64,000 bases of DNA from Falsibacillus albus (GTDB lineage Bacteria > Bacillota > Bacilli > Bacillales > DSM-25281), in the NCBI RefSeq assembly GCF_003668575.1, contig NZ_RCVZ01000003.1:256430-320429 (forward strand), in the 5' to 3' direction. A program made the position numbers and the translations under genes. The notes under the pieces were generated by a model. The model ran no database searches and was not told where the DNA came from. It worked only from the letters and a program-made list of their open reading frames with translations. Numbering within the stretch: position 1 is the first letter of the stretch; every line of letters starts with the position of its first letter. Shown here piece by piece: positions 1-64,000 of this stretch.

Positions 1-76
1 TTCCAATCGAATTGGAAATCCCTCCTAATACTCCTGCAATCTTTCGGTTCGAACGTGAACGCGCTAGCTTTTTCAT
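1..76 (-). CDS. yvlC: PspC-domain protein, 5' part only (YvlC-like)
   Basis: The gene runs off the left edge, leaving about 25 codons. An ATG at 76 is preceded by a GGAGAG ribosome site at the usual distance. The translated start is basic (MKKLARSRSNRK) followed by IAGVLGGIS, which resembles the opening of PspC-domain membrane proteins, where an arginine-rich start leads into a GV-GG-(I/L) motif. In B. subtilis yvlC follows yvlB, which is the arrangement seen here. Expected role: small membrane protein linked to envelope stress. The call rests on this short piece and on synteny. Confidence 0.6.
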   Translation of the reverse strand, partial: MKKLARSRSNRKIAGVLGGISNSIG

Positions 77-350
77 GATGGTATCTCTCCTTCATCCTAT
101 GCTTAGTTTTTATTAAGATTCGTCATTTCCCTCTTTTTTATGAGGTTCTCTTTTCATGTTGATCATTAAAGATTGTGTATGGCTGGTTTCGCCTGCAGGA
201 TGCCCGTTAATGGAGGGGGGCCCCGGTTGGCGCTCCAATCATCTTAGTTATGAAAATAGCCTTAGAAAAAAGAACATATTTGAGGGATATGACTTTTATA
301 GAAGAAAAGATGATGCCTGCTCATATGTCCCCATTGCCGGATCAAGCTGC
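77..350. other. yvlB-yvlC intergenic region with a degenerate repeat remnant
   Basis: No convincing gene. Bases about 190-247 (GCCTGCAGGATGCCCG ... GGCGCTCCAATCAT) look like a decayed copy of the dispersed palindromic repeat found elsewhere in the window (for example 37510-37592), matching mainly its two ends. The short plus-strand ORFs here overlap yvlB antisense and lack a ribosome site. Confidence 0.4.
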
Positions 351-1463
351 CTACGAAAGCTTCTTAATGAAGATGGAGCCGGTTTTCGTATCCGCAAACA
401 CATGCATCGGCGATTCAGTGGTGCCTTTTCGCTGGAATTTCAACTGCTTCTGGGCGATTTCACTCTTTTCTTCTAGTACATTCATTCCCTCGAGCTCAAG
501 CTTGAAACCACCTAAATTCGTCTTCAATTCCCCTTCCATGGCAACATTCTCATGTACATAAACATCGACATTCCCGGTTACCGCTTTAACATGAAGGGAG
601 TCGACGGTATCATTTTTAAATTGACAAACCACATTTCCATTAAATGATTGAAGGTCGACTTTTTCAAAAGAACCATCGATCTTCAGTGCACCATTGATCG
701 TTTCCGCTTCAAGCTTTTCAGCAGAACTATCATGGATGGTAATATGACCATTTGCAGTCTCCGCTTCAAGTTTCTTTGTCCTGAGTCCGCTCATATTCAT
801 TTTGCCATTTGCAGATTTGGCGGTGAAATCATCGACATCAAGCTCATTCGAGTGAAAGGCGCCATTGAAAATACGAACATTCAATTTTTCATAATGATCC
901 CTTGGCACGAAAATCGTGGTGTCCACCTTCATCCATTTTAGCTGTGTAGAAAAGCGCATCTTGCCATTATCCAGAGTATATAAAGTGTTCTTTAAGAACG
1001 TGTCTTGCGCTTCTTCAGGGTCTTCTGTGCGGTATACTTTCGCATGGCAATCGATAAGGAGGTCATTTCGATCCCATGACTTCACATCTACTTTTCCATT
1101 TGCGACATCAATATCCATATGCGAAAGGAATACATCTGCCTCTTCGAAGGCGTGAGTGATTTCAACCGACTGACCGAACTGAAAATCAAATTCGAAATCT
1201 TTGATTTTTTGAAGGGTGGTGTTGACGAAATCCATTACCTTATCTTTCGTATCCGAAAATTGTTGGGAGTACTTATGGTACCTTTCATTGCTTTCTCGAT
1301 CCTTTTTCTCTACTTCACGTGAAATTTCATTAAAGATGTCTTTTTCCTTTTGATCCTTGATTGTTTCAGCTTCTTCGAGGGCTTCGAGCAATGTCAATGC
1401 TTCTTTTGCGGATAGTGTCCCCTTTTCAACCATATCTAAAATTCGTTTACGTTCATTTTGCAT
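351..1463 (-). CDS. yvlB: YvlB-like protein with SHOCT-like N-terminus and DUF4097 adhesin-like beta domain
   Basis: A 370-residue protein starting at an ATG with a strong GGAGG site. The first 35 residues (RKRILDMVEKGTLSAKEAL-TLLEALEE) are the helical SHOCT-like segment found at the front of YvlB-type proteins. A charged linker follows to about residue 90. The rest is a repetitive all-beta domain with recurrent turns of the form AxxANGxI / AETxNGxL, typical of the DUF4097 family and of the bactofilin-like adhesins. There is no signal peptide. It lies between yvlA and yvlC as in B. subtilis, where the cluster responds to cell-envelope stress. No enzymatic motif is visible, and a scaffold or regulatory role beside the PspC-type membrane proteins is inference. 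Confidence 0.8.
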   Translation of the reverse strand: MQNERKRILDMVEKGTLSAKEALTLLEALEEAETIKDQKEKDIFNEISREVEKKDRESNERYHKYSQQFSDTKDKVMDFVNTTLQKIKDFEFDFQFGQSVEITHAFEEADVFLSHMDIDVANGKVDVKSWDRNDLLIDCHAKVYRTEDPEEAQDTFLKNTLYTLDNGKMRFSTQLKWMKVDTTIFVPRDHYEKLNVRIFNGAFHSNELDVDDFTAKSANGKMNMSGLRTKKLEAETANGHITIHDSSAEKLEAETINGALKIDGSFEKVDLQSFNGNVVCQFKNDTVDSLHVKAVTGNVDVYVHENVAMEGELKTNLGGFKLELEGMNVLEEKSEIAQKQLKFQRKGTTESPMHVFADTKTGSIFIKKLS

Positions 1464-1507
1464 CGTATTTCCTCCTTCAGGATATGTTTTTTATAAGGCT
1501 CTGTTAA

Positions 1508-1778
1508 GCACCGCTGTTGATTTCCACGCAGGTCCTCGTTTTCCGCGGGACTCACTCGAAGTGAGGTCGTTCGATGTTGGCACAGGACAAGGAACTCTTC
1601 GACAGCGACACATCGCACGAAGAAAAATGCCTGCCATTTTTCAAGGACGTGCCGAACTTAATCGAACATCCGCCTTACCTCTCCTGGCTTCGCTGCGGGA
1701 TCTCCCTGACTCCGCATTTCCCGCTGGAGTCTCCGGCTTGTGCTCCAATCAACAGCTTGAAACAGGCTAAAATCAATA
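1508..1778. repeat. Long copy of the dispersed palindromic repeat
   Basis: About 270 bp between yvlB and yvlA. The outer ends are the short-repeat ends (TTGATTTCCACGCAGG at left, GTGCTCCAATCAACA at right). The interior carries a segment that recurs, inverted, at 61922-62168: GATGTTGGCACAGGACA, GCACGAAGAAAAATGCCTG, AAGGACGTGCCGAACTT and AATCGAACATCCGCCT are matched there with few changes. The short ORFs across it are by-products of the repeat. Confidence 0.85.
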
Positions 1779-1798
1779 ATAAGCTTTAACATAGCCTT

Positions 1799-2119
1799 TT
1801 ATAAAAGCACTTTGATCCCTTTGTAAACATTCCAGATGACGACTATGAGCGATAAAAGAATCGAAAGGACGATGGCGATGATGAAAAACCCGGGAATTCC
1901 GGTTCCGGACGAAAATGTCCCTATGTCCATGAATACAGCCCCGATAATAAACGGAATGGTGATGACGGGGATGATATGTGAGATCAATGCGCTTTTTGCA
2001 TGTCGTTTCACTTCGGAGTCCTTTACAACGAGCCAAACGATCAGCGGAAGTATGAATCCTGCAAAAAACACACTGAAATAACATAAAGAAGAAATCGCTT
2101 TGTTGCTGTTATCGTTCAA
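1799..2119 (-). CDS. yvlA: DUF4870-type small membrane protein (YvlA-like)
   Basis: I place the start at a TTG (2119), because AAGGAG lies 8 bases upstream of it. An ATG further upstream would add 17 residues (MKLFCWVHRID...) with no ribosome site. The resulting 106-residue protein begins NDNSNKAISSLCYFSVFFAGFILPLIVWLV and has three hydrophobic segments. The KRHAKSALISHI loop after the first segment is the hallmark of the DUF4870 family. It precedes yvlB, separated by a 270-bp repeat, so co-transcription with yvlB is uncertain. Function of the family is unknown beyond association with envelope stress in bacilli. Confidence 0.75.
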   Translation of the reverse strand: MNDNSNKAISSLCYFSVFFAGFILPLIVWLVVKDSEVKRHAKSALISHIIPVITIPFIIGAVFMDIGTFSSGTGIPGFFIIAIVLSILLSLIVVIWNVYKGIKVLL

Positions 2120-2267
2120 AAATATCAACTCCTTGATATCTATACGATGAACCCAACAGAAAAGTTTCATGCATAACCATATGCCATTTCTTTTTCTATA
2201 ATCCCATTATCTCATTTCCCCCTCCCAATTCCATCGGTCCGCAGATGGAATCCAACCCCTCCCTCTT

Positions 2268-2280
2268 GGTGCCTGTCACC
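2268..2280. repeat. GGTGCCTGTCACC 13-mer
   Basis: Single exact copy of the near-palindromic 13-mer that also occurs at 23185, 63901 (inverted), 63929 and, with one change, 54626. It lies just downstream of the uvrA terminator. Confidence 0.8.
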
Positions 2281-2307
2281 TAATGTGGAGGGCTGAAGGA
2301 TGGTATT

Positions 2308-2338
2308 AAAAAATCAAGCGCCAGAGCGCTTGATTTTT
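2308..2338 (-). terminator. Rho-independent terminator of uvrBA
   Basis: AAATCAAGCGC / GCGCTTGATTT hairpin with a T-run on the minus strand, touching the uvrA stop codon. It is symmetric enough to work in both directions. Confidence 0.85.
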
Positions 2339-5219
2339 ATGAAGAGGTAACCTCAGCTTTTTCCTGTTCATGTATCCGTTTTTCCATGCGGTCACGATCA
2401 CGCTGGAGAATCGGCGCTAAATATTTGCCTGTATAGGAATCAGGATTTTCAGCAATTTTTTCAGGCGTTCCTGTCGCGAGGATGGTGCCGCCTTTATCGC
2501 CGCCTTCAGGTCCCAAATCGACAATGTAGTCTGCTGCCTTGATTACATCAAGATTATGTTCGATGACTAGGACCGTGTCTCCATTTTCAACAAGCCTTTG
2601 AAGCACGATCAGTAATCTAGCGATATCATCAACATGAAGACCGGTTGTTGGTTCATCGAGAATGTACATCGATTTACCTGTAGACCTGCGGTGAAGCTCA
2701 GAAGCAAGCTTAACCCTTTGCGCTTCACCTCCGGAAAGGGTAGTTGCCGGCTGCCCAAGTTGGATATACCCTAACCCGACGTCAAAAATGGTTTGAAGCT
2801 TCCGGCTGATCTTTGGAATGTTTTCAAAGAATTCAAGGGCATCTTCGACCGTCATACCGAGGACATCAGCAATATTCTTGCCTTTATATTTCACTTCCAA
2901 TGTTTCACGGTTATAACGCTTCCCGTGGCAAACCTCGCAAGGCACATAAACATCCGGAAGGAAATGCATCTCGATCTTTATGATTCCATCCCCACGGCAG
3001 GCTTCACAGCGTCCGCCCTTCACATTGAAACTGAATCGTCCTTTTTTATAGCCCCTTACCTTCGCTTCATTCGTGGATGCAAATACATCACGGATATCAT
3101 CAAACACGCCAGTATAGGTGGCAGGATTGGAACGCGGCGTCCGGCCGATTGGCGATTGGTCGATGTCAATGACCTTTTCCAAATGTTCGATCCCTTTGAT
3201 TTCTTTATGTTCACCCGGCTTGCTTTTCGCATTATGAAGCTTTTGCGCAAGCGATTTATGAAGGATTTCATTGATCAATGTACTTTTTCCAGAACCGGAA
3301 ACGCCTGTGACAGAAATAAAGCTGCCCAATGGAAATTTTACATTGACGTTCTTCAGATTATTTTCTTTCGCCCCTTTGATTTCAAGATAGCGCCCGTCGC
3401 TCTTTCGACGTTCAAACGGAAGCGGGATGAATTTTTTGCCTGATAGGTATTGCCCAGTCAGCGAGTTTTCATCGTTCATGACATGCTCAGGCGTTCCTGC
3501 AGAAACAATATCCCCGCCATGGACACCGGCTCCGGGACCTACATCAATCAAGTAATCTGCTGCAAGCATCGTATCCTCGTCATGCTCGACAACAATCAAT
3601 GTATTACCGATATCACGCATATTCTTAAGTGTTTCAATCAGCCGGTCATTATCGCGCTGATGAAGGCCGATCGACGGTTCATCCAAAATGTAAAGGACCC
3701 CAGTCAGCCTTGAGCCGATTTGGGTGGCAAGCCTTATCCTTTGTGCTTCCCCGCCGGATAATGTTCCCGCAGAACGGCTCAATGTCAAATAATCGAGGCC
3801 GACATTGACTAAGAATCCGAGACGTTCACAAATTTCCCTGAAGATCATATGGGCAATCTTCATTTCCTTCTCAGTCAGTTCAAGCTGCTTAAAAAACTGT
3901 TCAGCTTCCTCAATGGAATAGGAGGTGATTTCCCCGATATGCTTTTGATCGATCTTCACTGCCAGGCTTTCAGGCTTCAAACGATGTCCTCCACAAGTCG
4001 GACAGTTCTGCTGGGCCATATACTTTTCCATTTGCTCACGGATATAATCGGAGCTTGTTTCACGATACCGCCTCTCGATATTTGAAATGACACCTTCAAA
4101 ATGGATATAGTTCTCACGCACTTGACCAAAGTCATTTTCGTAGCGGAAATATACTTTTTCATTTCCGGAACCGTAGAGCACCTTATCCATTAGATTCTTC
4201 GGGATTTTATGGACAGGGACATCCATATCAATGCCGAAATGTGTGCATACCGCTTCCAACAATTGAGGATAGTATTGGGAACTTGTAGGCTCCCACGGCG
4301 CAATTGCATGCTCTTTCAGTGAAAGGTCCCAATTCGGGATGACCAGCTCACGATCAACCTCAAGCTTGCTTCCGAGGCCATCGCAGTCAGGGCAAGCGCC
4401 ATAAGGACTGTTAAAGGAGAACATCCTCGGTTCTAGCTCCCCAATGGAAAATCCGCAAATCGGACATGCATGATGCTCGCTGAACAAGAGCTCTTCTTCA
4501 CCGATGACATCGATGATGACTCTTCCATCCCCAAGCTTAAGAGCTGTTTCCAACGAATCAGCGAGCCTTGCAGCAACGCCATCCTTCACCACGATCCGAT
4601 CAACGACCACTTCGATAGAATGCTTCTTATTTTTCTCCAACTCTATTTCTTCACCAAGATCTTGCAATTCATTGTCGATGCGGACCCTTACATATCCCTG
4701 CTTCTTAATTTCGTCTAGTGTTTTGGCATGGGTGCCCTTCCTCCCGGATACGACCGGGGCCAAAATCTGCAGCTTTGTTCTTTCAGGATATTCCAAGATT
4801 CTATCGACCATTTGCTCGACCGTCTGTGAAGTGATCTCAATATCATGAATCGGACAGATCGGCCGCCCGACACGTGCATACAATAATCGAAGATAGTCAT
4901 AGATTTCTGTCACCGTTCCAACAGTGGAGCGCGGGTTGCGGCTCGTCGTTTTTTGGTCGATCGAGATCGCCGGTGAAAGGCCTTCGATCGCATCGACATC
5001 AGGTTTATCCATCTGGCCAAGGAATTGGCGGGCATATGCGGATAAAGACTCGACGTATCTGCGCTGCCCCTCCGCATAAATGGTGTCAAAGGCAAGTGAT
5101 GATTTTCCTGAACCTGATAATCCCGTCAACACTACTAATTGATCCCTTGGAATCGTCACATCAATATTTTTAAGATTATGAGCTCTTGCTCCTTTTACAA
5201 TGATTTTATCCATTCCCAT
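2337..5219 (-). CDS. uvrA: Excinuclease ABC subunit A
   Basis: The 960-residue DNA-damage recognition ATPase of nucleotide excision repair, near the family's usual length. It has two ABC-type ATPase modules. The first Walker A is GLSGSGKSS at about residue 33, with signature [12 protein letters not shown] near 490. The second Walker A is GVSGSGKST near 640, with signature [12 protein letters not shown] near 830. Two zinc modules are visible: CPIC...CPDC near 255-280 and CEAC...CEVC near 740-765. The start follows the uvrB stop by a few bases, with AAGGATGA as ribosome site, so the two genes are one operon. UvrA dimers load UvrB onto damaged DNA, and the shared SOS promoter upstream of uvrB should control both. 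Confidence 0.98.
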
Positions 5220-5225
5220 TAAAGC

Positions 5226-7199
5226 TCATCCTTCCGCTTTCAACTCTAAAATTGAATCACGCAGCTGGGCAGCTCTTTCGAAGTCCAATGCCTTGGCCGC
5301 TTCCTTCATTTCGAGCTCCATTTTCTCGATCAGCGATTCTTTTTCTTTTTTCGTCATCTTAGCTGCCGTTGGTTTATATTCTTCCTCTTCTTCTGCAGCA
5401 TGGGTGGCGCGAATCACATCCCGGACTTCTTTTATGATTGTTTTTGGTGTGATGCCATGCTCTTCATTATAAGCTTCCTGCTTTTCACGGCGCCGTTTCG
5501 TCTCGTCCATCGCCTTTTCCATTGAATCGGTGATTTTATCGGCATACATGATGACATGACCGTTTGCGTTCCTGGCAGCACGCCCCATGGTCTGGATCAA
5601 CGAACGTTCTGAACGCAGGAAGCCTTCCTTATCGGCATCAAGGATCGCAACCAGGGAAACCTCAGGGATATCAAGACCTTCCCTCAATAGATTGATTCCC
5701 ACTAGAACATCAAACTTTCCTAAGCGCAGGTCTCTGATGATTTGGATTCGCTCAAGCGTCTTGATTTCGGAATGCAAATACTCTACTTTTACCCCGATTT
5801 CCTTTAAATATGCGGTAAGATCCTCGGACATTTTTTTGGTCAATGTCGTGACAAGGACACGTTCATTCTTTTCGACCCTCTCATTGATTTCACCAAGGAG
5901 ATCGTCAATTTGCCCCTCGATCGGCCTGACATCGATTGTCGGATCCAGCAGGCCTGTCGGACGGATGATCTGTTCGACCATTTCAGGGGTATGCTCCATC
6001 TCATACGGCCCTGGTGTCGCAGATACATAAACGTTTTGATGGACACGCTTTTCAAACTCTTCAAATTTCAATGGACGGTTATCAAGCGCTGATGGAAGGC
6101 GGAAGCCATGGTCCACAAGCACACCTTTCCTTGCCTGGTCCCCGTTGTACATTCCGCGGATTTGGGGAAGCGTCACATGGGACTCATCCACAACAAGGAG
6201 GAAGTCATCCGGGAAATAGTCAAGCAGCGTATATGGTGTTGAGCCTGGTGGCCTCAACGTCAAATGGCGGGAATAGTTCTCGATTCCCGAACAGAATCCC
6301 ATTTCCTGCATCATTTCGATATCATATCGGGTCCTCTGCTCCAGCCTTTGCGCTTCAAGCAGCTTATTATTTTCCCTTAGCACTTTCAATTGTGCTTCAA
6401 GTTCTTCCTTAATATTTTCAATCGCAAGCTTCATTTTTTCTTCTCGTGTGACGAAGTGGGATGCAGGGAAGATGGCCACATGATCCCTGTCGCCCATGAT
6501 TTCACCTGTCAATGCGTCCACTTCGCGGATCCGGTCGATCTCATCTCCGAAAAACTCGACGCGGATGCAATGCTCATCCCGGGATGCAGGGAAGATCTCG
6601 ACAACATCCCCGCGGACCCGGAATGTCCCGCGGCGGAAGTCAATATCATTTCTTTCATATTGAATGTCTACCAGCTTGCGGAGCAGCTGATTCCTCTCAA
6701 TCTCCATGCCTTCACGAAGCGACAGTACGAGTTCACGGTATTCTTCAGGGGAACCCAAGCCATAAATGCACGATACACTGGCAATGATGATGACATCCTT
6801 CCTTTCAAATAAGGAGGATGTGGCAGAATGGCGCAGTTTATCAATTTCATCATTGATGCTTGCATCTTTTTCAATGAATGTATCGGTCTGCGGAACATAG
6901 GCTTCTGGTTGATAGTAGTCATAGTAGCTGACGAAATATTCTACCGCATTGTTCGGGAAGAATTCCTTAAATTCACTGTATAATTGACCAGCCAACGTTT
7001 TATTATGGGCAATGACCAAAGTAGGTTTGTTCACTTCTTTAATCACATTTGAGACGGTAAAGGTCTTCCCGGTCCCTGTTGCACCAAGCAGTGTTTGATG
7101 CCTCTTGCCGTTATTGATCCCTTTTACGATTTTCTTTATCGCTTCCGGTTGATCGCCCTGTGGTTCATATTTCGATACAAGTTCAAATTGATCTTTCAA
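5226..7199 (-). CDS. uvrB: Excinuclease ABC subunit B
   Basis: The damage-verifying helicase-like subunit of nucleotide excision repair. I choose a TTG start at 7199 because GGGAGG lies 7 bases upstream; the upstream ATG at 7214 overlaps that ribosome site. This gives 657 residues ([21 protein letters not shown]), matching the family. Visible motifs are Walker A GATGTGKT, the tyrosine-rich beta-hairpin [13 protein letters not shown] that inserts between DNA strands, the DESH Walker B, the helicase motif [16 protein letters not shown], and the C-terminal UVR domain ([18 protein letters not shown]) that contacts UvrC. It is followed directly by uvrA. A LexA-type box and an extended -10 promoter lie about 190-230 bp upstream. 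Confidence 0.98.
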
Positions 7200-7390
7200 A
7201 GCAAAGCCTCCCATACTTTGGTTTCGGTTTATTATTCAGGTTCTTGCACAAGTTTTGTTGCTATTAAACAAATAAAGAGGTGAATTAAATGATTTTTAGA
7301 AACAGCTAAAACCAACAATTTTTGAGAAAAAAGCCTTTATATAAAAAGTATATTTTTACTATATTGATTTACATATTTTTGCTCATCATC

Positions 7391-7396
7391 ATTCTA
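7391..7396 (-). promoter_or_regulatory. Candidate uvrBA -10 element (extended)
   Basis: On the minus strand TGG-TAGAAT forms an extended -10 with a weak TTGGTT -35 19 bases upstream. The LexA-type box at 7429-7442 lies just upstream of that -35. The leader to the uvrB start would be about 185 bases. Confidence 0.5.
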
Positions 7397-7428
7397 CCAC
7401 ATTACCCATCTTTCTAACCAACAAAAAG

Positions 7429-7442
7429 CGAACAAACTTTCG
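7429..7442. promoter_or_regulatory. LexA (DinR) SOS box
   Basis: CGAACAAACTTTCG matches the Bacillus LexA consensus CGAAC-RNRY-GTTYG at 13 of 14 positions (one G to T). It lies upstream of uvrB, the classical din gene in B. subtilis. Its flanks also form a hairpin-like AAAAGCGAA / TTTCGCTTTT, but no gene upstream needs a terminator here. Confidence 0.75.
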
Positions 7443-7535
7443 CTTTTTTGATTCACCTTTAGTCTGGCAGCAATCTCATTTTTAAATTATTGGCTGTTTC
7501 GTAAAGATTGGTTCTTTTCCTAAAAGGCTGAGTAT

Positions 7536-7599
7536 GGTTGAATTCCGAGGTGCTGGCGGTGAGCCCTCAAGAGTCTAGCAAGTTCCGCTCCAATCAACA
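7536..7599. repeat. Short copy of dispersed palindromic repeat
   Basis: Begins GGTTGAATTCCGAGG, ends GTTCCGCTCCAATCAAC. Same ends and orientation as the copy at 37510-37592 but partly decayed. It sits in the 515-bp gap between uvrB and the yrkJ-like gene, which otherwise holds only the uvrBA promoter and a terminator. Confidence 0.7.
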
Positions 7600-7633
7600 T
7601 TCGAGCCATTATCATCCTTCCCGATCGTTTTGA

Positions 7634-7675
7634 CAAAAAAAAGCATCCGAAATAATCGTATCCGGATGCCTTTTT
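7634..7675 (-). terminator. Terminator of the yrk-like sulfur operon
   Basis: GCATCCG ... CGGATGC stem followed on the minus strand by eight T residues, about 40 bases after the yrkJ-like stop. Confidence 0.85.
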
Positions 7676-7714
7676 ACTCTATCTATAATTTTCCCCTATA
7701 GTCAGGAATTTCTT

Positions 7715-8500
7715 TCACATTAAAATATCTAACCAAATCTTGATGGCCGTTGCCAAAATCAAAATGCCAAGGAAGATTTGCAAAAACTTCGTGTTTACTT
7801 TTTTACCAACCTTGGCTCCAAGCGGTGACGCAATAATGCTTGCAATGACAAGCACGATGGCGGGAATCAATAGTACTTGGCCTGTGATGATCTTGGAAGA
7901 CATTGAACCGATCGAGGATATAAAAGTTATGGCCAATGAACTAGCAATCGTCATCCTCACAGGGATTTTCAAGACGACGAGCATGATCGGCACAAGCAAA
8001 AATGCACCGCCTGCTCCAACGATCCCTGCTGCAACACCTACGATAAATGCCAATGATGACGCAAGCCATTTCGAAAATTCAACTTCATTATTGGGTCTGT
8101 CTTCTTTTCCCTTTCTAGGAATGAACATTAATATAACTGCTAATATGGCTAAAATACCGTATACGACATTGATGTTCCCTTCCGACATATGGTCTGAGCC
8201 GAAGCCGCCAAGAAGACTTCCGATCAAGACTGCTATCCCCATATAAATAATCAGCTTTTTATTGAGATAACCATCTTTACGGTATGCCCACACACCACTG
8301 AGCGTGGCAAAGAATACTTGGACTGCCGTTATTCCTGATGCTTCATGAGCTGTGAACGAAGCAAAACCGATCAGAGGCGGAACGAATAAAAGCAAAGGAT
8401 AGTTGATGACAGAACCTCCGATTCCAACCATCCCCGAAATGAATGATCCTATAAAGCCCAATATAAAAATAGTGATGATAAAAGCCATACTATAATCCAT
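7715..8500 (-). CDS. yrkJ: TauE/SafE-family sulfur-compound exporter (YrkJ-like)
   Basis: A 261-residue polytopic membrane protein with about seven to eight hydrophobic segments. The duplicated family signature is visible as [23 protein letters not shown] near the N-terminus and [19 protein letters not shown] in the second half. TauE/SafE proteins move sulfite, thiosulfate or organosulfonates across the membrane. It is the last gene of the run rhodanese - yrkF - yrkH - yrkI - yrkJ, and in the S. aureus cst operon a TauE protein accompanies the persulfide-oxidising enzymes. I infer export of sulfite or thiosulfate made by the upstream dioxygenase. Confidence 0.85.
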
Positions 8501-8520
8501 TTATCTTACCCCTCCCCTCC

Positions 8521-8548
8521 GGTGCCAGGCACCTGGGTGCCTGGCACC
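8521..8548. repeat. Perfect inverted pair of the GGTGCC(A/T)GGCACC 13-mer
   Basis: GGTGCCAGGCACC, a TG spacer, then its exact reverse complement. Each arm is itself an almost perfect palindrome. It sits in the 66-bp gap between the yrkI-like and yrkJ-like genes, inside the operon. There is no T-run, so it is not an ordinary terminator; it could stabilise or process the mRNA. Confidence 0.85.
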
Positions 8549-8566
8549 AAAGATGTAAAGTTATAG

Positions 8567-8794
8567 TCAGGCTTTTTGAATCCAGAATTTGAATACTCCG
8601 TCTTCTTCTTTTGCATCGACTAGCTTATTGCCGGTTGATTCTGTCCATGCTTTCAAATCTGTTGTGGAACCTTTATCCGTTGCATGAAGCTCGATCACTT
8701 CACCGCTCTCGATGCTATCAATCGCTTTTTTTGTTTTGATGATCGGCATTGGACATGATAATCCTGTTGCATCAATGATTTTCGCTGCATTCAT
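8567..8794 (-). CDS. yrkI: TusA-like sulfur carrier protein (YrkI-like)
   Basis: A 75-residue protein of the TusA/SirA family, the same length as I recall for B. subtilis YrkI. The sulfur-carrying cysteine lies in the family motif LSCPMPIIKTKKAI (Cys14), followed by the GEVIELHATDKGSTTDLKAW stretch that forms the second half of the fold. It starts at an ATG with GGAGG. It probably relays persulfide sulfur between the neighbouring rhodanese and dioxygenase enzymes. It is closely similar to the TusA domain of the yrkF-like gene at 9988, consistent with duplication. Confidence 0.9.
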   Translation of the reverse strand: MNAAKIIDATGLSCPMPIIKTKKAIDSIESGEVIELHATDKGSTTDLKAWTESTGNKLVDAKEEDGVFKFWIQKA

Positions 8795-8839
8795 GTTTGT
8801 ATTCCTCCTAATTTCGTAAATAGATTGATTGATGAACTC

Positions 8840-9967
8840 TTACCCGTGCACTGCGCAGCGGTTAGGTCCGATTTCCATTTCTCTTTGTTCTTCTTCGTTT
8901 GGTTGTATTTTACCCATATTCGTTTGACGGATTTCTAGATATGCATTCGGCTGGGGCGGCAGATTTTCGGTCACAAGCTTGCGGAATTCCGCCTCATCCT
9001 CTACGTTCAATCCTGCATTTTTTGCAAATAAATCGCCCAGTCTAGCTGCCACTAGTCCATTTTCTCCGATTTCACTCATCGTTCCGAAATGGGCAGGGAG
9101 CACCATTAAATCATCAGACAATTCCTTGTAGCGGCTGTAAAGTGTATTACGCAAATCGCTTACCCAATCTTCCGCTTTACCCGCCAAGTCTGGACGTCCG
9201 ATTGATTCGACGAATAAGATATCACCTGTGAGCAAATATTGATCATCAATGATAAAGGACGTTGAGCCAATCGTATGTCCAGGTGAATATAATGGCTGAA
9301 CTTGAACAGTTGTCTGACCGATTTGAAGCTCTGTACCTTCGACTAGTTTGTTGTAATCAAACGTCACTTCTTCTGCATCCTTAGGAGGCAGCCAGTATTG
9401 GGCACCCGCTGCTTCGGCAATTTTACGGCCGCCAGAGATATGGTCTGCATGTAAATGCGTATCTGCTGCATGGATAATCGACAACTTGTTTTCCTTTGCA
9501 AAATCAAGATAAGCATCGATTGTACGGGCACTATCAATGATCATCGCCTTGCCGTCAGATTCAATTAAATAAGAAAGGCATCCTTTGCCGATGCGGACAA
9601 ATTGATAAAGTGCTCCGCCGTTGGATAGATCTCCTACTTTTACCGGCTCAAGATATTCGCTCCAGGCTTTCATACCGCCTTCAAGATAGGAAACATTCTT
9701 AATTCCTGCCTCCACTAGTTCACCTGCGACAAACATGGATGAGCCTTCTTTTGCACAAACGACCAATACATTTTCTTTAGGAAGCTGATCAAGGATTCCA
9801 TCTACGCCATCCAATAAATCAAAGTAAGGGACATTGATGGATTTAACATTCTCCCCTTCGATCTTCCAATCTTTATAGGCATCTTCGTTGCGTACATCCA
9901 AAATAAATAAGTCTTCTTTTGAAAGAACTTTCTTTGCTGCTTCTTTCGCTGTCATTGCAGTTAACAT
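8840..9967 (-). CDS. yrkH: Rhodanese / metallo-beta-lactamase-fold persulfide dioxygenase-like protein (YrkH-like)
   Basis: Start set at ATG 9967, which has GGGGAGG 11 bases upstream; a 16-codon longer ORF has no ribosome site. In the 375-residue protein, residues 1-105 are a rhodanese domain with an active-site loop containing Cys71 (VVCAKEGS). Residues 115-330 are a metallo-hydrolase with HLHADH (171-176), His231 (SPGHT), Asp249 (TGD) and His293 (PAHFG), the ligand set of the ETHE1/glyoxalase II group. These enzymes oxidise persulfides to sulfite. The architecture is that of CstB-like proteins but with the rhodanese in front. It lies 20 bases after the yrkF-like gene in the same operon. Confidence 0.88.
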
Positions 9968-9987
9968 ATTGATAATTTCCTCCCCTT

Positions 9988-10548
9988 TTATTGATTCTCC
10001 AGAGGTCCATCCCACTTGGACATTCCAGGCACCACATTATAGATTTTCTTAAAGCCTTTGCTTTGGAGCTTTTGGCAGGCAAAATCACTGCGGCTGCCAG
10101 TACGGCAGACAACAAAGATTTCTTTTGAATCATCCAATTCTTCTGCTCTTGCCTCGATTTCACCCAATGGAATGGATACAGCTCCCGGTATATGTCCGAA
10201 TGAATATTCTGCGGGTTCCCTTACATCTACAATGATGGCATCGTCGTTCAATTTATTGGCCAGTTCTTCATTATCGATAGTCATTTCAAATTTTTTCTCT
10301 ACCGCTTCTTCGCTATTGCTGGCTTTACGGATATAGTGCTTTAACAATTCGCCTTCTTCGATTGTTCCTAAATATTGATGGCCGGAGCTCTCAGCCCAAG
10401 CGGCCATATCTGCTTTAGATCCTTTATCGGTTGCAAGGACTTCGAGCACCTGGCCAGCTTCAATTTCATTCATGGATTTCCGGGTTTTCACGATAGGCAT
10501 CGGGCATGCCAAGCCTTTTGCATCTAGAGTCAAGTCTGTTTTAATCAT
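9988..10548 (-). CDS. yrkF: TusA-rhodanese fusion sulfurtransferase (YrkF / CstA-like)
   Basis: Start set at ATG 10548 with AAAGGGG upstream, giving 186 residues. Residues 5-75 are a TusA domain ([14 protein letters not shown], Cys15). Residues 95-180 are a rhodanese domain with Cys148 in [11 protein letters not shown] two-carrier protein like this can pass sulfane sulfur between its own domains, as proposed for CstA of S. aureus, which has an extra rhodanese. It follows the membrane-anchored rhodanese by 32 bases and precedes the dioxygenase, so it probably feeds persulfide sulfur into oxidation. Confidence 0.9.
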
Positions 10549-10580
10549 TAAGTTAAATCCCCTTTCTTGTTGTTCCGTGA

Positions 10581-10940
10581 TTATCTCCAAGCACTCATTC
10601 CACCACGTACATTCGTCACTTTTTCAAAGCCTTTTTTCTTCAATAGCTTCGCTGCTTTTTGACTGCGCATGCCGCTTTGGCAAATGACTACAATCTCTTC
10701 ATCTTTTTTAAGTTCAGAAGCTTTGCCGCCGAGTTCATGAAGAGGAATGTTGCGAAATTCTTTTATATGACGAGTGTTATATTCACCCGGAGTGCGTACA
10801 TCTACAAATTGCTTTTTCCTGTCTTTCAGCTGAGTTTTCAATGTCGCAGCATCTATATGTTGAATGCCTTTAGCTGGCATGATTGTTCGAATGAAATAAA
10901 TAAGGATGATCGCGATTATTACATACTGAATCCAATTCAT
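10581..10940 (-). CDS. Membrane-anchored rhodanese-like sulfurtransferase
   Basis: A 119-residue protein. Residues 4-20 form one hydrophobic segment (NWIQYVIIAIILIYFIR), which should anchor it in the membrane. Residues 27-118 are a single rhodanese domain (VDVRTPGEYNTRHIK), with Cys87 in the active-site loop ICQSGMRSQ. The anchor faces the soluble domain either way; the positive residues after the segment favour a cytoplasmic domain. It is the first gene after a CstR-type box (10957-10972) and leads the run yrkF-yrkH-yrkI-yrkJ. It resembles the small YqhL/YtwF-type rhodaneses of bacilli. Confidence 0.88.
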   Translation of the reverse strand: MNWIQYVIIAIILIYFIRTIMPAKGIQHIDAATLKTQLKDRKKQFVDVRTPGEYNTRHIKEFRNIPLHELGGKASELKKDEEIVVICQSGMRSQKAAKLLKKKGFEKVTNVRGGMSAWR

Positions 10941-10956
10941 GTTGAATCCTCCATTA

Positions 10957-10972
10957 GTACCACACGGGGTAT
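10957..10972. promoter_or_regulatory. CstR-type operator, site A
   Basis: GTACC-ACACGG-GGTAT, one mismatch from ATACC-N6-GGTAT. It lies 17-32 bases upstream of the membrane rhodanese start and just after the cstR stop. No clear -35/-10 pair was found immediately upstream. Confidence 0.65.
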
Positions 10973-10990
10973 ATTTTTAATTAAAAAAAT

Positions 10991-11251
10991 TTATCGGCTT
11001 TTTACTAATAATTGAACTGCTTCTTTTACCAATGTTTCTGTTTCTTCACCTTTTTCGATGTTGTTTCGAACGCATTGCTCCAAATTCTCGCTGACAATGA
11101 CTCCAATTGTTCGTTCAAGCGCACCTTTGACAGCGCTGAGCTGTGTCACTACATTACTGCAATCCTTCTGTTCGTCCATCATGCGAAGCACACCTTTCAG
11201 TTGGCCTTCCACACGCTTAAGACGATTTTTGACTTCTTTTGAATATTCCAT
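10991..11251 (-). CDS. cstR: CsoR-family persulfide-sensing repressor (CstR-like)
   Basis: An 86-residue all-helical CsoR/RcnR-family protein (KNRLKRVEGQLKGVLRMM). The two conserved cysteines fall at positions 31 (KDCSNVVTQLSAV) and 60 (NLEQCVRNN), the same numbering as the reactive pair of S. aureus CstR. The histidine that copper-sensing CsoR needs beside the second cysteine is absent (LEQC rather than an H-C pair), so this should sense reactive sulfur by di- or trisulfide formation rather than copper. It sits between the glutaredoxin and the rhodanese operon. The five ATACC-N6-GGTAT boxes nearby are its likely targets. Confidence 0.88.
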   Translation of the reverse strand: MEYSKEVKNRLKRVEGQLKGVLRMMDEQKDCSNVVTQLSAVKGALERTIGVIVSENLEQCVRNNIEKGEETETLVKEAVQLLVKSR

Positions 11252-11297
11252 GTACTGCTCCTCCTCTATACAGCAATTAATACCAGCCCGCCCACCA

Positions 11298-11310
11298 GGT
11301 GCCTGGCACC
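11298..11310. repeat. GGTGCCTGGCACC 13-mer
   Basis: Single copy between the glutaredoxin and cstR genes, identical to one arm of the inverted pair at 8521-8548. Confidence 0.75.
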
Positions 11311-11333
11311 AATGGGGGCGGGGTGGCGGAGGG

Positions 11334-11570
11334 TTATTTAGAGAGAAGGTTCATGATGGCATTTGGATCGAATCCAATAACCCACTTTCCGTTGATTTCA
11401 GTTTGCGGCACACCCATTTGACCGGTCGTCTCGACCAGCTTTCTCGCGGCGGCTGCATCCCTTTGTACATTCACCTCTTGGAACGGTACATTTTTCTCTT
11501 TAAGAAAATTTTTCACCATTACACAATAAGGACACGTTGTGGTCGTATATACGGTCACATCATGATTCAT
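11334..11570 (-). CDS. Glutaredoxin-family protein
   Basis: A 78-residue glutaredoxin fold with the CPYC active site at residues 13-16 (TTTCPYCVMVKNFL), cis-proline region VPQTEING, and the C-terminal helix. It starts at an ATG with a GGGAG site. In this cluster it most likely reduces mixed disulfides or persulfides formed on the sulfur carriers. Many bacilli lack glutathione and use bacillithiol, so a bacilliredoxin-like role is possible. It is about 65 bases downstream of the DsrE-like gene and may be read from the same promoter. Confidence 0.88.
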   Translation of the reverse strand: MNHDVTVYTTTTCPYCVMVKNFLKEKNVPFQEVNVQRDAAAARKLVETTGQMGVPQTEINGKWVIGFDPNAIMNLLSK

Positions 11571-11635
11571 CTCTATATTCTCCCTTTCATATAAGATCTT
11601 TGTTAGCCGATCAACAGAATATTATCCAAAGAATC

Positions 11636-12025
11636 TTAGAATGTTAATGTCATATCTGCATCTTTCGCGAAGTTCAAGAAGGATGCTGCTCCTCCAACTT
11701 CAATGCCATCGACGAATTGCTCTTTTTCAAGACCCATTACGTCCATTGTCATTTGGCAAGCGATCAACTTAACGCCCATTTCTTGAGCCATTCCAACTAA
11801 TTCTTCAACAGATGGAACGTTTGCTTGTTTAAAGCCTTCTTGGAAATGCTCTTTACCTTCTGGCAACGGAAGGTTTTTCAATCCTTCTTTGTGGATTTGG
11901 TTCAAACCTTCAAATGTGAAGAAAATGCCGACTTCTGCATCTGTTGCAGCTGCCGCTGTTGCAATATTGAATACTTTATATGCATCAAATAAACTTCCGT
12001 TTGCTGATATAATAGCTACTTTCAT
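11636..12025 (-). CDS. DsrE/DsrF/DrsH-like family protein (YrkE-like)
   Basis: A 129-residue alpha/beta protein opening with a Rossmann-type strand (MKVAIISANGSLFDAYKVFN). The conserved cysteine of DsrE2-type sulfur carriers is Cys90 in KLIACQMTMDVMGL, the motif that carries sulfane sulfur in this family. It starts at an ATG with GGAGG and is driven by a strong promoter with two tandem CstR-type boxes. DsrE-type proteins trade sulfur with TusA and rhodanese partners, both present next door. B. subtilis has a DsrE protein (YrkE) in the corresponding cluster. Confidence 0.85.
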   Translation of the reverse strand: MKVAIISANGSLFDAYKVFNIATAAAATDAEVGIFFTFEGLNQIHKEGLKNLPLPEGKEHFQEGFKQANVPSVEELVGMAQEMGVKLIACQMTMDVMGLEKEQFVDGIEVGGAASFLNFAKDADMTLTF

Positions 12026-12063
12026 AATTTAAATTCCTCCTGAAAAATAATTTTTGTTGGTTA

Positions 12064-12079
12064 ATACCTAATACGGTAT
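12064..12079. promoter_or_regulatory. CstR-type operator, site B1
   Basis: ATACC-TAATAC-GGTAT, exact match to ATACC-N6-GGTAT. It lies just downstream of the -10 of the dsrE promoter, with its centre 23 bp from site B2. Confidence 0.75.
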
Positions 12080-12081
12080 TT

Positions 12082-12110
12082 ATACTATACCCCTTTAGGT
12101 ATTTTGTCAA
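12082..12110 (-). promoter_or_regulatory. Promoter of the dsrE-like gene
   Basis: Minus strand TTGACA (12105-12110), 17-base spacer, TAGTAT (12082-12087). Operator B2 fills the spacer and B1 covers the start-site region, a layout expected for repression. Confidence 0.75.
12087..12102. promoter_or_regulatory. CstR-type operator, site B2
   Basis: ATACC-CCTTTA-GGTAT, exact match, lying between the -35 and -10 of the dsrE promoter. Confidence 0.78.
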
Positions 12111-12200
12111 TGGCCGAATATTTATTTTTCTTTTTGTCTAAGCCCATTTTGAATTTGGGCTGTATTCTTAAAGTTTTTTGTTATTATTCACATAAGTAAA

Positions 12201-12245
12201 GTTGATTGGAGCGAAAGGATTCTCGCACCTCCCACTCCAATCAAC
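12201..12245. repeat. Minimal copy of the dispersed palindromic repeat
   Basis: 45 bp bounded by perfect inverted ends GTTGATTGGAG and CTCCAATCAAC. It is the shortest copy seen and lies between the large metallo-hydrolase gene and dsrE. Confidence 0.8.
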
Positions 12246-12297
12246 ACTAAATTTTTTTACAAAAGGCATCCGATTTTATAAAACAAATCATCCGTAA

Positions 12298-13710
12298 TCA
12301 TTCTTTTTCTACCGGACCATCTGCTTTCTTCCAAGCCGCAATCCCGCCGTCCATATTGACGATCTGTTTAAAGCCGTTTGCTTGAAGCAGGCTTGTTGCG
12401 ATGGCCGAACGAGCTCCGGATTGACAGTGGACGATCAATTTTTTATTTTCCGGAATTTCTTTCACATGCTCTTTCAAGTGACCCAACATAAAGTGATGGG
12501 CTCCCGGAATATGTCCGTCTTTCCATTCTTGGTCATTACGGACATCAATAACATAGTTGGAAGAATCATCGTACTCCCTCATAAGTTCATTAACGGATTC
12601 TGTAGAATAGGTTTCAAGATTTCCCTTACACTCTTGAAGGACATCTGTTCCTGTATATCCCTTGATTCGATCGAAGCCGATTGAATGAAGAGATTTTACG
12701 ACCTGATCGATTTCATCCGTTATCAGGATGATGTCTTGATCATAACCAACAATCCACCCTGCCCAATTTGTAAAGATTTTATTGTATGGAATATTGATGG
12801 AACCTTTAATATGCCCTTCAGCATAATCCTTGGCAGGTCTCGTATCGATCAATACAGAACTTTCGCCTTCTTCAACAGCTTTTTTCAGCTCTTTTTCACC
12901 TTCAAGAAATGGAACCTCGTCTTCCGATAATAATGCTGGTCCTTCCTTGTTCACTTTTTTCATCATTGCAAAGTAAGATGGTGCTTCTGGCTGATCGCTC
13001 AACAATGCCTTCGCAAATTCCGCTTCATCATTGATTTTCAATGCCCAGTTATTGATCTTTTCATAGCCGACAGTCGATTGTGGGACAGCTCCAAGTGATT
13101 TTCCGCAGGCGCTTCCAGCTCCATGTCCCGGCCAAACCATACAATAGTCAGGCAGTTCCTTGAATTTTTTCAACGAATGGAACATATCCTTGGCCCCTTT
13201 TTCTGATGTTCCTTTCACACCCGCTGCTTTCTCCAACAGGTCGGGACGGCCGACATCTCCAACAAAGACAAAGTCGCCTGTGAAAATACCCATTGGAACT
13301 TCAGAGCCCCCGCCTTTATCTGTAAGCAAGAACGAAATGCTCTCGGGGGTATGTCCCGGGGTATGCAAGACCTCTAATTCTACGTTTCCTACATTAATGA
13401 TGGAACCTTCCTTCACCAATTCATAAGAAAGTCCGGTTAAATACTGATACTTCCATGATTCATCACCTTCATCGGAAAGATAAAGCGTGACATCATGCTT
13501 CTCGGCAAGCTCTCGTGCTCCGGACACAAAGTCGGCATGAATATGTGTCTCCGCAGCTGCTGCAAGATGGAACCCTTCTTTTTTTGCCGTCTTGATATAT
13601 GGCGTGATGTCCCTTGCAGGATCGATTACAATCGCCTCACCTGTTTTCTGGCAGCCGATCATATAAGAGTACTGAGCTAAATCTGCATCAAAAAAACTTC
13701 TTAAAAACAT
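12298..13710 (-). CDS. Persulfide dioxygenase-like metallo-hydrolase with two C-terminal rhodanese domains (CstB-like)
   Basis: A 470-residue protein with an AAGGAGG site. Residues 1-245 are an ETHE1-like metallo-hydrolase: His56-x-His58-x-Asp60, then Phe61 where HxHxDH enzymes have histidine, His120 (TPGH), Asp146 (TGD), His196 (PGHG). ETHE1 enzymes bind a single iron through two His and one Asp, so loss of the last histidine is compatible with persulfide dioxygenase activity. Residues 275-355 are a rhodanese fold whose active-site loop (LITDEID) has no cysteine and is probably inactive. Residues 372-465 are a second rhodanese with Cys429 (HCQSGARS). It has its own promoter and CstR-type box, so it is a second, separately controlled dioxygenase. 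Confidence 0.88.
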   Translation of the reverse strand: MFLRSFFDADLAQYSYMIGCQKTGEAIVIDPARDITPYIKTAKKEGFHLAAAAETHIHADFVSGARELAEKHDVTLYLSDEGDESWKYQYLTGLSYELVKEGSIINVGNVELEVLHTPGHTPESISFLLTDKGGGSEVPMGIFTGDFVFVGDVGRPDLLEKAAGVKGTSEKGAKDMFHSLKKFKELPDYCMVWPGHGAGSACGKSLGAVPQSTVGYEKINNWALKINDEAEFAKALLSDQPEAPSYFAMMKKVNKEGPALLSEDEVPFLEGEKELKKAVEEGESSVLIDTRPAKDYAEGHIKGSINIPYNKIFTNWAGWIVGYDQDIILITDEIDQVVKSLHSIGFDRIKGYTGTDVLQECKGNLETYSTESVNELMREYDDSSNYVIDVRNDQEWKDGHIPGAHHFMLGHLKEHVKEIPENKKLIVHCQSGARSAIATSLLQANGFKQIVNMDGGIAAWKKADGPVEKE

Positions 13711-13743
13711 ATCATTATTGCCTCCTTTATTTTTATCTCCAAA

Positions 13744-13759
13744 TTACCCCTATGGGTAT
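13744..13759. promoter_or_regulatory. CstR-type operator, site C
   Basis: TTACC-CCTATG-GGTAT, one mismatch. It directly follows the -10 of the 12298-13710 promoter and so covers the transcription start. Confidence 0.75.
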
Positions 13760-13788
13760 ATTGTATACTTTATCAGTTCCCTTTTCAA
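13760..13788 (-). promoter_or_regulatory. Promoter of the two-rhodanese dioxygenase gene
   Basis: Minus strand TTGAAA (13783-13788), 17-base spacer, TACAAT (13760-13765), about 50 bases upstream of the ATG. Confidence 0.7.
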
Positions 13789-13857
13789 ATCTTTTCAAAC
13801 ATCATTTTTTAATTTTCCACCATTAAGTGATCTTTATTCAAGGTCCATGTTTACTTA

Positions 13858-13916
13858 TTAAAAAACGTCTGCAGAAGATTTTATTTGGAATCTCTTCATC
13901 AGACGTCTTTTTTTAA
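13858..13916 (-). terminator. Terminator of csbA
   Basis: Long hairpin with outer stem AACGTCTG / CAGACGTC and inner stem AGAAGATT / AATCTCTT, flanked by A- and T-runs on both sides. It overlaps the csbA 3' end and may serve both strands. Confidence 0.8.
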
Positions 13917-14123
13917 TATTTTTTCTGCATAATAAAAACCGAGTGTGAGGGATGCTGCATCGATGACAATAAGGGGAAACGTGTGTGTATATCCTTTATA
14001 AGCAGAAGCTGCAATCAGGGCAACGGTCAAAATCAACCCGATGATGCGGTTATAAGTGACCCTCGAGAATAATATGACAAGCAGCCCAGGCAGAAAGATC
14101 GCGGATATAACTTTATCGAACAT
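13899..14123 (-). CDS. csbA: CsbA-like small membrane protein
   Basis: A 74-residue protein from ATG 14123, 8 bases after GGGAGG; a TTG two codons upstream is too close to that site. It has three hydrophobic segments and the sequence SRVTYNRIIGLILTVALIAAS-AYKGYTHTF, which I recognise as CsbA. In B. subtilis csbA is a general-stress (SigB-controlled) gene immediately upstream of uvrB. Here the order csbA to uvrB is kept on the same strand, but about 6.3 kb of sulfur genes lie between them. I could not find a clean SigB promoter upstream. Function is unknown. Confidence 0.85.
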   Translation of the reverse strand: MFDKVISAIFLPGLLVILFSRVTYNRIIGLILTVALIAASAYKGYTHTFPLIVIDAASLTLGFYYAEKILKKDV

Positions 14124-14235
14124 GTTCAAATCCTCCCATGAACGTATTGAACATTGTGAAAACGCTACAAATTCTATTTTTTCACAAATGGGAGTGGTTA
14201 GGCAACATTTAACATAAAAATAATTTTCATTTTAT

Positions 14236-14886
14236 TCATTTAATTTCATTTATTGCAGAAGAAATCATCTTATCGGTAATTTCGTTTAATTCACTTTGAT
14301 CGATAAAACGCTCGTTTTGCATATCTGGAAGGATGTCGTTCAAGAAATATTGGACACTGGCAAGCTCTTTGAATTTTAAGATGGTACTGAGGGCTTCCTG
14401 ATAGATCTCCCAAAAAAGCGGCTCTGGATTTCCTTTTTGAATTTCACCGAAGGATTCGTAAAGCAAATCGATTTTATCAGCGACCGATAATATCTTACCT
14501 TCCAGGGTATCATCCTTTCCCTCCTTGAAACGGGCAAAATAGGCCCCTTGGATATCTTCGGGAAATTCTTTTTCAATGAATTTCTTCGACATCTCCTCTT
14601 CAACTTGGCTGAATAATTCCCGCAGCTCTTTTGAAGCATATTTGACAGGCGTTTTGATATCGCCCGTAAACAGTTCTGCGTAGTCATGATTCAGAGCTTT
14701 CTCATATAACGTTTTCCAGTTCACTTCCTGTCCATTTTTCTCTTCTATCGTCCCCAGGAATTGAGCAATTTTCGTGACCTTAAAAGAATGGCTTGCCACG
14801 GTATGCTCGTGATATTTAAACTTCCCTGGACAGCGGATCAGTTTTTCCAAGTCGGATAAACTTTTAAAATAGTTATGAACACCCAT
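14236..14886 (-). CDS. HD-domain phosphohydrolase, YfbR-like
   Basis: Start at ATG 14886 with AAAGGTGAT upstream; the 20-codon longer reading has no ribosome site. The 216-residue helical protein carries the HD-superfamily metal motifs H-EHTVASHSFKV and NHDYAELFTGDIKTP. The second includes the HD pair and the ELFTGDI...PVKY segment typical of YfbR-type 5'-deoxynucleotidases. A later ADKIDLLYESFGEI block supplies the final aspartate. Such enzymes dephosphorylate dNMPs or related nucleotides in the cytoplasm. The gene stands alone, with an unrelated terminator and transporter beyond it. Substrate cannot be told from sequence. Confidence 0.75.
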   Translation of the reverse strand: MGVHNYFKSLSDLEKLIRCPGKFKYHEHTVASHSFKVTKIAQFLGTIEEKNGQEVNWKTLYEKALNHDYAELFTGDIKTPVKYASKELRELFSQVEEEMSKKFIEKEFPEDIQGAYFARFKEGKDDTLEGKILSVADKIDLLYESFGEIQKGNPEPLFWEIYQEALSTILKFKELASVQYFLNDILPDMQNERFIDQSELNEITDKMISSAINEIK

Positions 14887-15135
14887 GTCTATCACCTTTT
14901 TTAAAGTATTTCGAAGGATTTTATCACTTCCGGCTGGAAGATTCAACTAAAATCAAATTATTTAGTGCATCCAATGCTCCGATTGCTGTTTTGCTTTAAA
15001 TCTTCTTATTATACGTATGAAGGTATCTATAAGTGACTTCTTACATAGATATTTCTTCAATAAAAATCCAAATAGTGACTATAGAGGCTCTTTTCGAAAA
15101 GTTTGCTGTTAGTTGTCAGTGGTTATGCATGGTTT

Positions 15136-15195
15136 ATTTCCGCTCTAGGGCGGGTGGTGATTTCAACGAAGTCCCGCACTTTCCGCTCTAATCAA
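15136..15195. repeat. Decayed copy of the dispersed palindromic repeat
   Basis: TTTCCGCTCTAGGGCGGG ... CTTTCCGCTCTAATCAAC. The right end matches the family and the left end is degraded. It occupies the 404-bp gap between the HD gene and the P-ATPase; the rest of that gap shows no gene. Confidence 0.6.
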
Positions 15196-15253
15196 CATCA
15201 AATGGTGAAATAATAAAAAAAAGCAATCACAATATTATTGAAAAGGCAGACTC

Positions 15254-15281
15254 AAAAAAGGCCGGCACGATTGCCAGCCTT
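15254..15281 (-). terminator. Terminator of the P-type ATPase gene
   Basis: AAGGC-GGCA / TGCC-GCCTT hairpin with a six-T run on the minus strand, just past the stop codon. Confidence 0.85.
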
Positions 15282-15290
15282 CCTCTCAAG

Positions 15291-17375
15291 CTAATACTTT
15301 TTTCTTTCAATCATAACGGTCAAACTGATCAAGGTTACCAGAATGGTTGCCCCCATATCAGATAGGATGGCAATCCAAAGTGTCAACAGCCCGGGGATGG
15401 TCAAGAGCAAGGCAATGAGCTTCAATCCCAGCGCCATCCCGATATTCCACCGAATGACACGATTCACTCGTTTGGAAATTTTGATCGCTGCCGGCAGCTT
15501 GCCCAAATGGTCCTGCATGAGAACGATATCCGCAGTTTCGATCGCACTATCCGTCCCTTTCCCCATGGCGATCCCGAGATCTGCCATGGCCAATGCAGGT
15601 GCATCATTAATGCCGTCACCAATCATGGCTACACGTCCATTCATGGTGAGTTCTTTCACCTTTTCCACTTTTTCTTCCGGCATCAAACCGCCATAATAAT
15701 CCGTCAAACCGATTTGCCCGGCCACTTTTTCTGCCATGAGCTGATGGTCACCGGTCAGCATCACCGTCTGGATTCCGGAATCATTCAAACTTGAAATGAT
15801 CTCCCTGCTTTCATCCCTTAATGAATCCCGCAACCCAAACATGCCCAAAATATGGTCCTCATCTGAAACAATAACGAGCGTGAATCCCTCGTTTTTCAAT
15901 TCATTGATTGCGATTTGAATGTCTGCAGGAACATCGATCATCAGGCTCTTTTCATTACCCACTCGGTATTCCTTCCCATTAATATGGGCAATGACACCCT
16001 GACCCGCTACAGTCTGGATTCGCTCAGGCTTGAAATATACCCATTCATTTTCACTCAACTTTTCCATGACTGCCTGTGCAATCGGATGCGAAGAGCTTTT
16101 TTCGACTGAGCCTGCAATTTTGAAAAACAACTCTTCATCATAGACCTTCACTTTTTCAACGAAGGGCGCCCCCTTTGTCAATGTCCCAGTTTTATCAAAC
16201 GCGATGGTATCTATTTTACCGAGCTTTTCAAGAAAGACACCGCCTTTTACGAGGATGCCATTGCGCGCATTGCGTGTAATCCCCGACACGATGGCAATCG
16301 GCGAAGATAAAATCAGGGCGCACGGACAACCGACGATCAATACCGCCAGCCCTTGGTAGAACCATTCTCCCCAATTGCCGCTCATGAATAATGGTGGAAA
16401 AACCATGACAAAGATTGAAATCAGCATCACGATTGGCGTGTAGTATTTCGCAAACCGATTGATGAACTGTTCGGTCGGGGTCTTCGTTTCCTGCGCCTCT
16501 TCCACCAAATGAAGAATTTTGGACAATGAAGAGTCCTTATATGGCTTTAGAATTCTCACCTTCAGGACACCTTCATTATTAATGCTTCCTCCAAAAACGT
16601 TTTCACCGTCGAATTTTTCGACCGGCATTGACTCACCGGTGATGGCCGCTTCATTGACAGAGCTGATACCTTCTGCAATGACCCCATCGGAAGGGATTTT
16701 CTCCCCGGCCTTGACGATGACCAAGTCTCCTTTTTTTAACGAATCAATGGCAACCGTTCTCTCAATGCCATTTTCATAAAGGGTGGCTTCCTTGGGCGCC
16801 ACCTTTAGAAGAGCCTCCATGGAACGGCGCGCCTTTTCCATCCCAAGCCCCTCCAAATATTCATTCAGCCCGAACAGGATGGCGACGAACGTTCCCTCTC
16901 TCCAATCACCGATTGCAAATGCACCGACGAGGGCAACGGTCATCAACGTATCAATATTGAATTTCAACTTGAAAAGATTTTTAAATCCTTTCACGAACGT
17001 TTTATGCCCACTCAGTACAGTGGCAAATAAAAAGAAGAAAACGGCCGCCAGGTGATTCCATTGGTAATCGATAAAAATCGCTCCGGCAAACAACAGCACA
17101 GACAGGGCAAGCATCAATTTTAGGCGATCTGCTTTTTCATGGGTATGCTCATGTTGCCCCTCTGGCTCTTCTTCCAGAGACTCATCGATAATCTTTGCAC
17201 CATCAGATGCAAGGATTTTATCCACACGCTGCCGATCGATTCGGTCATTCAACACGAGCTTGCTGGAGTTGAATAATATTTTTGCATCATCCCCATGCTC
17301 CAGTTTATTGATTTCCTCCTCAAGCTCCCTTGCACAATTGGCACATGACAGGCCTTGCAGCTTGTATTCGGCCAT
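15291..17375 (-). CDS. cadA: Heavy-metal P1B-type ATPase, Zn/Cd/Pb class (CadA/ZntA-like)
   Basis: A 694-residue transporter. The N-terminal metal-binding domain holds a CANC pair (residues 15-18), followed by a short His-rich linker (QHEHTHEK). Membrane and catalytic motifs occur in order: TGES (ITGESMPVEK), the CPC metal-site triplet in GCPCALILSSP, the phosphorylation site DKTGTLTKG, the HP motif SSHPIAQAV, and GDGINDAPALAMADLG. A CPC with one CxxC domain fits Zn(II)/Cd(II)/Pb(II) exporters; iron or cobalt exporters of the ZosA/PfeT type cannot be excluded, and divergence from feoAB is suggestive. Upstream lies an ATATGA-N8-TCATAT element typical of ArsR/SmtB regulators. Confidence 0.85.
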   Translation of the reverse strand: MAEYKLQGLSCANCARELEEEINKLEHGDDAKILFNSSKLVLNDRIDRQRVDKILASDGAKIIDESLEEEPEGQHEHTHEKADRLKLMLALSVLLFAGAIFIDYQWNHLAAVFFFLFATVLSGHKTFVKGFKNLFKLKFNIDTLMTVALVGAFAIGDWREGTFVAILFGLNEYLEGLGMEKARRSMEALLKVAPKEATLYENGIERTVAIDSLKKGDLVIVKAGEKIPSDGVIAEGISSVNEAAITGESMPVEKFDGENVFGGSINNEGVLKVRILKPYKDSSLSKILHLVEEAQETKTPTEQFINRFAKYYTPIVMLISIFVMVFPPLFMSGNWGEWFYQGLAVLIVGCPCALILSSPIAIVSGITRNARNGILVKGGVFLEKLGKIDTIAFDKTGTLTKGAPFVEKVKVYDEELFFKIAGSVEKSSSHPIAQAVMEKLSENEWVYFKPERIQTVAGQGVIAHINGKEYRVGNEKSLMIDVPADIQIAINELKNEGFTLVIVSDEDHILGMFGLRDSLRDESREIISSLNDSGIQTVMLTGDHQLMAEKVAGQIGLTDYYGGLMPEEKVEKVKELTMNGRVAMIGDGINDAPALAMADLGIAMGKGTDSAIETADIVLMQDHLGKLPAAIKISKRVNRVIRWNIGMALGLKLIALLLTIPGLLTLWIAILSDMGATILVTLISLTVMIERKKY

Positions 17376-17435
17376 ACAAAAAACCTCCCGTAAACCTATA
17401 AGTTAAGTCAACACTTTGACGGTCAAAAATATTTT

Positions 17436-17455
17436 ATATGAATATATGCTCATAT
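17436..17455. promoter_or_regulatory. ArsR/SmtB-type operator candidate
   Basis: ATATGA-ATATATGC-TCATAT, an imperfect inverted repeat 60-80 bases upstream of the P-ATPase start. It resembles operators of CzrA/CadC-type metal sensors. No ArsR gene is adjacent. Confidence 0.5.
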
Positions 17456-17508
17456 TATGATTGTAATGAAAACTTGGTTCTGAGTCAAAAGCATATTTTT
17501 CACCATTT

Positions 17509-17528
17509 TTAATCAAACGTTTGATTAA
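17509..17528. promoter_or_regulatory. Perfect 20-bp palindrome in the feoA / P-ATPase divergent region
   Basis: TTAATCAAACGTTTGATTAA. It lies between the divergent promoters and resembles TetR-family operators. Its ATCAA/TTGAT half-sites match the ars operators at 31.1-31.7 kb, but with spacing 4 rather than 6. Confidence 0.6.
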
Positions 17529-17581
17529 TAACTGTTTAAACACCGAATTTATTTTTTATTTATTTTCTGAAAAATATTCTG

Positions 17582-17610
17582 TTGACAAATCGGAGCATAA
17601 TGCATAGGAT
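17582..17610 (+). promoter_or_regulatory. feoAB promoter candidate
   Basis: TTGACA (17582-17587), 17-base spacer, TAGGAT (17605-17610), about 70 bases upstream of feoA. Confidence 0.6.
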
Positions 17611-17678
17611 ATAATCAAAAGTTGGTCACGGGAAACTTTAATGTTTTAATCAAAAATATTTTGTGGATGTGAAATAAT

Positions 17679-17939
17679 ATGAGCTCGTCTAAATTATTGC
17701 CTTTAAGCGAAGCTGAAACCGGGCAAAGTTTTACTATTAAAAAGCTGCATTTAGAAGGGACGATGAGGCGGCGCTTACTGGACCTTGGGTTTGTTCCCGA
17801 AAGCACAGTAAAGGTCTTGCAGAAGAGTCCGCTCGGCGATCCGGTTGCCTTTCATGTTAGCAATACGACAATCGCATTGAGACGTGAGGAGAGTTCAAAA
17901 ATCATTGGGGAGTTGATCGAGGATGGATCCTTCAGTTAA
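17679..17939 (+). CDS. feoA: Ferrous iron transport protein A
   Basis: An 86-residue SH3-like FeoA protein, with the family pattern LHLEGTMRRRLLDLGFVPESTVKVLQKSPLGDPVAFHV and a C-terminal basic ALRREES turn. FeoA is a cytoplasmic accessory factor that binds FeoB and influences its GTPase and transport activity. The feoB GTPase ORF starts 17 bases before its stop, so the genes are translationally coupled. The ribosome site is weak (GTGGATGTG). The 300-bp region upstream holds a promoter and a 20-bp palindrome and is divergent from the metal-exporting ATPase. Confidence 0.9.
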   Translation: MSSSKLLPLSEAETGQSFTIKKLHLEGTMRRRLLDLGFVPESTVKVLQKSPLGDPVAFHVSNTTIALRREESSKIIGELIEDGSFS

Positions 17940-18651
17940 GTTCACCATTGCCCTTGCAGGAAATCCGAATACAGGAAAAAGCACTTTATTCAACCGGATG
18001 ACCGGACTGAAGCAGCATACCGGGAACTGGCCGGGCAAAACCGTCATTCATGCGGAAGGCTATTTTAAGCATAAGGACCGCGAATATCGCATGATTGATT
18101 TACCAGGCACTTATTCTTTATTTTCCAACTCAGCCGATGAAGAAGTTGCACGCAATTATATTGTGTTTGAAAAACCGGATATTACCCTGGTCGTATTGGA
18201 CGCCACTTCCTTGGAGAGAAACCTGAACCTTGCCCTCCAAGTGCTTGAAATGACGGACCGGGTAATTATTTGCTTGAACCTGATGGATGAAGCAAGGAAA
18301 AAAGGCATCGAAATCAATGCCGAAAAGCTTGGAGAAAAGCTTGGGGTCCCAGTCATCAAAATTTCAGCCCGAAATAATGAAGGAATAACGGAACTGCTGG
18401 AGACGATCGAAAAGATGGTGCTCGGTCAGATCAAGGTGAACCCTTATTCCATTCGCTATTCACCTGAAATCGAAGAAAAGGTGAAGGCTTTGGAGCCCTC
18501 CATTGAAGAATTGTTTGGAAACGAGTATCCGACGCGCTGGATCGCCTTGCGGTTATTGGATGGAGACAAGGAGTTAATGAACGAATTAAAAATGAGGCTG
18601 AAAACGATTAGCCCAAGGGGGAGGAATCAAGGTGCAGCATTCAGCATCTAA
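17923..18651 (+). CDS. feoB: FeoB GTPase part (split FeoB, N-terminal protein)
   Basis: A 242-residue protein comprising only the cytoplasmic G domain of FeoB and its helical GDI-like extension. GTPase motifs: G1 GNPNTGKST, G3 DLPGTYS, G4 NLMD, G5 SARNNEG. It overlaps feoA by 17 bases. The frame stops at 18651, where a full-length FeoB (about 660-700 residues) would continue into the membrane domain. That domain is encoded by the next gene in another frame. Together they make 705 residues. The split is probably a real two-gene arrangement, because the second ORF has its own GGAGG site. Confidence 0.9.
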   Translation: MDPSVKFTIALAGNPNTGKSTLFNRMTGLKQHTGNWPGKTVIHAEGYFKHKDREYRMIDLPGTYSLFSNSADEEVARNYIVFEKPDITLVVLDATSLERNLNLALQVLEMTDRVIICLNLMDEARKKGIEINAEKLGEKLGVPVIKISARNNEGITELLETIEKMVLGQIKVNPYSIRYSPEIEEKVKALEPSIEELFGNEYPTRWIALRLLDGDKELMNELKMRLKTISPRGRNQGAAFSI

Positions 18652-20023
18652 TGTATTCGACCGTCTCGTTCAACAGGCAGATGGCATGTCCAGCGACCAT
18701 ACGCGTGATGAAATGGTCGGACAGATTTTCAAAAACACACGTGAAATTTGCAGCGGCATCGTCTCGGTCAAAAACCAGGATAAATTAAGGCATAATGAGA
18801 AATTGGATAAAATTTTCACTTCACCGATTTTCGGCTTTCCGATCATGCTTGCCATGCTTTCCGTCGTTATTTATTTGACGATCGCCGGCGCAAATGTCCC
18901 GTCCTCGATGCTTGCTGAATTCTTTGGATGGCTCGAAGGATATTTAACGAAAGCATTTGAATTTTTCCATTCCCCGGAGTGGCTTCACGGAATCCTGGTC
19001 CTCGGTCTGTATCGGGGCACCGCTTGGGTTGTCAGTGTCATGCTCCCTCCGATGGCAATATTCTTCCCGATATTCGCCCTGCTGGAGAATTACGGATATC
19101 TGCCTAGGGTGGCGTTCAATATGGACCGTTTGTTCAAAAAATCCGGCGCCCATGGAAAACAATCGCTTACGATGGCCATGGGATTTGGATGCAATGCCGC
19201 AGCAATCATGTCGACACGCATCATCGAATCTCCAAGGGAAAGGATGCTCGCCATCCTGACAAACAACTTTGTACCATGTAACGGGAGATGGCCGACATTG
19301 ATCCTGCTTGCCTCCCTGTTCATGGCGGCAGGATATACAGGAGGAATGGGAACGCTTGTCACTGCCGGCGTTGTGGTCGGAATGGTCATTGTGGGAATCA
19401 TCGTCACCCTATCCGTATCTTGGGTCCTTTCAAAAACAGCACTCAAAGGGGTTCCTACACACTATACACTGGAGCTTCCTCCCTACCGCCGGCCAAAAAT
19501 CATCAATACAATCGTACGTTCAAGCATCGATAAATCATGGAACGTGTTGATGAGGGCGGTCAAAGTGGCGGCGCCTGCAGGTATCGCCACCTGGGTACTG
19601 GCGAATATTTATATAGGGGACACAAGCATCCTGGTTTATCTTGTCGACTTCCTTGATCCTTTTGCGAAAGCATTGGGATTGGATGGATACATTTTGATGG
19701 CATTCATTATCGGACTTCCAGCGAATGAAATAGTCCTGCCAATTTTATTGATGGGCTATCTTTCGACCGGCGCCCTGACAGAAGTGGATGACCTCCATGC
19801 ATTGAAGCAGATTTTCCTTGACCATGGCTGGACTTGGCTGACTGCATTAAACATGATGCTGTTTTCATTGCTGCATTTCCCGTGTGGGACTACACTCGTC
19901 AATATTTACAAAGAAACGAAAAGCAAAAAATGGACCTTCATGGCCTTTGCCATTCCAACCGGGATCGCACTTGCTGTCACGTTCATTGTCGCCCAGGTTG
20001 TCCGTGCATTGGGATGGGTTTAA
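18632..20023 (+). CDS. feoB: FeoB membrane part (split FeoB, C-terminal protein)
   Basis: A 463-residue membrane protein starting at GTG 18632, 7 bases after GGAGG, overlapping the GTPase gene by 20 bases. Residues 1-60 finish the G-domain extension. From about 65 on there are two Gate (nucleoside-recognition) repeats and the FeoB core: LGLYRGTAWVVSVMLPPMAIFFPIFALLE and the FGCNAAAI(M) segment with the cysteine conserved in FeoB, then NNFVPCNGRWPTL and GLPANEIVLPI. It forms the Fe(II) pathway driven by the separate GTPase protein. A strong terminator follows directly. Confidence 0.9.
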   Translation: MQHSASNVFDRLVQQADGMSSDHTRDEMVGQIFKNTREICSGIVSVKNQDKLRHNEKLDKIFTSPIFGFPIMLAMLSVVIYLTIAGANVPSSMLAEFFGWLEGYLTKAFEFFHSPEWLHGILVLGLYRGTAWVVSVMLPPMAIFFPIFALLENYGYLPRVAFNMDRLFKKSGAHGKQSLTMAMGFGCNAAAIMSTRIIESPRERMLAILTNNFVPCNGRWPTLILLASLFMAAGYTGGMGTLVTAGVVVGMVIVGIIVTLSVSWVLSKTALKGVPTHYTLELPPYRRPKIINTIVRSSIDKSWNVLMRAVKVAAPAGIATWVLANIYIGDTSILVYLVDFLDPFAKALGLDGYILMAFIIGLPANEIVLPILLMGYLSTGALTEVDDLHALKQIFLDHGWTWLTALNMMLFSLLHFPCGTTLVNIYKETKSKKWTFMAFAIPTGIALAVTFIVAQVVRALGWV

Positions 20024-20035
20024 ATACAATGGAAC

Positions 20036-20063
20036 GACCGGGCGAATAAGCCCGGTCTTTTTT
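20036..20063 (+). terminator. Terminator of feoAB
   Basis: GACCGGGC-GAATAA-GCCCGGTC followed by seven T. Confidence 0.95.
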
Positions 20064-20137
20064 GTATGGGAATTGGTGCTGTACAGCGTGGTCCCGCGAA
20101 GATTGTCATTTTATGTAGAATAATCGATAAATTGGGG

Positions 20138-20212
20138 TTTTCGAAGATATATTGTCCATTTTCGGAGATAAATTCGGATTTTCGAAGATATATTTAATAT
20201 TTCGCTGATATC
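20138..20212. repeat. Tandem 20-21-bp AT-rich repeat, four units
   Basis: Units TTTTCGAAGATATATT (20138), TTTTCGGAGATAAATT (20159), TTTTCGAAGATATATT (20179) and TATTTCGCTGATAT (about 20199) recur every 20-21 bp between feoB and the acetyltransferase gene. No gene in the 250-bp gap. Confidence 0.75.
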
Positions 20213-20292
20213 CAATTCCACAAGCAATGAACCACTACTAAAATCATTGATTCAATAGGAATCGCTGGCAAATAACAGCCGAAAAACATGAA

Positions 20293-20317
20293 AAAAACCC
20301 GGGAACCACCGAGTTTT
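20293..20317 (-). terminator. Terminator of the acetyltransferase gene
   Basis: AAACTCGG-TGGTT-CCCGGGTTT stem (one G-U pair in RNA) with seven T on the minus strand. Confidence 0.75.
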
Positions 20318-20830
20318 TCACCATTTCAAAAATAGCGCCATCAGATCCTCGTCCCAATACCGGTCCCCGTGCTTCATCGCATTTTTTTCTGTTCCGAACT
20401 TTTCAAACCCTAGCGACTTGTACAAATGAATGGCTGCAAGATTATCTGAAACGACTGTCAAATGAAGCTGCTCCAGTCCCTTAAATCCCTTCACCTTTTC
20501 AAGCAGTTCCAGGAATAGCTGTCTGGCGATTCCCTTTCCCCGATATTCCGGGGAGGTATACACTGCGAAGATAGAGGCTTTGTGATGAAGCTTTGGTGCC
20601 ATCTCCCTGACAAAGGTGACCACACTGACCAGCTTGCCATCGGAAAATGCGCCCATCGTAAACACATCATCCGTTGTCGTCAGTCTACCCGCCGTTTTTT
20701 TCAAGGCATCCTTCTCATTTACTTTATCCTCATATGTAGTGGCAAATGCTTCTGGATTTCCTTTTAACCCCTCTAAGCGTATCCGCAAATATTCCTCTGC
20801 GTCATCTGGTGTCAATACACGATATTCCAT
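20318..20830 (-). CDS. GNAT-family N-acetyltransferase
   Basis: Start at ATG 20830 with AAAGGAG upstream (170 residues); an upstream in-frame ATG adds 14 residues without a ribosome site. The acetyl-CoA-binding motif A is visible as IFAVYTSPEYRGKGIARQLFLELLEKV, followed by LTVVSDNLAAIHLYKSLGFEKFGTEKNAMK, the classic motif-B end of the fold. The N-terminus (YRVLTPDDAEEYLRIRLEGL) is standard for this family. The substrate is unknown, as usual for GNAT proteins. It appears to be monocistronic, ending in its own terminator. Confidence 0.88.
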   Translation of the reverse strand: MEYRVLTPDDAEEYLRIRLEGLKGNPEAFATTYEDKVNEKDALKKTAGRLTTTDDVFTMGAFSDGKLVSVVTFVREMAPKLHHKASIFAVYTSPEYRGKGIARQLFLELLEKVKGFKGLEQLHLTVVSDNLAAIHLYKSLGFEKFGTEKNAMKHGDRYWDEDLMALFLKW

Positions 20831-20950
20831 GGTCCATTCTCCTTTATATATTAAGTCAGGGTTCTTTTTCAAAAATTGTCCATTAAAGTGGGGTTCATAT
20901 CTTTAGGCTATTTTCGTATAGTTTGTCGGTATTTGAAAAAACAGCCTCAC

Positions 20951-22507
20951 TTAAATCATGTAAGATCCCACAACCAATGCTGCAAACCATATGTTCACAC
21001 CAACAAAATAAAACGCTTTTCCTTCATAACCCCATTCTTTGTTTTCAGTCATGTAAAAAGCAAAGAACGAAATAATGTCGATGATGAAGGGCAGGGTGAT
21101 ATGGCTGTATGGAAACGTCAAATATGAAGGTGCGACATAAGCAAAGTGACTGTTAAGGATTTTTTGCATAACGATAAATTGAAGAATAAGGGTCGCCGCA
21201 ATACTCATATAGCCGAGCCATTTCGCATTATTAATTTTAAATACATATGAAATGAAAATCATCACCACCGCTGGAGCAAACAAGATGAGAGAGAGCAAGA
21301 AGAAAACCATACAGCTCGAAAGTGAAATCATAGTACTCTCCAATGCCCTTTTCCAGTCTGTTTGTGTCAGTTTCTCACTTTGCTTGATGATGGCATCCTT
21401 CGTCGCTGCTCCCCAAACATGATATATTTTTCCATCGAAGCTGAGCCAGATCGCCTCGTCGCCATTAAAGAGCAGCGGCAAAGTGGCTTGCTGATAGGAT
21501 GTGCTGATCCGCTTCGCTATCCACTTTCCACCTTCTTTTGATGCAGAATACATATTGATATTTTCATTCGACTTTTTTAGCAATCCGTCGGCAGAAAAAA
21601 ATAATTGGAGGCTATTGCCGACCTGATTCAGCTGAACATGCTGAATGGCATCGAATACCTTTCCATTTTGATCATACACTTCCAATGGTTTTGCTGATAA
21701 GTTTCCCTCCGATTTTTCAGGCGAAAACATGGCATAGTATGAAGAAGTAGAACGGCTCCCCCCTTCTTTCATTACGGTAGAGAAAATGACATGAACCTTA
21801 CCTTTCATTTGGGTAAAATACAGATCTGTTACTTCTTTTACTGGAGGGCTTATATAAGTCAATACTTTCTTATGGTAACCAGTCTTAGTTTTGGAAAAAT
21901 AAAAAACAGTATTTTCCTGCCCTCCGGAATTCGATAATGCCATGATGGAAGACAGTGCGGGATCAATGGATATCGATTTGATATTCTCTGCCTCTTTTCC
22001 TGCTAGAAGCGCTGATTGTTTCCCGGTGGAAGGATCCAATGCGATCATTTGATCCCCTTCAACCGCAACAATCGTGTCCGGACCTGTATATATCCTTTGA
22101 ATGTCCTTCCCCAATTTTTCAGCTTTATCTCCATTCATTTTCCAGAGCTGCTTATCAGCAACATAATAGATTGTTTGATTATCGTCTGAGACCCAAAAAG
22201 AATAGTACGGATTTATCGGGATATCGAATGATTGTTTGTCGGTTACGGAAAAATCCTTCTTGTCTATTACTATTTGATCAATTTTATGTTCATTGGCTGT
22301 GTTGACCACGATTGAGTTTGGCGTCTCACGAGTATAGACGCTCTTATGCTCAGCAGATACAGGAATGGAAATGCTCCTGCTCCAAGCATCCGGCCTAAGC
22401 AGAAGTTCTTGCCGAACATTGAACATCATTGAAACGAATAAAAAAATAAGCGCAGTCAGTAGAAAAAATAAACGGATTTTATATCTTTTTAAAAATTCAT
22501 AGAACAT
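20951..22507 (-). CDS. Membrane protein with large extracytoplasmic beta-rich domain, function unknown
   Basis: A 518-residue protein I do not recognise. Residues 11-30 form an N-terminal membrane segment. Residues 35-385 are a soluble region with repeated short strands and a recurring YYVAD / IYTGPD / MIALDPSTGKQ pattern that suggests a beta-propeller (TolB/YncE-like) outside the membrane. Residues 388-518 contain four hydrophobic segments. The topology is one segment, an external propeller-like domain, then a four-segment membrane domain. No catalytic motif is evident. It is monocistronic and faces away from the EIIA gene. Sensing or secretion support are possible, but nothing in the context decides. 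Confidence 0.6.
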   Translation of the reverse strand: MFYEFLKRYKIRLFFLLTALIFLFVSMMFNVRQELLLRPDAWSRSISIPVSAEHKSVYTRETPNSIVVNTANEHKIDQIVIDKKDFSVTDKQSFDIPINPYYSFWVSDDNQTIYYVADKQLWKMNGDKAEKLGKDIQRIYTGPDTIVAVEGDQMIALDPSTGKQSALLAGKEAENIKSISIDPALSSIMALSNSGGQENTVFYFSKTKTGYHKKVLTYISPPVKEVTDLYFTQMKGKVHVIFSTVMKEGGSRSTSSYYAMFSPEKSEGNLSAKPLEVYDQNGKVFDAIQHVQLNQVGNSLQLFFSADGLLKKSNENINMYSASKEGGKWIAKRISTSYQQATLPLLFNGDEAIWLSFDGKIYHVWGAATKDAIIKQSEKLTQTDWKRALESTMISLSSCMVFFLLSLILFAPAVVMIFISYVFKINNAKWLGYMSIAATLILQFIVMQKILNSHFAYVAPSYLTFPYSHITLPFIIDIISFFAFYMTENKEWGYEGKAFYFVGVNIWFAALVVGSYMI

Positions 22508-22658
22508 CTTTCTTCCCCCTCAATCTAAACTATTCTCCTCAAAGGGAATTTTTCCCTCTTTATCACTCTCAAAAAAGCAAGTTTTCCCATGAGAGATTAA
22601 CCCTCCTTGAAAAAGGGTAAATTCAACTAAACAATGAAATTCTTCGAGGTGAATAAGG

Positions 22659-23150
22659 ATGGATCAAAAGAAAGAAAATTCCATTAAGCTATTATCTCCA
22701 TTGTCAGGGGAAATCGTGAAATTAAGCGAAGTGAATAAAACGAAATTTTCCAGCGGCATGATGGGAAAAGGCGCAGCCGTTAAACCTGTTCAAGGAAAAG
22801 CAGTCGCTCCATGCGATGGTGAAGTCGTCCAGGTTTTCCCGACGAAGCATGCATTGACGATTCATACCGAGAATGACATCGAGCTCATGGTGCAAATCGG
22901 CCTTGATTCCGAAAAGCTTGAAGGCGATGGGTTCGAGGTACATGTTGAGGAAAAGGATAAAGTGAAAGCCGGCGACCCGCTGATTACGTTCGACTTAGAC
23001 AGCTTTAAAAAGAAAAATCTATCATCCACCTCTCCAATTGTCGTTGTAAACGCCAACAGAATCGGTAACTTTGCCATCACAAATGAAGCCGAAGCCACTG
23101 CAGGCGAAACAATATTAATGGAACTAAGTGTAAAAGAACAGGATGAATAA
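22659..23150 (+). CDS. EIIA-Glc-family PTS protein lacking the phosphorylatable histidine
   Basis: A 163-residue EIIA-Glc (Crr) fold: LSPLSGEIVKL start, GMMGKGAAVKP, APCDGEVV, then PTKHAL with the first active-site histidine (His64). The phospho-acceptor site of the family, normally L-x-H-x-G-(I/L)-D, reads LMVQIGLD here: residue 79 is Gln, codon CAA at 22893-22895. The paralogue at 36790 in this window keeps His at this position (LVHVGIDT). Without it the protein cannot accept phosphate from HPr in the usual way and may be a regulatory or decoy form. It stands alone between its own promoter region and a shared bidirectional terminator. A single-base change (CAA from CAC/CAT) would suffice, so recent loss or sequencing error should be considered. 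Confidence 0.85.
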   Translation: MDQKKENSIKLLSPLSGEIVKLSEVNKTKFSSGMMGKGAAVKPVQGKAVAPCDGEVVQVFPTKHALTIHTENDIELMVQIGLDSEKLEGDGFEVHVEEKDKVKAGDPLITFDLDSFKKKNLSSTSPIVVVNANRIGNFAITNEAEATAGETILMELSVKEQDE

Positions 23151-23162
23151 AAAAACTTCAAC

Positions 23163-23218
23163 AAAAAAAAGGCTATGCCCATTAGGTGCCTGTCACCTGA
23201 GGGGCATAGCCTTTTTTG
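23163..23218. terminator. Bidirectional terminator whose loop is the GGTGCCTGTCACC 13-mer
   Basis: Stem AAAGGCTATGCCC / GGGCATAGCCTTT with A- and T-runs, serving the converging EIIA-like gene and the cta/yerD run. The loop contains the exact repeat GGTGCCTGTCACC at 23185-23197, itself able to fold. Confidence 0.9.
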
Positions 23219-23219
23219 T

Positions 23220-24827
23220 TTAGCTGTTTGCTGCGTGTGTTTGGGTTTCGACGAATGGGACTTGCTTGAAGAGGTCATCCACGGGATAAACGAGTCCGAA
23301 TTCGTCTTTGTAGATAATGTGCTTCCTTTCAAATTTAACAGGAGAATCAATGCCTGCTGCAGCAGCCAGGTTAAATACTCCTTCTCGCAAAGAAATTAAA
23401 TAATTGCATGTACGGAAGGATTTTTCCTCCACTATGAGTGCACGCTGCAATTTCGGATCTGTCGTCGCGACGCCGACGGGGCAATTGTTCGTATGGCAGA
23501 CCTGTGCTTGAATGCAGCCGACCGAAAACATGAGTCCCCTTGCAATGTTGACCAAATCTGCACCCATGGAAAGTGCCATGGCAATTTTATCAGGTGTCAA
23601 TAATTTACCGGATGCAAATATCTTCACTCGATCCCTGACCTTATATTTCTTCAGCATATCATCGACCAACGGCAATGCCGCACGGATCGGCAGGCCTGTT
23701 GCATCGGCCAATTCCTGGTAGGATGCACCTGTTCCGCCTTCCCCCCCATCGACCGTGATGAAATCAGGGCCTTTGCCCAATCTCGCCATGTCGGCTGCGA
23801 AGGTTTCCAGATCATCGATGTTTCCGACGACAATTTTGATTCCGACCGGCTTGCCTCCTACATCACGGAGCTTTTCAAGGAAATCGAACATCTCTTCATT
23901 ATTGTTGAATTGATAGAAACGATTCGGACTATCCACTGATTTCCACGGCTCCACATTGCGGATCTCAGCAATCTCAGGTGTGACCTTTGATCCGTCGACG
24001 TGCCCGCCGCGCGTTTTGGCGCCTTGGGCGAACTTCAATTCAAACGCTTTTACCTCCTCGATTTCACTTTTTCTTTTGAACTCTTCCCAAGAGAATTCGC
24101 CGTCTTTCGTGCGGACACCGAACAATCCAGGACCAATTTGGTAGATGATATCGACGCCGCCCTTTAAATGATGCTGTGACAATCCTCCTTCACCGGTGTT
24201 CATCCACGTACCACCAGCCAATCCAAGGCCAGTGGAGAGAGTCGTGATGGCTTTTTCTCCCAAAGCCCCGTAGCTCATCGCTGATTGGCCGATGAATCCT
24301 TTGACTTTGAAAGGGTTCCGGCATGTATCCCCGCCGATCAAGATGGCGTCATCATCATGAAGATAGTATGGATCCGCTTCCGTATACTCCCTATGCTCCT
24401 GTCTCCTGAATAAATTATCCTTATCGATTTTATAAATTTTTGTTTTTACCTTCTTGCTGTTGTCAATTTTCAAATCTTCCCGATGAACAGGATACATGGC
24501 ATTTCTGACATAGTACCCGGGTCCGTCAAAATCCCTTTCAGAACCAAAGCCCAAAAGCCTGCTTTTATATTTTGCGGAGATGACGGTGCTTTGATATTCC
24601 CTCCTTGAAAAAGGCCTGGCTTCATTGTCATTGTGAAAAAGGTATTGACGCAACTCCGGACCTATTTTTTCAAGAATATATCTCATTTTCCCCAAGACAG
24701 GATAATTTCTCAGCACTGAATGCTCTTCCTGCTTCTCATCCTTATACCAAATCCAGCCAATCAAAATAAGAGGTACAACAATTAATAGTATGACGATTGC
24801 AATTAATATATAGGAAGCTACTGTCAT
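23220..24827 (-). CDS. yerD: FMN-binding glutamate synthase-like protein (YerD-like)
   Basis: A 535-residue protein with one N-terminal membrane segment (residues 4-27) followed by a GltB-type FMN domain. Recognisable blocks are GQSAMSYGALGEKAITTLS, TGEGGLSQHH, QGAKTRGGHVDGSKVTPEIAEIR, the FMN-binding IKIVVGNIDD / DFITVDGGEGGTGAS, and ADLVNIARGLMFSVGCIQAQVCHTNNCPVGVATTDP, which carries the Fe-S type cysteines. It lacks the glutaminase domain of true glutamate synthase, as in YerD and the archaeal-type proteins, so glutamate synthesis is not assured. It follows ctaF by 21 bases and may be read with the oxidase operon. Confidence 0.85.
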   Translation of the reverse strand: MTVASYILIAIVILLIVVPLILIGWIWYKDEKQEEHSVLRNYPVLGKMRYILEKIGPELRQYLFHNDNEARPFSRREYQSTVISAKYKSRLLGFGSERDFDGPGYYVRNAMYPVHREDLKIDNSKKVKTKIYKIDKDNLFRRQEHREYTEADPYYLHDDDAILIGGDTCRNPFKVKGFIGQSAMSYGALGEKAITTLSTGLGLAGGTWMNTGEGGLSQHHLKGGVDIIYQIGPGLFGVRTKDGEFSWEEFKRKSEIEEVKAFELKFAQGAKTRGGHVDGSKVTPEIAEIRNVEPWKSVDSPNRFYQFNNNEEMFDFLEKLRDVGGKPVGIKIVVGNIDDLETFAADMARLGKGPDFITVDGGEGGTGASYQELADATGLPIRAALPLVDDMLKKYKVRDRVKIFASGKLLTPDKIAMALSMGADLVNIARGLMFSVGCIQAQVCHTNNCPVGVATTDPKLQRALIVEEKSFRTCNYLISLREGVFNLAAAAGIDSPVKFERKHIIYKDEFGLVYPVDDLFKQVPFVETQTHAANS

Positions 24828-24848
24828 TTTTTCACCGTTCCTTTCAAT

Positions 24849-25130
24849 TTATTGTAGCAGCCAAAGAAATAGAATCGTAAGCGCTGCGACCATTCCACCA
24901 CTGGACAGGGCGATGATCCGATACCATTTCTGTGTTTTAAATATATGCATAAAAATAATAAACTGAATGCCTGCTTGAATGAATGCCATCAAAAGAAGCA
25001 CGGTCATCAGCCTGCCTGGCGTGATGATCATTTTCATTTCGCTGGTCAAGTAAAAAGCAAAGGCTGAAAATAGGATCATGATTGCAAACGATAAATAATA
25101 TCGCCATTTTGACAGATTAGTAGAATCCAT
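24849..25130 (-). CDS. ctaF: Cytochrome c oxidase subunit IV (CtaF-like)
   Basis: Start at ATG 25130, two bases past the ctaE stop, with GTAGGGTGAA as ribosome site; the longer reading lies inside ctaE. The 93-residue protein has three hydrophobic segments (YYLSFAIMILFSAFAFYL, TVLLLMAFIQAGIQFIIFMHI, GGMVAALTILFLWLL). This matches the small subunit IV of bacillary caa3 and quinol oxidases (CtaF/QoxD). It helps assemble subunit I. Last oxidase gene of the operon. Confidence 0.88.
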   Translation of the reverse strand: MDSTNLSKWRYYLSFAIMILFSAFAFYLTSEMKMIITPGRLMTVLLLMAFIQAGIQFIIFMHIFKTQKWYRIIALSSGGMVAALTILFLWLLQ

Positions 25131-25132
25131 TT

Positions 25133-25735
25133 TCACCCTACCTTTCCGAATAGGTACACAACCGTGAAGATGAATACCCATACGACGTCGACGAAATGCC
25201 AATAGAGACTGAAGACGTGAACCTTTGATCCAGTATAAGCATTCAGTCCTTTTTTTATTAGGTGTGACAGCAGGACAACCATCCATATACACCCTGCAAG
25301 CACATGGCTACCATGGGTGCCCACTAATAAGTAAAAAGAGGATAGAAAAGGACTAGATGTTATTCTATACCCCTTTTTTACGTAATTTAAAAACTCTTTT
25401 ATTTCCAATCCTAGAAATATCATCCCAAGCAGCAGGGTAATGGATAAAAGAAGGATGACTTTATCTTTTTGGCCGGTTTTTAGATGATGAAATGCCAACG
25501 CACACGTAAAACTGCTGGACAGCAGCACGAAAGTCGATTTTGCGACTTCCTTGATTTCAAAGAGCGCTTCGGAAGGAGGTCCATCCCCAATATGGCTTTT
25601 CAAGGTTAAATAAACCCCGAAAAGCCCGCCGAACATGACTACCTCCGCTGCAATCAAAAACCACATTCCCAGTAATTTATCCTTGGCCTTCTCTTCACTC
25701 ATACCAAACGAATGCTGCCCTGTTCCTTCAGCCAT
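25133..25735 (-). CDS. ctaE: Cytochrome c oxidase subunit III
   Basis: A 200-residue subunit III with five hydrophobic segments. The family signature runs from KLLGMWFLIAAEVVMFGGLFGVYL to GTHGSHVLAGCIWMVVLL and ends VHVFSLYWHFVDVVWVFIFTVVYL, where the W-HFVD motif is diagnostic. It has no metal site but stabilises subunit I. The stop codon of ctaD and the start of this gene abut, and the stop overlaps the ctaF start region, so the four cta genes are one transcript. Confidence 0.95.
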   Translation of the reverse strand: MAEGTGQHSFGMSEEKAKDKLLGMWFLIAAEVVMFGGLFGVYLTLKSHIGDGPPSEALFEIKEVAKSTFVLLSSSFTCALAFHHLKTGQKDKVILLLSITLLLGMIFLGLEIKEFLNYVKKGYRITSSPFLSSFYLLVGTHGSHVLAGCIWMVVLLSHLIKKGLNAYTGSKVHVFSLYWHFVDVVWVFIFTVVYLFGKVG

Positions 25736-27688
25736 TTACTCCTCCTCCTTTACAGCATTTAACTCCATTTCTTCAGGATGGATAATGCGGCCACCGCAAT
25801 CTGTGAAAGATCGGATGATAGCCAGCGCCACAATCGATATTCCTCCCCCGATTTGTACAACCCTCCAATCAAAAATGAACCCGAACGCAGTCAAAAAGAA
25901 TAAGCCACTTAAAATCATCGGCTGCGCGGTGGAAGACGGAATATGGACAGCCTTCCTGCCTTCTGCCGGCTTAAAAGCGCCATCCCCTTCCATTTTTTCT
26001 TTCCAGAACGCATCGACTCCCCTGACGAATGGTCTTCTGGCAAAATTGTATTCCGGTGGAGGTGACGGGATGGACCATTCGAGCGTCCTGCCATTCCAAG
26101 GATCTCCTGTCTCATCCTTTTCTCCATGGCGATAGCTCCAATAAATATTGTAAAGAAGCAGCAAGACGCTGAATCCCATCAGGAAAGCGCCGATCGTACT
26201 GATCATGTTCAAGGGGCCGAGTCCTTCGCCGTCAAGATATGTATAGACGCGTCTCGGCATCCCCATCAAACCCATGATGTGCATAGGGAAAAAGGTGAGA
26301 TGAAAGCCGACCGTAAACAGCCAGAACTGCCATTTTCCCCTTTTTTCATCCAAAAGGAATCCAAACATCTTGGGCCACCAATAATAAATGCCGGAAAAAA
26401 TCCCAAGTATCGTACCGCCGACAAGTACGTAATGAAAATGTCCGACGACGAAATAGCTGTCATGATATTGATAGTCAGCTGGAGCAGCTGCAAGCATAAC
26501 TCCGGTGACGCCGCCCATCACAAACGTCGGGATGAAGGCAAGAGCGTACAGCATGGCCGTGGTAAAACGAATGACTCCTCCCCTTAAAGTGAAAAGCCAA
26601 TTAAACACCTTGATTCCCGTCGGCACTGCAATGGACATCGTCGAAATAGCAAAAATTGCGTTCGAAGATGGTCCAAGTCCGACTGTAAACATATGATGCA
26701 CCCAAACCATGAACCCCAAGAATCCGATCAATACAATCGCAAATACCATGGACGTGTAGCCAAACAACTGTTTTTTGGAAAAAACAGTGATGACATCAGA
26801 AAAAATGCCAAAGGCCGGCAATATCAAAATATATACTTCTGGATGGCCGAAAATCCAGAAGAGATGCTGCCAAATCAGTGAATTCCCTATGTCTCCAACC
26901 AAAAATGCCGTTCCGAACATGCGGTCGAATGTTAATAATAAAAGGGCGACCGTCAGCGCTGGAAAAGCAAAAAGAATGAGCATTGCCGTCACCAGCGTCG
27001 ACCATGTAAAAAGTGGCATTCGGCTGAGCTTCATGCCTGGGGTCCGCTTATTCAAGATTGTGACAAGGAAATTGATCGCCGTCAGCAGTGTCCCGATCCC
27101 GGCAATTTGAAGGCCAAGGGCATAGTAATCATTACCCGGTCCCGGTGAAAATGTACTGAGGGCAAGCGGGGCATAGGCCGTCCAGCCGGCAGAAGGCGAT
27201 CCACCCAATACAAAGCTGATATTGACCAAGGATCCCCCGGCAAAAAAAAGCCAAAAGCTCAGGGCATTCATATAAGGAAAAGCAAGGTCCCTTGCCCCGA
27301 TCTGCAAGGGTACGGCAATATTCATCAGGCCGATCAATAGCGGCATGGCTACGAAGAAAATCATCGTCGTTCCATGCGTCGTCATCATCTGGTTGTACTT
27401 CTCTCCTTGAAACACCCAAAAATGATTTTCAGGCAAAGCGAGCTGCAACCGCATGATTAAGGCATCCAGACCGCCCCTGAGAAAAAATGCTCCGCCAGCC
27501 GTCAAATAAAGGATTCCGATTTTGCTATGGTGGGTGGTCGTCACCCACCCCCAAAGCCACTTCCACTTTTTATATTTGGTCAGTAAAAAGACGGCCGAAA
27601 GAATGAATAACAGCACGGATAAATCCGCTGCCAAAATATCCGATGGAAACCGGATGCTTTTGCCGAAAAAGCTGTATTTAATGTCCAT
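25736..27688 (-). CDS. ctaD: Cytochrome c oxidase subunit I
   Basis: The 650-residue catalytic subunit of a heme-copper oxidase. It has an extra N-terminal hydrophobic segment and 12 core helices, plus two at the C-terminus as in Bacillus CtaD. Ligands are visible: the low-spin heme histidine in TTHGTTMIFF, the HPEVY motif (CuB histidine and cross-linked tyrosine), the HH pair in WVHHMFT, and the two heme histidines in GHFHYVL. SWxxxxPG and D-channel type residues are consistent with an A-type proton pump. It follows ctaC with no gap. Confidence 0.97.
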   Translation of the reverse strand: MDIKYSFFGKSIRFPSDILAADLSVLLFILSAVFLLTKYKKWKWLWGWVTTTHHSKIGILYLTAGGAFFLRGGLDALIMRLQLALPENHFWVFQGEKYNQMMTTHGTTMIFFVAMPLLIGLMNIAVPLQIGARDLAFPYMNALSFWLFFAGGSLVNISFVLGGSPSAGWTAYAPLALSTFSPGPGNDYYALGLQIAGIGTLLTAINFLVTILNKRTPGMKLSRMPLFTWSTLVTAMLILFAFPALTVALLLLTFDRMFGTAFLVGDIGNSLIWQHLFWIFGHPEVYILILPAFGIFSDVITVFSKKQLFGYTSMVFAIVLIGFLGFMVWVHHMFTVGLGPSSNAIFAISTMSIAVPTGIKVFNWLFTLRGGVIRFTTAMLYALAFIPTFVMGGVTGVMLAAAPADYQYHDSYFVVGHFHYVLVGGTILGIFSGIYYWWPKMFGFLLDEKRGKWQFWLFTVGFHLTFFPMHIMGLMGMPRRVYTYLDGEGLGPLNMISTIGAFLMGFSVLLLLYNIYWSYRHGEKDETGDPWNGRTLEWSIPSPPPEYNFARRPFVRGVDAFWKEKMEGDGAFKPAEGRKAVHIPSSTAQPMILSGLFFLTAFGFIFDWRVVQIGGGISIVALAIIRSFTDCGGRIIHPEEMELNAVKEEE

Positions 27689-28735
27689 TTACTTTTGCCT
27701 CCCATTTTCCAAATCCTGCTTTCTCGTTAAGCTTTGCAAGTATGCTATTAAATGGTTTTTGTCTTTTTTAGAGAGCATGTTAAAGGGCGGCATTTTGGAT
27801 CCAGGCTTATATTTCTCCGAATCATCCAACCACTTTTTTAGATTTTCCTTTGTATTCGGTAATACACTTGCAATCCGATCGTGGTCCGCAAATCCCGTCA
27901 GATTCGGTGCGGAATCGCCCATTTTTTTAAAGCTGTCATCGTTGACTGCATGGCAGGAAAGACACGTCTTTGCGAATACCTCTCTTCCAGCCTTTTCTTT
28001 TTCGGTGGATGGCACTTCTTCTTGTTTCATTTGGCCCATCCACTTATCAAAATCGGCTTGGGAATCTGCTTTCACTTGAAAAAGCATGTACGCATGTCCA
28101 GCTCCGCAGAGCTCAGCGCATTTCCCTTCATAGGTTCCAGTATTGTCAGCTTTGATCCAAAGGCGATTCGTCTTCCCTGGAACGGCATCCATCTTCCCGC
28201 CAAGCTGTGGAATCCATAGGGAATGAATGGTGTCCTTGGAAGTAATGACGAAGACTACATCCCGATTAGCTGGAATGTGAACGACATCCGAAGTTTTGAC
28301 ACCTTCTTCCGGGTATTCGAACTCCCACCAAAATTGATGCGCCGTCACCTTAATCATCAGTGTATCCTTCCATTGCTTTGGAGCCGTAGCTTTCGAAAGC
28401 TTATATGTATCCTGGACAGTGGGAACAGCGATGATAATCAAAATTATGATGGGAATGACTGTCCATGTAATCTCCAGCTTTTTGTTTCCGGCTGACCCCC
28501 GTGGAACGACATTTTTTCTCTCAGGCGTCCATCGGTACTTCACAAGGAAATAAATATATATGAAGATGACGATTGCTAATACGGCAAGCATAAGGTAAAG
28601 CGTCAGCTGAAACAGATGAAACTGATCCCTTGCTGCCGGGCCTTTTGGGTTTAACACTTCGATTTGACTGCATCCGCCCATACTCAGCAATAGGGCAGAC
28701 CCTAAAAACAACCATAACCAGCGCAATGGCTTCAA
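27689..28735 (-). CDS. ctaC: Cytochrome c oxidase subunit II with fused cytochrome c (caa3 type)
   Basis: A 348-residue lipoprotein (lipobox LLSMGGC at residues 16-22) started by TTG 8 bases after GGAGG. Two transmembrane helices follow. The CuA site is C-AEL-C-GAGHAYM with an upstream histidine (DTIHSLW). Residues about 255-340 are a cytochrome c domain with CLSCH and a distal methionine in GSKMPPF. This makes the enzyme a caa3-type oxidase that takes electrons from its own heme c domain. No ctaA/ctaB (heme A synthesis) or ctaG lies beside it, unlike the B. subtilis locus, so this may be a second oxidase copy. Confidence 0.95.
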   Translation of the reverse strand: MKPLRWLWLFLGSALLLSMGGCSQIEVLNPKGPAARDQFHLFQLTLYLMLAVLAIVIFIYIYFLVKYRWTPERKNVVPRGSAGNKKLEITWTVIPIIILIIIAVPTVQDTYKLSKATAPKQWKDTLMIKVTAHQFWWEFEYPEEGVKTSDVVHIPANRDVVFVITSKDTIHSLWIPQLGGKMDAVPGKTNRLWIKADNTGTYEGKCAELCGAGHAYMLFQVKADSQADFDKWMGQMKQEEVPSTEKEKAGREVFAKTCLSCHAVNDDSFKKMGDSAPNLTGFADHDRIASVLPNTKENLKKWLDDSEKYKPGSKMPPFNMLSKKDKNHLIAYLQSLTRKQDLENGRQK

Positions 28736-28827
28736 CCATGTTCCCTCCTTCTAAAATGAAAGGTCGTATATGCTGTTCAATACCACTCCATTTTTCCACT
28801 TAAACCATTAAGTGGATTGAATGCACA

Positions 28828-28867
28828 AAAAGACGATGCCCCTCATTCATAGGGACATCGTCTCTTT
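28828..28867 (-). terminator. Terminator of the arsRBC operon
   Basis: GACGATG-CCCT / AGGG-CATCGTC stem with flanking A- and T-runs, about 60 bases past arsC. Confidence 0.85.
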
Positions 28868-28922
28868 GATCGTCTTTATCAATAGTATGCTTTGTTGGTA
28901 TTACAGCTCTTGAGATAGACCA

Positions 28923-29342
28923 TTATTCTCCTGTTTCAGCGAATCGTTTGATCCTTGACCCAATTTCATCACGGACACGCTGGAAAAAGGCCCATTTTTC
29001 TTCTTCTGTTCCTTCTGCCTTTGCTGGATCATCGAATCCCCAGTGAACGCGCTTCACATGTGGAGGCGTCACAGGGCAATGATCTGCTGCATGCCCGCAA
29101 AGAGTCACGACTAGGTCAGCATTATTTAGGATATCCTGGTCGATGATGTCGGATGTTTGTTCAGAAATATCAATGCCTGCCTCTTTCATCGCTTTGACTG
29201 CATTCGGATTCAGTCCATGCGCCTCAAGACCTGCGCTTCGGACCTCCCATTCTTCATTCAAATACTTTTTTGCCCAGCCTTCCGCCATTTGGCTTCGACA
29301 CGAATTGCCTGTACATAAGAAATAGATTGTTTTTTTATCCAT
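28923..29342 (-). CDS. arsC: Thioredoxin-dependent arsenate reductase
   Basis: A 139-residue low-molecular-weight phosphatase-like ArsC of the S. aureus pI258 type. The P-loop is C10-TGNSC15-RS. The redox pair is Cys82 and Cys89 (LCGHAADHC), so the C10-C82-C89 relay is complete. It reduces arsenate to arsenite using thioredoxin, supplying the substrate of the ArsB efflux pump encoded just upstream. Last gene of arsR-arsB-arsC. Confidence 0.97.
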
Positions 29343-29359
29343 GTTTGATTCCTCCTATT

Positions 29360-30658
29360 TTATGATAGTACGCTCAGCCAAATGAATAGGCCGAACAAAG
29401 TGATGAATAATGTCGGAATCGTCAATAAAATCCCGACCTTGAAATAATAGCCCCAAGAAATCTTGACGCCTTTCCCTTGCAGAACATGAAGCCAAAGCAA
29501 GGTTGCCAGCGATCCGATCGGTGTGATTTTCGGGCCAAGGTCACTTCCGATGACATTGGCATAAATCAATGCCTCATGGACCACACCCGATGCATGTGCA
29601 TCCGAAATAGCCAATGCGTCAATCATGACAGTCGGCATATTGTTCATGATCGATGACAAAATCGCGGCTAAGAAGCCTATCGAAACCGTCGCGGCAAACA
29701 AACCATGGGCCGCTGCTGCCTTGATGATATCGGCCAAAACCCCGGTCAAACCAACGTTGCGCAATCCATAGACGACGACGTACATGCCGATCGAGAAAAA
29801 TACAATGGCCCATGGAGCTCCTTTTACGACCTGTCTTACATGAACGGCCGAGCTTTTTCTGGCAAACAATAAAAATACAATCGCAATCAGGATGGCAATG
29901 AATGATACCTTCACATCGGCCCATTCGCTGATGAAGTATCCTGCCAGCAAGAAGCCGAGCACCACCCATGATATGGAGAACAATCGCTTGTCCTTGATTG
30001 CATCCTGGGGCGCCTTTAATTCCTCGACATTATATTCCCTTGGTATCGATTTTCTAAAGAATAAATATAAGACAAGCATGCTTGCCCCTATACTGAACAA
30101 ATCCGGCACAATCATTCTGGAAGCATATCGAGCAAAGCTGATATGAAAGAAGTCGGCAGATACAATGTTCACTAGATTGCTGACAACAAGAGGCAGTGAA
30201 GTGGTATCGGCAATAAAGCCGCTCGCGATGATGAACGGCAATATCATCTTTTCCTCCATCTTCAATGCACGAACCATCGCCAAGACAATCGGTGTCAGGA
30301 TTAATGCAGCCCCGTCGTTCGCAAATAAGGCAGCAACAACTGCGCCCAATAGAGTGACAAAGAAGAACATCTTTACCCCATTGCCGTTCGCAAAACGGGC
30401 CATGTGGAGAGCCGCCCACTCAAAGAAGCCAATTTCATCCAAAATTAATGAAATAATGATAAGTGCAATGAATGTCAACGTGGCGTTCCAGACAATGCTC
30501 GTCACTTCCGATACATCATGAAAACTGACTACTCCTGCAATGAGTGCAAGTATCGCACCACCGCATGCAGACCATCCGATCCCCAAATTTTTGGGCTGCC
30601 ATATGACGAGGATCAAGGTCGCAATAAAAATAACAATGGCCAAAATGATTGAAGTCAA
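29360..30658 (-). CDS. arsB: Arsenite efflux transporter ArsB
   Basis: A 432-residue, about 12-helix transporter of the ArsB/NhaD family, started by TTG 7 bases after GAGGATGA. Family blocks are [50 protein letters not shown] and [17 protein letters not shown]. ArsB extrudes As(OH)3 or Sb(OH)3 driven by the membrane potential or together with an ArsA ATPase, which is absent here. It lies 22 bases after arsR and 17 bases before arsC. Confidence 0.93.
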
Positions 30659-30680
30659 TTAAAATTCATCCTCTCATCCC

Positions 30681-31004
30681 TTAGCAGCAAGAGATTCTTT
30701 TTCCTTTTTGGTCTAGATCTTCTATTAAAAAATGCAGGTCTGGTAAATCCTTTAGAATGGTTTGCAGGTACGCATATTGGTCAGCATGCTCATTCAATGA
30801 ATAAAAAATCCACTGACCCTTCCGCTTTTCCTTCACAACCCCTGCATCCTTCAGCTTCTTCATATGCTGGCTGATGGCCGGCTGACTCATTTGAAAAATT
30901 TCAACAAACTCGCATACACAGCATTCTGAATATGAAAGCAAACGAACAATTGTCAACCGCGTTTTGTCTCCCAGCAGCTTCAACAACTGGGCATTCTTTT
31001 CCAT
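30681..31004 (-). CDS. arsR: ArsR-family arsenite-responsive repressor of arsRBC
   Basis: A 107-residue winged-helix protein. The metalloid-binding cysteines lie at the start of the recognition helix region, ECCVCEF (Cys28, Cys29, Cys31), with a further CC pair at the C-terminus. The DNA-reading helix is MSQPAISQHMKKLKDAGVV. Binding of As(III)/Sb(III) should release it from the operator at 31054-31079, which exactly fills the spacer of its own promoter. First gene of the operon. Confidence 0.93.
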   Translation of the reverse strand: MEKNAQLLKLLGDKTRLTIVRLLSYSECCVCEFVEIFQMSQPAISQHMKKLKDAGVVKEKRKGQWIFYSLNEHADQYAYLQTILKDLPDLHFLIEDLDQKGKRISCC

Positions 31005-31053
31005 TTCCTGAATTTGAGTATTTATGATAGGTCATCCCTCCTGCTCCAAACCC

Positions 31054-31082
31054 ATTATATAAGCATACACTTATATAATCAA
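31054..31082 (-). promoter_or_regulatory. arsRBC promoter with embedded operator
   Basis: Minus strand TTGATT (31077-31082), 17-base spacer, TATAAT (31054-31059). A perfect inverted repeat, ATTATATAAG-N6-CTTATATAAT (31054-31079), covers the -10 and the whole spacer. Confidence 0.85.
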
Positions 31083-31099
31083 TCACTAATATATAATTT

Positions 31100-31115
31100 A
31101 TCAATTTATTTTGAT
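31100..31115. promoter_or_regulatory. ATCAA-N6-TTGAT operator, copy 1
   Basis: ATCAA-TTTATT-TTGAT, between the divergent ars promoters and 8 bases upstream of the arsR2 -35. Confidence 0.7.
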
Positions 31116-31122
31116 TTAGAAG

Positions 31123-31151
31123 TTGCATATTTCATTTTTTGGGAATATAAT
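31123..31151 (+). promoter_or_regulatory. Promoter of the second arsR unit
   Basis: TTGCAT (31123-31128), 17-base spacer, TATAAT (31146-31151), flanked on both sides by ATCAA-N6-TTGAT operators. Confidence 0.75.
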
Positions 31152-31158
31152 ACAATAT

Positions 31159-31174
31159 ATCAAATAATTTTGAT
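31159..31174. promoter_or_regulatory. ATCAA-N6-TTGAT operator, copy 2
   Basis: ATCAA-ATAATT-TTGAT, covering the expected transcription start of arsR2, 15 bases before the ATG. Confidence 0.78.
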
Positions 31175-31189
31175 GAAAGGAAACTCGCT

Positions 31190-31516
31190 ATGGACCAACA
31201 AATCCCCTTGCTCGATATCACTAAGCAGACTGCATTTGAACGCTACGAACAAAAATTTAAAGCATTGGCCGACCAGAAAAGGCTTCACATTTTAAACTTA
31301 CTGTGCAGCCAAAAAGAGACATGCGTTTGCGACTTGAGTGAAATGATCGATATGCCGCAATCAAAGCTCTCCTATCATTTGAAAATACTGTTGGATGCCA
31401 ACCTGATTTCGAAAGAAACGAAAGGCACGTGGAGCTATTATCAAATCAATACAGAAGAAATTAATCATCTTTTATCGCCAGAGCTATGCTGTCTGTTCCG
31501 GCCTTCCAGCTGCTAG
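31190..31516 (+). CDS. arsR: Second ArsR-family metalloid sensor
   Basis: A 108-residue winged-helix repressor, distinct from the one at 30681. It has ETCVCDL (Cys45, Cys47), the canonical ArsR metalloid site, plus CC at 100-101 and a final Cys108. The recognition helix is MPQSKLSYHLKILLDANLI; the SKLSYHL type differs from SQPAISQHM of the first ArsR, so the two should read different operators, as the DNA suggests. It heads a unit of two Cys-rich micro-ORFs and a permease, each micro-ORF preceded by a copy of the same operator. Confidence 0.92.
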   Translation: MDQQIPLLDITKQTAFERYEQKFKALADQKRLHILNLLCSQKETCVCDLSEMIDMPQSKLSYHLKILLDANLISKETKGTWSYYQINTEEINHLLSPELCCLFRPSSC

Positions 31517-31523
31517 AAGGCCG
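31499..31523 (+). other. Hairpin over the arsR2 stop codon
   Basis: CGGCCTTC / GAAGGCCG stem. The eight-T run lies 11 bases downstream, so it is not a standard terminator; attenuation or mRNA protection are possible. Confidence 0.5.
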
Positions 31524-31550
31524 AAGCATGATTCTTTTTTTAAGTATTAA

Positions 31551-31566
31551 ATCAAAAAAAATTGAT
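31551..31566. promoter_or_regulatory. ATCAA-N6-TTGAT operator, copy 3
   Basis: ATCAA-AAAAAA-TTGAT, 9 bases before the AGGAGG of the first micro-ORF. It shares TAAATCAAAAAAAATTGATT with copy 4. Confidence 0.75.
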
Positions 31567-31588
31567 TAATCAAAGGAGGTGATTAGAA

Positions 31589-31708
31589 ATGGGATTATGG
31601 ATAAATTGGTTTAGCAAAGAAGCAGAAAAAGATTGCTGCGACATTAAAATAATTGAAGTTCCAGAGGAAGAAGAAGCTTGTTGTGAAGAGTGCTGCCAAT
31701 CATTTTGA
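31589..31708 (+). CDS. 39-residue cysteine-rich micro-protein
   Basis: Too short for usual gene finders but well supported. An AAAGGAGGTGAT ribosome site ends 6 bases before the ATG, and the ORF fills the space between two identical operators. The peptide begins with a hydrophobic-aromatic stretch (MGLWINWFSK). It then has three vicinal cysteine pairs: KDCCD, EACCEE and CCQSF-end, separated by acidic residues. Six cysteines in 39 residues suggest soft-metal or As(III)/Sb(III) binding, as a chaperone to the permease or a buffer. I do not recognise a named family. Function is inference from composition and context. Confidence 0.75.
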   Translation: MGLWINWFSKEAEKDCCDIKIIEVPEEEEACCEECCQSF

Positions 31709-31715
31709 ACTATAA

Positions 31716-31731
31716 ATCAAAAAAAATTGAT
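31716..31731. promoter_or_regulatory. ATCAA-N6-TTGAT operator, copy 4
   Basis: ATCAA-AAAAAA-TTGAT, directly after the first micro-ORF and 29 bases before the second. Confidence 0.75.
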
Positions 31732-31759
31732 TAATTAAAATCAGAGAGGAAGAACGAAT

Positions 31760-31930
31760 ATGTATATGGATTACCATTTAATTGCGAAAATGAAGATACA
31801 GGAAACAGAAGAAAGAGCCAAACATTCATGGAAGTATTACGAGGAGCAAATCAACCATCGTCCAGCTGCTGAAAAAGCCCTCTGCGAAACAGAAGCTTCA
31901 ATCATTCAACCTGCTTGCTGCCAAGTATGA
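31760..31930 (+). CDS. 56-residue small protein with C-terminal CCxV
   Basis: ATG 31760 is preceded by AGAGAGGAAG. The peptide MYMDYHLIAKMKIQETEER... is a charged, probably helical segment, then ALCETEASIIQ and a C-terminal PACCQV. Three cysteines, with the CC pair at the extreme C-terminus, recall the C-terminal CC of both ArsR proteins nearby. It ends 10 bases before the permease start, so it is almost certainly co-translated with it. Not a family I recognise; a metalloid-handling partner of the permease is plausible. Confidence 0.7.
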   Translation: MYMDYHLIAKMKIQETEERAKHSWKYYEEQINHRPAAEKALCETEASIIQPACCQV

Positions 31931-31940
31931 GGAAAATGCC

Positions 31941-32804
31941 ATGATTGAATTTTTGAGAAATTTTTTAAACATTGCAGCCGAACTAACCATCCTTTTCGTA
32001 GGCATTTCCTTCATTATTTCACTTCTTCAGGCCTACATCCCTTATCGAAAAATCGAAAAACGGCTATCGAATGGAAACAAGGTTTTGAATGGATTGGCGG
32101 CAATCGTATTTGCCTTTATCACACCATTTTGTTCATGCTCGACCATACCCGTTGTCGTCAATATGCTAAAAAATAAGGTCCCTTTTTCCATTGTCATGAT
32201 CTTTCTATTTGCTTCCCCGGTTTTGGATCCAACCATCCTGACGATCATGACCGTGATGATGGGCTGGAAGGTCACCATCTTCTATACGATTACGACCAGT
32301 GTTTTATCTATGGTGATTGGATTCGTTTTGGACCTTCTTGGGTTTGAACGATACATCAAACAAGTCATCATGACTGGATACCAAGAACGGCAAAGTGCAT
32401 TCTCTTGGAAAATAGCTTTCCAAGAAACATGGGGACTCATGAAAAGCGTCTATCCATATTTAATCATCGGGGCCGGAATCGGTGCTGTCATTCACGGCTT
32501 AGTCCCGGCTGAATTCATCGGGAAATGGTTTGGCGACGATGCCTGGTGGCTCATACCGGCTGCTGCCATTGTCGGAATTCCGCTATATATCCGATTATCC
32601 AGCATGATTCCCATCTCCCAAATATTAGTTTTGAAAGGAATGGCGCTAGGTCCGGTCATGGCAATGATGATCAGCTCTGCCGGCGCAAGTTTGCCTGAAC
32701 TCGTGCTTCTCAAATCCATTTTTAAAAAGCAGCTGATCGCAGTGTTTGTATTATCGGTTGTCTGCATGTCTACGATTTCAGGATTTCTATTTTACCTGGT
32801 TTAG
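31941..32804 (+). CDS. ArsP / YraQ-family (DUF318) permease
   Basis: A 287-residue membrane protein with about eight hydrophobic segments. The family signature FITPFCSCSTIPVVVNML, with the CSC pair in the membrane, and the FASPVLDPTIL block are clear. A second-half repeat (GIPLYIRLSSMIPISQIL) matches the same fold. Members include ArsP, which exports trivalent organoarsenicals, and SO_0444-type metal exporters. It is the last gene after arsR2 and two Cys-rich micro-ORFs. A strong terminator follows. Substrate is inferred as a trivalent (organo)arsenical or a soft metal. Confidence 0.85.
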   Translation: MIEFLRNFLNIAAELTILFVGISFIISLLQAYIPYRKIEKRLSNGNKVLNGLAAIVFAFITPFCSCSTIPVVVNMLKNKVPFSIVMIFLFASPVLDPTILTIMTVMMGWKVTIFYTITTSVLSMVIGFVLDLLGFERYIKQVIMTGYQERQSAFSWKIAFQETWGLMKSVYPYLIIGAGIGAVIHGLVPAEFIGKWFGDDAWWLIPAAAIVGIPLYIRLSSMIPISQILVLKGMALGPVMAMMISSAGASLPELVLLKSIFKKQLIAVFVLSVVCMSTISGFLFYLV

Positions 32805-32864
32805 ATAATAATTGAGATTGCGGTGATTAGAGGCTACTTCTAGTGATTTAATCAGCCTTTTTTC

Positions 32865-32896
32865 GGGAACGAGCACTCCCGGCTCGTTCCCTTTTT
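32865..32896 (+). terminator. Terminator of the arsR2-permease unit
   Basis: GGGAACGAGC / GCTCGTTCCC stem, seven-base loop, five T. Confidence 0.92.
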
Positions 32897-32945
32897 GGCC
32901 TCTTCACCCCTGTTTCGGGCATGAGGAACATTTTTTTTATCCCCT

Positions 32946-32978
32946 AAAAAAATCCCTTCTCACTCAGAGAAGGGATTT
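32946..32978 (-). terminator. Terminator of mntH
   Basis: AAATCCCTTCTC / GAGAAGGGATTT stem with a seven-T run on the minus strand. Confidence 0.92.
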
Positions 32979-32986
32979 CAATCTTA

Positions 32987-34258
32987 TTATATCGTTTGAT
33001 ACAACAAAAAGATGTTCAAGACAATGATGACTGCTGCGATCAACCATGCGATGTTTGTCGTCCATTTGCTGTTGACGAGCTGCCCCATCAATTTTCGGCT
33101 GCTCGTGAAGACGATGAGCGGGATGAGCGCGAAGGCGATGCCGAAAGAGAGGACAACCTGGCTGAGAACGAGGGCATGCGTCGGGTTGACCCCAAGGATG
33201 ATGACGACCAGCGGCGGCAGCATCGTGATCGTCCGCCGCAGGTAGATCGGAATCCTTTTTTGGATGAATCCCTGCATGACGACGTCACCTGACATCGTTC
33301 CAACCGTAGAACTCGATAGTCCTGCAGCCAGGAGGCCGATGCCGAATAGCTGGGATGAAAACGGACTCAGCATTTCGCCAAATTTTTGGAAGGCGACATC
33401 TAAATCCGATACCTCCAAACCGTTTTGGAAAAACAAAGCACTGGCCACAATCAGCATGCTGGCATTGATCGCGCCTGCAATGGCCATGGCAATTAAAATA
33501 TCAATGAATTCATAGCGAAAGATTTTTTTCTTTTCAGCTTCATTGGTTCCGATGACCCTTTTTTGCGTTAGCGCGGAGTGAAGGTAAATGGCATGCGGCA
33601 TAACCGTCGCACCAAGGATTCCAGCTGCCAAAAGGATGCTGTTTACACCGTCGAACCTAGGGGTGAGGAGCCCTGTCACCAATGGCCCCGCTTCAGGCTT
33701 TGCAATGAAGACCTGGATGCCGAATGCGAGCACCACGATCATGACCATTGCCGTGATTCCTGCTTCCAATGATCTGACGCCCCTTCGCTGGAGCTCGAGT
33801 ATCGCAAATGACCCCGCTGCTGCGATGAGGGCTGCAGCGATCATCGGAATGTCGAACAGCAAATACAGCCCAAGTGCCGCCCCTATGAATTCGGCCAAGT
33901 CCGTGGCAATGATGACCAGCTCGGCTTGTATCCAAAGAAAAATACGAACAGGCGTTGAAAATCTTTCCCTTGCCACCTCAGGCAAATTCCGTCCGGTTGC
34001 AATGCCTAATTTTGCCGACATCGTTTGAATCAGGATCGCCATTAAATTCGAAGCGAGTATGACCCAAAGCAGTAAATACCCGTACTTGGAACCTGCCGCT
34101 ATGTTTGTCGCGAAGTTTCCTGGATCGATGTAGGCAACCGAAGCGATGAACGCGGGCCCAAGGAACGGCAGAATCCTTTTCCAGCCCTTCGTTTTTCCGC
34201 TGAGCACCGCCGCTGCGGATGTCGATAGGTTTTTCCTTTCCAATGTTCTGTCTTTCAT
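32987..34258 (-). CDS. mntH: Nramp-family Mn(II) transporter
   Basis: A 423-residue, 11-helix Nramp transporter. The metal-binding motif in helix 1 is YIDPGNFATNIAAGS, and helix 6 carries MPHAIYLHSAL. It imports Mn(II) (and Fe(II)) with protons. An N-terminal basic stretch precedes helix 1. The upstream GTTTGC-TATG-GGAAAC element is a near-consensus MntR operator, so expression should be repressed by manganese. Monocistronic with its own terminator. Confidence 0.95.
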   Translation of the reverse strand: MKDRTLERKNLSTSAAAVLSGKTKGWKRILPFLGPAFIASVAYIDPGNFATNIAAGSKYGYLLLWVILASNLMAILIQTMSAKLGIATGRNLPEVARERFSTPVRIFLWIQAELVIIATDLAEFIGAALGLYLLFDIPMIAAALIAAAGSFAILELQRRGVRSLEAGITAMVMIVVLAFGIQVFIAKPEAGPLVTGLLTPRFDGVNSILLAAGILGATVMPHAIYLHSALTQKRVIGTNEAEKKKIFRYEFIDILIAMAIAGAINASMLIVASALFFQNGLEVSDLDVAFQKFGEMLSPFSSQLFGIGLLAAGLSSSTVGTMSGDVVMQGFIQKRIPIYLRRTITMLPPLVVIILGVNPTHALVLSQVVLSFGIAFALIPLIVFTSSRKLMGQLVNSKWTTNIAWLIAAVIIVLNIFLLYQTI

Positions 34259-34314
34259 GAAGTATTTCCCCTTTACTTTCTATCTATAGGTTTACTTTTC
34301 CTTTATATAAAAAT

Positions 34315-34330
34315 GTTTCCCATAGCAAAC
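34315..34330. promoter_or_regulatory. MntR operator
   Basis: Minus strand GTTTGC-TATG-GGAAAC, matching the bacillary MntR box. It sits about 55 bases upstream of mntH; a TATAAA -10 candidate lies about 16 bases downstream, so the box would cover the -35. Confidence 0.8.
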
Positions 34331-34451
34331 TTTAATAGTAAAAAAAGTAAGAACCGTTTGATTCCCACACTCAGATTATATGCGGTCAATAGGAAATTTG
34401 CAATGATTCTGATGCAAGTTGGAACGAAATGATGCAAATACCCATAAAAGT

Positions 34452-34483
34452 AAAAAACCGTTTCTCCAAATAAGAGAAACGGT
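34452..34483 (-). terminator. Terminator of the PTS operon
   Basis: ACCGTTTCTC / GAGAAACGGT stem with six T on the minus strand, just past the EIICB stop. Confidence 0.92.
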
Positions 34484-34498
34484 CATTAAATTTTCGTA

Positions 34499-35893
34499 TT
34501 ATATTAGTTTATTTAATTCATTCGCGATGAATTCAACTTCGGTCCCGATGATGATCTGAATCTCGGTCTTGCTCAATTTCATCACGCCTTTGGCACCAAG
34601 CTTTTTCATTTCGCTTTCATTCACCAGCTGGGCATCCTTCACCTTCATACGAAGGCGGGTGATGCAATTATCCACATTGACAATATTCTCCCTTCCTCCC
34701 AAGGCATCATAATAAGCGAGCGCCAAATCTTTGAATCTAGTTTTGGAATTTTCCAAGGCTGGTGCTGCTTCAACTCCGCTCATGCCATCTGCCAGCACAT
34801 CGTCGTCATCCTCGCGTCCAGGGGTTTTGATGTTCAATCCTTTGATCATGAAATAGAAGACGACAAAGTAAACTGCCCCATATACGAGTCCAACGACAAG
34901 CAACAGCAGCGGCTTAGTAGCGATGCCGAAGTTGATGGCATAATCGATGAAACCTGCTGAGAATCCAAATCCGTCCTTGATCCCAAGCAGCTCCGTTATA
35001 TAAAGTGATGAACCCATCAACAATGCATGGATAAAATAAAGGACAGGCGACAGGAACATGAACGTGAATTCAATCGGTTCAGTGATCCCGGTAAGGAATG
35101 AGGTGAAGGCCACCCCTAAAAGCATACCTGTAACCATTTTTCTTTTTTCCTTTTTTGCCGCGGCGATCATGGCCAAGGCAGCGGCTGGAAGTCCGAACAT
35201 CATGACCGGGAAAAATCCTGTCATAAATGTCCCGGCAGTCGGATCATCCGTTTTCAAGAATCTTGATAAATCACCGGTGACCCCATGATATTCACCAAAC
35301 GAGAACCAAACGATATTATTAAGGATGTGATGAAGCCCGAATGGGATCAGAAGTCTGTTTAAGAATCCGAAGACCCCTGCCCCAAGTGCACCTGCTCCGG
35401 TGAGCCAGTCGCCGATATGATCGATGCCTGTTTGGACAGGGGGCCAAACAAACCCAAAGATGAGGGCCAAAATAATCGTAGCCAGCGCTGTCATGATCGG
35501 CACTAACCGTTTTCCGCCGAAAAAGCCGAGGAAATCCGGCAATTTTGTTTCTGAAAAGCGATTATACAAATGGCCGGCGACAATCCCGGCAATGATTCCA
35601 CCAAGCACTTTCATATCGACTGATTCATTTATGGCAGCGCTGCCATTTTTCAAGATCAAATAACCGACCGCTCCAGCCAATCCCGCAGCCCCGCTGCCAT
35701 CCTTCGATAACCCGATGGCGACACCGATGGCAAATAACAAAGCCAGATTTGCAAAAATGGCGTCGCCTGAAGCCGCAATGAATTTAATGTCAAGCAGGTC
35801 CGGCTGGCCCAGTCTTAGCAGCAATGCAGCGGCCGGCAAAACGGCAATCGGCAGCATGAGTGCTTTTCCTATTCGTTGAAGATATCCCAACAT
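34499..35893 (-). CDS. nagP: PTS EIICB, N-acetylglucosamine type (NagE/NagP-like)
   Basis: A 464-residue EIIC-EIIB fusion. The EIIC part (residues 1-355) has the glucose-family sugar-site blocks GLHHILNNIVWFSFGEY, GTFMTGFFPVMMFGLPAAALAM and TGITEPIEFTFMFLSPVLYFIH, which are closest to GlcNAc permeases. After a linker, residues 390-464 are EIIB with the phospho-cysteine in VDNCITRLRMKV. No EIIA domain is attached; the first gene of the operon encodes a free EIIA. GlcNAc is the best substrate guess, with glucose or glucosamine possible. Confidence 0.85.
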   Translation of the reverse strand: MLGYLQRIGKALMLPIAVLPAAALLLRLGQPDLLDIKFIAASGDAIFANLALLFAIGVAIGLSKDGSGAAGLAGAVGYLILKNGSAAINESVDMKVLGGIIAGIVAGHLYNRFSETKLPDFLGFFGGKRLVPIMTALATIILALIFGFVWPPVQTGIDHIGDWLTGAGALGAGVFGFLNRLLIPFGLHHILNNIVWFSFGEYHGVTGDLSRFLKTDDPTAGTFMTGFFPVMMFGLPAAALAMIAAAKKEKRKMVTGMLLGVAFTSFLTGITEPIEFTFMFLSPVLYFIHALLMGSSLYITELLGIKDGFGFSAGFIDYAINFGIATKPLLLLVVGLVYGAVYFVVFYFMIKGLNIKTPGREDDDDVLADGMSGVEAAPALENSKTRFKDLALAYYDALGGRENIVNVDNCITRLRMKVKDAQLVNESEMKKLGAKGVMKLSKTEIQIIIGTEVEFIANELNKLI

Positions 35894-35943
35894 CTCTACT
35901 CCCCCTTTGATTCAAAAATGTTTATTGAAGGGCATTAGCCCGA

Positions 35944-36780
35944 TCAACCTATTTCTGTTTTTTGAAGCCTCTCGATATGAAGGGTGATGTACCCCAATTC
36001 CTCTTCTGAAATATGAATCTCATAGTCTCGGCTTAAGACTTTCCCAACCCTTTTCGCACATTTATAAGATAATGAAAATTTCTTTTTGATCATGTCAAGC
36101 ATTTCGGGGTCCATCGTATGGAATTCCTTAGCGGACACCCTCGTCAATGAAAATCGTAGGTGGGTCAACAATCTTTGGTAGGCAATCCCCTGCTCTTCCA
36201 ATGAAATCCCGAAATACTCCTTGATGATCGCGACCATATCGCTGATCATTGTCGTAGATTTGACGGTTTCATGTATATCCCGGCTATGAGGCTTGGCTGT
36301 GTGGATATGGAGGGCAATATAGGCTGCTTCATCCATTCTCATTTCAATCCCCAGCTGGTGATGGACATACTCGATCGCCCACCTGCCGATTTCAAATTCT
36401 TTTTTATAGAGGATTTTTATTTCATGGAGAAGCTTATTTTGTAAATGGATTCCCTCTCTAGCCCTTTCTATGGCAAAAGAAAGGTGATCGGTGAGTGCAA
36501 TGTGGATATGCTCATTCAATTTTGTGCCTAAAGACTCTTCAGCATGGGATATGATTTGCTCTGAAACATCCAGATGCTCTTCAGGAATTTGCAGCAAGAG
36601 CTGTTGGAATCTTTCCTTTTCCTCCATCACAAAAAGCTTTTCAACCTTTTGCCGATTGATGATGTCATGTTTCTTTTTCTGAAAGGCAATCCCGGGGCCG
36701 AAAGCAATTTTTTCTTCATTGCCGTCAATGACCACGACTGCATTATTGTTCAATACCTTCTTCACCCTCAACCGAGACAC
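35944..36780 (-). CDS. BglG/GlcT-family transcriptional antiterminator
   Basis: A 278-residue protein: an RNA-binding CAT domain (residues 1-58, VKKVLNNNAVVVIDGNEEKIAFGPGIAFQKK), PRD1 (about 65-170, His99 in LTDHL and His158 in ALHIH) and PRD2 (about 175-278, TLHIERL). Phosphorylation of PRD histidines by PTS components sets its activity. The annotated GTG start is very close to GGAG; a TTG three codons later is also possible. It is the middle gene between EIIA and EIICB, and the RAT/terminator element before EIIA is its obvious target, so the operon is self-regulating. Confidence 0.9.
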   Translation of the reverse strand: MSRLRVKKVLNNNAVVVIDGNEEKIAFGPGIAFQKKKHDIINRQKVEKLFVMEEKERFQQLLLQIPEEHLDVSEQIISHAEESLGTKLNEHIHIALTDHLSFAIERAREGIHLQNKLLHEIKILYKKEFEIGRWAIEYVHHQLGIEMRMDEAAYIALHIHTAKPHSRDIHETVKSTTMISDMVAIIKEYFGISLEEQGIAYQRLLTHLRFSLTRVSAKEFHTMDPEMLDMIKKKFSLSYKCAKRVGKVLSRDYEIHISEEELGYITLHIERLQKTEIG

Positions 36781-36789
36781 GCTCCTTTC

Positions 36790-37281
36790 TCATTTAACCA
36801 TTGCCACCTTCATGACAGGTTCACCCGTATTGACCCTCTTATTTGGCAAAAATTCTATAGGGGTTTCCCTATGTTCTATATTAGTCACAACTATCGGAAT
36901 CAGTATGCTTTTTGCATTGTTTTTGACAAAATCTAACGAAAAATGGAGAATCGGCTGCCTCGCCTGGACATACTCCCCCTCCTTCACCAGCAACTCAAAG
37001 CCTTCCCCTCTCAGAAGCACAGTATCAATCCCTACATGAACGAGGATCTCGTTTCCGGCATCCGTACGTATACCAACAGCATGCTTCGTTTTTGCTGCAG
37101 TGATGACCCTTCCGGCAACAGGTGCAGAGACTTTTCCATCATTAGGCTGCAAGGCGACCCCCTCACCCATCATCCCCTGACTGAAAACGGGATCTGGCAC
37201 ATCTTTTAATGAAACGACTTCTCCATTTACCGGTGCGAGTATTTGTTCATATTTGGTTTTTCTAAATAATTTCGAAAGCAC
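36790..37281 (-). CDS. PTS EIIA-Glc-type protein
   Basis: Start set at GTG 37281, 8 bases after GGAG; the longer reading extends back into the regulatory terminator. The 163-residue EIIA has the complete active site: His67 in TKHAVGIR and phospho-acceptor His82 in LVHVGIDT. It should pass phosphate from HPr to the EIIB domain of the third gene, and perhaps to other EIIA-less transporters. Contrast with the EIIA-like gene at 22659, which has Gln at the acceptor site. Confidence 0.92.
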   Translation of the reverse strand: MLSKLFRKTKYEQILAPVNGEVVSLKDVPDPVFSQGMMGEGVALQPNDGKVSAPVAGRVITAAKTKHAVGIRTDAGNEILVHVGIDTVLLRGEGFELLVKEGEYVQARQPILHFSLDFVKNNAKSILIPIVVTNIEHRETPIEFLPNKRVNTGEPVMKVAMVK

Positions 37282-37308
37282 ATCAACAGCTCCTTCAGTA
37301 AATATGCG

Positions 37309-37366
37309 CAAAAAAGGCATGGGGGTACGGAGCAAGGACACTCCCTTGCCAACACACCACCATGCC
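37309..37366 (-). terminator. Regulated leader terminator of the PTS operon
   Basis: Outer stem AGGCATGG / CCATGCCT, inner stem GGCAAGGG / TCCTTGCT, then TTTTTT. Its 5' arm is shared with the RAT sequence, so RAT folding excludes it. Confidence 0.85.
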
Positions 37367-37386
37367 TGATCGAATCAGTCACATGT
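37357..37386 (-). promoter_or_regulatory. RAT antiterminator element
   Basis: Minus strand GTGACTGATTCGATCAGGCATG. The ACTGAT...ATCAGGCA core matches ribonucleic antiterminators bound by GlcT/SacY-type proteins, and it overlaps the start of the leader terminator. Confidence 0.85.
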
Positions 37387-37406
37387 GATCCATATAAGTT
37401 GTCTTT

Positions 37407-37435
37407 ATACTAACTTATGATGGGTCGGAAATCAA
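37407..37435 (-). promoter_or_regulatory. PTS operon promoter
   Basis: Minus strand TTGATT (37430-37435), 17-base spacer, TAGTAT (37407-37412), placing the RAT about 20-50 bases into the transcript. Confidence 0.7.
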
Positions 37436-37509
37436 TATGAATATTCTAAATTATCTTTCTTCTCCTCTTTTGGCTCTTTTTTAATTAATATTCATCAAGA
37501 TTCGGCAAC

Positions 37510-37592
37510 GTTGATTTCCGCAGAAGGATGCTCGCTTTCCGAGGGGCGGTCGGTGATCCCTCCGGAGTCTCGCACCTTCCGCTCCAATCAAC
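37510..37592. repeat. Complete short copy of the dispersed palindromic repeat
   Basis: GTTGATTTCCGCAGAAGGATGCTCGC ... GGAGTCTCGCACCTTCCGCTCCAATCAAC, 83 bp. It is the best-preserved short copy and the reference for the family in this window. Confidence 0.85.
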
Positions 37593-37648
37593 ATCAAATG
37601 TTGAATTTATCCAACTAAATCGTATTGCCGAAAATCTTCGAGAAAATG

Positions 37649-38794
37649 CTAGATAAAATTCCTTACATTGTTATTGCGGCCAAATCGATAGATGGCAATC
37701 AAGAAAAACACAAGGGCGAATGAGATGATAATCAGGATATTCAAGTAGATGCTGTTCAGATCGACGCCGCTCTGCAATTTATCAAGAGATGCCAGGACCC
37801 ATCGCTGCGGGAGGAAATCTGCAATTTTCTGTGCGGTATCCGGCATGATTTTCACTGGCCAGAAGCAGCCTGACAGCATACAGGTCGGAACGATGATCAA
37901 ATTTTGGATCGCACCGGATGAAGCGGTGCTTGAAGCAAATGTGACCGTAATGAGTGAAAGCCCGATCGCGACGAGTGCGAACAAAAATAACAGGATAAAC
38001 ATCTCAACCAGAGGTACGCTTGTTTGGATATGGAATACATTTGTCATCATGAACAGTGTGACAAGGATTTGACAGCTCATGATGATCAGGCTGACCAATA
38101 CATTTGACAACACATACATCCTTGCAGTGATCGGCGTCGATAAAAGTCTGAAATAGGTCCTGCCTTCCTTTTCTTTTAGGATGATTTCCCCCAGGTTGCC
38201 TGCAGAAATAAGGAGCAGCATCAACAGGAAGCCGATCGTTTGATTGGTCATGTCTTTATTTTTGGAAGTATCCTTCAATGTTGCAGTCGTCAGCTTAAAA
38301 TGCTCTTGTTTATAGCTTTGATATATCTTATTGAAAGCATTTGGATGATCCCCTGATGCTTTTCCGATTGCAGCAATGTTGTCTAAGTCATTGTAAAGAT
38401 AGGATTTCACGAACGCAGTGATCTGCGCCCCTTTAATCGAGGTCAATTCGACGTGCCCAGGTGCACCTGACTTTAGGCTATCTGAAAATCCTTGACCTAA
38501 TGTGAGGACGCAATCCAAATCCCCTGATGCTACTTTATCTTTCACTTGGTCAGAATTGATTTTCGTCACTTTTACATTCTTCAATCCTTCTACAAACTGG
38601 GTGGTGTCCTTTGAAAGCACGCTATGATCCTGGTCGACGATGCCGACTTGCAGTTCCGCCTGGCCTGGATTTCCGTAAGCCATGAATGCAATGAGGATGC
38701 CAACGAGCGGGAGTCCAAAGTAAATGATGTAGCTTCGTTTATTTTTGAACGTGACCTTCAATGTATTTTTGATAAGCCAAAACAGCTCTTTCAT
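37649..38794 (-). CDS. lnrN: ABC exporter permease (LnrN-like)
   Basis: A 381-residue ABC-2 type permease: one N-terminal helix, a large external domain (about residues 40-185) and five or six C-terminal helices (LLMLLLISAGNLGEIILKEKEGRTYFRLLSTPI). It pairs with the similar permease encoded 1 base upstream. Order, size and neighbours match LnrN (YfiN) of the B. subtilis linearmycin-resistance exporter, which pumps out polyene and other membrane-active lipopeptide-like antibiotics. Confidence 0.85.
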   Translation of the reverse strand: MKELFWLIKNTLKVTFKNKRSYIIYFGLPLVGILIAFMAYGNPGQAELQVGIVDQDHSVLSKDTTQFVEGLKNVKVTKINSDQVKDKVASGDLDCVLTLGQGFSDSLKSGAPGHVELTSIKGAQITAFVKSYLYNDLDNIAAIGKASGDHPNAFNKIYQSYKQEHFKLTTATLKDTSKNKDMTNQTIGFLLMLLLISAGNLGEIILKEKEGRTYFRLLSTPITARMYVLSNVLVSLIIMSCQILVTLFMMTNVFHIQTSVPLVEMFILLFLFALVAIGLSLITVTFASSTASSGAIQNLIIVPTCMLSGCFWPVKIMPDTAQKIADFLPQRWVLASLDKLQSGVDLNSIYLNILIIISFALVFFLIAIYRFGRNNNVRNFI

Positions 38795-38795
38795 T

Positions 38796-39917
38796 TTACA
38801 GCCCCTCCCTTCTCTTTAATGAAATGACCGCAATGATCAACAGGATAAGTGAAAACCCTAGGTTAAGCGCAATTGCATGATAGGCATCATTGTAGTTATT
38901 CGCGAAAATGATTTTTGTGATGCCATGATTGACCCACGTGAGCGGGGAAAGATCCAGGAAGAAGTTCAGCATCTTTCCAGCTCCTTCGATTTTGAAATAG
39001 GCGCCTCCGAAGAACGCAGCCATCTGAACGGTCAGCATGATGATGCTTCTGGCACCTGCTCCGGTTTTCGCCATGAAGCTGATGCCGATTCCCAAACTGA
39101 CAGCGAAGATGACCTCCGTCAACAGCACTGCCAGCACAAACAATGGGTGATCACCCCAATTGGCTTTATAAACATATTTACTGAAAGCCATGACAGCAAA
39201 AATACATACACTGTTGACCAAGAGGCTGCCGAGAAGCTTTCCAATAAAAATTTCCCCTTTGGAAACAGGAGCCGCCATCAAACGATCGGCAGTATTCCGT
39301 GTCCTTTCTCCTTGAATCAATGAGCTTGCCCCGATCGCTCCATAAAGTGCAATCATCGTCGTCATCGCAATCGCGTAGTAATCCATTGATCCCACCTGAT
39401 GGTCTGAATTCAATGCGGTATCTTTAATGTAATCATCCTTAGTTGGGGCCAGAACCGTTTTCACAGCATCTGGATCGGCCTTTGCCACCTCAGCGGCAAG
39501 ATTGTACTTTCCAGCGAAAGCTGAGAGCATTCCTTGAACGATGCTTGATTCGATATTTGTTTTATCGCTTCCGTACAGCACGATGCCTTCCTTGTTCAAT
39601 TCTACATATGCATCATAGCTGCCGTTTTTAACCTCTTCCTTCCCATTCATGCCGCTTTTGATTTCTTTGAATGCGACGCCGGATTTCTTCACTTCTTTTG
39701 AAAAAGATTGGAATGGTTGCGTCACGGCCCCTTCGCTATTGTCCTTATATAGCACATGAATATCGTCGACTGAAATTTTATTACTGAAGGCGTTCGAAAG
39801 CGCCGTTCCTAATATGAGCATCAGGACTATTGGAAATGCCAGCATAAAAGTAAACGTCCGAATATCACGGAAGCTGGTCTTGATTTCTTTCAAAGCGATC
39901 GAAATGATCTTCATCAT
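38796..39917 (-). CDS. lnrM: ABC exporter permease (LnrM-like)
   Basis: A 373-residue ABC-2 permease with the same plan as its neighbour: N-terminal helix (TFMLAFPIVLMLILGTAL), an external region to about residue 175, then six helices including GERTRNTADRLMAAPVSKGEIFIGKLLGSLLVN. It should form a heterodimer with the LnrN-like protein, energised by the LnrL-like ATPase. It starts 18 bases after the ATPase stop. Confidence 0.85.
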   Translation of the reverse strand: MMKIISIALKEIKTSFRDIRTFTFMLAFPIVLMLILGTALSNAFSNKISVDDIHVLYKDNSEGAVTQPFQSFSKEVKKSGVAFKEIKSGMNGKEEVKNGSYDAYVELNKEGIVLYGSDKTNIESSIVQGMLSAFAGKYNLAAEVAKADPDAVKTVLAPTKDDYIKDTALNSDHQVGSMDYYAIAMTTMIALYGAIGASSLIQGERTRNTADRLMAAPVSKGEIFIGKLLGSLLVNSVCIFAVMAFSKYVYKANWGDHPLFVLAVLLTEVIFAVSLGIGISFMAKTGAGARSIIMLTVQMAAFFGGAYFKIEGAGKMLNFFLDLSPLTWVNHGITKIIFANNYNDAYHAIALNLGFSLILLIIAVISLKRREGL

Positions 39918-39935
39918 TACTTCCCCCCTCTATGA

Positions 39936-40871
39936 TTAATCCCTTAAGTTTCTGCCCGTCAATGTCAGGAATACGGTCTCCAGATTAGGCTCCTGTTCGT
40001 CGAGCGAACGAATTTCAAATCCATTGGACATCAGGTAGCCGATGATCAAGTTCAGATTGCTGACGCCAGTATCGGAATTTACCTTGATTGTATTGTCCTC
40101 TACCTGCACAGCATTGACCCCTTTGATCTGTTTCAGTTCATCGCTGATCAAATGCTCCACCGATTTGACTTCGATCCACACATCCTTTGTATCTGTGATG
40201 ATTGAAATCAACTGTTCCTTCGTCCCTTCCGCGATGATCTTTCCGTGATCGACGATGGCGATCTTCGTGCAGATTTCCTCTACCTCTTCCATGTAGTGGC
40301 TTGTGTATATAATCGTGCAGCCCATTTCGTTCAGCTTGCGGACAGAAGTCAGAATGTAGTTTCTTGATTGAGGATCGATTCCGACGGTCGGCTCATCCAT
40401 GATGATGATTTTTGGTCTGTGGGCAATGGCGCAGGCGATATTCAACCTTCTTTTCATCCCACCGGAGAAGTTCTTCGGATAGCTCTTATGTTTATCGGAC
40501 AGCCCGACAAACTTCAGCGCTTCGTCTACACGTTCGTGAAGCTCACTGCCGCGAAGACCATAAAGGCCCGCAAAGAACTTCACATTTTCATATGCCGTCA
40601 AATCTTCATATATGGCGATATCCTGCGGGACGACTCCTATATTCGATTTGGCGAAGGTTTTGTTTTTCATGATATTCTTCCCGAGGATCTTGATTTCACC
40701 TTCATTGCTACGCAGCAGCCCGGAAATCATATTGATCGTCGTACTTTTACCAGCTCCGTTTGAACCAAGGAAGCCAAAAATCTCTCCTTCTTTGATGGCT
40801 AAAGACATATGATCGACCGCCACAAAATCCCCGAATTTCTTTGTCAATTTATTAATTTCCAACACGTTCAT
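39936..40871 (-). CDS. lnrL: ABC exporter ATPase (LnrL-like)
   Basis: Start at ATG 40871 after GGGGTG; 311 residues, the length I recall for LnrL. Walker A is GSNGAGKST, signature FSGGMKRRLNIA, Walker B IIMDEPTVGIDP, H-loop YTSHYM. A C-terminal extension (about 230-311) is typical of drug exporters. It drives the two permeases encoded next. A strong hairpin precedes the gene, separating it from the two-component genes. Confidence 0.9.
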   Translation of the reverse strand: MNVLEINKLTKKFGDFVAVDHMSLAIKEGEIFGFLGSNGAGKSTTINMISGLLRSNEGEIKILGKNIMKNKTFAKSNIGVVPQDIAIYEDLTAYENVKFFAGLYGLRGSELHERVDEALKFVGLSDKHKSYPKNFSGGMKRRLNIACAIAHRPKIIIMDEPTVGIDPQSRNYILTSVRKLNEMGCTIIYTSHYMEEVEEICTKIAIVDHGKIIAEGTKEQLISIITDTKDVWIEVKSVEHLISDELKQIKGVNAVQVEDNTIKVNSDTGVSNLNLIIGYLMSNGFEIRSLDEQEPNLETVFLTLTGRNLRD

Positions 40872-40906
40872 GTGGTTCACCCCTGTTATTCTTTATACTT
40901 TTATTA

Positions 40907-40953
40907 TAAAAAAATGGATGAAGCTCCGTTAGTGCAGGAGTTCATCCTTTTTA
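40907..40953 (-). terminator. Hairpin between lnrJ-like and lnrL-like genes
   Basis: GGATGAACTCC / GGAG-TTCATCC stem followed by seven T on the minus strand. It should uncouple the regulator genes from the exporter genes, which would then have their own inducible promoter in 40872-40906. Confidence 0.8.
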
Positions 40954-40987
40954 TATGAGAATATTCACTTTGTGAAAATGAGAAATT

Positions 40988-42091
40988 TCATGTAAGCGGC
41001 AGAAGAGTGGTAACGGAAAAGCCATTTGTCCCGTCGACGATGATCGTTCCTTTCACGGAAGCCGTCCGCTCCTCCATCCCAACGATTCCGAGTCCTTTCT
41101 TGACTTTCATAGTGCCGACGCCGTTATCCTTCACCTCGAAGCGTATGAACTTATTCAATACGTTCAACTCAAGGGAAATCGTCGTGGCATTTGCGTACTT
41201 CATCACATTTGTCAATGATTCCAATAGGTTTTCATGAATGATTTTCCACTGGAGCGGCGAGATCTTATCCAAGTTCCCCTTATGGACGAACGTCACCTGG
41301 ATATCATGCTTGGTCATGAATTCATCAATGACCAGCTTGATTCTGTGGACCCCCATCTGTTCGACCGGCGGCTTCATATTCTTCAACGTCAATCGGATTT
41401 TTTCAATCCCATCCTTCGAAAGATTAATGGCATTTTGGAGGAGTTCAACCGCCTTATTCTTATCCTTGTCCATCAAATGCTTCGAAGCTTCCATCTGGAT
41501 CAGCGCCCCAGTCATCACATGGCCAATATTATCATGTATCTCCTGGGAAAGCCGGTTTCGCTCCTCCAATTTGAATGTATATTCCGACTGGCGGATAAAT
41601 TCATTGTTCTCATTTAAGTTTCTTGACAGTTTCTGTAAATTAACCCGCATCATGTCCATTCGGCTCTCATACCGTTCGACCATATCGAAATACGCCTGGA
41701 TGCCAAAGAAGAAAATGAAGCTAAGTGCTGTAATCAAACCATATTCCCCCATGATATCCTGTTCGAGAAAGATAAAAGGAAGCGCCGAAGCCGTCAGCAT
41801 CAATAATTTATTCAATCGATAGGAGGAAAGAAGCTCAAAAATATTCATCGGAAAAAGGAGGATCAGCATTGACTGAAAGCAACTGGCAGCATAAATGACG
41901 GTAATCAGGGCAGCTGCATTGGCAATCCGCTCAACCTGCTTATGCCTGACGATGTACATCACAAGATTCAACGAAAGGTACAATAATAGGTAAAAAACGA
42001 TCCATCCAACATTGCCAGTTTTTGATCTGACAATGTTCAAAATAATAAATGCAATGATGATGATTTTATGGATGATCAGCCACTTGTCCAT
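40988..42091 (-). CDS. lnrJ: Sensor histidine kinase (LnrJ-like)
   Basis: Start at ATG 42091 six bases after GGAG; 367 residues. Residues 1-135 contain about six hydrophobic segments with almost no external loop, the intramembrane-sensing plan. A coiled linker follows (RYESRMDMMRVNLQKLSRNLNE). HisKA_3 is LSQEIHDNIGHVMTGALIQMEASKHL with the phospho-histidine in EIHDN. The ATPase domain ends at KVKKGLGIVGMEERTASVKG. It is the partner of the response regulator encoded immediately upstream and probably senses membrane-active antibiotics. Confidence 0.87.
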   Translation of the reverse strand: MDKWLIIHKIIIIAFIILNIVRSKTGNVGWIVFYLLLYLSLNLVMYIVRHKQVERIANAAALITVIYAASCFQSMLILLFPMNIFELLSSYRLNKLLMLTASALPFIFLEQDIMGEYGLITALSFIFFFGIQAYFDMVERYESRMDMMRVNLQKLSRNLNENNEFIRQSEYTFKLEERNRLSQEIHDNIGHVMTGALIQMEASKHLMDKDKNKAVELLQNAINLSKDGIEKIRLTLKNMKPPVEQMGVHRIKLVIDEFMTKHDIQVTFVHKGNLDKISPLQWKIIHENLLESLTNVMKYANATTISLELNVLNKFIRFEVKDNGVGTMKVKKGLGIVGMEERTASVKGTIIVDGTNGFSVTTLLPLT

Positions 42092-42102
42092 CAAATACTC
42101 CT

Positions 42103-42744
42103 TTATTCGTTCACTTTTCCGGTAATATAATAAATCGCGATTTGTGTACGGTGCTCAAGCCCTGTTTTATTTAAAATCGTCGATATGTAATTGGCGATGG
42201 TGCCTTCGGAAATGAACAGCTTCTTTGAAATTTCCTTGTTGGACAGCCCCTTCGCAATCTGTTCCATGATACTGAGTTCGCGCTCCGTGAACAGACTTCG
42301 ATCAATTTTCGGCTCTGCCTCTCTATTTTCCTGAAGGTTTGCCTTGATTTTATCAAGCACCACATCCTGCATGACTGTATTTCCACTATAAACGCTTTTG
42401 ATGGCGTCCCTGATCCGCTCCGGGTCAGTATTTTTCAGCAAATACCCTTTCGCACCATTTTTCACGGCATCCAAAATATACTCATCGTCATCGAACGTGG
42501 TCAAAATCAATGGCTTCGTCTTCGTTTTTTCACTGATTTCCTTGGTTGCCTCCACCCCGTTCATGTTCGGCATCCGTACGTCCAACAGCGCCACATCCAC
42601 CTCATGCGTGGTGCAGTAATCGATCGCTTCCTTGCCATCATTGACTGTTGCAAGAACTTCACACTCTTCATATGTATTTAAAATGATCTTCATCCCTTCA
42701 CGAATGAAGGAATTGTCATCGGCAATGATAATTTTAATATTCAT
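42103..42744 (-). CDS. lnrK: NarL/LuxR-type response regulator (LnrK-like)
   Basis: Start at ATG 42744 after GGGGAGATG; 213 residues. The receiver domain starts IIIADDNSFIREGM, with the phospho-aspartate in VALLDVRMPNMNG. The C-terminal LuxR helix-turn-helix is FTERELSIMEQIAKGLSNKEISKKLFISEGTIANYISTIL. It should activate the lnrLMN exporter. In B. subtilis the kinase gene comes first; here the regulator is first. Confidence 0.88.
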   Translation of the reverse strand: MNIKIIIADDNSFIREGMKIILNTYEECEVLATVNDGKEAIDYCTTHEVDVALLDVRMPNMNGVEATKEISEKTKTKPLILTTFDDDEYILDAVKNGAKGYLLKNTDPERIRDAIKSVYSGNTVMQDVVLDKIKANLQENREAEPKIDRSLFTERELSIMEQIAKGLSNKEISKKLFISEGTIANYISTILNKTGLEHRTQIAIYYITGKVNE

Positions 42745-42994
42745 GAATCCACATCTCCCCGAGACTGCATCTTTTTTTACCATTATATACTATTTGCTGC
42801 TGAATAAGGATGGATTTAAGGAATGTGGGTGCCAGGGAAGTACATATAGAGTAATTTCCGCTCAGGCGAAATTTGTCGCTGTTTGTCGAACGGCTGATAT
42901 CCTCTGTTGCTGGTTTGAAAATTGGCCCGACTACTAGAATTTTCTAAGGAGAATGAAACCGTTCAAAACGTTGTTGTTAAAACCATTTTCTGAT

Positions 42995-43056
42995 GTTGAT
43001 TGAAGAAGAAGGTGCGCGACTCCTGAGGGCTCTTCGCTCGCCCCTCGGAAATCAAC
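42995..43056. repeat. Short copy of the dispersed palindromic repeat (opposite orientation)
   Basis: GTTGATTGAAGAAGAAGGTGCGCGACTCCTGAGG ... CCCCTCGGAAATCAAC. It lies in the 377-bp gap between lnrK and uppP, which otherwise shows only the uppP terminator. Confidence 0.8.
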
Positions 43057-43072
43057 TATACTCTAGTCCAAC

Positions 43073-43106
43073 AAAAAAAGCCGTTCCTCATAAAAGAGGA
43101 ACAGCT
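43073..43106 (-). terminator. Terminator of uppP
   Basis: GTTCCTC / GAGGAAC stem with a seven-T run on the minus strand. Confidence 0.88.
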
Positions 43107-43121
43107 CTAAAATAACCAGCC

Positions 43122-43946
43122 TCAGCCAGCTATCATCGAATACAACACAACACCAACCCCGACTACGAGGCAATAAACAGTAAAGTAGCCCAATTTCCCC
43201 TTCATGACAATTTCCTTGAACCAGCGCAGCGCATAAAAGGACATCACCAATGAAAGGATGAAAGCCACTGCATAAGGAAGAAGAAGCTGGTGGATTTTCG
43301 GATCATGGAACATATCGGAAATCGATAGGACAATCCCACCCACACTTACAGGAATATACAAAAGGAACGAATAACGGAAAGCCGTTTCCCTTTCAATCCC
43401 TAGGCCAAGGGCAGTTACAATGGTCGCTCCAGAACGGCTGATGCCCGGGATCAATGCGATCGCCTGGGAAACACCGACAAGCATGGCATCTTTGAAAGAT
43501 AAATTCTCCTCGCTTTTGCTGCCCTTGAAGTTCCTGATGACCCACAAAGCAATTCCGGTAATGATCAAGGCGATTCCAATAAAGGTCAATGTCTTCAGAT
43601 AGCTTTCAATGAGGTCCTTAAACAAGACTCCAAGCACAGCGACAGGAATCGTCCCAAGGACAATATAAACGGCAAGATTGAAATCCGCTTTGGCTGAAGG
43701 AGTTCTTCGTCTGACATATTCCCAAGAATTAACCACGATGCGGAACACTTCATCACGGAATAGAATCAAAACGGCGATCAAAGAGGCGAAATTCATCAAC
43801 ACCTCGAAGCTCAAACCTTTTATTTTCAGCCCCAGCACATGCTCAATGATAACCAGATGCCCGCTTGATGATATCGGCAGCGGCTCGGTTATCCCTTGCA
43901 CGATGCCAAGGAATGCATATTTTAAAATCGTTAAAAGATCACTCAT
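43122..43946 (-). CDS. uppP: Undecaprenyl-diphosphate phosphatase
   Basis: Start at ATG 43946 after AGGAGAG; 274 residues, about eight helices. The two catalytic motifs are present: (Q)GITEPLPISSSGHLVI and ALIPGISRSGATIV. UppP/BacA recycles the lipid carrier C55-PP to C55-P for cell-wall synthesis and confers bacitracin tolerance. Its place beside an antibiotic-responsive Lnr-like cluster fits an envelope-stress theme, though the genes are separated by a repeat and a terminator. Confidence 0.95.
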   Translation of the reverse strand: MSDLLTILKYAFLGIVQGITEPLPISSSGHLVIIEHVLGLKIKGLSFEVLMNFASLIAVLILFRDEVFRIVVNSWEYVRRRTPSAKADFNLAVYIVLGTIPVAVLGVLFKDLIESYLKTLTFIGIALIITGIALWVIRNFKGSKSEENLSFKDAMLVGVSQAIALIPGISRSGATIVTALGLGIERETAFRYSFLLYIPVSVGGIVLSISDMFHDPKIHQLLLPYAVAFILSLVMSFYALRWFKEIVMKGKLGYFTVYCLVVGVGVVLYSMIAG

Positions 43947-44297
43947 TTTCTCTCTCCTTTTCAACAGCTACATCTATGTTAAGGGAATGATCCCTTAATT
44001 TTGTTCAAACACCATTTATCATACCAGACTTTCAATGGTTTCTTCCACTCTTATAAAACGAATATTATTAGTACCTGAAGAACAGGTTCGACAAAAACGG
44101 ATAAATTTTTTCAAATGTATTCTCTCATACCATAATAAAAAAAGGAGATGAATTCATTAAATTATAGAGATAATTAAATGAGAATTCTCTCATCTTCCAA
44201 TCCCAAAACATAGCCGGGATGCTGTGAGGTGGTATACAAAACCGAACTAAACGATGGAAACGCCTCTGCTCCGCCGCAGCCTTTATCTAGTGTATCC
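43947..44297. other. Intergenic region with no recognised gene
   Basis: Between the uppP start and the first hairpin at 44298 I see no ORF with a ribosome site and no clear RNA. It should contain the uppP promoter. Confidence 0.4.
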
Positions 44298-44334
44298 AAA
44301 AAAAAAACCGCAGATAGGATTTCCCCCTGCAGTT
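44298..44334 (-). terminator. Orphan terminator-like hairpin
   Basis: Minus strand AACTGCAG / CTGCGGTT (one wobble pair) followed by ten T. It is 30 bases beyond the terminator of the 40-residue micro-ORF, so it may be a back-up terminator. Confidence 0.6.
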
Positions 44335-44362
44335 GATGGCCCCGGGTATCAGCGGCACTAAC

Positions 44363-44394
44363 AAAAAAAAGAATAGAAGACTAAAATCTTCTAT
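44363..44394 (-). terminator. Terminator of the micro-ORF at 44401
   Basis: ATAGAAGA / TCTTCTAT stem followed on the minus strand by a run of eight T. Confidence 0.8.
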
Positions 44395-44400
44395 CCCTCA

Positions 44401-44523
44401 TTAATGGATCAACAAAATATTCGCAAGTTCCATAAGCCCTAAAATGACCGAAACACCTGCACCCATCCAGGCAACTTCCTTGAAATCAACCGTGAGATCA
44501 GTAGCTTTATTCTGATTATCCAT
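44401..44523 (-). CDS. 40-residue membrane micro-protein
   Basis: ATG 44523 lies 8 bases after AAAGGTGAT, and a terminator follows 7 bases past the stop, so this is a credible free-standing gene. The N-terminal third is polar (MDNQNKATDLTVDFKEV). The rest is one hydrophobic helix, AWMGAGVSVILGLMELANILLIH. I do not recognise a family. Such single-pass peptides in bacilli are often regulators of membrane complexes, but nothing here shows the partner. Confidence 0.65.
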   Translation of the reverse strand: MDNQNKATDLTVDFKEVAWMGAGVSVILGLMELANILLIH

Positions 44524-44615
44524 TCTTTCCATCACCTTTCGTTTGTTATTTTGATAGGTTATTCGATTCGTTTTTTCTTATAGTTCATATATACCCGCTT
44601 GTTCAATGATTAAAC

Positions 44616-44652
44616 AAAAAAAAGATAGAAACGTAAGTCGTTTCTATCTTTT
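44616..44652 (-). terminator. Terminator of the MFS gene
   Basis: AAAAGATAGAAACG / CGTTTCTATCTTTT stem with T-run, abutting the stop codon. Confidence 0.92.
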
Positions 44653-46123
44653 AACCTTTTTGTTCATCGATTTCCATTTTTTCTTCCTTCCACCACAATG
44701 AGTCACTAGATTCTTTTAATACCCCCTCGATTTCCTTTTCATGTTCGACTGCTGGAGGGGACCCACGGAGCGGCTTACCCGATGTTTCTTTTACAAAAAT
44801 CGCAACCACCACGATTCCGATCAGACAAGCAACGATGAGATAATAAGCAGGCATCATCCGGTTCGCGGTAAAATCGATGAGCCAGGCAAGCACCAATGGC
44901 GTCGTTCCGCCAAATAGTGATGCTGATATATTATAGGTAATCGCCAATGCTCCATACCTTACATCCGTAAAGAATAAGGACGGAAGGAGTGCTGGCATCG
45001 TCCCTTGAAAGGATGCCAAGAAGACAGCCAGGATGATCAATCCTAGAAAAACTAGCCAATTATTGCCGCTGCCAATCATGAGGAACGCAGGAATGGATAG
45101 AAGGATCAGTCCAACAAGTCCGCCTTGGATGATTCGTTTGGCACCGATCCTATCACTGAAACGGCCCATCATCAGGACAATCGGGATCATGATGAACATG
45201 ACGATCAATATAAGCAGGAGACCCTTCGTTTCCCCATAGCCGAGTACAGCACTCAAGTGGGATGGCATGTATGAGAGCACCATATAGTCTGCCACGTTAT
45301 AGAAAAGAACCAAGATCATCCCTACCAACAGGGGTTTTCGATGATAGATCAATATGTCCTTCATGGACACGTGTTTGTTCTCCCCTTCCTTTGTTTTTTC
45401 CATGGCTTCAAAGGCAGGTGATTCTTCTAAATGACTCCTTAAATAGAAACCGATCAACCCGATCGGTGCTGCAATCAGGAATGGGATCCGCCAGCCCCAG
45501 TCCATCATTTTGTCCGAACCAAGCATGTAAGTGAGCAGCGTGACGATACCAGAACCGGCAATGTATCCGATCAACGTCCCTACTTCCAAACCACTGGCCA
45601 AGGTGCCCCGCTTTTTATCGGGGGTCGATTCAGCAATGAAGGTCATCGCTCCTGAATACTCCCCACCAGTCGAAAAACCTTGGACAAGCCTGGCAACCAA
45701 CAACAAGATCGGTGCAGTCATGCCAATTGATGCATAGCTTGGAATCAATCCGATGCTCAGTGTGCTGAGCGCCATGATCACCAATGTAATTGCCAGCACC
45801 TTTTTCCTTCCCAACCGGTCGCCTAGCATGCCGAAAAACATCCCACCGATCGGCCTGACGAGGAAGGCCGCTGCAAATGTGGCGAACGTATAAACCAGCT
45901 GCAGTGGTCCATCCAATTCAGAGAAAAATACCTTTCCGATGGTCACAGCAAGATAGGAATAGATCCCAAAATCAAACCATTCCATCGCATTCCCCAAGCC
46001 AGTCGCAACAACAGCCTTTTTAGCCGTTTGCGTATCAATCACTGTAATATCATCTTTATGTAATTTCTGCTTCTTCTTTTGAAACAAGCCTTTTCTTTTT
46101 GGATGATCCGTCTTTTCAGACAC
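44651..46123 (-). CDS. MFS transporter, metabolite:H+ symporter family (ProP-like)
   Basis: A 490-residue, 12-helix transporter. The N-terminal basic tail (KRKGLFQKKKQK) precedes GNAMEWFDFGIYSYLA, the diagnostic start of the MHS family. Loop 2-3 is GMLGDRLGRKKVLA and the FSTGGEYSGAMTFIAE block follows. A hydrophilic acidic C-terminal tail of about 45 residues is present. ProP moves proline and glycine betaine; other members move citrate, alpha-ketoglutarate or shikimate, so an osmolyte role is only a lean. Confidence 0.85.
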   Translation of the reverse strand: MSEKTDHPKRKGLFQKKKQKLHKDDITVIDTQTAKKAVVATGLGNAMEWFDFGIYSYLAVTIGKVFFSELDGPLQLVYTFATFAAAFLVRPIGGMFFGMLGDRLGRKKVLAITLVIMALSTLSIGLIPSYASIGMTAPILLLVARLVQGFSTGGEYSGAMTFIAESTPDKKRGTLASGLEVGTLIGYIAGSGIVTLLTYMLGSDKMMDWGWRIPFLIAAPIGLIGFYLRSHLEESPAFEAMEKTKEGENKHVSMKDILIYHRKPLLVGMILVLFYNVADYMVLSYMPSHLSAVLGYGETKGLLLILIVMFIMIPIVLMMGRFSDRIGAKRIIQGGLVGLILLSIPAFLMIGSGNNWLVFLGLIILAVFLASFQGTMPALLPSLFFTDVRYGALAITYNISASLFGGTTPLVLAWLIDFTANRMMPAYYLIVACLIGIVVVAIFVKETSGKPLRGSPPAVEHEKEIEGVLKESSDSLWWKEEKMEIDEQKG

Positions 46124-46320
46124 GTTTCTTCCCTCCTTATAAATTTGTTAACCGTCTTATATGTTTTTCCTACCCTGCTCAATTGTCATTAAACACCGTA
46201 AATAACCTTTGCTCCCGGCACTTTATCTTCCATAAATATCCGTTTACACTAATTTTAAAATCAAGGATAATTAGGAAGGATTTGATCCATATGTTTAAAT
46301 ATTGAAGGGAGTCAATTAGG

Positions 46321-47439
46321 TTGAAATTTTTTCGTTCCTTGCTGGTAATCGTACTGGCACTTAGCTTAACACCACTCATGCACGCGTCTGCAGAGCAAAA
46401 ATCTTTGGATTTATATTATCCGGAGGATCTTGATTTTGATTATTGGGCATTTGATGAACTTGATGATTTCATTAATGCCGGCATCATCGATGGACATATA
46501 GAGAATGAAATCGATGAGGATTCGGGAGAGGAATATTCCGTTGTTTACATACAGCCGGAAGCAACGATCACCCGTGCAGAATTCACTAAAATTCTCGTGA
46601 ATGCACTTGGATTAAAACTAGAAGGAAGCGGAAAATCCTTCCCAGACGTGAAAGCGTCAAGCTGGTACTATGATTATGTACAGACAGCTAGTTCTTTAGG
46701 GATTGTAAACGGGAAGCTTGATGGATCATTTGCTCCTGGTGAAAAAATCAAACGAGATCAAGTGGCAGCGATGATTTACCGTGCTTTTAAATCAAGTATA
46801 GAATTTAAAGACAGCGGCCTCGCATTCAAAGATGTAGTGCCGTCCACTAACTTTGCCTATGAAGCGATCAATAAAACCTCAGCAAATGGCATCGTCAAAG
46901 GATATGGTGAGTTGTTCAAACCTCACAACTTCGCTACTCGCGCACAGGCAATAGTCATGATCCACCGAGCACTGCTTCAGCAGACATCGGATTTACCCGA
47001 CGATGCAGCGTTGACAACTGCCGTACAGCGATTGAACAAAGATGAAATTGAATATATTAACAATGGAGACAAAGCGCAATTACAAAATCTCTATACTGAC
47101 ACAACAACAGACTATCAATATGCAGCCTCCATGGAAGGCCTTGATGCACTGGATTACATCAAAGAAGAGAACGGAAGCATCAAAGTGGATGTCACAAAAG
47201 ATTTCAATCTAACGGTTTTATCGAAGAATAACCGCTTTGCTAAAGTCCATGTGAATGACTTCCAATATACGGTCACGACGACGTTCCCTGATGGCCATAC
47301 GTCAATCAATATTAACGCCTCCAACACGGCTTACTTGAAAAAGACAGATGACGGTTCTTGGAAAGTCTACTACGTAGAATTGGATGATGATCAGGAAGAA
47401 AGTGCAGCAAATGAAGCGATGGCATTGACAGATAAATAA
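46321..47439 (+). CDS. Secreted SLH-domain protein
   Basis: A TTG-started 372-residue protein with a signal peptide (KFFRSLLVIVLALSLTPLMHASA, cleavage near residue 24). Residues about 35-230 contain three S-layer homology modules (FPDVKASSWYYDYVQTASSLGIVNGKLDGSFAPGEKIKRDQVAAMI; FKDVVPSTNFAYEAINKTSANGIVKGYG). The first is degenerate. These modules bind pyruvylated cell-wall polymers. Residues 235-360 form an uncharacterised C-terminal domain with an NTF2-like look (DKAQLQNLYTD...WKVYYVELDD). It should be a wall-attached surface protein of unknown purpose. Confidence 0.82.
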   Translation: MKFFRSLLVIVLALSLTPLMHASAEQKSLDLYYPEDLDFDYWAFDELDDFINAGIIDGHIENEIDEDSGEEYSVVYIQPEATITRAEFTKILVNALGLKLEGSGKSFPDVKASSWYYDYVQTASSLGIVNGKLDGSFAPGEKIKRDQVAAMIYRAFKSSIEFKDSGLAFKDVVPSTNFAYEAINKTSANGIVKGYGELFKPHNFATRAQAIVMIHRALLQQTSDLPDDAALTTAVQRLNKDEIEYINNGDKAQLQNLYTDTTTDYQYAASMEGLDALDYIKEENGSIKVDVTKDFNLTVLSKNNRFAKVHVNDFQYTVTTTFPDGHTSININASNTAYLKKTDDGSWKVYYVELDDDQEESAANEAMALTDK

Positions 47440-47458
47440 TAGAATGCGAACTTCACAT

Positions 47459-47491
47459 AAAAACCGACTCTTTTCAAAGAGTCGGTTTTTT
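47459..47491. terminator. Bidirectional terminator between the SLH gene and patB
   Basis: AAAACCGACTCTTT / AAAGAGTCGGTTTT stem with T-run, serving both converging genes. Confidence 0.92.
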
Positions 47492-47505
47492 AGGTGAATA
47501 ATAGA

Positions 47506-48702
47506 TTAAAAGAGCATCGGCTGCTCTTGCAGGCTGCTGGCTTTTCCCCGATTTGCAGCAACCGCCCGATGAATTCTTTTTAATGCCTCATGTATTCTTT
47601 CCTTTGGACAGGCTATATTCATCCGGACGAAATCTTCCCCGTTACCTCCGAATTTGAATCCCTCGTCGAATTTGACCTTTGCTTCCTCTAAGAAGAAGTG
47701 ATGAAGCTCTTTCCCTTTCAAGCCGATCTCCCTGCAGTCGATCCAAATCAGATGGGTCGCCTGGGGAAGAATGGCCTTCATCTCAGGGATATGTTTCTCT
47801 AAATAGACTTGGACCATTCTTTTATTTTCTTCCAGCACGGACAGGAGGTCATGCAGCCACGGCTCGCCTTCTTCATAGGCCGCAATCGTGCCTTCTACCC
47901 CAAAGACATTCGGCCGCATCATTCCGAATTGTGTCAGTTTTTTATTATACTGTTCTCTCAAACTTTCATTGGGAATAAGCAAGATGGAGGTCTGCAATCC
48001 AGCAATGTTAAAGGTTTTGCTGGGGGCAGCACAAATAATGCTCCTTTGCAGCAGCCCTTCTGCAACCTGAAAAACCGGAAAATGTTCATTCCCTTCATAA
48101 ACCAGATCCCCATGCATTTCATCAGAAATAATCCATAAATCATGTTTTTCTGCAATATCGCCGATTCTATGCAGCTCCTCTTTCGTCCACACTCTGCCCA
48201 CAGGATTATGGGGACTGCATAGTATAAGCACTTTTGCCCGCGGATCAGCCGCTTTTTTCTCCAAATCTTCAAAATCAATCTCGTAGCGCCCATCATTGTA
48301 CAACAATGGATTTTTTAAGATTGTGCAATCATGGGTTTCAATCGTACTGTAAAACGGATAGTAGACCGGATCCTGAATAATGACTCCATCACCAGGCTTT
48401 GTTAAAACAGATAGTAAAAGATTGATGCCGGGAATGATCCCAGGGCTGAAGTTGATCCAATCCCTTTGCAGCTCTACCCCAAATCGTCTGCTCCACCAAG
48501 AAATAATAGATTGGTAATATCGTTCACAAAAAGTCGTATAACCATAAATGCCATGCTGGGCTTTGCGTGTAATGGCATTTATGATGGCATCGGATACTTG
48601 AAAATCCATATCCGCAATGCACATCGGTATGACATTTCCCTCTGTTGTCGACCATTTCACTGAATGTGTATTGGCTCTTTCAATACATTCATCCCAATTC
48701 AT
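47506..48702 (-). CDS. patB: PatB/MalY-type aminotransferase-fold C-S lyase
   Basis: A 398-residue fold-type I PLP enzyme. PLP-lysine is in APSKTFNIAGLQTS. The N-terminal VIPMCIADMDFQ and YGYTTFCERYYQSII blocks and ILCSPHNPVGRVWTKEEL identify the PatB/MalY subgroup. These enzymes cleave cystathionine or cysteine conjugates to thiol, pyruvate and ammonia. It is free-standing. Confidence 0.9.
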   Translation of the reverse strand: MNWDECIERANTHSVKWSTTEGNVIPMCIADMDFQVSDAIINAITRKAQHGIYGYTTFCERYYQSIISWWSRRFGVELQRDWINFSPGIIPGINLLLSVLTKPGDGVIIQDPVYYPFYSTIETHDCTILKNPLLYNDGRYEIDFEDLEKKAADPRAKVLILCSPHNPVGRVWTKEELHRIGDIAEKHDLWIISDEMHGDLVYEGNEHFPVFQVAEGLLQRSIICAAPSKTFNIAGLQTSILLIPNESLREQYNKKLTQFGMMRPNVFGVEGTIAAYEEGEPWLHDLLSVLEENKRMVQVYLEKHIPEMKAILPQATHLIWIDCREIGLKGKELHHFFLEEAKVKFDEGFKFGGNGEDFVRMNIACPKERIHEALKRIHRAVAANRGKASSLQEQPMLF

Positions 48703-48842
48703 CCTTATATCCCCCTTGATCTCAGCAGTCTCATGTTTTTATGCCAAGGATAATTATACGATATTTTCCTGCCGCGGGACTTGGGAAAATCAAAATGGGA
48801 TTCATTTACTTATAACGGATGTACCTTTTTAAGCCGACTAGA

Positions 48843-50075
48843 TCATGCTCCGATTTTCTTTTTCCTGATCCATCTCCTGTCTATGTATTCTTCAATTGAA
48901 GGGACTGAATCAGTTTGCAAACTTCCTTCCGTATACTTATTCCAATATGCCACGAGCATGATGGTTGGCACTGCAATTTGCGGTGAAAAGAACGGCTCAT
49001 CGAAGATTCCTGTCAGCAATATGATGGGCAGTCCAAGGAAAAAGCTATTAAACAGGCGGCGTTCCTTTTGCTTCGCAAAAAATATCGTAATCATGTTCTT
49101 TCCCATGACCGCGACCAATAGCAAAAAGAGCATACCGCTGATCGTTCCATATTCTGCAAAGACACCGATGAAAGAATTATGTGGATGAATGATCGTATTA
49201 CCTGAATATGGAAATGAATTCGCATATTCTTTATAAAAACCAAATGGCGTTACACCTACGAGCGGATGACGCCCAATTAATTCAATGGAGTTTTCCCAGA
49301 TCTCCGTCCTGACCCCGATGGATTTATCGATAAGGCCGCTCCTTGGCATAATTTCAAAAATCCATTTTATATTTAGTAAAGTCAATGTAAACCCCGTAAT
49401 AAATAACTTTTTGTTTAACTGGAACAGGAAAATGGCATACAGTATCATCATCGTAATAAACGCCGCGCGTGAACCAGTATCGATCATTCCTTTCGCCAAC
49501 ACCAATATACCTGCACAATACCATGCACTATATGCCCATTTTCTCGCCCGAATACTTGTTAAAAGTTCGCTTAAAATAAATGCAAGTGCAAGCAAAAGAA
49601 TATACATTGTAAAGTTTGGATTATAAGAGCTTCCTACTAACCTTCCCTGAAAAACCTCGGTTCCTGTTAACATTCGAATGACCGGATTGATTGAGACTCC
49701 ATCGAGCACCCAGCCAATCAAACAATTATAAATGCCCCCGATGATGATGATCCATTTGTACGTACCGATATTCATTTCCATTCTATTTTTAGTGAGAGAC
49801 AGATAGATACCAAAGTAGCCAAGGTTCAAAATTCCAGCACCAAACAGAACTACATCAGCAGAGTGAATGGCAGCAAACATGCTGGAGCATACAAGCGAAA
49901 TAAAGTACAGGTGCATCAAGGAAAAAGATTTCTTACTGCTCTTCGTATAGTTGAAGGCGGATGCCAATCCTTTTATTAAAAGGAGGCCTACACCGATCGG
50001 AGGGAGCAGGAAGCATAAACCCAGCCCCGATTCAAATGTATTCCACCTTTTTAGATTGTTTCTTATATGATGCAT
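48843..50075 (-). CDS. O-antigen ligase / polymerase-like membrane protein
   Basis: A 410-residue protein with about 11 hydrophobic segments. The large loop with GVRTEIWENSIELIGRHPLVGVTPFGFYKEYAN...IHPHNSFIGVFAEYG is the WaaL/Wzy signature, including the HPHNSF motif with the catalytic histidine. Members ligate or polymerise lipid-linked glycans at the outer face of the membrane. No glycosyltransferases surround it, so the substrate is unknown. It starts at ATG with GAGGT upstream. Confidence 0.85.
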   Translation of the reverse strand: MHHIRNNLKRWNTFESGLGLCFLLPPIGVGLLLIKGLASAFNYTKSSKKSFSLMHLYFISLVCSSMFAAIHSADVVLFGAGILNLGYFGIYLSLTKNRMEMNIGTYKWIIIIGGIYNCLIGWVLDGVSINPVIRMLTGTEVFQGRLVGSSYNPNFTMYILLLALAFILSELLTSIRARKWAYSAWYCAGILVLAKGMIDTGSRAAFITMMILYAIFLFQLNKKLFITGFTLTLLNIKWIFEIMPRSGLIDKSIGVRTEIWENSIELIGRHPLVGVTPFGFYKEYANSFPYSGNTIIHPHNSFIGVFAEYGTISGMLFLLLVAVMGKNMITIFFAKQKERRLFNSFFLGLPIILLTGIFDEPFFSPQIAVPTIMLVAYWNKYTEGSLQTDSVPSIEEYIDRRWIRKKKIGA

Positions 50076-50401
50076 ACATTAACCTCAATTCTTTTTGGAA
50101 TATTCCATTTTTTTATCCAAATGAAAAAAGGAACCCGCTCATTTAGAAGGACCCTTTTGAGAGTTTTTATTCAGTGGCAAGAAAAACGAATATGTTTAAT
50201 AGATGAATCTACAATCCGCATGATATGTACGTTGAAATAAAAGTTCCACACAACTTTTACCCAAATCGAACTTCCCTAAACCAGCTGATCCTCTATTACC
50301 TTCATTTAAAATTGAGCTGGCCCGTATAATTGTTTCCCACACATTGAATCACGTTTTTATTAAAAATGAATTAAAATCCTTTGTGTAATAATTGGAAATA
50401 C
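50076..50401. other. Intergenic region upstream of the O-antigen ligase-like gene
   Basis: About 325 bp with no ORF carrying a ribosome site. It contains a weak hairpin with T-run near 50110-50150 (minus strand AAGGGTCC ... GGGTTCCTTTTTT). No T-box core motif was found beside it. Confidence 0.4.
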
Positions 50402-50450
50402 AAAAAGACAACCAAAAGAACAAAAGATGCCTGTTCTTTTGGTTGCCTAT
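50402..50450 (-). terminator. Terminator of minJ
   Basis: GCAACCAAAAGAACA / TGTTCTTTTGGTTG stem followed by CTTTTTG on the minus strand. Confidence 0.85.
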
Positions 50451-50467
50451 TTAGGTTGATAAAAAAA

Positions 50468-51655
50468 CTACACCGCATCAATTTCACGTCTTTGATTTTT
50501 CTCGATGAAAAGGATCCCTAGTTCGTGGTGTTCCCCTTCATAAAGGGCCCGCTGTGTGAAGCGGATCTGTCCATTGACATCCAGGACGGCAAGTTTGCAA
50601 TGGGCGCGGTTCAGTTGCAGCGCCTCATAGAATTCCCGTTCATCCGCGACTTCGATGCCGTTTACTTTTTGGATTGTTTCGCCGATCTGCAAGGCCATTT
50701 TGTCAGCTGGTGAGCCTGGAAGGACACCGAGAACGGTCAAACCTGTCGATTTCGGAGAAAAATAGAAAGGATGACCTTGTTCATGAATGCGATGCCTGTA
50801 GGAGATGATCTCCCTGCCCAGCAATGCCGCTGCTGCAGCAATCAGCGCCAACATCGGTAACCACAATGCTCCAGCAGCAATTAACAAGACTATTCCCCCA
50901 AGCCACAGCACGTTCCTGCCGATTTGTTTGATTGCAATGGCTGGAAGCGTACTTTGCACACGGAGCTGAAAACCGACAACAAAGGGGATAAGAAGGATTG
51001 AATACGTTTCCGTCCCCCAGTGAATGACCGGCCACCATTCGAATGGGGCTGTCAAGGGACCGCTTGGTACGAGCACAAACAGCGGCACCACCCATAGACG
51101 TCTCGCTTGATGGGCGCCGACAGTCAATCCGCGAGGGCTTTTTCTTAATCTTGGCGAAGTGTTTTGCGAACCATTCTTATAGACGAATATTCCTTCCGCA
51201 ATAAGCAGGAAGCCCAGGAGGAGTGCAATGCCCGTTAAATATGTTTGTCCGATCGCTCCAAAATCAAGCAGCGGAAGATCCCAGCCAAAGTACCCGGCAA
51301 ACAGCAGGAAGAAGAAAGATAGCCCTATTGAATAAGCTGGCGAGAGCAGACGGAAGCCCATCGGCAGACTTAAAAGAATGGTCGCCACTGCAATCACCAC
51401 AATTGCTGCAAATGGCAGCACAAAGCCTGTCCCAATCGAAATGACCGAATAAATCAGCCCCACCAGCAAACTTACAGGAAAAACATAGCGGAGCTCGTGG
51501 AAAACATCATATACACGAACGTGAAAATCCTTGCGTTCCCTTTTTACCCGTGTCATCCCTGCAGCAAATGCCAGGATGATCGAGTAATAAAAAATAGGAT
51601 GGAGAAAAAACTTGCCGAATCCTTTTAAAACATCTATGATCCAATCTTGTACCAC
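50468..51655 (-). CDS. minJ: MinJ-like division-site topological determinant
   Basis: A membrane protein of 395 residues from GTG 51655 (a TTG and ATG 4-6 codons upstream are also possible; the ribosome site GGTGATT suits the GTG). The N-terminal half has about eight hydrophobic segments (FFLHPIFYYSIILAFAAGM). The C-terminal residues about 300-375 form a PDZ domain (GLTVLGVLPGSPADKMALQIGETIQKVNGIEVADEREFYEAL). MinJ links DivIVA to MinD and positions the division block in B. subtilis. It lies just downstream of ctpB, as in B. subtilis. Confidence 0.88.
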   Translation of the reverse strand: MVQDWIIDVLKGFGKFFLHPIFYYSIILAFAAGMTRVKRERKDFHVRVYDVFHELRYVFPVSLLVGLIYSVISIGTGFVLPFAAIVVIAVATILLSLPMGFRLLSPAYSIGLSFFFLLFAGYFGWDLPLLDFGAIGQTYLTGIALLLGFLLIAEGIFVYKNGSQNTSPRLRKSPRGLTVGAHQARRLWVVPLFVLVPSGPLTAPFEWWPVIHWGTETYSILLIPFVVGFQLRVQSTLPAIAIKQIGRNVLWLGGIVLLIAAGALWLPMLALIAAAAALLGREIISYRHRIHEQGHPFYFSPKSTGLTVLGVLPGSPADKMALQIGETIQKVNGIEVADEREFYEALQLNRAHCKLAVLDVNGQIRFTQRALYEGEHHELGILFIEKNQRREIDAV

Positions 51656-51760
51656 TACAATCACCATCCTCAACTATGTAAAACAATTTCCGAATATATT
51701 AATCTCTATTTTACCAAAATACCGTCCTAAAACCTATTGGTTGTTCAGAAAAAAGCAAAG

Positions 51761-51797
51761 AAAAAATAGAGCCGTTCCGCTATTGCGGGACGGCTCC
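51761..51797 (-). terminator. Terminator of ctpB
   Basis: GAGCCGT-CCGC / GCGG-ACGGCTC stem with six-T run on the minus strand. Confidence 0.9.
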
Positions 51798-51805
51798 ATC
51801 AGTTG

Positions 51806-53269
51806 CTATCTCGGCGTGGTGATGATCTTCAAGGCAGCCTGCATCTGGATGTCATTATCATCATCTTTCATCGCTTCGGTAATTTTCTTTTGCAGCAGGT
51901 CTGCTGTTTTCTGGTCGATGATCCCCGTTTCTTCCAGATGATTTCTCAGCTGGAAGGCACTCACTGCTTTTTCGGTCTGTTCACTATAATAGCCATCGAT
52001 CCTGCCAGGTCCATAGCCAAGTCCCTGCAGCATTTCCTGTGCGTTTTTCACCTGCTCACCGTTCGTATCAGGCTTCAATGCATCCTCTACCTCAAGTGGG
52101 TGAGTAGAGAAGTAGCTCGGCTGCCGGACAGTGATATTTGGTTCGATCCCTTTATGGTGGATCCAGTTTCCATTCGGTGTCAGCCATTTGAACATCGTCA
52201 ACTTGATGTTGCTGCCATCGCCCATCGAAACAGCTTGCTGAACGGTTCCCTTTCCGAATGTTTTTTCCCCGACGAGCGTATATCCTTCCGCTTCTTTCAA
52301 GGCGCCGGCCAATATTTCAGAAGCGGAAGCGCTGCCTTTATCGACAAGGACGACGATCGGATATGGCTTGCTTTTTTTCAAGGTGGAGAAGTAGCGAAGC
52401 TTTTCCCCGTTGCGCTGTTCAATTTGGACATAAGGCTTCGTATCCGTCACGAATTGCTTGAGGATCGCCTCAACACTGGAAAGTAGACCCCCTGGATTTC
52501 CGCGCACATCAATGATCAAACCGTGGATTTTTTTCTTTTCAAGATTTTTTAAGGAGGCAATGAAATCCTCTGCGGTATGTTCTGAGAAAGATGTAATATC
52601 TATATACCCGATTGATTTTCCTGCTTCCTTTTTCAAATTGGAATGAACGGTTTCAACCGGTATTTCTTCTCTTTTCACTTCCACTTTCAATGGCTGAGCC
52701 AAGCCGCTGCGGACCACTTCCAATGAAACACTGGTCCCCTTTTTCCCCCTTATTTTTGAGGTGGCTTCATATAAGTCCAGCCCCTCCACCGACTCTCCGT
52801 TCACTTTGATGATTTGGTCCTTGGGCTTCAATCCTGCTTTTTCTGCCGGTGAATTTTTAAACGGGGACATGATGAGCAGCTTTCCGTCCTCCACCGTGAT
52901 TTCCGCTCCGATCCCTTCAAAGGAAGAAGACAAGGAATCGTTGAACTGTGCAGCCGTTTTCGCATCCATATAAACCGAATAGGGGTCTTTCAACGTGTCG
53001 ATCATCCCTTGGATCGCGCCTTCCATCAGCTGATCCGGATTGACAGCTTGAACATACCTATCCATGATCAGATTGTAGGCCTTTTCTACCTTTGCCCACT
53101 CCGCTGTCGATGGATGCGCCCCCCCTTCATTCACTCCACTCTGCTTTTTTTCTGCAGTATTCGGGGGTCCCGCTTTTTCATACCCTGCCCACTTCAGTCC
53201 CCCATATGCTCCGCCGGCTCCTATAAGCAGGCAAACGATCATGGTTAATACAAGCCATTTTCGATTCAT
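51806..53269 (-). CDS. ctpB: S41-family C-terminal processing peptidase CtpB
   Basis: A 487-residue exported protease. An N-terminal membrane or signal segment (WLVLTMIVCLLIGAGGAYG) is followed by the S41 cap region, a PDZ domain (about 115-200, GIGAEITVEDGKLLIMSPFKNSPAEKAGLKPKD) and the catalytic core. The core has serine in DKGSASASEILAGAL and lysine in VGEKTFGKGTVQ. Residues 415-475 are a peptidoglycan-binding domain (MLQGLGYGPGRIDGYYSEQTEKAVSAFQ). In B. subtilis CtpB is released into the intermembrane space during sporulation and cleaves SpoIVFA to trigger SigK. It is followed by minJ. Confidence 0.93.
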   Translation of the reverse strand: MNRKWLVLTMIVCLLIGAGGAYGGLKWAGYEKAGPPNTAEKKQSGVNEGGAHPSTAEWAKVEKAYNLIMDRYVQAVNPDQLMEGAIQGMIDTLKDPYSVYMDAKTAAQFNDSLSSSFEGIGAEITVEDGKLLIMSPFKNSPAEKAGLKPKDQIIKVNGESVEGLDLYEATSKIRGKKGTSVSLEVVRSGLAQPLKVEVKREEIPVETVHSNLKKEAGKSIGYIDITSFSEHTAEDFIASLKNLEKKKIHGLIIDVRGNPGGLLSSVEAILKQFVTDTKPYVQIEQRNGEKLRYFSTLKKSKPYPIVVLVDKGSASASEILAGALKEAEGYTLVGEKTFGKGTVQQAVSMGDGSNIKLTMFKWLTPNGNWIHHKGIEPNITVRQPSYFSTHPLEVEDALKPDTNGEQVKNAQEMLQGLGYGPGRIDGYYSEQTEKAVSAFQLRNHLEETGIIDQKTADLLQKKITEAMKDDDNDIQMQAALKIITTPR

Positions 53270-53373
53270 GCTGTTCCTCCTTCACCCATATCGGTCGTTT
53301 AGTAAGGCTGTTTTAAAAAGATTCTGTTCGACTTCTTAACAGAGACTTCCGAAATAGCCATCAGTAAAGTGTC

Positions 53374-53411
53374 AAAAAAACATCGCACGTGCTCCGGGTG
53401 CGATGTTGTTG
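53374..53411 (-). terminator. Terminator of the PLP-enzyme gene
   Basis: CATCGCAC / GTGCGATG stem with seven T on the minus strand. Confidence 0.88.
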
Positions 53412-53466
53412 TTACTTCACTATATGATTGGGTTGGACGAGTTATGAATCGATGTTGGCAAGAAGT

Positions 53467-54603
53467 TCATGACATCGACTGCTCAAGGGCAGTTTCAAAC
53501 TGGTGGATGATATCCTCCGAATCTTCTATCCCCACAGAAATCCGAACGACCCTTTCGTTGATTCCCAGCTTTTCAAGTGCTTCAGGCGAGAGGGCGCGAT
53601 GCGATGTGCCTAACGGATAGGATACTGTCGTTTCGACACCTGCAAGGGAAGGCACGATTTTGACCCAGCCAAGCGACTTGAAGAAGCGATGGTGATCGGC
53701 CGAGCCTGAAAGCTCGACGGTGACGACCGCTCCCTTGCCTTTAGGAGAGACAGCCTCTGGGTAATACACCGTTTGGATGCCGCGGTGCTCCTTCAGGGCG
53801 GATGCCAATCTTTCTGCATTGTGCGACTGGCGCTCCATCCTCAAGGCAAGCGTTTTGATGCCGCGGCATGTCAGCCAAGCCTCGAACGGACTTAAGTTCG
53901 ACCCAAGATTCACGATCTTTCCCCTTGCTTTTTGGACAAGATCTTCATCCCCGGTCAGCACCCCGGATGAGACGTCGCTATGGCCACCCAAATATTTCGT
54001 AGCGCTGTGGACGACAAGATTGACCCCTTCCTTATACGGCTGAAGAAGGAGTGGCGTCGCGAAAGTATTGTCGATCATCGTCTTGATGCCTTTTTCCTGA
54101 CCAATCTTTACAAGAGCCTGGATGTTTTCCACCCGGAGGAAAGGATTGGAGATGCTTTCAGAAAATAATAGCTTTGTATTTTCCTTGATTGCTGAGCGGA
54201 TTTCCTCTTCATGTTCAAATGAAACAAAGGTCGTCTCGATGCCGAGCTCCTTTAGTTCATGATTCAATATATGAAAAGTCCCCCCGTAAACATCATCTGC
54301 CGCGACAATATGATCGCCGCTCTTCACGACCGATAGAAAACCTGCCAAAATCGCCGATAACCCTGATGACGAAGCAACACCTGCCGGAGCTTCCTCCAAC
54401 TTGGCGACTGCCATTCCCAATTCATCCGTATTCGGATTGCCCGTCCTCGTATACAGATAAGATGAATCTCCATCGTAAAAGCCTTCCAGCTCTTCCAAGG
54501 AATCGAACGAAAACACGGACGTTTGATAAATCGGCGTCGACTTACTCTTGATTGCTTCCCTGCTCTTCAACGAACTATGTACGGACTTCGTAAAAAAATC
54601 CAT
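53467..54603 (-). CDS. Cys/Met-metabolism PLP enzyme (cystathionine gamma-synthase / lyase family)
   Basis: A 378-residue gamma-family PLP enzyme. PLP-lysine lies in HSATKYLGGHSDVSSGVL, with YTRTGNPNTDELGMAVAKLE near the front and VSYPLGTSHRALSPEALEKLGINERVVRISVGIED at the end. Family members include MetI, MetC and methionine gamma-lyase; they cannot be separated by reading alone. It lies downstream of the OsmC-TlpA cluster with a 64-bp gap and could contribute a sulfur-amino-acid step. Confidence 0.85.
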   Translation of the reverse strand: MDFFTKSVHSSLKSREAIKSKSTPIYQTSVFSFDSLEELEGFYDGDSSYLYTRTGNPNTDELGMAVAKLEEAPAGVASSSGLSAILAGFLSVVKSGDHIVAADDVYGGTFHILNHELKELGIETTFVSFEHEEEIRSAIKENTKLLFSESISNPFLRVENIQALVKIGQEKGIKTMIDNTFATPLLLQPYKEGVNLVVHSATKYLGGHSDVSSGVLTGDEDLVQKARGKIVNLGSNLSPFEAWLTCRGIKTLALRMERQSHNAERLASALKEHRGIQTVYYPEAVSPKGKGAVVTVELSGSADHHRFFKSLGWVKIVPSLAGVETTVSYPLGTSHRALSPEALEKLGINERVVRISVGIEDSEDIIHQFETALEQSMS

Positions 54604-54625
54604 CTATTCATCACCCCTGTACTTT

Positions 54626-54638
54626 GGTGCCTGTCACT
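54626..54638. repeat. GGTGCCTGTCACT 13-mer (one mismatch)
   Basis: Variant of the dispersed 13-mer in the gap between the TlpA-like and PLP-enzyme genes. Confidence 0.65.
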
Positions 54639-54667
54639 TAAGTGCACGGCTGATTCCATTATACAGG

Positions 54668-55255
54668 TTATTGTTGATTTGTCAGAAGCTTCTGCATCAT
54701 TTCTTCGTCCATCGGTCCGACAATTTTTTCCTGGATGATGCCTTTTTCGTCCAGAATATAAGAAGTCGGGATGGCAAAGGCACCGTATTCCTTCCCGATT
54801 TCCCCTTTTGCATCTAGGAGGACAGGAAATGGCATATGATAATCTTTCACAAAGCTTTTGACCTTATCCTGGCCTTTATCGAGACTTGTCAAGTTGACGG
54901 CTACGATTTGAAAGTTCAACTTCTCTGCCTTTTCATTATAAAATTTGACCATATGTGGAATTTCCGCTTGGCATGGCGGACACCAGGTCGCCCAGAAATT
55001 CAGGATGACTTTCTTTCCTTTAAAGTCAGACAGATTGGCGAATTTCCCATCGATCGTCTGCAACCGAAAATCCGGAGCTTTACTTCCTTTTTTCAATCCT
55101 CCTGAATCTCCTGTGTCAGCCGATCCTTGTCCATCAGCCAATTCGATTCCCTGCTCATTCGAGTTCCTTTTTTGGGAAGTCTTATCGATCAGGTTGAAAA
55201 CCAAAATTCCCATCAGGAGCCCGACGACCAAAAGGGAGAAAATTCGTTTGTTCAC
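54668..55255 (-). CDS. Membrane-anchored thiol-disulfide oxidoreductase (ResA/TlpA-like)
   Basis: GTG start at 55255, overlapping the upstream stop in a GTGA junction, with AAGGAGG upstream. The 195-residue protein has a signal anchor (FSLLVVGLLMGILVFNL), a polar linker and a thioredoxin-like domain from about residue 57. The active site is WATWCPPC, with cis-proline in AIPTSY. Such proteins reduce extracytoplasmic disulfides, for example in apocytochrome c. Coupling to a six-helix membrane protein and OsmC suggests a small redox operon. Confidence 0.9.
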   Translation of the reverse strand: MNKRIFSLLVVGLLMGILVFNLIDKTSQKRNSNEQGIELADGQGSADTGDSGGLKKGSKAPDFRLQTIDGKFANLSDFKGKKVILNFWATWCPPCQAEIPHMVKFYNEKAEKLNFQIVAVNLTSLDKGQDKVKSFVKDYHMPFPVLLDAKGEIGKEYGAFAIPTSYILDEKGIIQEKIVGPMDEEMMQKLLTNQQ

Positions 55256-55875
55256 TCTGTTGACCTCCTTTTCCAATAAAATATGAGCATTAACAAATAA
55301 AGCAGCAAATAACTAAATAAGCTTGGTGTCAGCAATGCCCCCTTGTTAGAATCAATGAATCCTTGGAACAGAAGAAAGAGCGTTTGCAGCTGCAAGATAA
55401 ATGAATGATTCTTCTCTTTTTTGGCTTTAATCATGAAAGTCACCAGCAAGGCGTTCCCGGCAAGCTGGACACACATCGGAATGAGATCGAATCCGTTGAG
55501 GGCTTGTACAAGCAACTCAAATGAGGCTCCTTGAAAGACCCAGGCAATACCGAGAGCGTCAACTTCATGATCAATCCTTATCTTTTTAAGCAAATAAAGC
55601 ATTCCAACGGCTATTCCGAGAAAGAATCCTTTCGTACCCCCATTAAAGTAGAGAATGGACATCGGATGGGAAACTGAAATACTGAACTCGAATAAAACGA
55701 TGCTCAACTTCCACACAACAAAGCAAAGAAATAAGGCATTGCTATACAGATCGGCGATTTTTTTCTCCTTTAGGAGATAAAGCACAACGATTGTCATAAA
55801 ACTTGAAGCTGCAATCGCTACCCATGAAGCAGGGAAGGAAAAAGCTCCAATATGGTACCAAGTCAATAACATCAC
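55252..55875 (-). CDS. Polytopic membrane protein of unknown function
   Basis: A 207-residue protein with six or seven hydrophobic segments. I do not recognise it. It starts GTG-ATG (55875/55872) five bases after the OsmC stop and its stop overlaps the TlpA-like start. No CXXC pair typical of CcdA/DsbD or DsbB is visible: cysteines occur singly (LCFVVW, PMCVQL). It may nonetheless work with the TlpA-like protein, because the genes are translationally coupled. Confidence 0.7.
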   Translation of the reverse strand: MMLLTWYHIGAFSFPASWVAIAASSFMTIVVLYLLKEKKIADLYSNALFLCFVVWKLSIVLFEFSISVSHPMSILYFNGGTKGFFLGIAVGMLYLLKKIRIDHEVDALGIAWVFQGASFELLVQALNGFDLIPMCVQLAGNALLVTFMIKAKKEKNHSFILQLQTLFLLFQGFIDSNKGALLTPSLFSYLLLYLLMLIFYWKRRSTE

Positions 55876-55879
55876 CTGT

Positions 55880-56263
55880 CTATAAAAATTTTATCGATAA
55901 TTGTACATCCGCACTGTCTGTTATCGTTTGAAGCATTCCACAATTGGAAAGCACCAGCTTTTCCAATTGGGTTATTTGTTCATTTGTGAAATCCTTGGAT
56001 GAACAGTTTACGGAAAAATCGAGTACAAGCCTTTTTATACGATTGGAGCGGTCGGCATCACGATCGACATCTGCAGCTATCGTGATTTCCCCAAATTCCA
56101 CCCGTTTCTTTTCAAGAATTTTCTTCAAAACATGGCTGCTGCATCCGGCCATGGCTGAAACAAACATTTCTAACGGCCTGAACCCTTTCGCATTATCTGG
56201 CGAAACACGAAGTTCCCCGAAAGGCAGATCCGCTGCCAAGTAATCCGTCAATGTGAAATTCAT
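55880..56263 (-). CDS. OsmC-family peroxiredoxin-like protein
   Basis: Start at ATG 56263 after GGAGTTG; 127 residues (a 25-codon longer reading lacks a ribosome site). The OsmC/Ohr fold is recognisable: GFRPLEMFVSAMAGCSSHVLKKILEKKR, with the first redox cysteine in AGCSS, and the second in KLVLSNCGMLQTI. Such proteins reduce organic or sulfur peroxides with thiols. It heads the three-gene run OsmC - membrane protein - TlpA-like. A link to persulfide handling, as reported for some OsmC proteins, is possible. Confidence 0.88.
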   Translation of the reverse strand: MNFTLTDYLAADLPFGELRVSPDNAKGFRPLEMFVSAMAGCSSHVLKKILEKKRVEFGEITIAADVDRDADRSNRIKRLVLDFSVNCSSKDFTNEQITQLEKLVLSNCGMLQTITDSADVQLSIKFL

Positions 56264-56341
56264 CTCATACAACTCCTTTTTGACATCATCATAGATAGGA
56301 ATTGTTAAGATTGTATTAAGCAGAGAGAAAATATCCACATT

Positions 56342-57052
56342 TTACACGATGACAAATTTATAGCCAATCCCACGGACCGTTTCAATCATATCTTTTTTTG
56401 TACATTCATTGATCTTTTTTCGTAAATGGCGGACATGAACATCTATCGTCCGTTCTGTCACATGCCGTTCATTATTCGTATAGAGGGCATCGAGCATCTG
56501 CCTTCTTGTCAGTACCTGCCCTGGATGAATCATGAACAAGTGCAAAATTTTATATTCAAATGCCGTTGCTTTAATAACAGTTCCCTCAAAGGCAACTTCT
56601 CCCTTTTGAGGTTTAAGCACCAAGCCGTTGACACTGATTTTCTGGCAGCGATCAGCCGTCCTCCTCAGAACCGTTTCCACCCTGATGACCAGCTCGCGTG
56701 GACTGAAGGGCTTGGTCATATAATCGTCGGCCCCGAGCTTCAGGCCGCCAATTTTATCCTGCTCATCAATTTTTCCTGTGACAATGATAATCGGTACATT
56801 GCTTTTTAGATCTTTCCGGATCCATTTGCACACCTCTTCACCAGTGATGAAAGGGAGGATCAAGTCCAAGATCACAAAGCAGGGATCATACTTCAAGAAA
56901 AGCTCCTTCCCCTCTTTTCCATTTTCCGCCTCAATGACTTCGTACCCTTCCTTGTGCAAATACGATTTGATCAGCTCGCGAATGTTGAAATCTTCTTCAA
57001 TGACAAGGATCGTCTTCGATTTAATTACGGGAATCTCCAAAACATCACCCAC
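56342..57052 (-). CDS. Orphan OmpR/PhoB-type response regulator
   Basis: A 236-residue two-domain regulator. Receiver: ILVIEEDFNIRELIKSYL, with phospho-aspartate in CFVILDLILPFITG and lysine in DYMTKPFSPRELV. DNA-binding winged helix: TAFEYKILHLFMIHPGQVLTRRQMLDALY...ERTIDVHVRHLRKKI. The usual second acidic residue pair reads E-E-D. The GTG start has a weak ribosome site. No cognate kinase gene is adjacent; the kinase domain of the large fusion protein at 57961 is the nearest candidate on the same strand. Confidence 0.88.
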   Translation of the reverse strand: MGDVLEIPVIKSKTILVIEEDFNIRELIKSYLHKEGYEVIEAENGKEGKELFLKYDPCFVILDLILPFITGEEVCKWIRKDLKSNVPIIIVTGKIDEQDKIGGLKLGADDYMTKPFSPRELVIRVETVLRRTADRCQKISVNGLVLKPQKGEVAFEGTVIKATAFEYKILHLFMIHPGQVLTRRQMLDALYTNNERHVTERTIDVHVRHLRKKINECTKKDMIETVRGIGYKFVIV

Positions 57053-57195
57053 TCATAAAAATTGGTCCTCTTTGCAGAGAACCATTTAAAGACTATTTTC
57101 GTAAACGCTGCAGCTAAATTGCACGTGAAATTCCGCTTTAATCAACCTCAAAGTGTGAAGTGAACTGCCTTGAGAGTACAGCCTTTCGAAAAAAG

Positions 57196-57771
57196 TTATG
57201 CTTCCTTCTTTGCTGCGACGATGTAATAAACACCTTGGTTAAAGTAGCCGACTTCGGTTTGGAAGCCTTTTTCATCGAGAAGATCTGCCATCCTGCCAGA
57301 AGAAATCCGTTCATGGAGCGGTGGCCCCATTTCCATTTCGATTGCTTCCCAATCGAGAATGAGCCATTTTCCATTTGGTTTAAGAGCCTTATGAAGGTCC
57401 GACATTACTTTCTCAAGCTCAGGCACTTCATGGAGAACAAAGGCTGAAACGATTTTGTCCATAGAATGATGATCCAAACCTGCTTTTTCAAGGGACGCCT
57501 GGACCAAAGTGACATTCCCAACATTTGCTTCCATGGCGCGCTTCTCCAGCAACTCCAGCATTTCGGCCTGAAGATCGACGGCTACAACGTTCGTGTTCAC
57601 TTTCTGCGCAATCGGCAATGTCAAATAGCCGTTGCCGCAGCCTAAATCAGATACGATATCTTCTTTGTTTACATCCAAGAGTTGGAGAACACGATCGATT
57701 GGAATTAATTCCTGTCTTTTGGGATCAAGAAGTTTCTCTGCTTTTTGATAATTGAATACTTTACCCCCCAT
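57196..57771 (-). CDS. SAM-dependent methyltransferase under a CstR-type box
   Basis: A 191-residue class I methyltransferase. Motif I is VSDLGCGNGYL (residues 40-50), the acidic post-I residue VVAVDLQ, and the later DKIVSAFVLHEVPELEKVM and LKPNGKWLILDWEA blocks are of the UbiE/YrrT type. It starts at ATG with AAAGGAG. A perfect ATACC-N6-GGTAT site lies 21-36 bases upstream, linking it to the sulfur island 44 kb away. Thiol or sulfide methylation is an attractive guess, but the substrate is not shown. Confidence 0.85.
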   Translation of the reverse strand: MGGKVFNYQKAEKLLDPKRQELIPIDRVLQLLDVNKEDIVSDLGCGNGYLTLPIAQKVNTNVVAVDLQAEMLELLEKRAMEANVGNVTLVQASLEKAGLDHHSMDKIVSAFVLHEVPELEKVMSDLHKALKPNGKWLILDWEAIEMEMGPPLHERISSGRMADLLDEKGFQTEVGYFNQGVYYIVAAKKEA

Positions 57772-57791
57772 TACATATCAGCTCCTTTTAT

Positions 57792-57807
57792 ATACCACCT
57801 TAGGTAT
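57792..57807. promoter_or_regulatory. CstR-type operator, site D
   Basis: ATACC-ACCTTA-GGTAT, exact match, just before the ribosome site of the methyltransferase. A weak promoter TTGTAG-N17-TGATAT ends within the box. Confidence 0.7.
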
Positions 57808-57861
57808 ATCATTTTTAATGATCTTCGTCTACAAATCAGCTTAGGAACACGGGGGCAAAAA

Positions 57862-57954
57862 GTTGATATCCGCTGTAGGATCCTCGTTTTCTGTGGGGAG
57901 GACGGTGGACACTCCCGGGTCTCGCACCTTCAGCTTCGATCAACTTCATGCTTC
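57862..57954. repeat. Short copy of the dispersed palindromic repeat
   Basis: GTTGATATCCGCTGTAGGATCCTCG ... GTCTCGCACCTTCAGCTTCGATCAAC. Same orientation as 37510-37592, moderately diverged. Confidence 0.8.
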
Positions 57955-57960
57955 CACTTG

Positions 57961-60900
57961 TCACTGAAAGTGCACAAGGCTTTGGGATCCGACCGTTTGT
58001 TTTTTGTGGACAGGTAATCGGATTTCGACCGTTGTTCCTTTGTTCAGCTCACTTTTGATTTGGATAGTGCCATTATGTTCTTTAATGATTCGAAAGCTGA
58101 CCATCAACCCCAGCCCTGTCCCTTTTTCCTTATTGCTATAGAACGGTTCTCCCAGTCTGTCAATCCGTTCTTTGCTGATGCCGATTCCCGTATCCTTGAC
58201 CGAAATGACCAGTTCCCCTTTATCATGAAAAGTCGTAATTTGGATGGTTCCGCCGTCTGGCATTGCATCGATGCTATTTTTCAGCAGATTGATAAATACT
58301 TGTTTGATTTGATTTGAATCACACAGAACCCGTGGATTCGATGCATATTCGTAGAATTCGATGTCGACATTTTTCAATAGTGCTTCCGATTCGATGATTT
58401 TGCCTAAAGTCCCAAGGAGCACATGCATATCCGTTTCTTTGAGCTCAACGGCTTGTGGTTTTGCCAATGTAAGAAATTCTTTAATGATCTCCTCCAATCG
58501 GTCGAATTCATCCAGGATGACGTCAAAGTATTCATCTTTTACCAAGCCCTGTTGAAAAAGCTGTACGAATCCTTTGATCGAAGTAATCGGATTCCTGATC
58601 TCATGGGCGACCCCTGCTGCAAGCTCCCCTACGACCGATAGCTTCTCCGATTTCCACAGCAGCTCCTCTGCACGACGTTTATCGGTGATGTCCCTCGAAA
58701 CCGTCACGATATTGATCAGTTCTTCATTCTCATCCAGAATCGGGATGCCCGTCGCTTCGATCAATAGCCAATTCCCCGCAGGATGATGGTAATGATATTC
58801 CGCTTGCCTCGATTCCTTCGCTTGAATGATTTCATTAAAGGTATTGATTACATTGTCCATGTCACCAGGATGCACGCGGTCGAAAGCGCACTCGCCTTCC
58901 ATTTCACCCGGTGAGATTCCCAATACGACTTCATGGGATGGTGAAGCATAGACAATTTTTCCGCTGCCGTCCACCATAGCAATCATATCCGTCATATTTT
59001 CAGCAATTAAACGATATTTTTCTTCACTTTTAATCAGTGCCTTCTCAATGTTCTTCCGTTCAGTAATATCTACGCAGGAAGCGATGACTTCAACCACTTT
59101 TCCATTCCGCCATATGGGGCTCAGTGCAGCAAAATAGTTTACCCCATTGACCTCACCTTCATATGTGACATCTTCTTCCCCTTGCCAAGCCCTTTCATAA
59201 GGCTCTAGTTTCTCCTGAGTCATTTGATGGGGCATAAAATCATAGAGTTCCTTTCCAATGACCATTTCTGGTGTAAGTCCCAGCCGATATAGCAGCTCTC
59301 CATCACATAATGTATGAAGGAACCTTCCATTTTCCTTTTTGAATTTGAATGTCATGCCCTGCTGCATCCTTACTGTTTCCTGCAGTTCCAGCCTAGCAAG
59401 GCGCAATGTTTCTTCATACCATTTTCGTTCATTGAGGTCCTGGGATAGTCCTTTATCAATCATTTTCTGTTCAATTTCGCAGGTCTTCAGGATCCAATCG
59501 TCCCCGGACATAGGCCCACTGAAAAAATAACCTTGTCCGCAGTCGCAAAGATGCTGCTGCAAAAACAATAGCTGTTCCCTTGATTCGATCCCTTCAGCAA
59601 TCACCTGCAGGCCAAGATTATGGGCCATTGAAATAATCGTCTTCACGATCGTTTCATTTCGTGGATTTGTTTGAAGGTCTCGTACAAACGATCGATCGAT
59701 TTTAAGCGAATCTACCGGCAGCTCCTTTAAATAATTCAGGGAGCTGAAGCCTGTCCCGAAATCATCCACACTGATCAAAATACCCAATTCCTTTAGCTCT
59801 TTGAGGACCTTCACAGCCCGATTCATGCAGGAAGTCATGCTCTCCGTAATTTCCATTTCAAGGAATTTCGGTTCAAGTCCTGACTCCTTCAATGCTTCCT
59901 TGACCATTTCGACTATTTTCGTCTGAGAAAATTGTCGAGCAGAAATATTGATGGAAATGACGATATGCGAATACCCCTGATCATGCCAAGCCTTGTTCGC
60001 TTGACAGGCATTGTCGAGCACCCACTTTCCGATCGGCAAAATTAAGCCGGTTTCTTCAGCAATCGAGATGAAGCTTGCGGGATGAAGCAATCCTAGTTTT
60101 GGATGATTCCAGCGGACCAAAGCTTCCACACCTTCGATTTTTCTTGATTTGAGATTGATCTTAGGCTGGTAATGCAAGACGAATTCATTTCTTTCTACCG
60201 CCTTATGTAAATCCATTTCCAATTTCATCGGATTTAGATATTCATTCTTTTCTATAGCGGAATAATAACGATACGTATTTTTCCCTTCCTTCTTGGCATG
60301 ATGCATCGCAAAATCAGCATGCTTCAAAAGAGCTTCAACCGTATCTCCATCCTCCGGATATGTGCTGATCCCAATGGAGGGAGACGTGTATACATCATAT
60401 TCCTCCACCTTAAAAGGTTTGTTCAGCGCTTCCATTAATTTTTGGGCCATCGCTGAGATTCCAGCTCGATCACTATCCATCAACATCACCACAAATTCAT
60501 CGCCGCCAAGCCTGAAGACTTGATCGTTTTCTGATAGGCATTTTTTTAACCTTTCGGATACATGCAGCAGCAGCAAATCACCGATACTATGCCCCATCGT
60601 ATCATTGATGACCTTGAATCGATCCAAATCGATGCTGCATATGGTCATCTTTGCCTGTTCGTCTTGCTTGAGGATCTGCAGCATCAGTTTCACAAGCATT
60701 CGACGGTTGGGGAGGCCGGTCAAAGAATCATGAAAAGCCATATGAGCGATATAATGTTCTGCTTCCTTCTGCTCGGTAATATCCTTGCCAATTCCATAAA
60801 TGCCAATAATCTGTCCATCGACAACAATAGGCAAGCTGGTCACATCCAGTATGACTTCCTGTCCATTTTTCCCAATGATGACTGCTTCTAATTGATCTAC

Positions 60901-61647
60901 CTTCCCATTAAGCGAATTTTTAAAAGCCTGGACACACCGATCAATGCATTCTTCCTTAATGACTTCAGTGAACGATTTCGCCAGCAGCTCTTCTCTCGAA
61001 AACCCGGAAATCGTTTCACAAGCATTATTTACACTTGTAAATGTTCCATTAATATCGATTGAATAGACGGCATCTGTATTGTATTCGAACAATGATTTAT
61101 ACTTTTGTTTATTTTCCACTAATGTTTTTTGCAGCTGCATCTTTTCCGTTATATCCCTTGCAATGATTAGATAGGCACGATCATCGGCATAATCAATTTG
61201 GGCAATGGTTCCCTCGATGAAGAGCTCCCTTCCGCTAAGTGCAGTGATATTCATATCGAATTGAACTTTATCACTCTTGCCGGAGACTTTTTCTTTAAGA
61301 GATTTAAATTTTTGATAATCTTTCGGGTGGGTGAAGTCGCTCAATGACTTGTGCAAAACTTCCTCCATAATCGACGCACCCAAACCCGCCACTGCTGCAG
61401 GGTTTGCATACACAAGCTTCCCATGTTGATAAACCACAATGGCATTCGGCGTTAAATCTGCTAAACTTCCTGAATGATGCGGGGGATTCGCTCCCAATTT
61501 CTCATGAAAGGATAGATTGATCGAGTTCCGTCCTGAATGGGTGGAACGATAAATGAATAGAACTATCAACGTGCCAATCACAAAACAAACCGCGATCGCC
61601 AATGTAAGGAGCATCGGATCTAAATGTTGAAAAAACATCCCCTGCAT
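57961..61647 (-). CDS. PAS-GGDEF-EAL-PAS-histidine kinase fusion protein
   Basis: A 1228-residue protein (ATG 61647, 8 bases after AAAGGTG; a GTG three codons upstream is the alternative). One N-terminal membrane helix (residues 14-35) is followed, in approximate positions, by PAS (65-175), PAS (185-297), GGDEF (305-465, intact GGDEF, no RxxD inhibitory site), EAL (475-725, intact EALVRW, EITES, DDFGTGFSSL, KIDRSF), PAS (765-868), PAS (880-992), HisKA (VAHEIRNPITSIKGF, His about 1015) and HATPase (NSIDAM, DTGIGI, GTGLGL). Both c-di-GMP enzymes look competent. The kinase half resembles sporulation kinases (KinA/KinE type). No receiver domain is attached. Confidence 0.93.
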   Translation of the reverse strand: MQGMFFQHLDPMLLTLAIAVCFVIGTLIVLFIYRSTHSGRNSINLSFHEKLGANPPHHSGSLADLTPNAIVVYQHGKLVYANPAAVAGLGASIMEEVLHKSLSDFTHPKDYQKFKSLKEKVSGKSDKVQFDMNITALSGRELFIEGTIAQIDYADDRAYLIIARDITEKMQLQKTLVENKQKYKSLFEYNTDAVYSIDINGTFTSVNNACETISGFSREELLAKSFTEVIKEECIDRCVQAFKNSLNGKVDQLEAVIIGKNGQEVILDVTSLPIVVDGQIIGIYGIGKDITEQKEAEHYIAHMAFHDSLTGLPNRRMLVKLMLQILKQDEQAKMTICSIDLDRFKVINDTMGHSIGDLLLLHVSERLKKCLSENDQVFRLGGDEFVVMLMDSDRAGISAMAQKLMEALNKPFKVEEYDVYTSPSIGISTYPEDGDTVEALLKHADFAMHHAKKEGKNTYRYYSAIEKNEYLNPMKLEMDLHKAVERNEFVLHYQPKINLKSRKIEGVEALVRWNHPKLGLLHPASFISIAEETGLILPIGKWVLDNACQANKAWHDQGYSHIVISINISARQFSQTKIVEMVKEALKESGLEPKFLEMEITESMTSCMNRAVKVLKELKELGILISVDDFGTGFSSLNYLKELPVDSLKIDRSFVRDLQTNPRNETIVKTIISMAHNLGLQVIAEGIESREQLLFLQQHLCDCGQGYFFSGPMSGDDWILKTCEIEQKMIDKGLSQDLNERKWYEETLRLARLELQETVRMQQGMTFKFKKENGRFLHTLCDGELLYRLGLTPEMVIGKELYDFMPHQMTQEKLEPYERAWQGEEDVTYEGEVNGVNYFAALSPIWRNGKVVEVIASCVDITERKNIEKALIKSEEKYRLIAENMTDMIAMVDGSGKIVYASPSHEVVLGISPGEMEGECAFDRVHPGDMDNVINTFNEIIQAKESRQAEYHYHHPAGNWLLIEATGIPILDENEELINIVTVSRDITDKRRAEELLWKSEKLSVVGELAAGVAHEIRNPITSIKGFVQLFQQGLVKDEYFDVILDEFDRLEEIIKEFLTLAKPQAVELKETDMHVLLGTLGKIIESEALLKNVDIEFYEYASNPRVLCDSNQIKQVFINLLKNSIDAMPDGGTIQITTFHDKGELVISVKDTGIGISKERIDRLGEPFYSNKEKGTGLGLMVSFRIIKEHNGTIQIKSELNKGTTVEIRLPVHKKQTVGSQSLVHFQ

Positions 61648-61921
61648 GTGCTTCACACCTTTTGTAAAAGTTATGTTTTCGTTGTGGTTAAAGGACTCTC
61701 CTTAATCATAATATCGACGAACATAATTCTATTTTATAGCAAATTGAAAGGTTTATCATATAAAAAATCAGATTTTTCCAATAAATATCATTTCAATCAG
61801 AACTGGCTCGTATTTTATGGAGCTCTATTGAAGTTTTTTTAACGTGTGTTTTGACTGGCATCCATGCTCAAGAATAAGATGGTTACATAATGGTTTTTTA
61901 AAATTGTTTTTCTTATTATGA

Positions 61922-62168
61922 TTTGATGTTGATTGTAACGGAAGGTGCGAGACTCCTGAGGGAACAGCGGGCCAGGTGAGACCCCGCAGCGAAGCGGGGA
62001 GGAATTAGGCGGATGTTCGATTAAGTTCGGCACGTCCTCGAAAAATGCCAGGCATTTTTCTTCGTGCGACTGTCGCTGTCGAAGATTTCCCTGTCCTGTG
62101 CCAACATCGAACGACCTCACTTCGTGTGAGGCCCCTCGGAAAGCGAGCATCCTGCAGTGGAAATCAAC
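61922..62168. repeat. Long copy of the dispersed palindromic repeat, inverted relative to 1508-1778
   Basis: Starts GATGTTGATTGTAACGGAAGGTGCGAGACTCCTGAGG and ends AGCATCCTGCAGTGGAAATCAAC. The interior (GGATGTTCGATTAAGTTCGGCACGTCC ... CCAACATCGAACGACCTCACTTCG) is the reverse complement of the interior at 1508-1778. No transposase is encoded. Confidence 0.88.
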
Positions 62169-62212
62169 TATACTCTATTTTTGAGTAACATCGAACCTAA
62201 CAAAAAGAGCCT

Positions 62213-62261
62213 AAAAAGACCGCAGTGCAACCCGAAATACTTCGAGTTCTCTACGGTCTTT
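62213..62261 (-). terminator. Terminator of the glycosyltransferase gene
   Basis: AAAGACCG / CGGTCTTT outer stem with inner AACTCGAA / TTCGGGTT pairing, followed by five T on the minus strand. Confidence 0.75.
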
Positions 62262-62282
62262 GCTGTTACGCTATTAAAACAG

Positions 62283-63479
62283 TTAATTATAAAGAATCTT
62301 TTCTTTTATGAATTTGCCAATGCCTTTCAGCCATGTCGTTCTGGATGCGGTTTGAAACCGGTAGCTTTTATTGCGAACCTCTTCCATTGTAGTGGCAATG
62401 GATTGATAGATTCCCTCTTGGGACTCAATTTCTTTCGTGGCATGATACAGCTCAACATCCTTGGCATAACGCTCCAATTTCTGCGAATCGTCTAGAATAT
62501 TCAACAGCTGCTCTTCGATCGGAACATCCTTCTCCAATGGAAACACTAATCCATTTCCTTTTAAATACTCCAAATTGATGGTTTCCTGCCCTGGCAGCGA
62601 GGAGTAGACAAATGTCGGAATGCTTTTATACAGGACCTCACTCATCGTCACTCCTCCGGGCTTTGTGATGATGGCATCCGCTTGATCATACAAGTCATTC
62701 ATTTCAGAGCGAGAAGAAATATACGTCAAAGGCTTTACATGCGGAAGGTTCAATGCTTTTAATTCTTCATAAAGTCTATTATTGCTGCCGCAAAGCACCT
62801 GATAAGTTATGGAATCTTCAGTTTCAGGGATCAGGCTGACGATATCCCCAAGCCCACTGCTTCCTCCTGCAACAAGCACCTGCTTCTTCGGTCCATCCGC
62901 TTTGCACTGTCCTTTTGTAAATGCTTCATGAATGGGAATTCCGGTTACCTTTACCCGGCTCGGGTCAATCGCATATTGATCTATGAATTCGCCCTTCACT
63001 TCAGCTGTAGGTACGAAATGCAGATCGATGCCTTCTTTCCCCCAGAAATGATTGACAAAGAAGTCTGTATAAACATTGACTGCAGGGATATGACAGCGGC
63101 CATACATTTTCAATCGGCTTACCAAATAAGAGGAGAATGCCTGGGTGCAGACAATGAGATCAGGCTTTTCCTCTTCCAGCATCCTCTCCATTTTTCGTAA
63201 AAAGTAAAACTCCAGCGTTTTTTTGGGCTTGTCTTTCTTATCTTCTGAATAGCCGGCTTTTTTATAAATCCATTCATATGCCTTTGGAAAATCATTGATC
63301 CAGGTCAAATATCCCTTTGTGACAAGATCGCCAAAGCCCTGATTGATATAGGAAAAGAATTCGATTTTTTTATATTCAACGGACGGATTCCGCTTTTTTA
63401 ATAAATTCATCATTGTATCAGATACTTGGTGATGACCGGACTGCATCTGAAATAATGGTAGAAATAAGACTTTTTTCAT
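62283..63479 (-). CDS. MGDG-synthase / UgtP-like glycosyltransferase
   Basis: Start at ATG 63479 after AGGAGATG; 398 residues. The N-terminal MGDG-synthase domain (KKVLFLPLFQMQSGHHQVSDTMMNLL, with the conserved SGHHQ) and the GT28 C-terminal domain (VLVAGGSSGLGDIVSL, then ADAIITKPGGVTMSEVL) are both clear. Relatives transfer glucose or galactose from UDP-sugars to diacylglycerol at the inner membrane face. This makes glycolipid anchors for lipoteichoic acid, or related lipids. It lacks N-terminal membrane helices, as expected. Free-standing. Confidence 0.87.
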   Translation of the reverse strand: MKKVLFLPLFQMQSGHHQVSDTMMNLLKKRNPSVEYKKIEFFSYINQGFGDLVTKGYLTWINDFPKAYEWIYKKAGYSEDKKDKPKKTLEFYFLRKMERMLEEEKPDLIVCTQAFSSYLVSRLKMYGRCHIPAVNVYTDFFVNHFWGKEGIDLHFVPTAEVKGEFIDQYAIDPSRVKVTGIPIHEAFTKGQCKADGPKKQVLVAGGSSGLGDIVSLIPETEDSITYQVLCGSNNRLYEELKALNLPHVKPLTYISSRSEMNDLYDQADAIITKPGGVTMSEVLYKSIPTFVYSSLPGQETINLEYLKGNGLVFPLEKDVPIEEQLLNILDDSQKLERYAKDVELYHATKEIESQEGIYQSIATTMEEVRNKSYRFQTASRTTWLKGIGKFIKEKILYN

Positions 63480-63897
63480 TTCACCATCTCCTGTCATTCC
63501 CCACTTGCCATTGGGAATGTATTGTCTATATCGCTCTTTTACATCCATTCTGAATGAAAGGCTGATCGTAACTTTACTATATTATCCATTTTAACATACT
63601 CTCTATATTGAAAAACCATTACACTTTATTGACGAATGAAAAAGAAAAAAGGTTCACATTCTTAGCGATTTATTTAAGCAAAAGTAGGCTCATTCCTCAT
63701 TCTACTATGATTTTTAACTGATTTGGGTTAAGAGAATATGAAAATCAGATTAAAATAATATGAAGAATGATTCCTCCCTGCTTCTAAACCCTATCCTATG
63801 AATATTTTTATCCATTAAATCTCAAACTAAACTTCATCAATTTCCACACATTCATTTGATTTCCCCCTATCATAATCGGGTATGTAAGAAATGTAAA
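63480..63897. other. Intergenic region upstream of the HAD gene
   Basis: About 415 bp of AT-rich DNA between divergent genes. I see no ORF with a ribosome site and no structured RNA other than the hairpin that begins at 63898. Confidence 0.4.
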
Positions 63898-63944
63898 CAG
63901 GGTGACAGGCACCATCCAGAAAATGGATGGTGCCTGTCACCCTG
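63898..63944. repeat. 21-bp perfect hairpin built from two inverted GGTGACAGGCACC units
   Basis: CAGG-GTGACAGGCACCATCCA, loop GAAAA, exact reverse complement. It ends 19 bases before the HAD gene ATG and has no T-run, so it would fold in the 5' leader of that mRNA rather than terminate it. Confidence 0.88.
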
Positions 63945-63963
63945 ATAATGGAGGTGTTCAAAC

Positions 63964-64000
63964 ATGGAAGGTTCAACGATCAAGGCTTTTATTTTTGATG
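63964..64000 (+). CDS. HAD-superfamily hydrolase, first 12 codons
   Basis: ATG 63964 follows GGAGGTG at 7 bases. The visible start MEGSTIKAFIFD ends at the aspartate of the HAD motif I (hhhDxDGTh). The rest lies outside the window. A sugar-phosphatase or beta-phosphoglucomutase-like enzyme is likely, but the subtype cannot be told. Confidence 0.7.
   Translation, partial: MEGSTIKAFIFD

Follow-up and report, generated by a model that had tools for sequence, protein, structure and literature searches.

ArsP exporters of organic arsenicals are described as widespread in a passage of PMC4435449, and no account of how substrate reaches them was found in the literature excerpts available. A locus of Falsibacillus albus bears on this question: within a stretch of 64,000 nucleotides (the window), an arsP gene is preceded by two short open reading frames encoding paired cysteines. 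Control by ArsR and ArsP itself are known already; new are two small protein families, here called pep1 and pep2, and a recurring partner of ArsP. What do these proteins do beside the permease? From sequence comparison, pep1 and pep2 are probably ArsR-induced thiol carriers or buffers serving ArsP, within an ArsR-controlled soft-metalloid efflux unit.

Layout and control of the ars unit

The unit runs in the order promoter, arsR2, pep1 (39 aa), pep2 (56 aa) and arsP, with the following features.

31100..31115, no strand: operator 1, ATCAA-N6-TTGAT (exact match; relatives also have upstream operator pairs, spaced by about 59 bp)
31123..31151, plus strand: probable promoter TTGCAT-17-TATAAT, flanked by operators 1 and 2 (sequence reading; a generic promoter scan did not report it)
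31159..31174, no strand: operator 2, over the expected transcription start (exact match)
31190..31516, plus strand: arsR2, ArsR/SmtB repressor of 108 aa with Cys 39, 45, 47, 100, 101 and 108 (ORF and Pfam)
31551..31566, no strand: operator 3, internal, just 5′ of the pep1 ribosome site (exact match; internal operators recur in relatives)
31589..31708, plus strand: pep1, 39-residue microprotein with three CC pairs (CCDIKIIEV...CC..CC) (ORF, relatives, selection)
31716..31731, no strand: operator 4, internal, 5′ of pep2 (exact match)
31760..31930, plus strand: pep2, 56-residue microprotein, CC near its end, terminus PACCQV (ORF, relatives, selection)
31941..32804, plus strand: arsP, PF03773 permease of 287 aa with a TPFCSCST motif (ORF, Pfam and alignment)
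32865..32891, plus strand: likely intrinsic terminator of the unit (terminator scan)
30681..31004, minus strand: arsR1 of the neighbouring divergent arsRBC operon (context; ORF and Pfam)

The first-pass annotation had proposed a second ars unit of arsR2, pep1, pep2 and arsP here, and all four ORFs lie where it placed them; the three CC pairs of pep1, the PACCQV end of pep2 and the FCSCS of the permease are all present in the translations. It had also credited both micro-ORFs with strong ribosome sites; the site of pep1 is very strong (AAAGGAGGTGAT), and that of pep2 is weaker. Under simple rules of 6 letters (pep1) or 5 letters (pep2), ribosome sites precede 35 of 45 pep1 and 24 of 26 pep2 ORFs. 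The window's layout is atypical in that pep1 lies between arsR and pep2; relatives usually have pep1 after arsP.

An exact scan of the 64 kb window agrees with the earlier claim of four copies of one operator, at 31100, 31159, 31551 and 31716. The identical stretch shared by operators 3 and 4 was likewise found, although it spans 23 bases (31548-31570 and 31713-31735) rather than the 20 first given. Across the whole 4.49 Mb genome there are 31 exact sites, compared with 2 for a reversed-letter control, and with the other 27 sites as background the Poisson chance of four within 632 bp is about 9e-12. When up to 2 mismatches were permitted, the window held no excess of the pattern (61 copies against 79 expected); it is the exact sites alone that stand out. 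The same sites cluster in relatives: in 64 scored loci, 243 exact copies (1.81 per kb) lie between 1 kb before arsP and 250 bp after it, compared with 3 elsewhere (0.007 per kb). Of these 243, 110 precede arsR, another 110 fall in the stretch from the arsR stop to the following gene, 12 follow arsP and 11 are inside genes; 27 internal pairs are exactly 22 bp apart. Operators 1 and 2, 59 bp apart, flank the TTGCAT-17-TATAAT promoter, and a promoter of this type lies between 42 of the 56 upstream operator pairs of arsP loci, against 2.6% in letter shuffles.

ArsR2 is an ArsR/SmtB metalloregulator, matching Pfam HTH_5 (7.7e-17; 61.3 bits, cut-off 22) and NCBIfam NF033788 (96, cut-off 55). Its CVC at 45-47 recalls Cys32/34 of R773 ArsR, and its CC at 100-101 recalls Cys95/96 of AfArsR and Cys101/102 of SpArsR; in the passages of PMC13236881 and PMC11868830 that describe these proteins, published As(III) and methylarsenite sites use cysteines at positions like those of ArsR2. 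In contrast to the three published repressors, ArsR2 and its relatives combine both kinds of motif in one protein, and CVC and ELCC occur together in 47 of 53 ArsRs of arsP loci (window included). ArsR2 would bind the operators flanking and following its own promoter, and would release them once its cysteines capture an inducer. Because the internal operators of the window end close to ribosome sites and leave little room for a promoter, we infer that they act as a roadblock, which would silence the permease but allow arsR expression to continue. Such internal operators suggest an unusual repression layout. Operators lie between the genes of the unit in the window (31551-31731) and in relatives, where they are often paired 22 bp apart; they have no evident promoter.

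Regulators of ArsP units belong to three families, each with a CC pair: ArsR, MarR (NKNCC; L003, L015, L017, L134, L184-L189, L191) and PadR-like (GCCTPT; L198, L199, L203, L205), where one MarR and one PadR were assigned by Pfam and the others by eye.

The permease matches Pfam ArsP_1 (PF03773) at 5.3e-49, with 167.4 bits against a gathering score of 32.3, and its C64-S-C66 is invariant across 29 aligned permeases, conforming to the C(S/T)C motif of the family. The ArsP_1 family and a C(S/T)C motif preceded by TPF are shared with the ArsP operons of Campylobacter jejuni, whose motif and gene cluster are described in part of PMC4435449. Unlike the window unit, known ArsP permease operons have no microprotein partner that we found in the literature. 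Below cut-off, the permease also matches NCBIfam models whose names refer to Cu/Zn efflux and to SaoE, and the substrate is therefore possibly not arsenic. A PDB sequence search returned no ArsP relative, and a Foldseek comparison of an AlphaFold model of ArsP with the PDB gave no match at E up to 0.001. Sections of a 2025 review (PMC12607644) report arsP as undetected in ars operons of Bacillus species and state organic-arsenical permeases in Bacillus as an open question; a close relative of this ArsP is present in 130 of 394 sampled genomes of the order.

Selection on pep1 and pep2, and comparison with known families

In-frame conservation had been named earlier as the test on which the micro-ORFs would stand or fall. 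In ten close loci (L056-L064 and L067), dN/dS is 0.119 for pep1 (0.091 without L059) and 0.153 for pep2, compared with 0.106 for arsR and 0.037 for arsP in the same loci, while the pep1 and pep2 alignments shifted by one or two bases give 1.19-1.44. Both ORFs are under purifying selection in frame, and the proposal that they are real survives this test. Chance ORFs are ruled out by dN/dS and by the distribution across loci, and both peptides are presumably translated. The remark that they are too short for usual annotation applies to the window, where both are unannotated, but three relatives are annotated as hypothetical proteins.

Neither window peptide matches a Pfam or NCBIfam family, and only scattered weak matches were obtained when 30 pep1 and 19 pep2 rows were compared with both collections. 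PHROGs gave no match for the window peptides or for one fused N-terminus, and the AlphaFold model of pep1 was not usable (pLDDT 66). Literature searches, judged largely from titles and listings and with subscription papers poorly covered, returned no description of these peptides. The weak family matches and the lack of a literature description thus define an ArsP unit with two undescribed micro-proteins, in keeping with the earlier suggestion of an undescribed small system.

The metallochaperone ArsD shares vicinal Cys pairs with pep1 and pep2 and, according to a passage of PMC6514093, delivers As(III) to ArsA. However, ArsD has its own Pfam family (PF06953), which matched none of the 30 pep1 and 19 pep2 rows, and its partner is ArsA rather than ArsP. 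NF047871 (VcpD, an ArsD-related vicinal cysteine protein) matched 2 of 30 pep1 rows weakly, with a best E of 0.071. The SAO organometal system comprises a permease (SaoE), SaoC and SaoT; ArsP matches the SaoE model with a score under the cut-off. A table in PMC13188914 gives SaoC as a Cys-Cys-COOH protein, named for its terminal Cys-Cys; its model has 148 positions, compared with 39 and 56 residues for pep1 and pep2. NF040734 (SaoC) exceeded its cut-off in none of 12 genomes, and the weak matches listed were never at the place of pep1 or pep2.

Distribution of the two families

The pep1 family has the core CC-x-[ILV]-x-I-x-E. Using the permease as query, 67 named arsP loci were fetched, whose titles mostly name Bacillales (two name other genera, perhaps mislabelled). 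When their 572,369 bases were searched on both strands for CC-x-[ILVF]-x-[IF]-x-E among ORFs 22-109 aa long, 62 matches were found in 62 separate loci, all pep1-like by eye; with a variant in L105, pep1 is present in 63 of 67 loci, and by the pattern search it is absent from L066, L068, L081 and L101. It lies just 3′ of arsP in 45 by a position rule and likewise in L117 (a cut contig), divergent and upstream of arsR in 15, and about 1.2 kb downstream in L059.

The linkage was also approached from pep1 itself. In 61 genomes a pep1 search gave 20 loci beyond the window's own, 8 with ArsP within 1.5 kb; the other 12 are weak or unclear, except L013. Order-wide, 105 pep1 matches were obtained at E 1e-3 (397 genomes) and 130 permeases at E 1e-60 (394 genomes). 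An ArsP permease lies within 2.5 kb of 92 of the 105, with G396 scored as distant even though its stretch contains ArsP, and 99 of the 130 permeases have a listed pep1 of any E within 2.5 kb, leaving 31 without. ArsP is within 1.5 kb in 29 of the best 30 pep1 loci (window included; the exception is L051). Stretch inspection, which took in 89 of the 105 strong matches, covered 60 further stretches (59 new, and the L051 place again): ArsP lies within 4 kb in 50, in 3 of which the pep1 pattern itself was not seen, and is absent at that distance from 10.

Beyond the order, nine further pep1 matches were found in 299 genomes of the phylum. Eight adjoin a permease ORF, and the ninth (L204) adjoins a methyltransferase, which was taken for ArsM. 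A wider pep1 model matched in 31 of 398 phylum genomes, a sample that overlaps the first. A similar permease is nearby in 25 of 30 phylum-search loci with the window included, or 23 of 28 once the window and L215 are set aside; no permease passed the threshold at L210, L213, L218, L220 and L235, although L213 retains a C-terminal piece. At L204 (1435-2926), the pep1-like segment is part of a 205 aa ORF without Pfam match, beside the ArsM-like methyltransferase.

Certain arsP loci from other classes encode the pep1 segment as part of a fusion with thioredoxin-fold proteins of the MTH895/ArsE and DUF2703 types. L197 joins it to Thioredoxin_3 (2.3e-27; NCBIfam MTH895/ArsE, 1.1e-28), L199 and L205 join it to DUF2703 (7.3e-38), and five more genomes of the same family as the fusion carriers look alike by eye. 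Among the proteins tested with Pfam and NCBIfam, only the fused ones carry a thioredoxin fold domain; window pep1 and pep2 have none. No permease was recognisable in the stretches examined around the fused genes of L210 and L220.

Compared with pep1, pep2 is rarer and less conserved. By rule it is present in 26 of 64 scored loci (window included); L077, L097, L117 and L121 were left unscored, as the permease motif was not found there, and L097 shows pep2 by eye. The gap between pep2 and arsP is 10-56 bp in the 26 loci. Since pep2 is hard to align (mean column identity 28%), the pep2 family is defined with less certainty than the pep1 family.

Eight of the ten ArsP-less pep1 stretches come from one genus. 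A pep2-like ORF lies directly 5′ of pep1 in seven of these eight (none by rule in L141), and four of the pairs sit between a GntP/SDR gene pair and a gene of 805-813 aa, leuS by eye. Two exact operators accompany the pair in six of seven cases, and the seventh has one exact copy and one a base short; in all seven they surround a TTGCA/TATAAT-type promoter. In this genus arsP is elsewhere in seven of eight genomes (one copy is stop-interrupted), next to a MarR gene at each of the seven loci inspected, and the eighth genome retains a 48-residue piece only.

In a locus of the window's own genus (L134, 2895-3098), a pep2-like peptide ends PDCCDFKIEKVCCEF, and pep2 can thus bear a pep1-like core.

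Function of pep1 and pep2

Across 45 pep1 copies, the mean charge is +2.7 before the CC core and -3.2 from the core on. Amphipathicity is moderate only, with about half of the copies beating most of their shuffles. Together with the cysteines of ArsR2, this pattern suggests thiol carriage for ArsP as the best reading. Upon induction, the unit would make the permease together with both micro-proteins. In pep1 relatives, an N-terminus that is on average positive and partly amphipathic may lie against the membrane or on the permease, followed by the CC-x-I-x-I-x-E core and an acidic tail, often with more CC pairs; in pep2, the N-terminus looks helix-like by eye and a CC lies close to the end. With their paired thiols, the two peptides would retain the metalloid close to the membrane, and would pass it to the CSC site of ArsP or keep it away from other proteins. 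Since its segment is part of a thioredoxin-fold protein in some relatives of other classes, pep1 looks like a stripped-down form of the thiol partner of the permease. The ArsP linkage, the thioredoxin-fold fusions and the ars genes described below fit metalloid thiol chemistry, and the operators of the permease unit also precede the unlinked pep2-pep1 pair.

Several observations stand against thiol carriage. The 31 permeases and four named loci mentioned above have no pep1 nearby, 34 of the 67 loci show no other ars gene in the stretch examined, and the fused genes of L210 and L220 have no recognisable permease. Moreover, the N-terminus of window pep1 is neither strongly amphipathic nor positive (charge -1 before the core, -7 from the core on; N-terminal moment 0.33).

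As for the load, a trivalent arsenical, perhaps methylated or otherwise organic, is most likely. Arsenic is favoured because 33 of the 67 named loci hold other ars genes, where ArsB and ArsC were recognised by their resemblance to the window copies, ArsD was identified with Pfam for one copy, and ArsA and ArsN are what we take those genes to be. Copper, zinc or organometals are possible but less likely loads.

The main rivals to thiol carriage are a pump-independent buffer and a permease subunit. In the first, pep1 and pep2 are stand-alone thiol buffers, scavengers resembling mini-metallothioneins, induced beside the pump and not its carriers. The many CC pairs (three in 17 of the 45 pep1 copies), the unlinked pep2-pep1 pair of one genus and the 10 of 60 fetched stretches lacking ArsP within 4 kb are all consistent with buffering, but 15 of the 45 copies have one CC pair only, few for a scavenger, the linkage of pep1 to ArsP is very strong, and the thioredoxin-fold fusions suggest exchange rather than storage. 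We consider such a buffer unlikely. A role as regulatory or structural permease subunits, which would act in assembly, gating or inhibition and use the Cys pairs as a redox or metal switch, is rather improbable. Membrane proteins are often the targets of short proteins, and the tight linkage and near-constant neighbourhood of ArsP agree with a subunit; however, no transmembrane helix is apparent by eye, and thiol chemistry is a better fit to the fusions. Control of arsP by ribosome stalling at Cys codons, as in mycobacterial polycysteine uORFs, was rejected as the main reading and is very improbable: while pep2 (in the window also pep1) lies between arsR and arsP, with CC near the pep2 stop and a short gap to arsP, that gap is only 10-56 bp, no plus-strand terminator-like site was found from 31190 to 32804, residues other than Cys are under selection, most pep1 copies lie downstream of arsP or diverge from it, and the separate pep2-pep1 pair, under the same operators with arsP elsewhere, argues against a cysteine-attenuation leader.

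Within thiol carriage for ArsP, a bolder proposal is offered tentatively and with some doubt: pep1 might be a minimal version of a so far unrecognised thiol-relay domain, a peptide of 30-60 residues that would capture the arsenical on its CC core, dock at the membrane and load ArsP-type exporters throughout the phylum, with pep2 as a second carrier. If true, few known metalloid chaperones would be as small. A recurring Cys-pair partner of 30-60 residues, missed by Pfam and NCBIfam, offers a testable answer to the question of substrate supply to ArsP.

In L157, L156 and L022, a CCxIxIxEV unit (CCxVKIEEV-like) is repeated two to four times in one short protein. Neither pep1 nor a consensus-like peptide gave a match in plasmid tblastn searches, for which a low-complexity filter is perhaps responsible. 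On plasmid pBO1 (L123, 11151-12639), pep1 and a gene annotated as ArsI/CadI run divergently to arsR-pep2; arsBCDA and trxB adjoin, and no arsP is annotated in the 26 kb seen.
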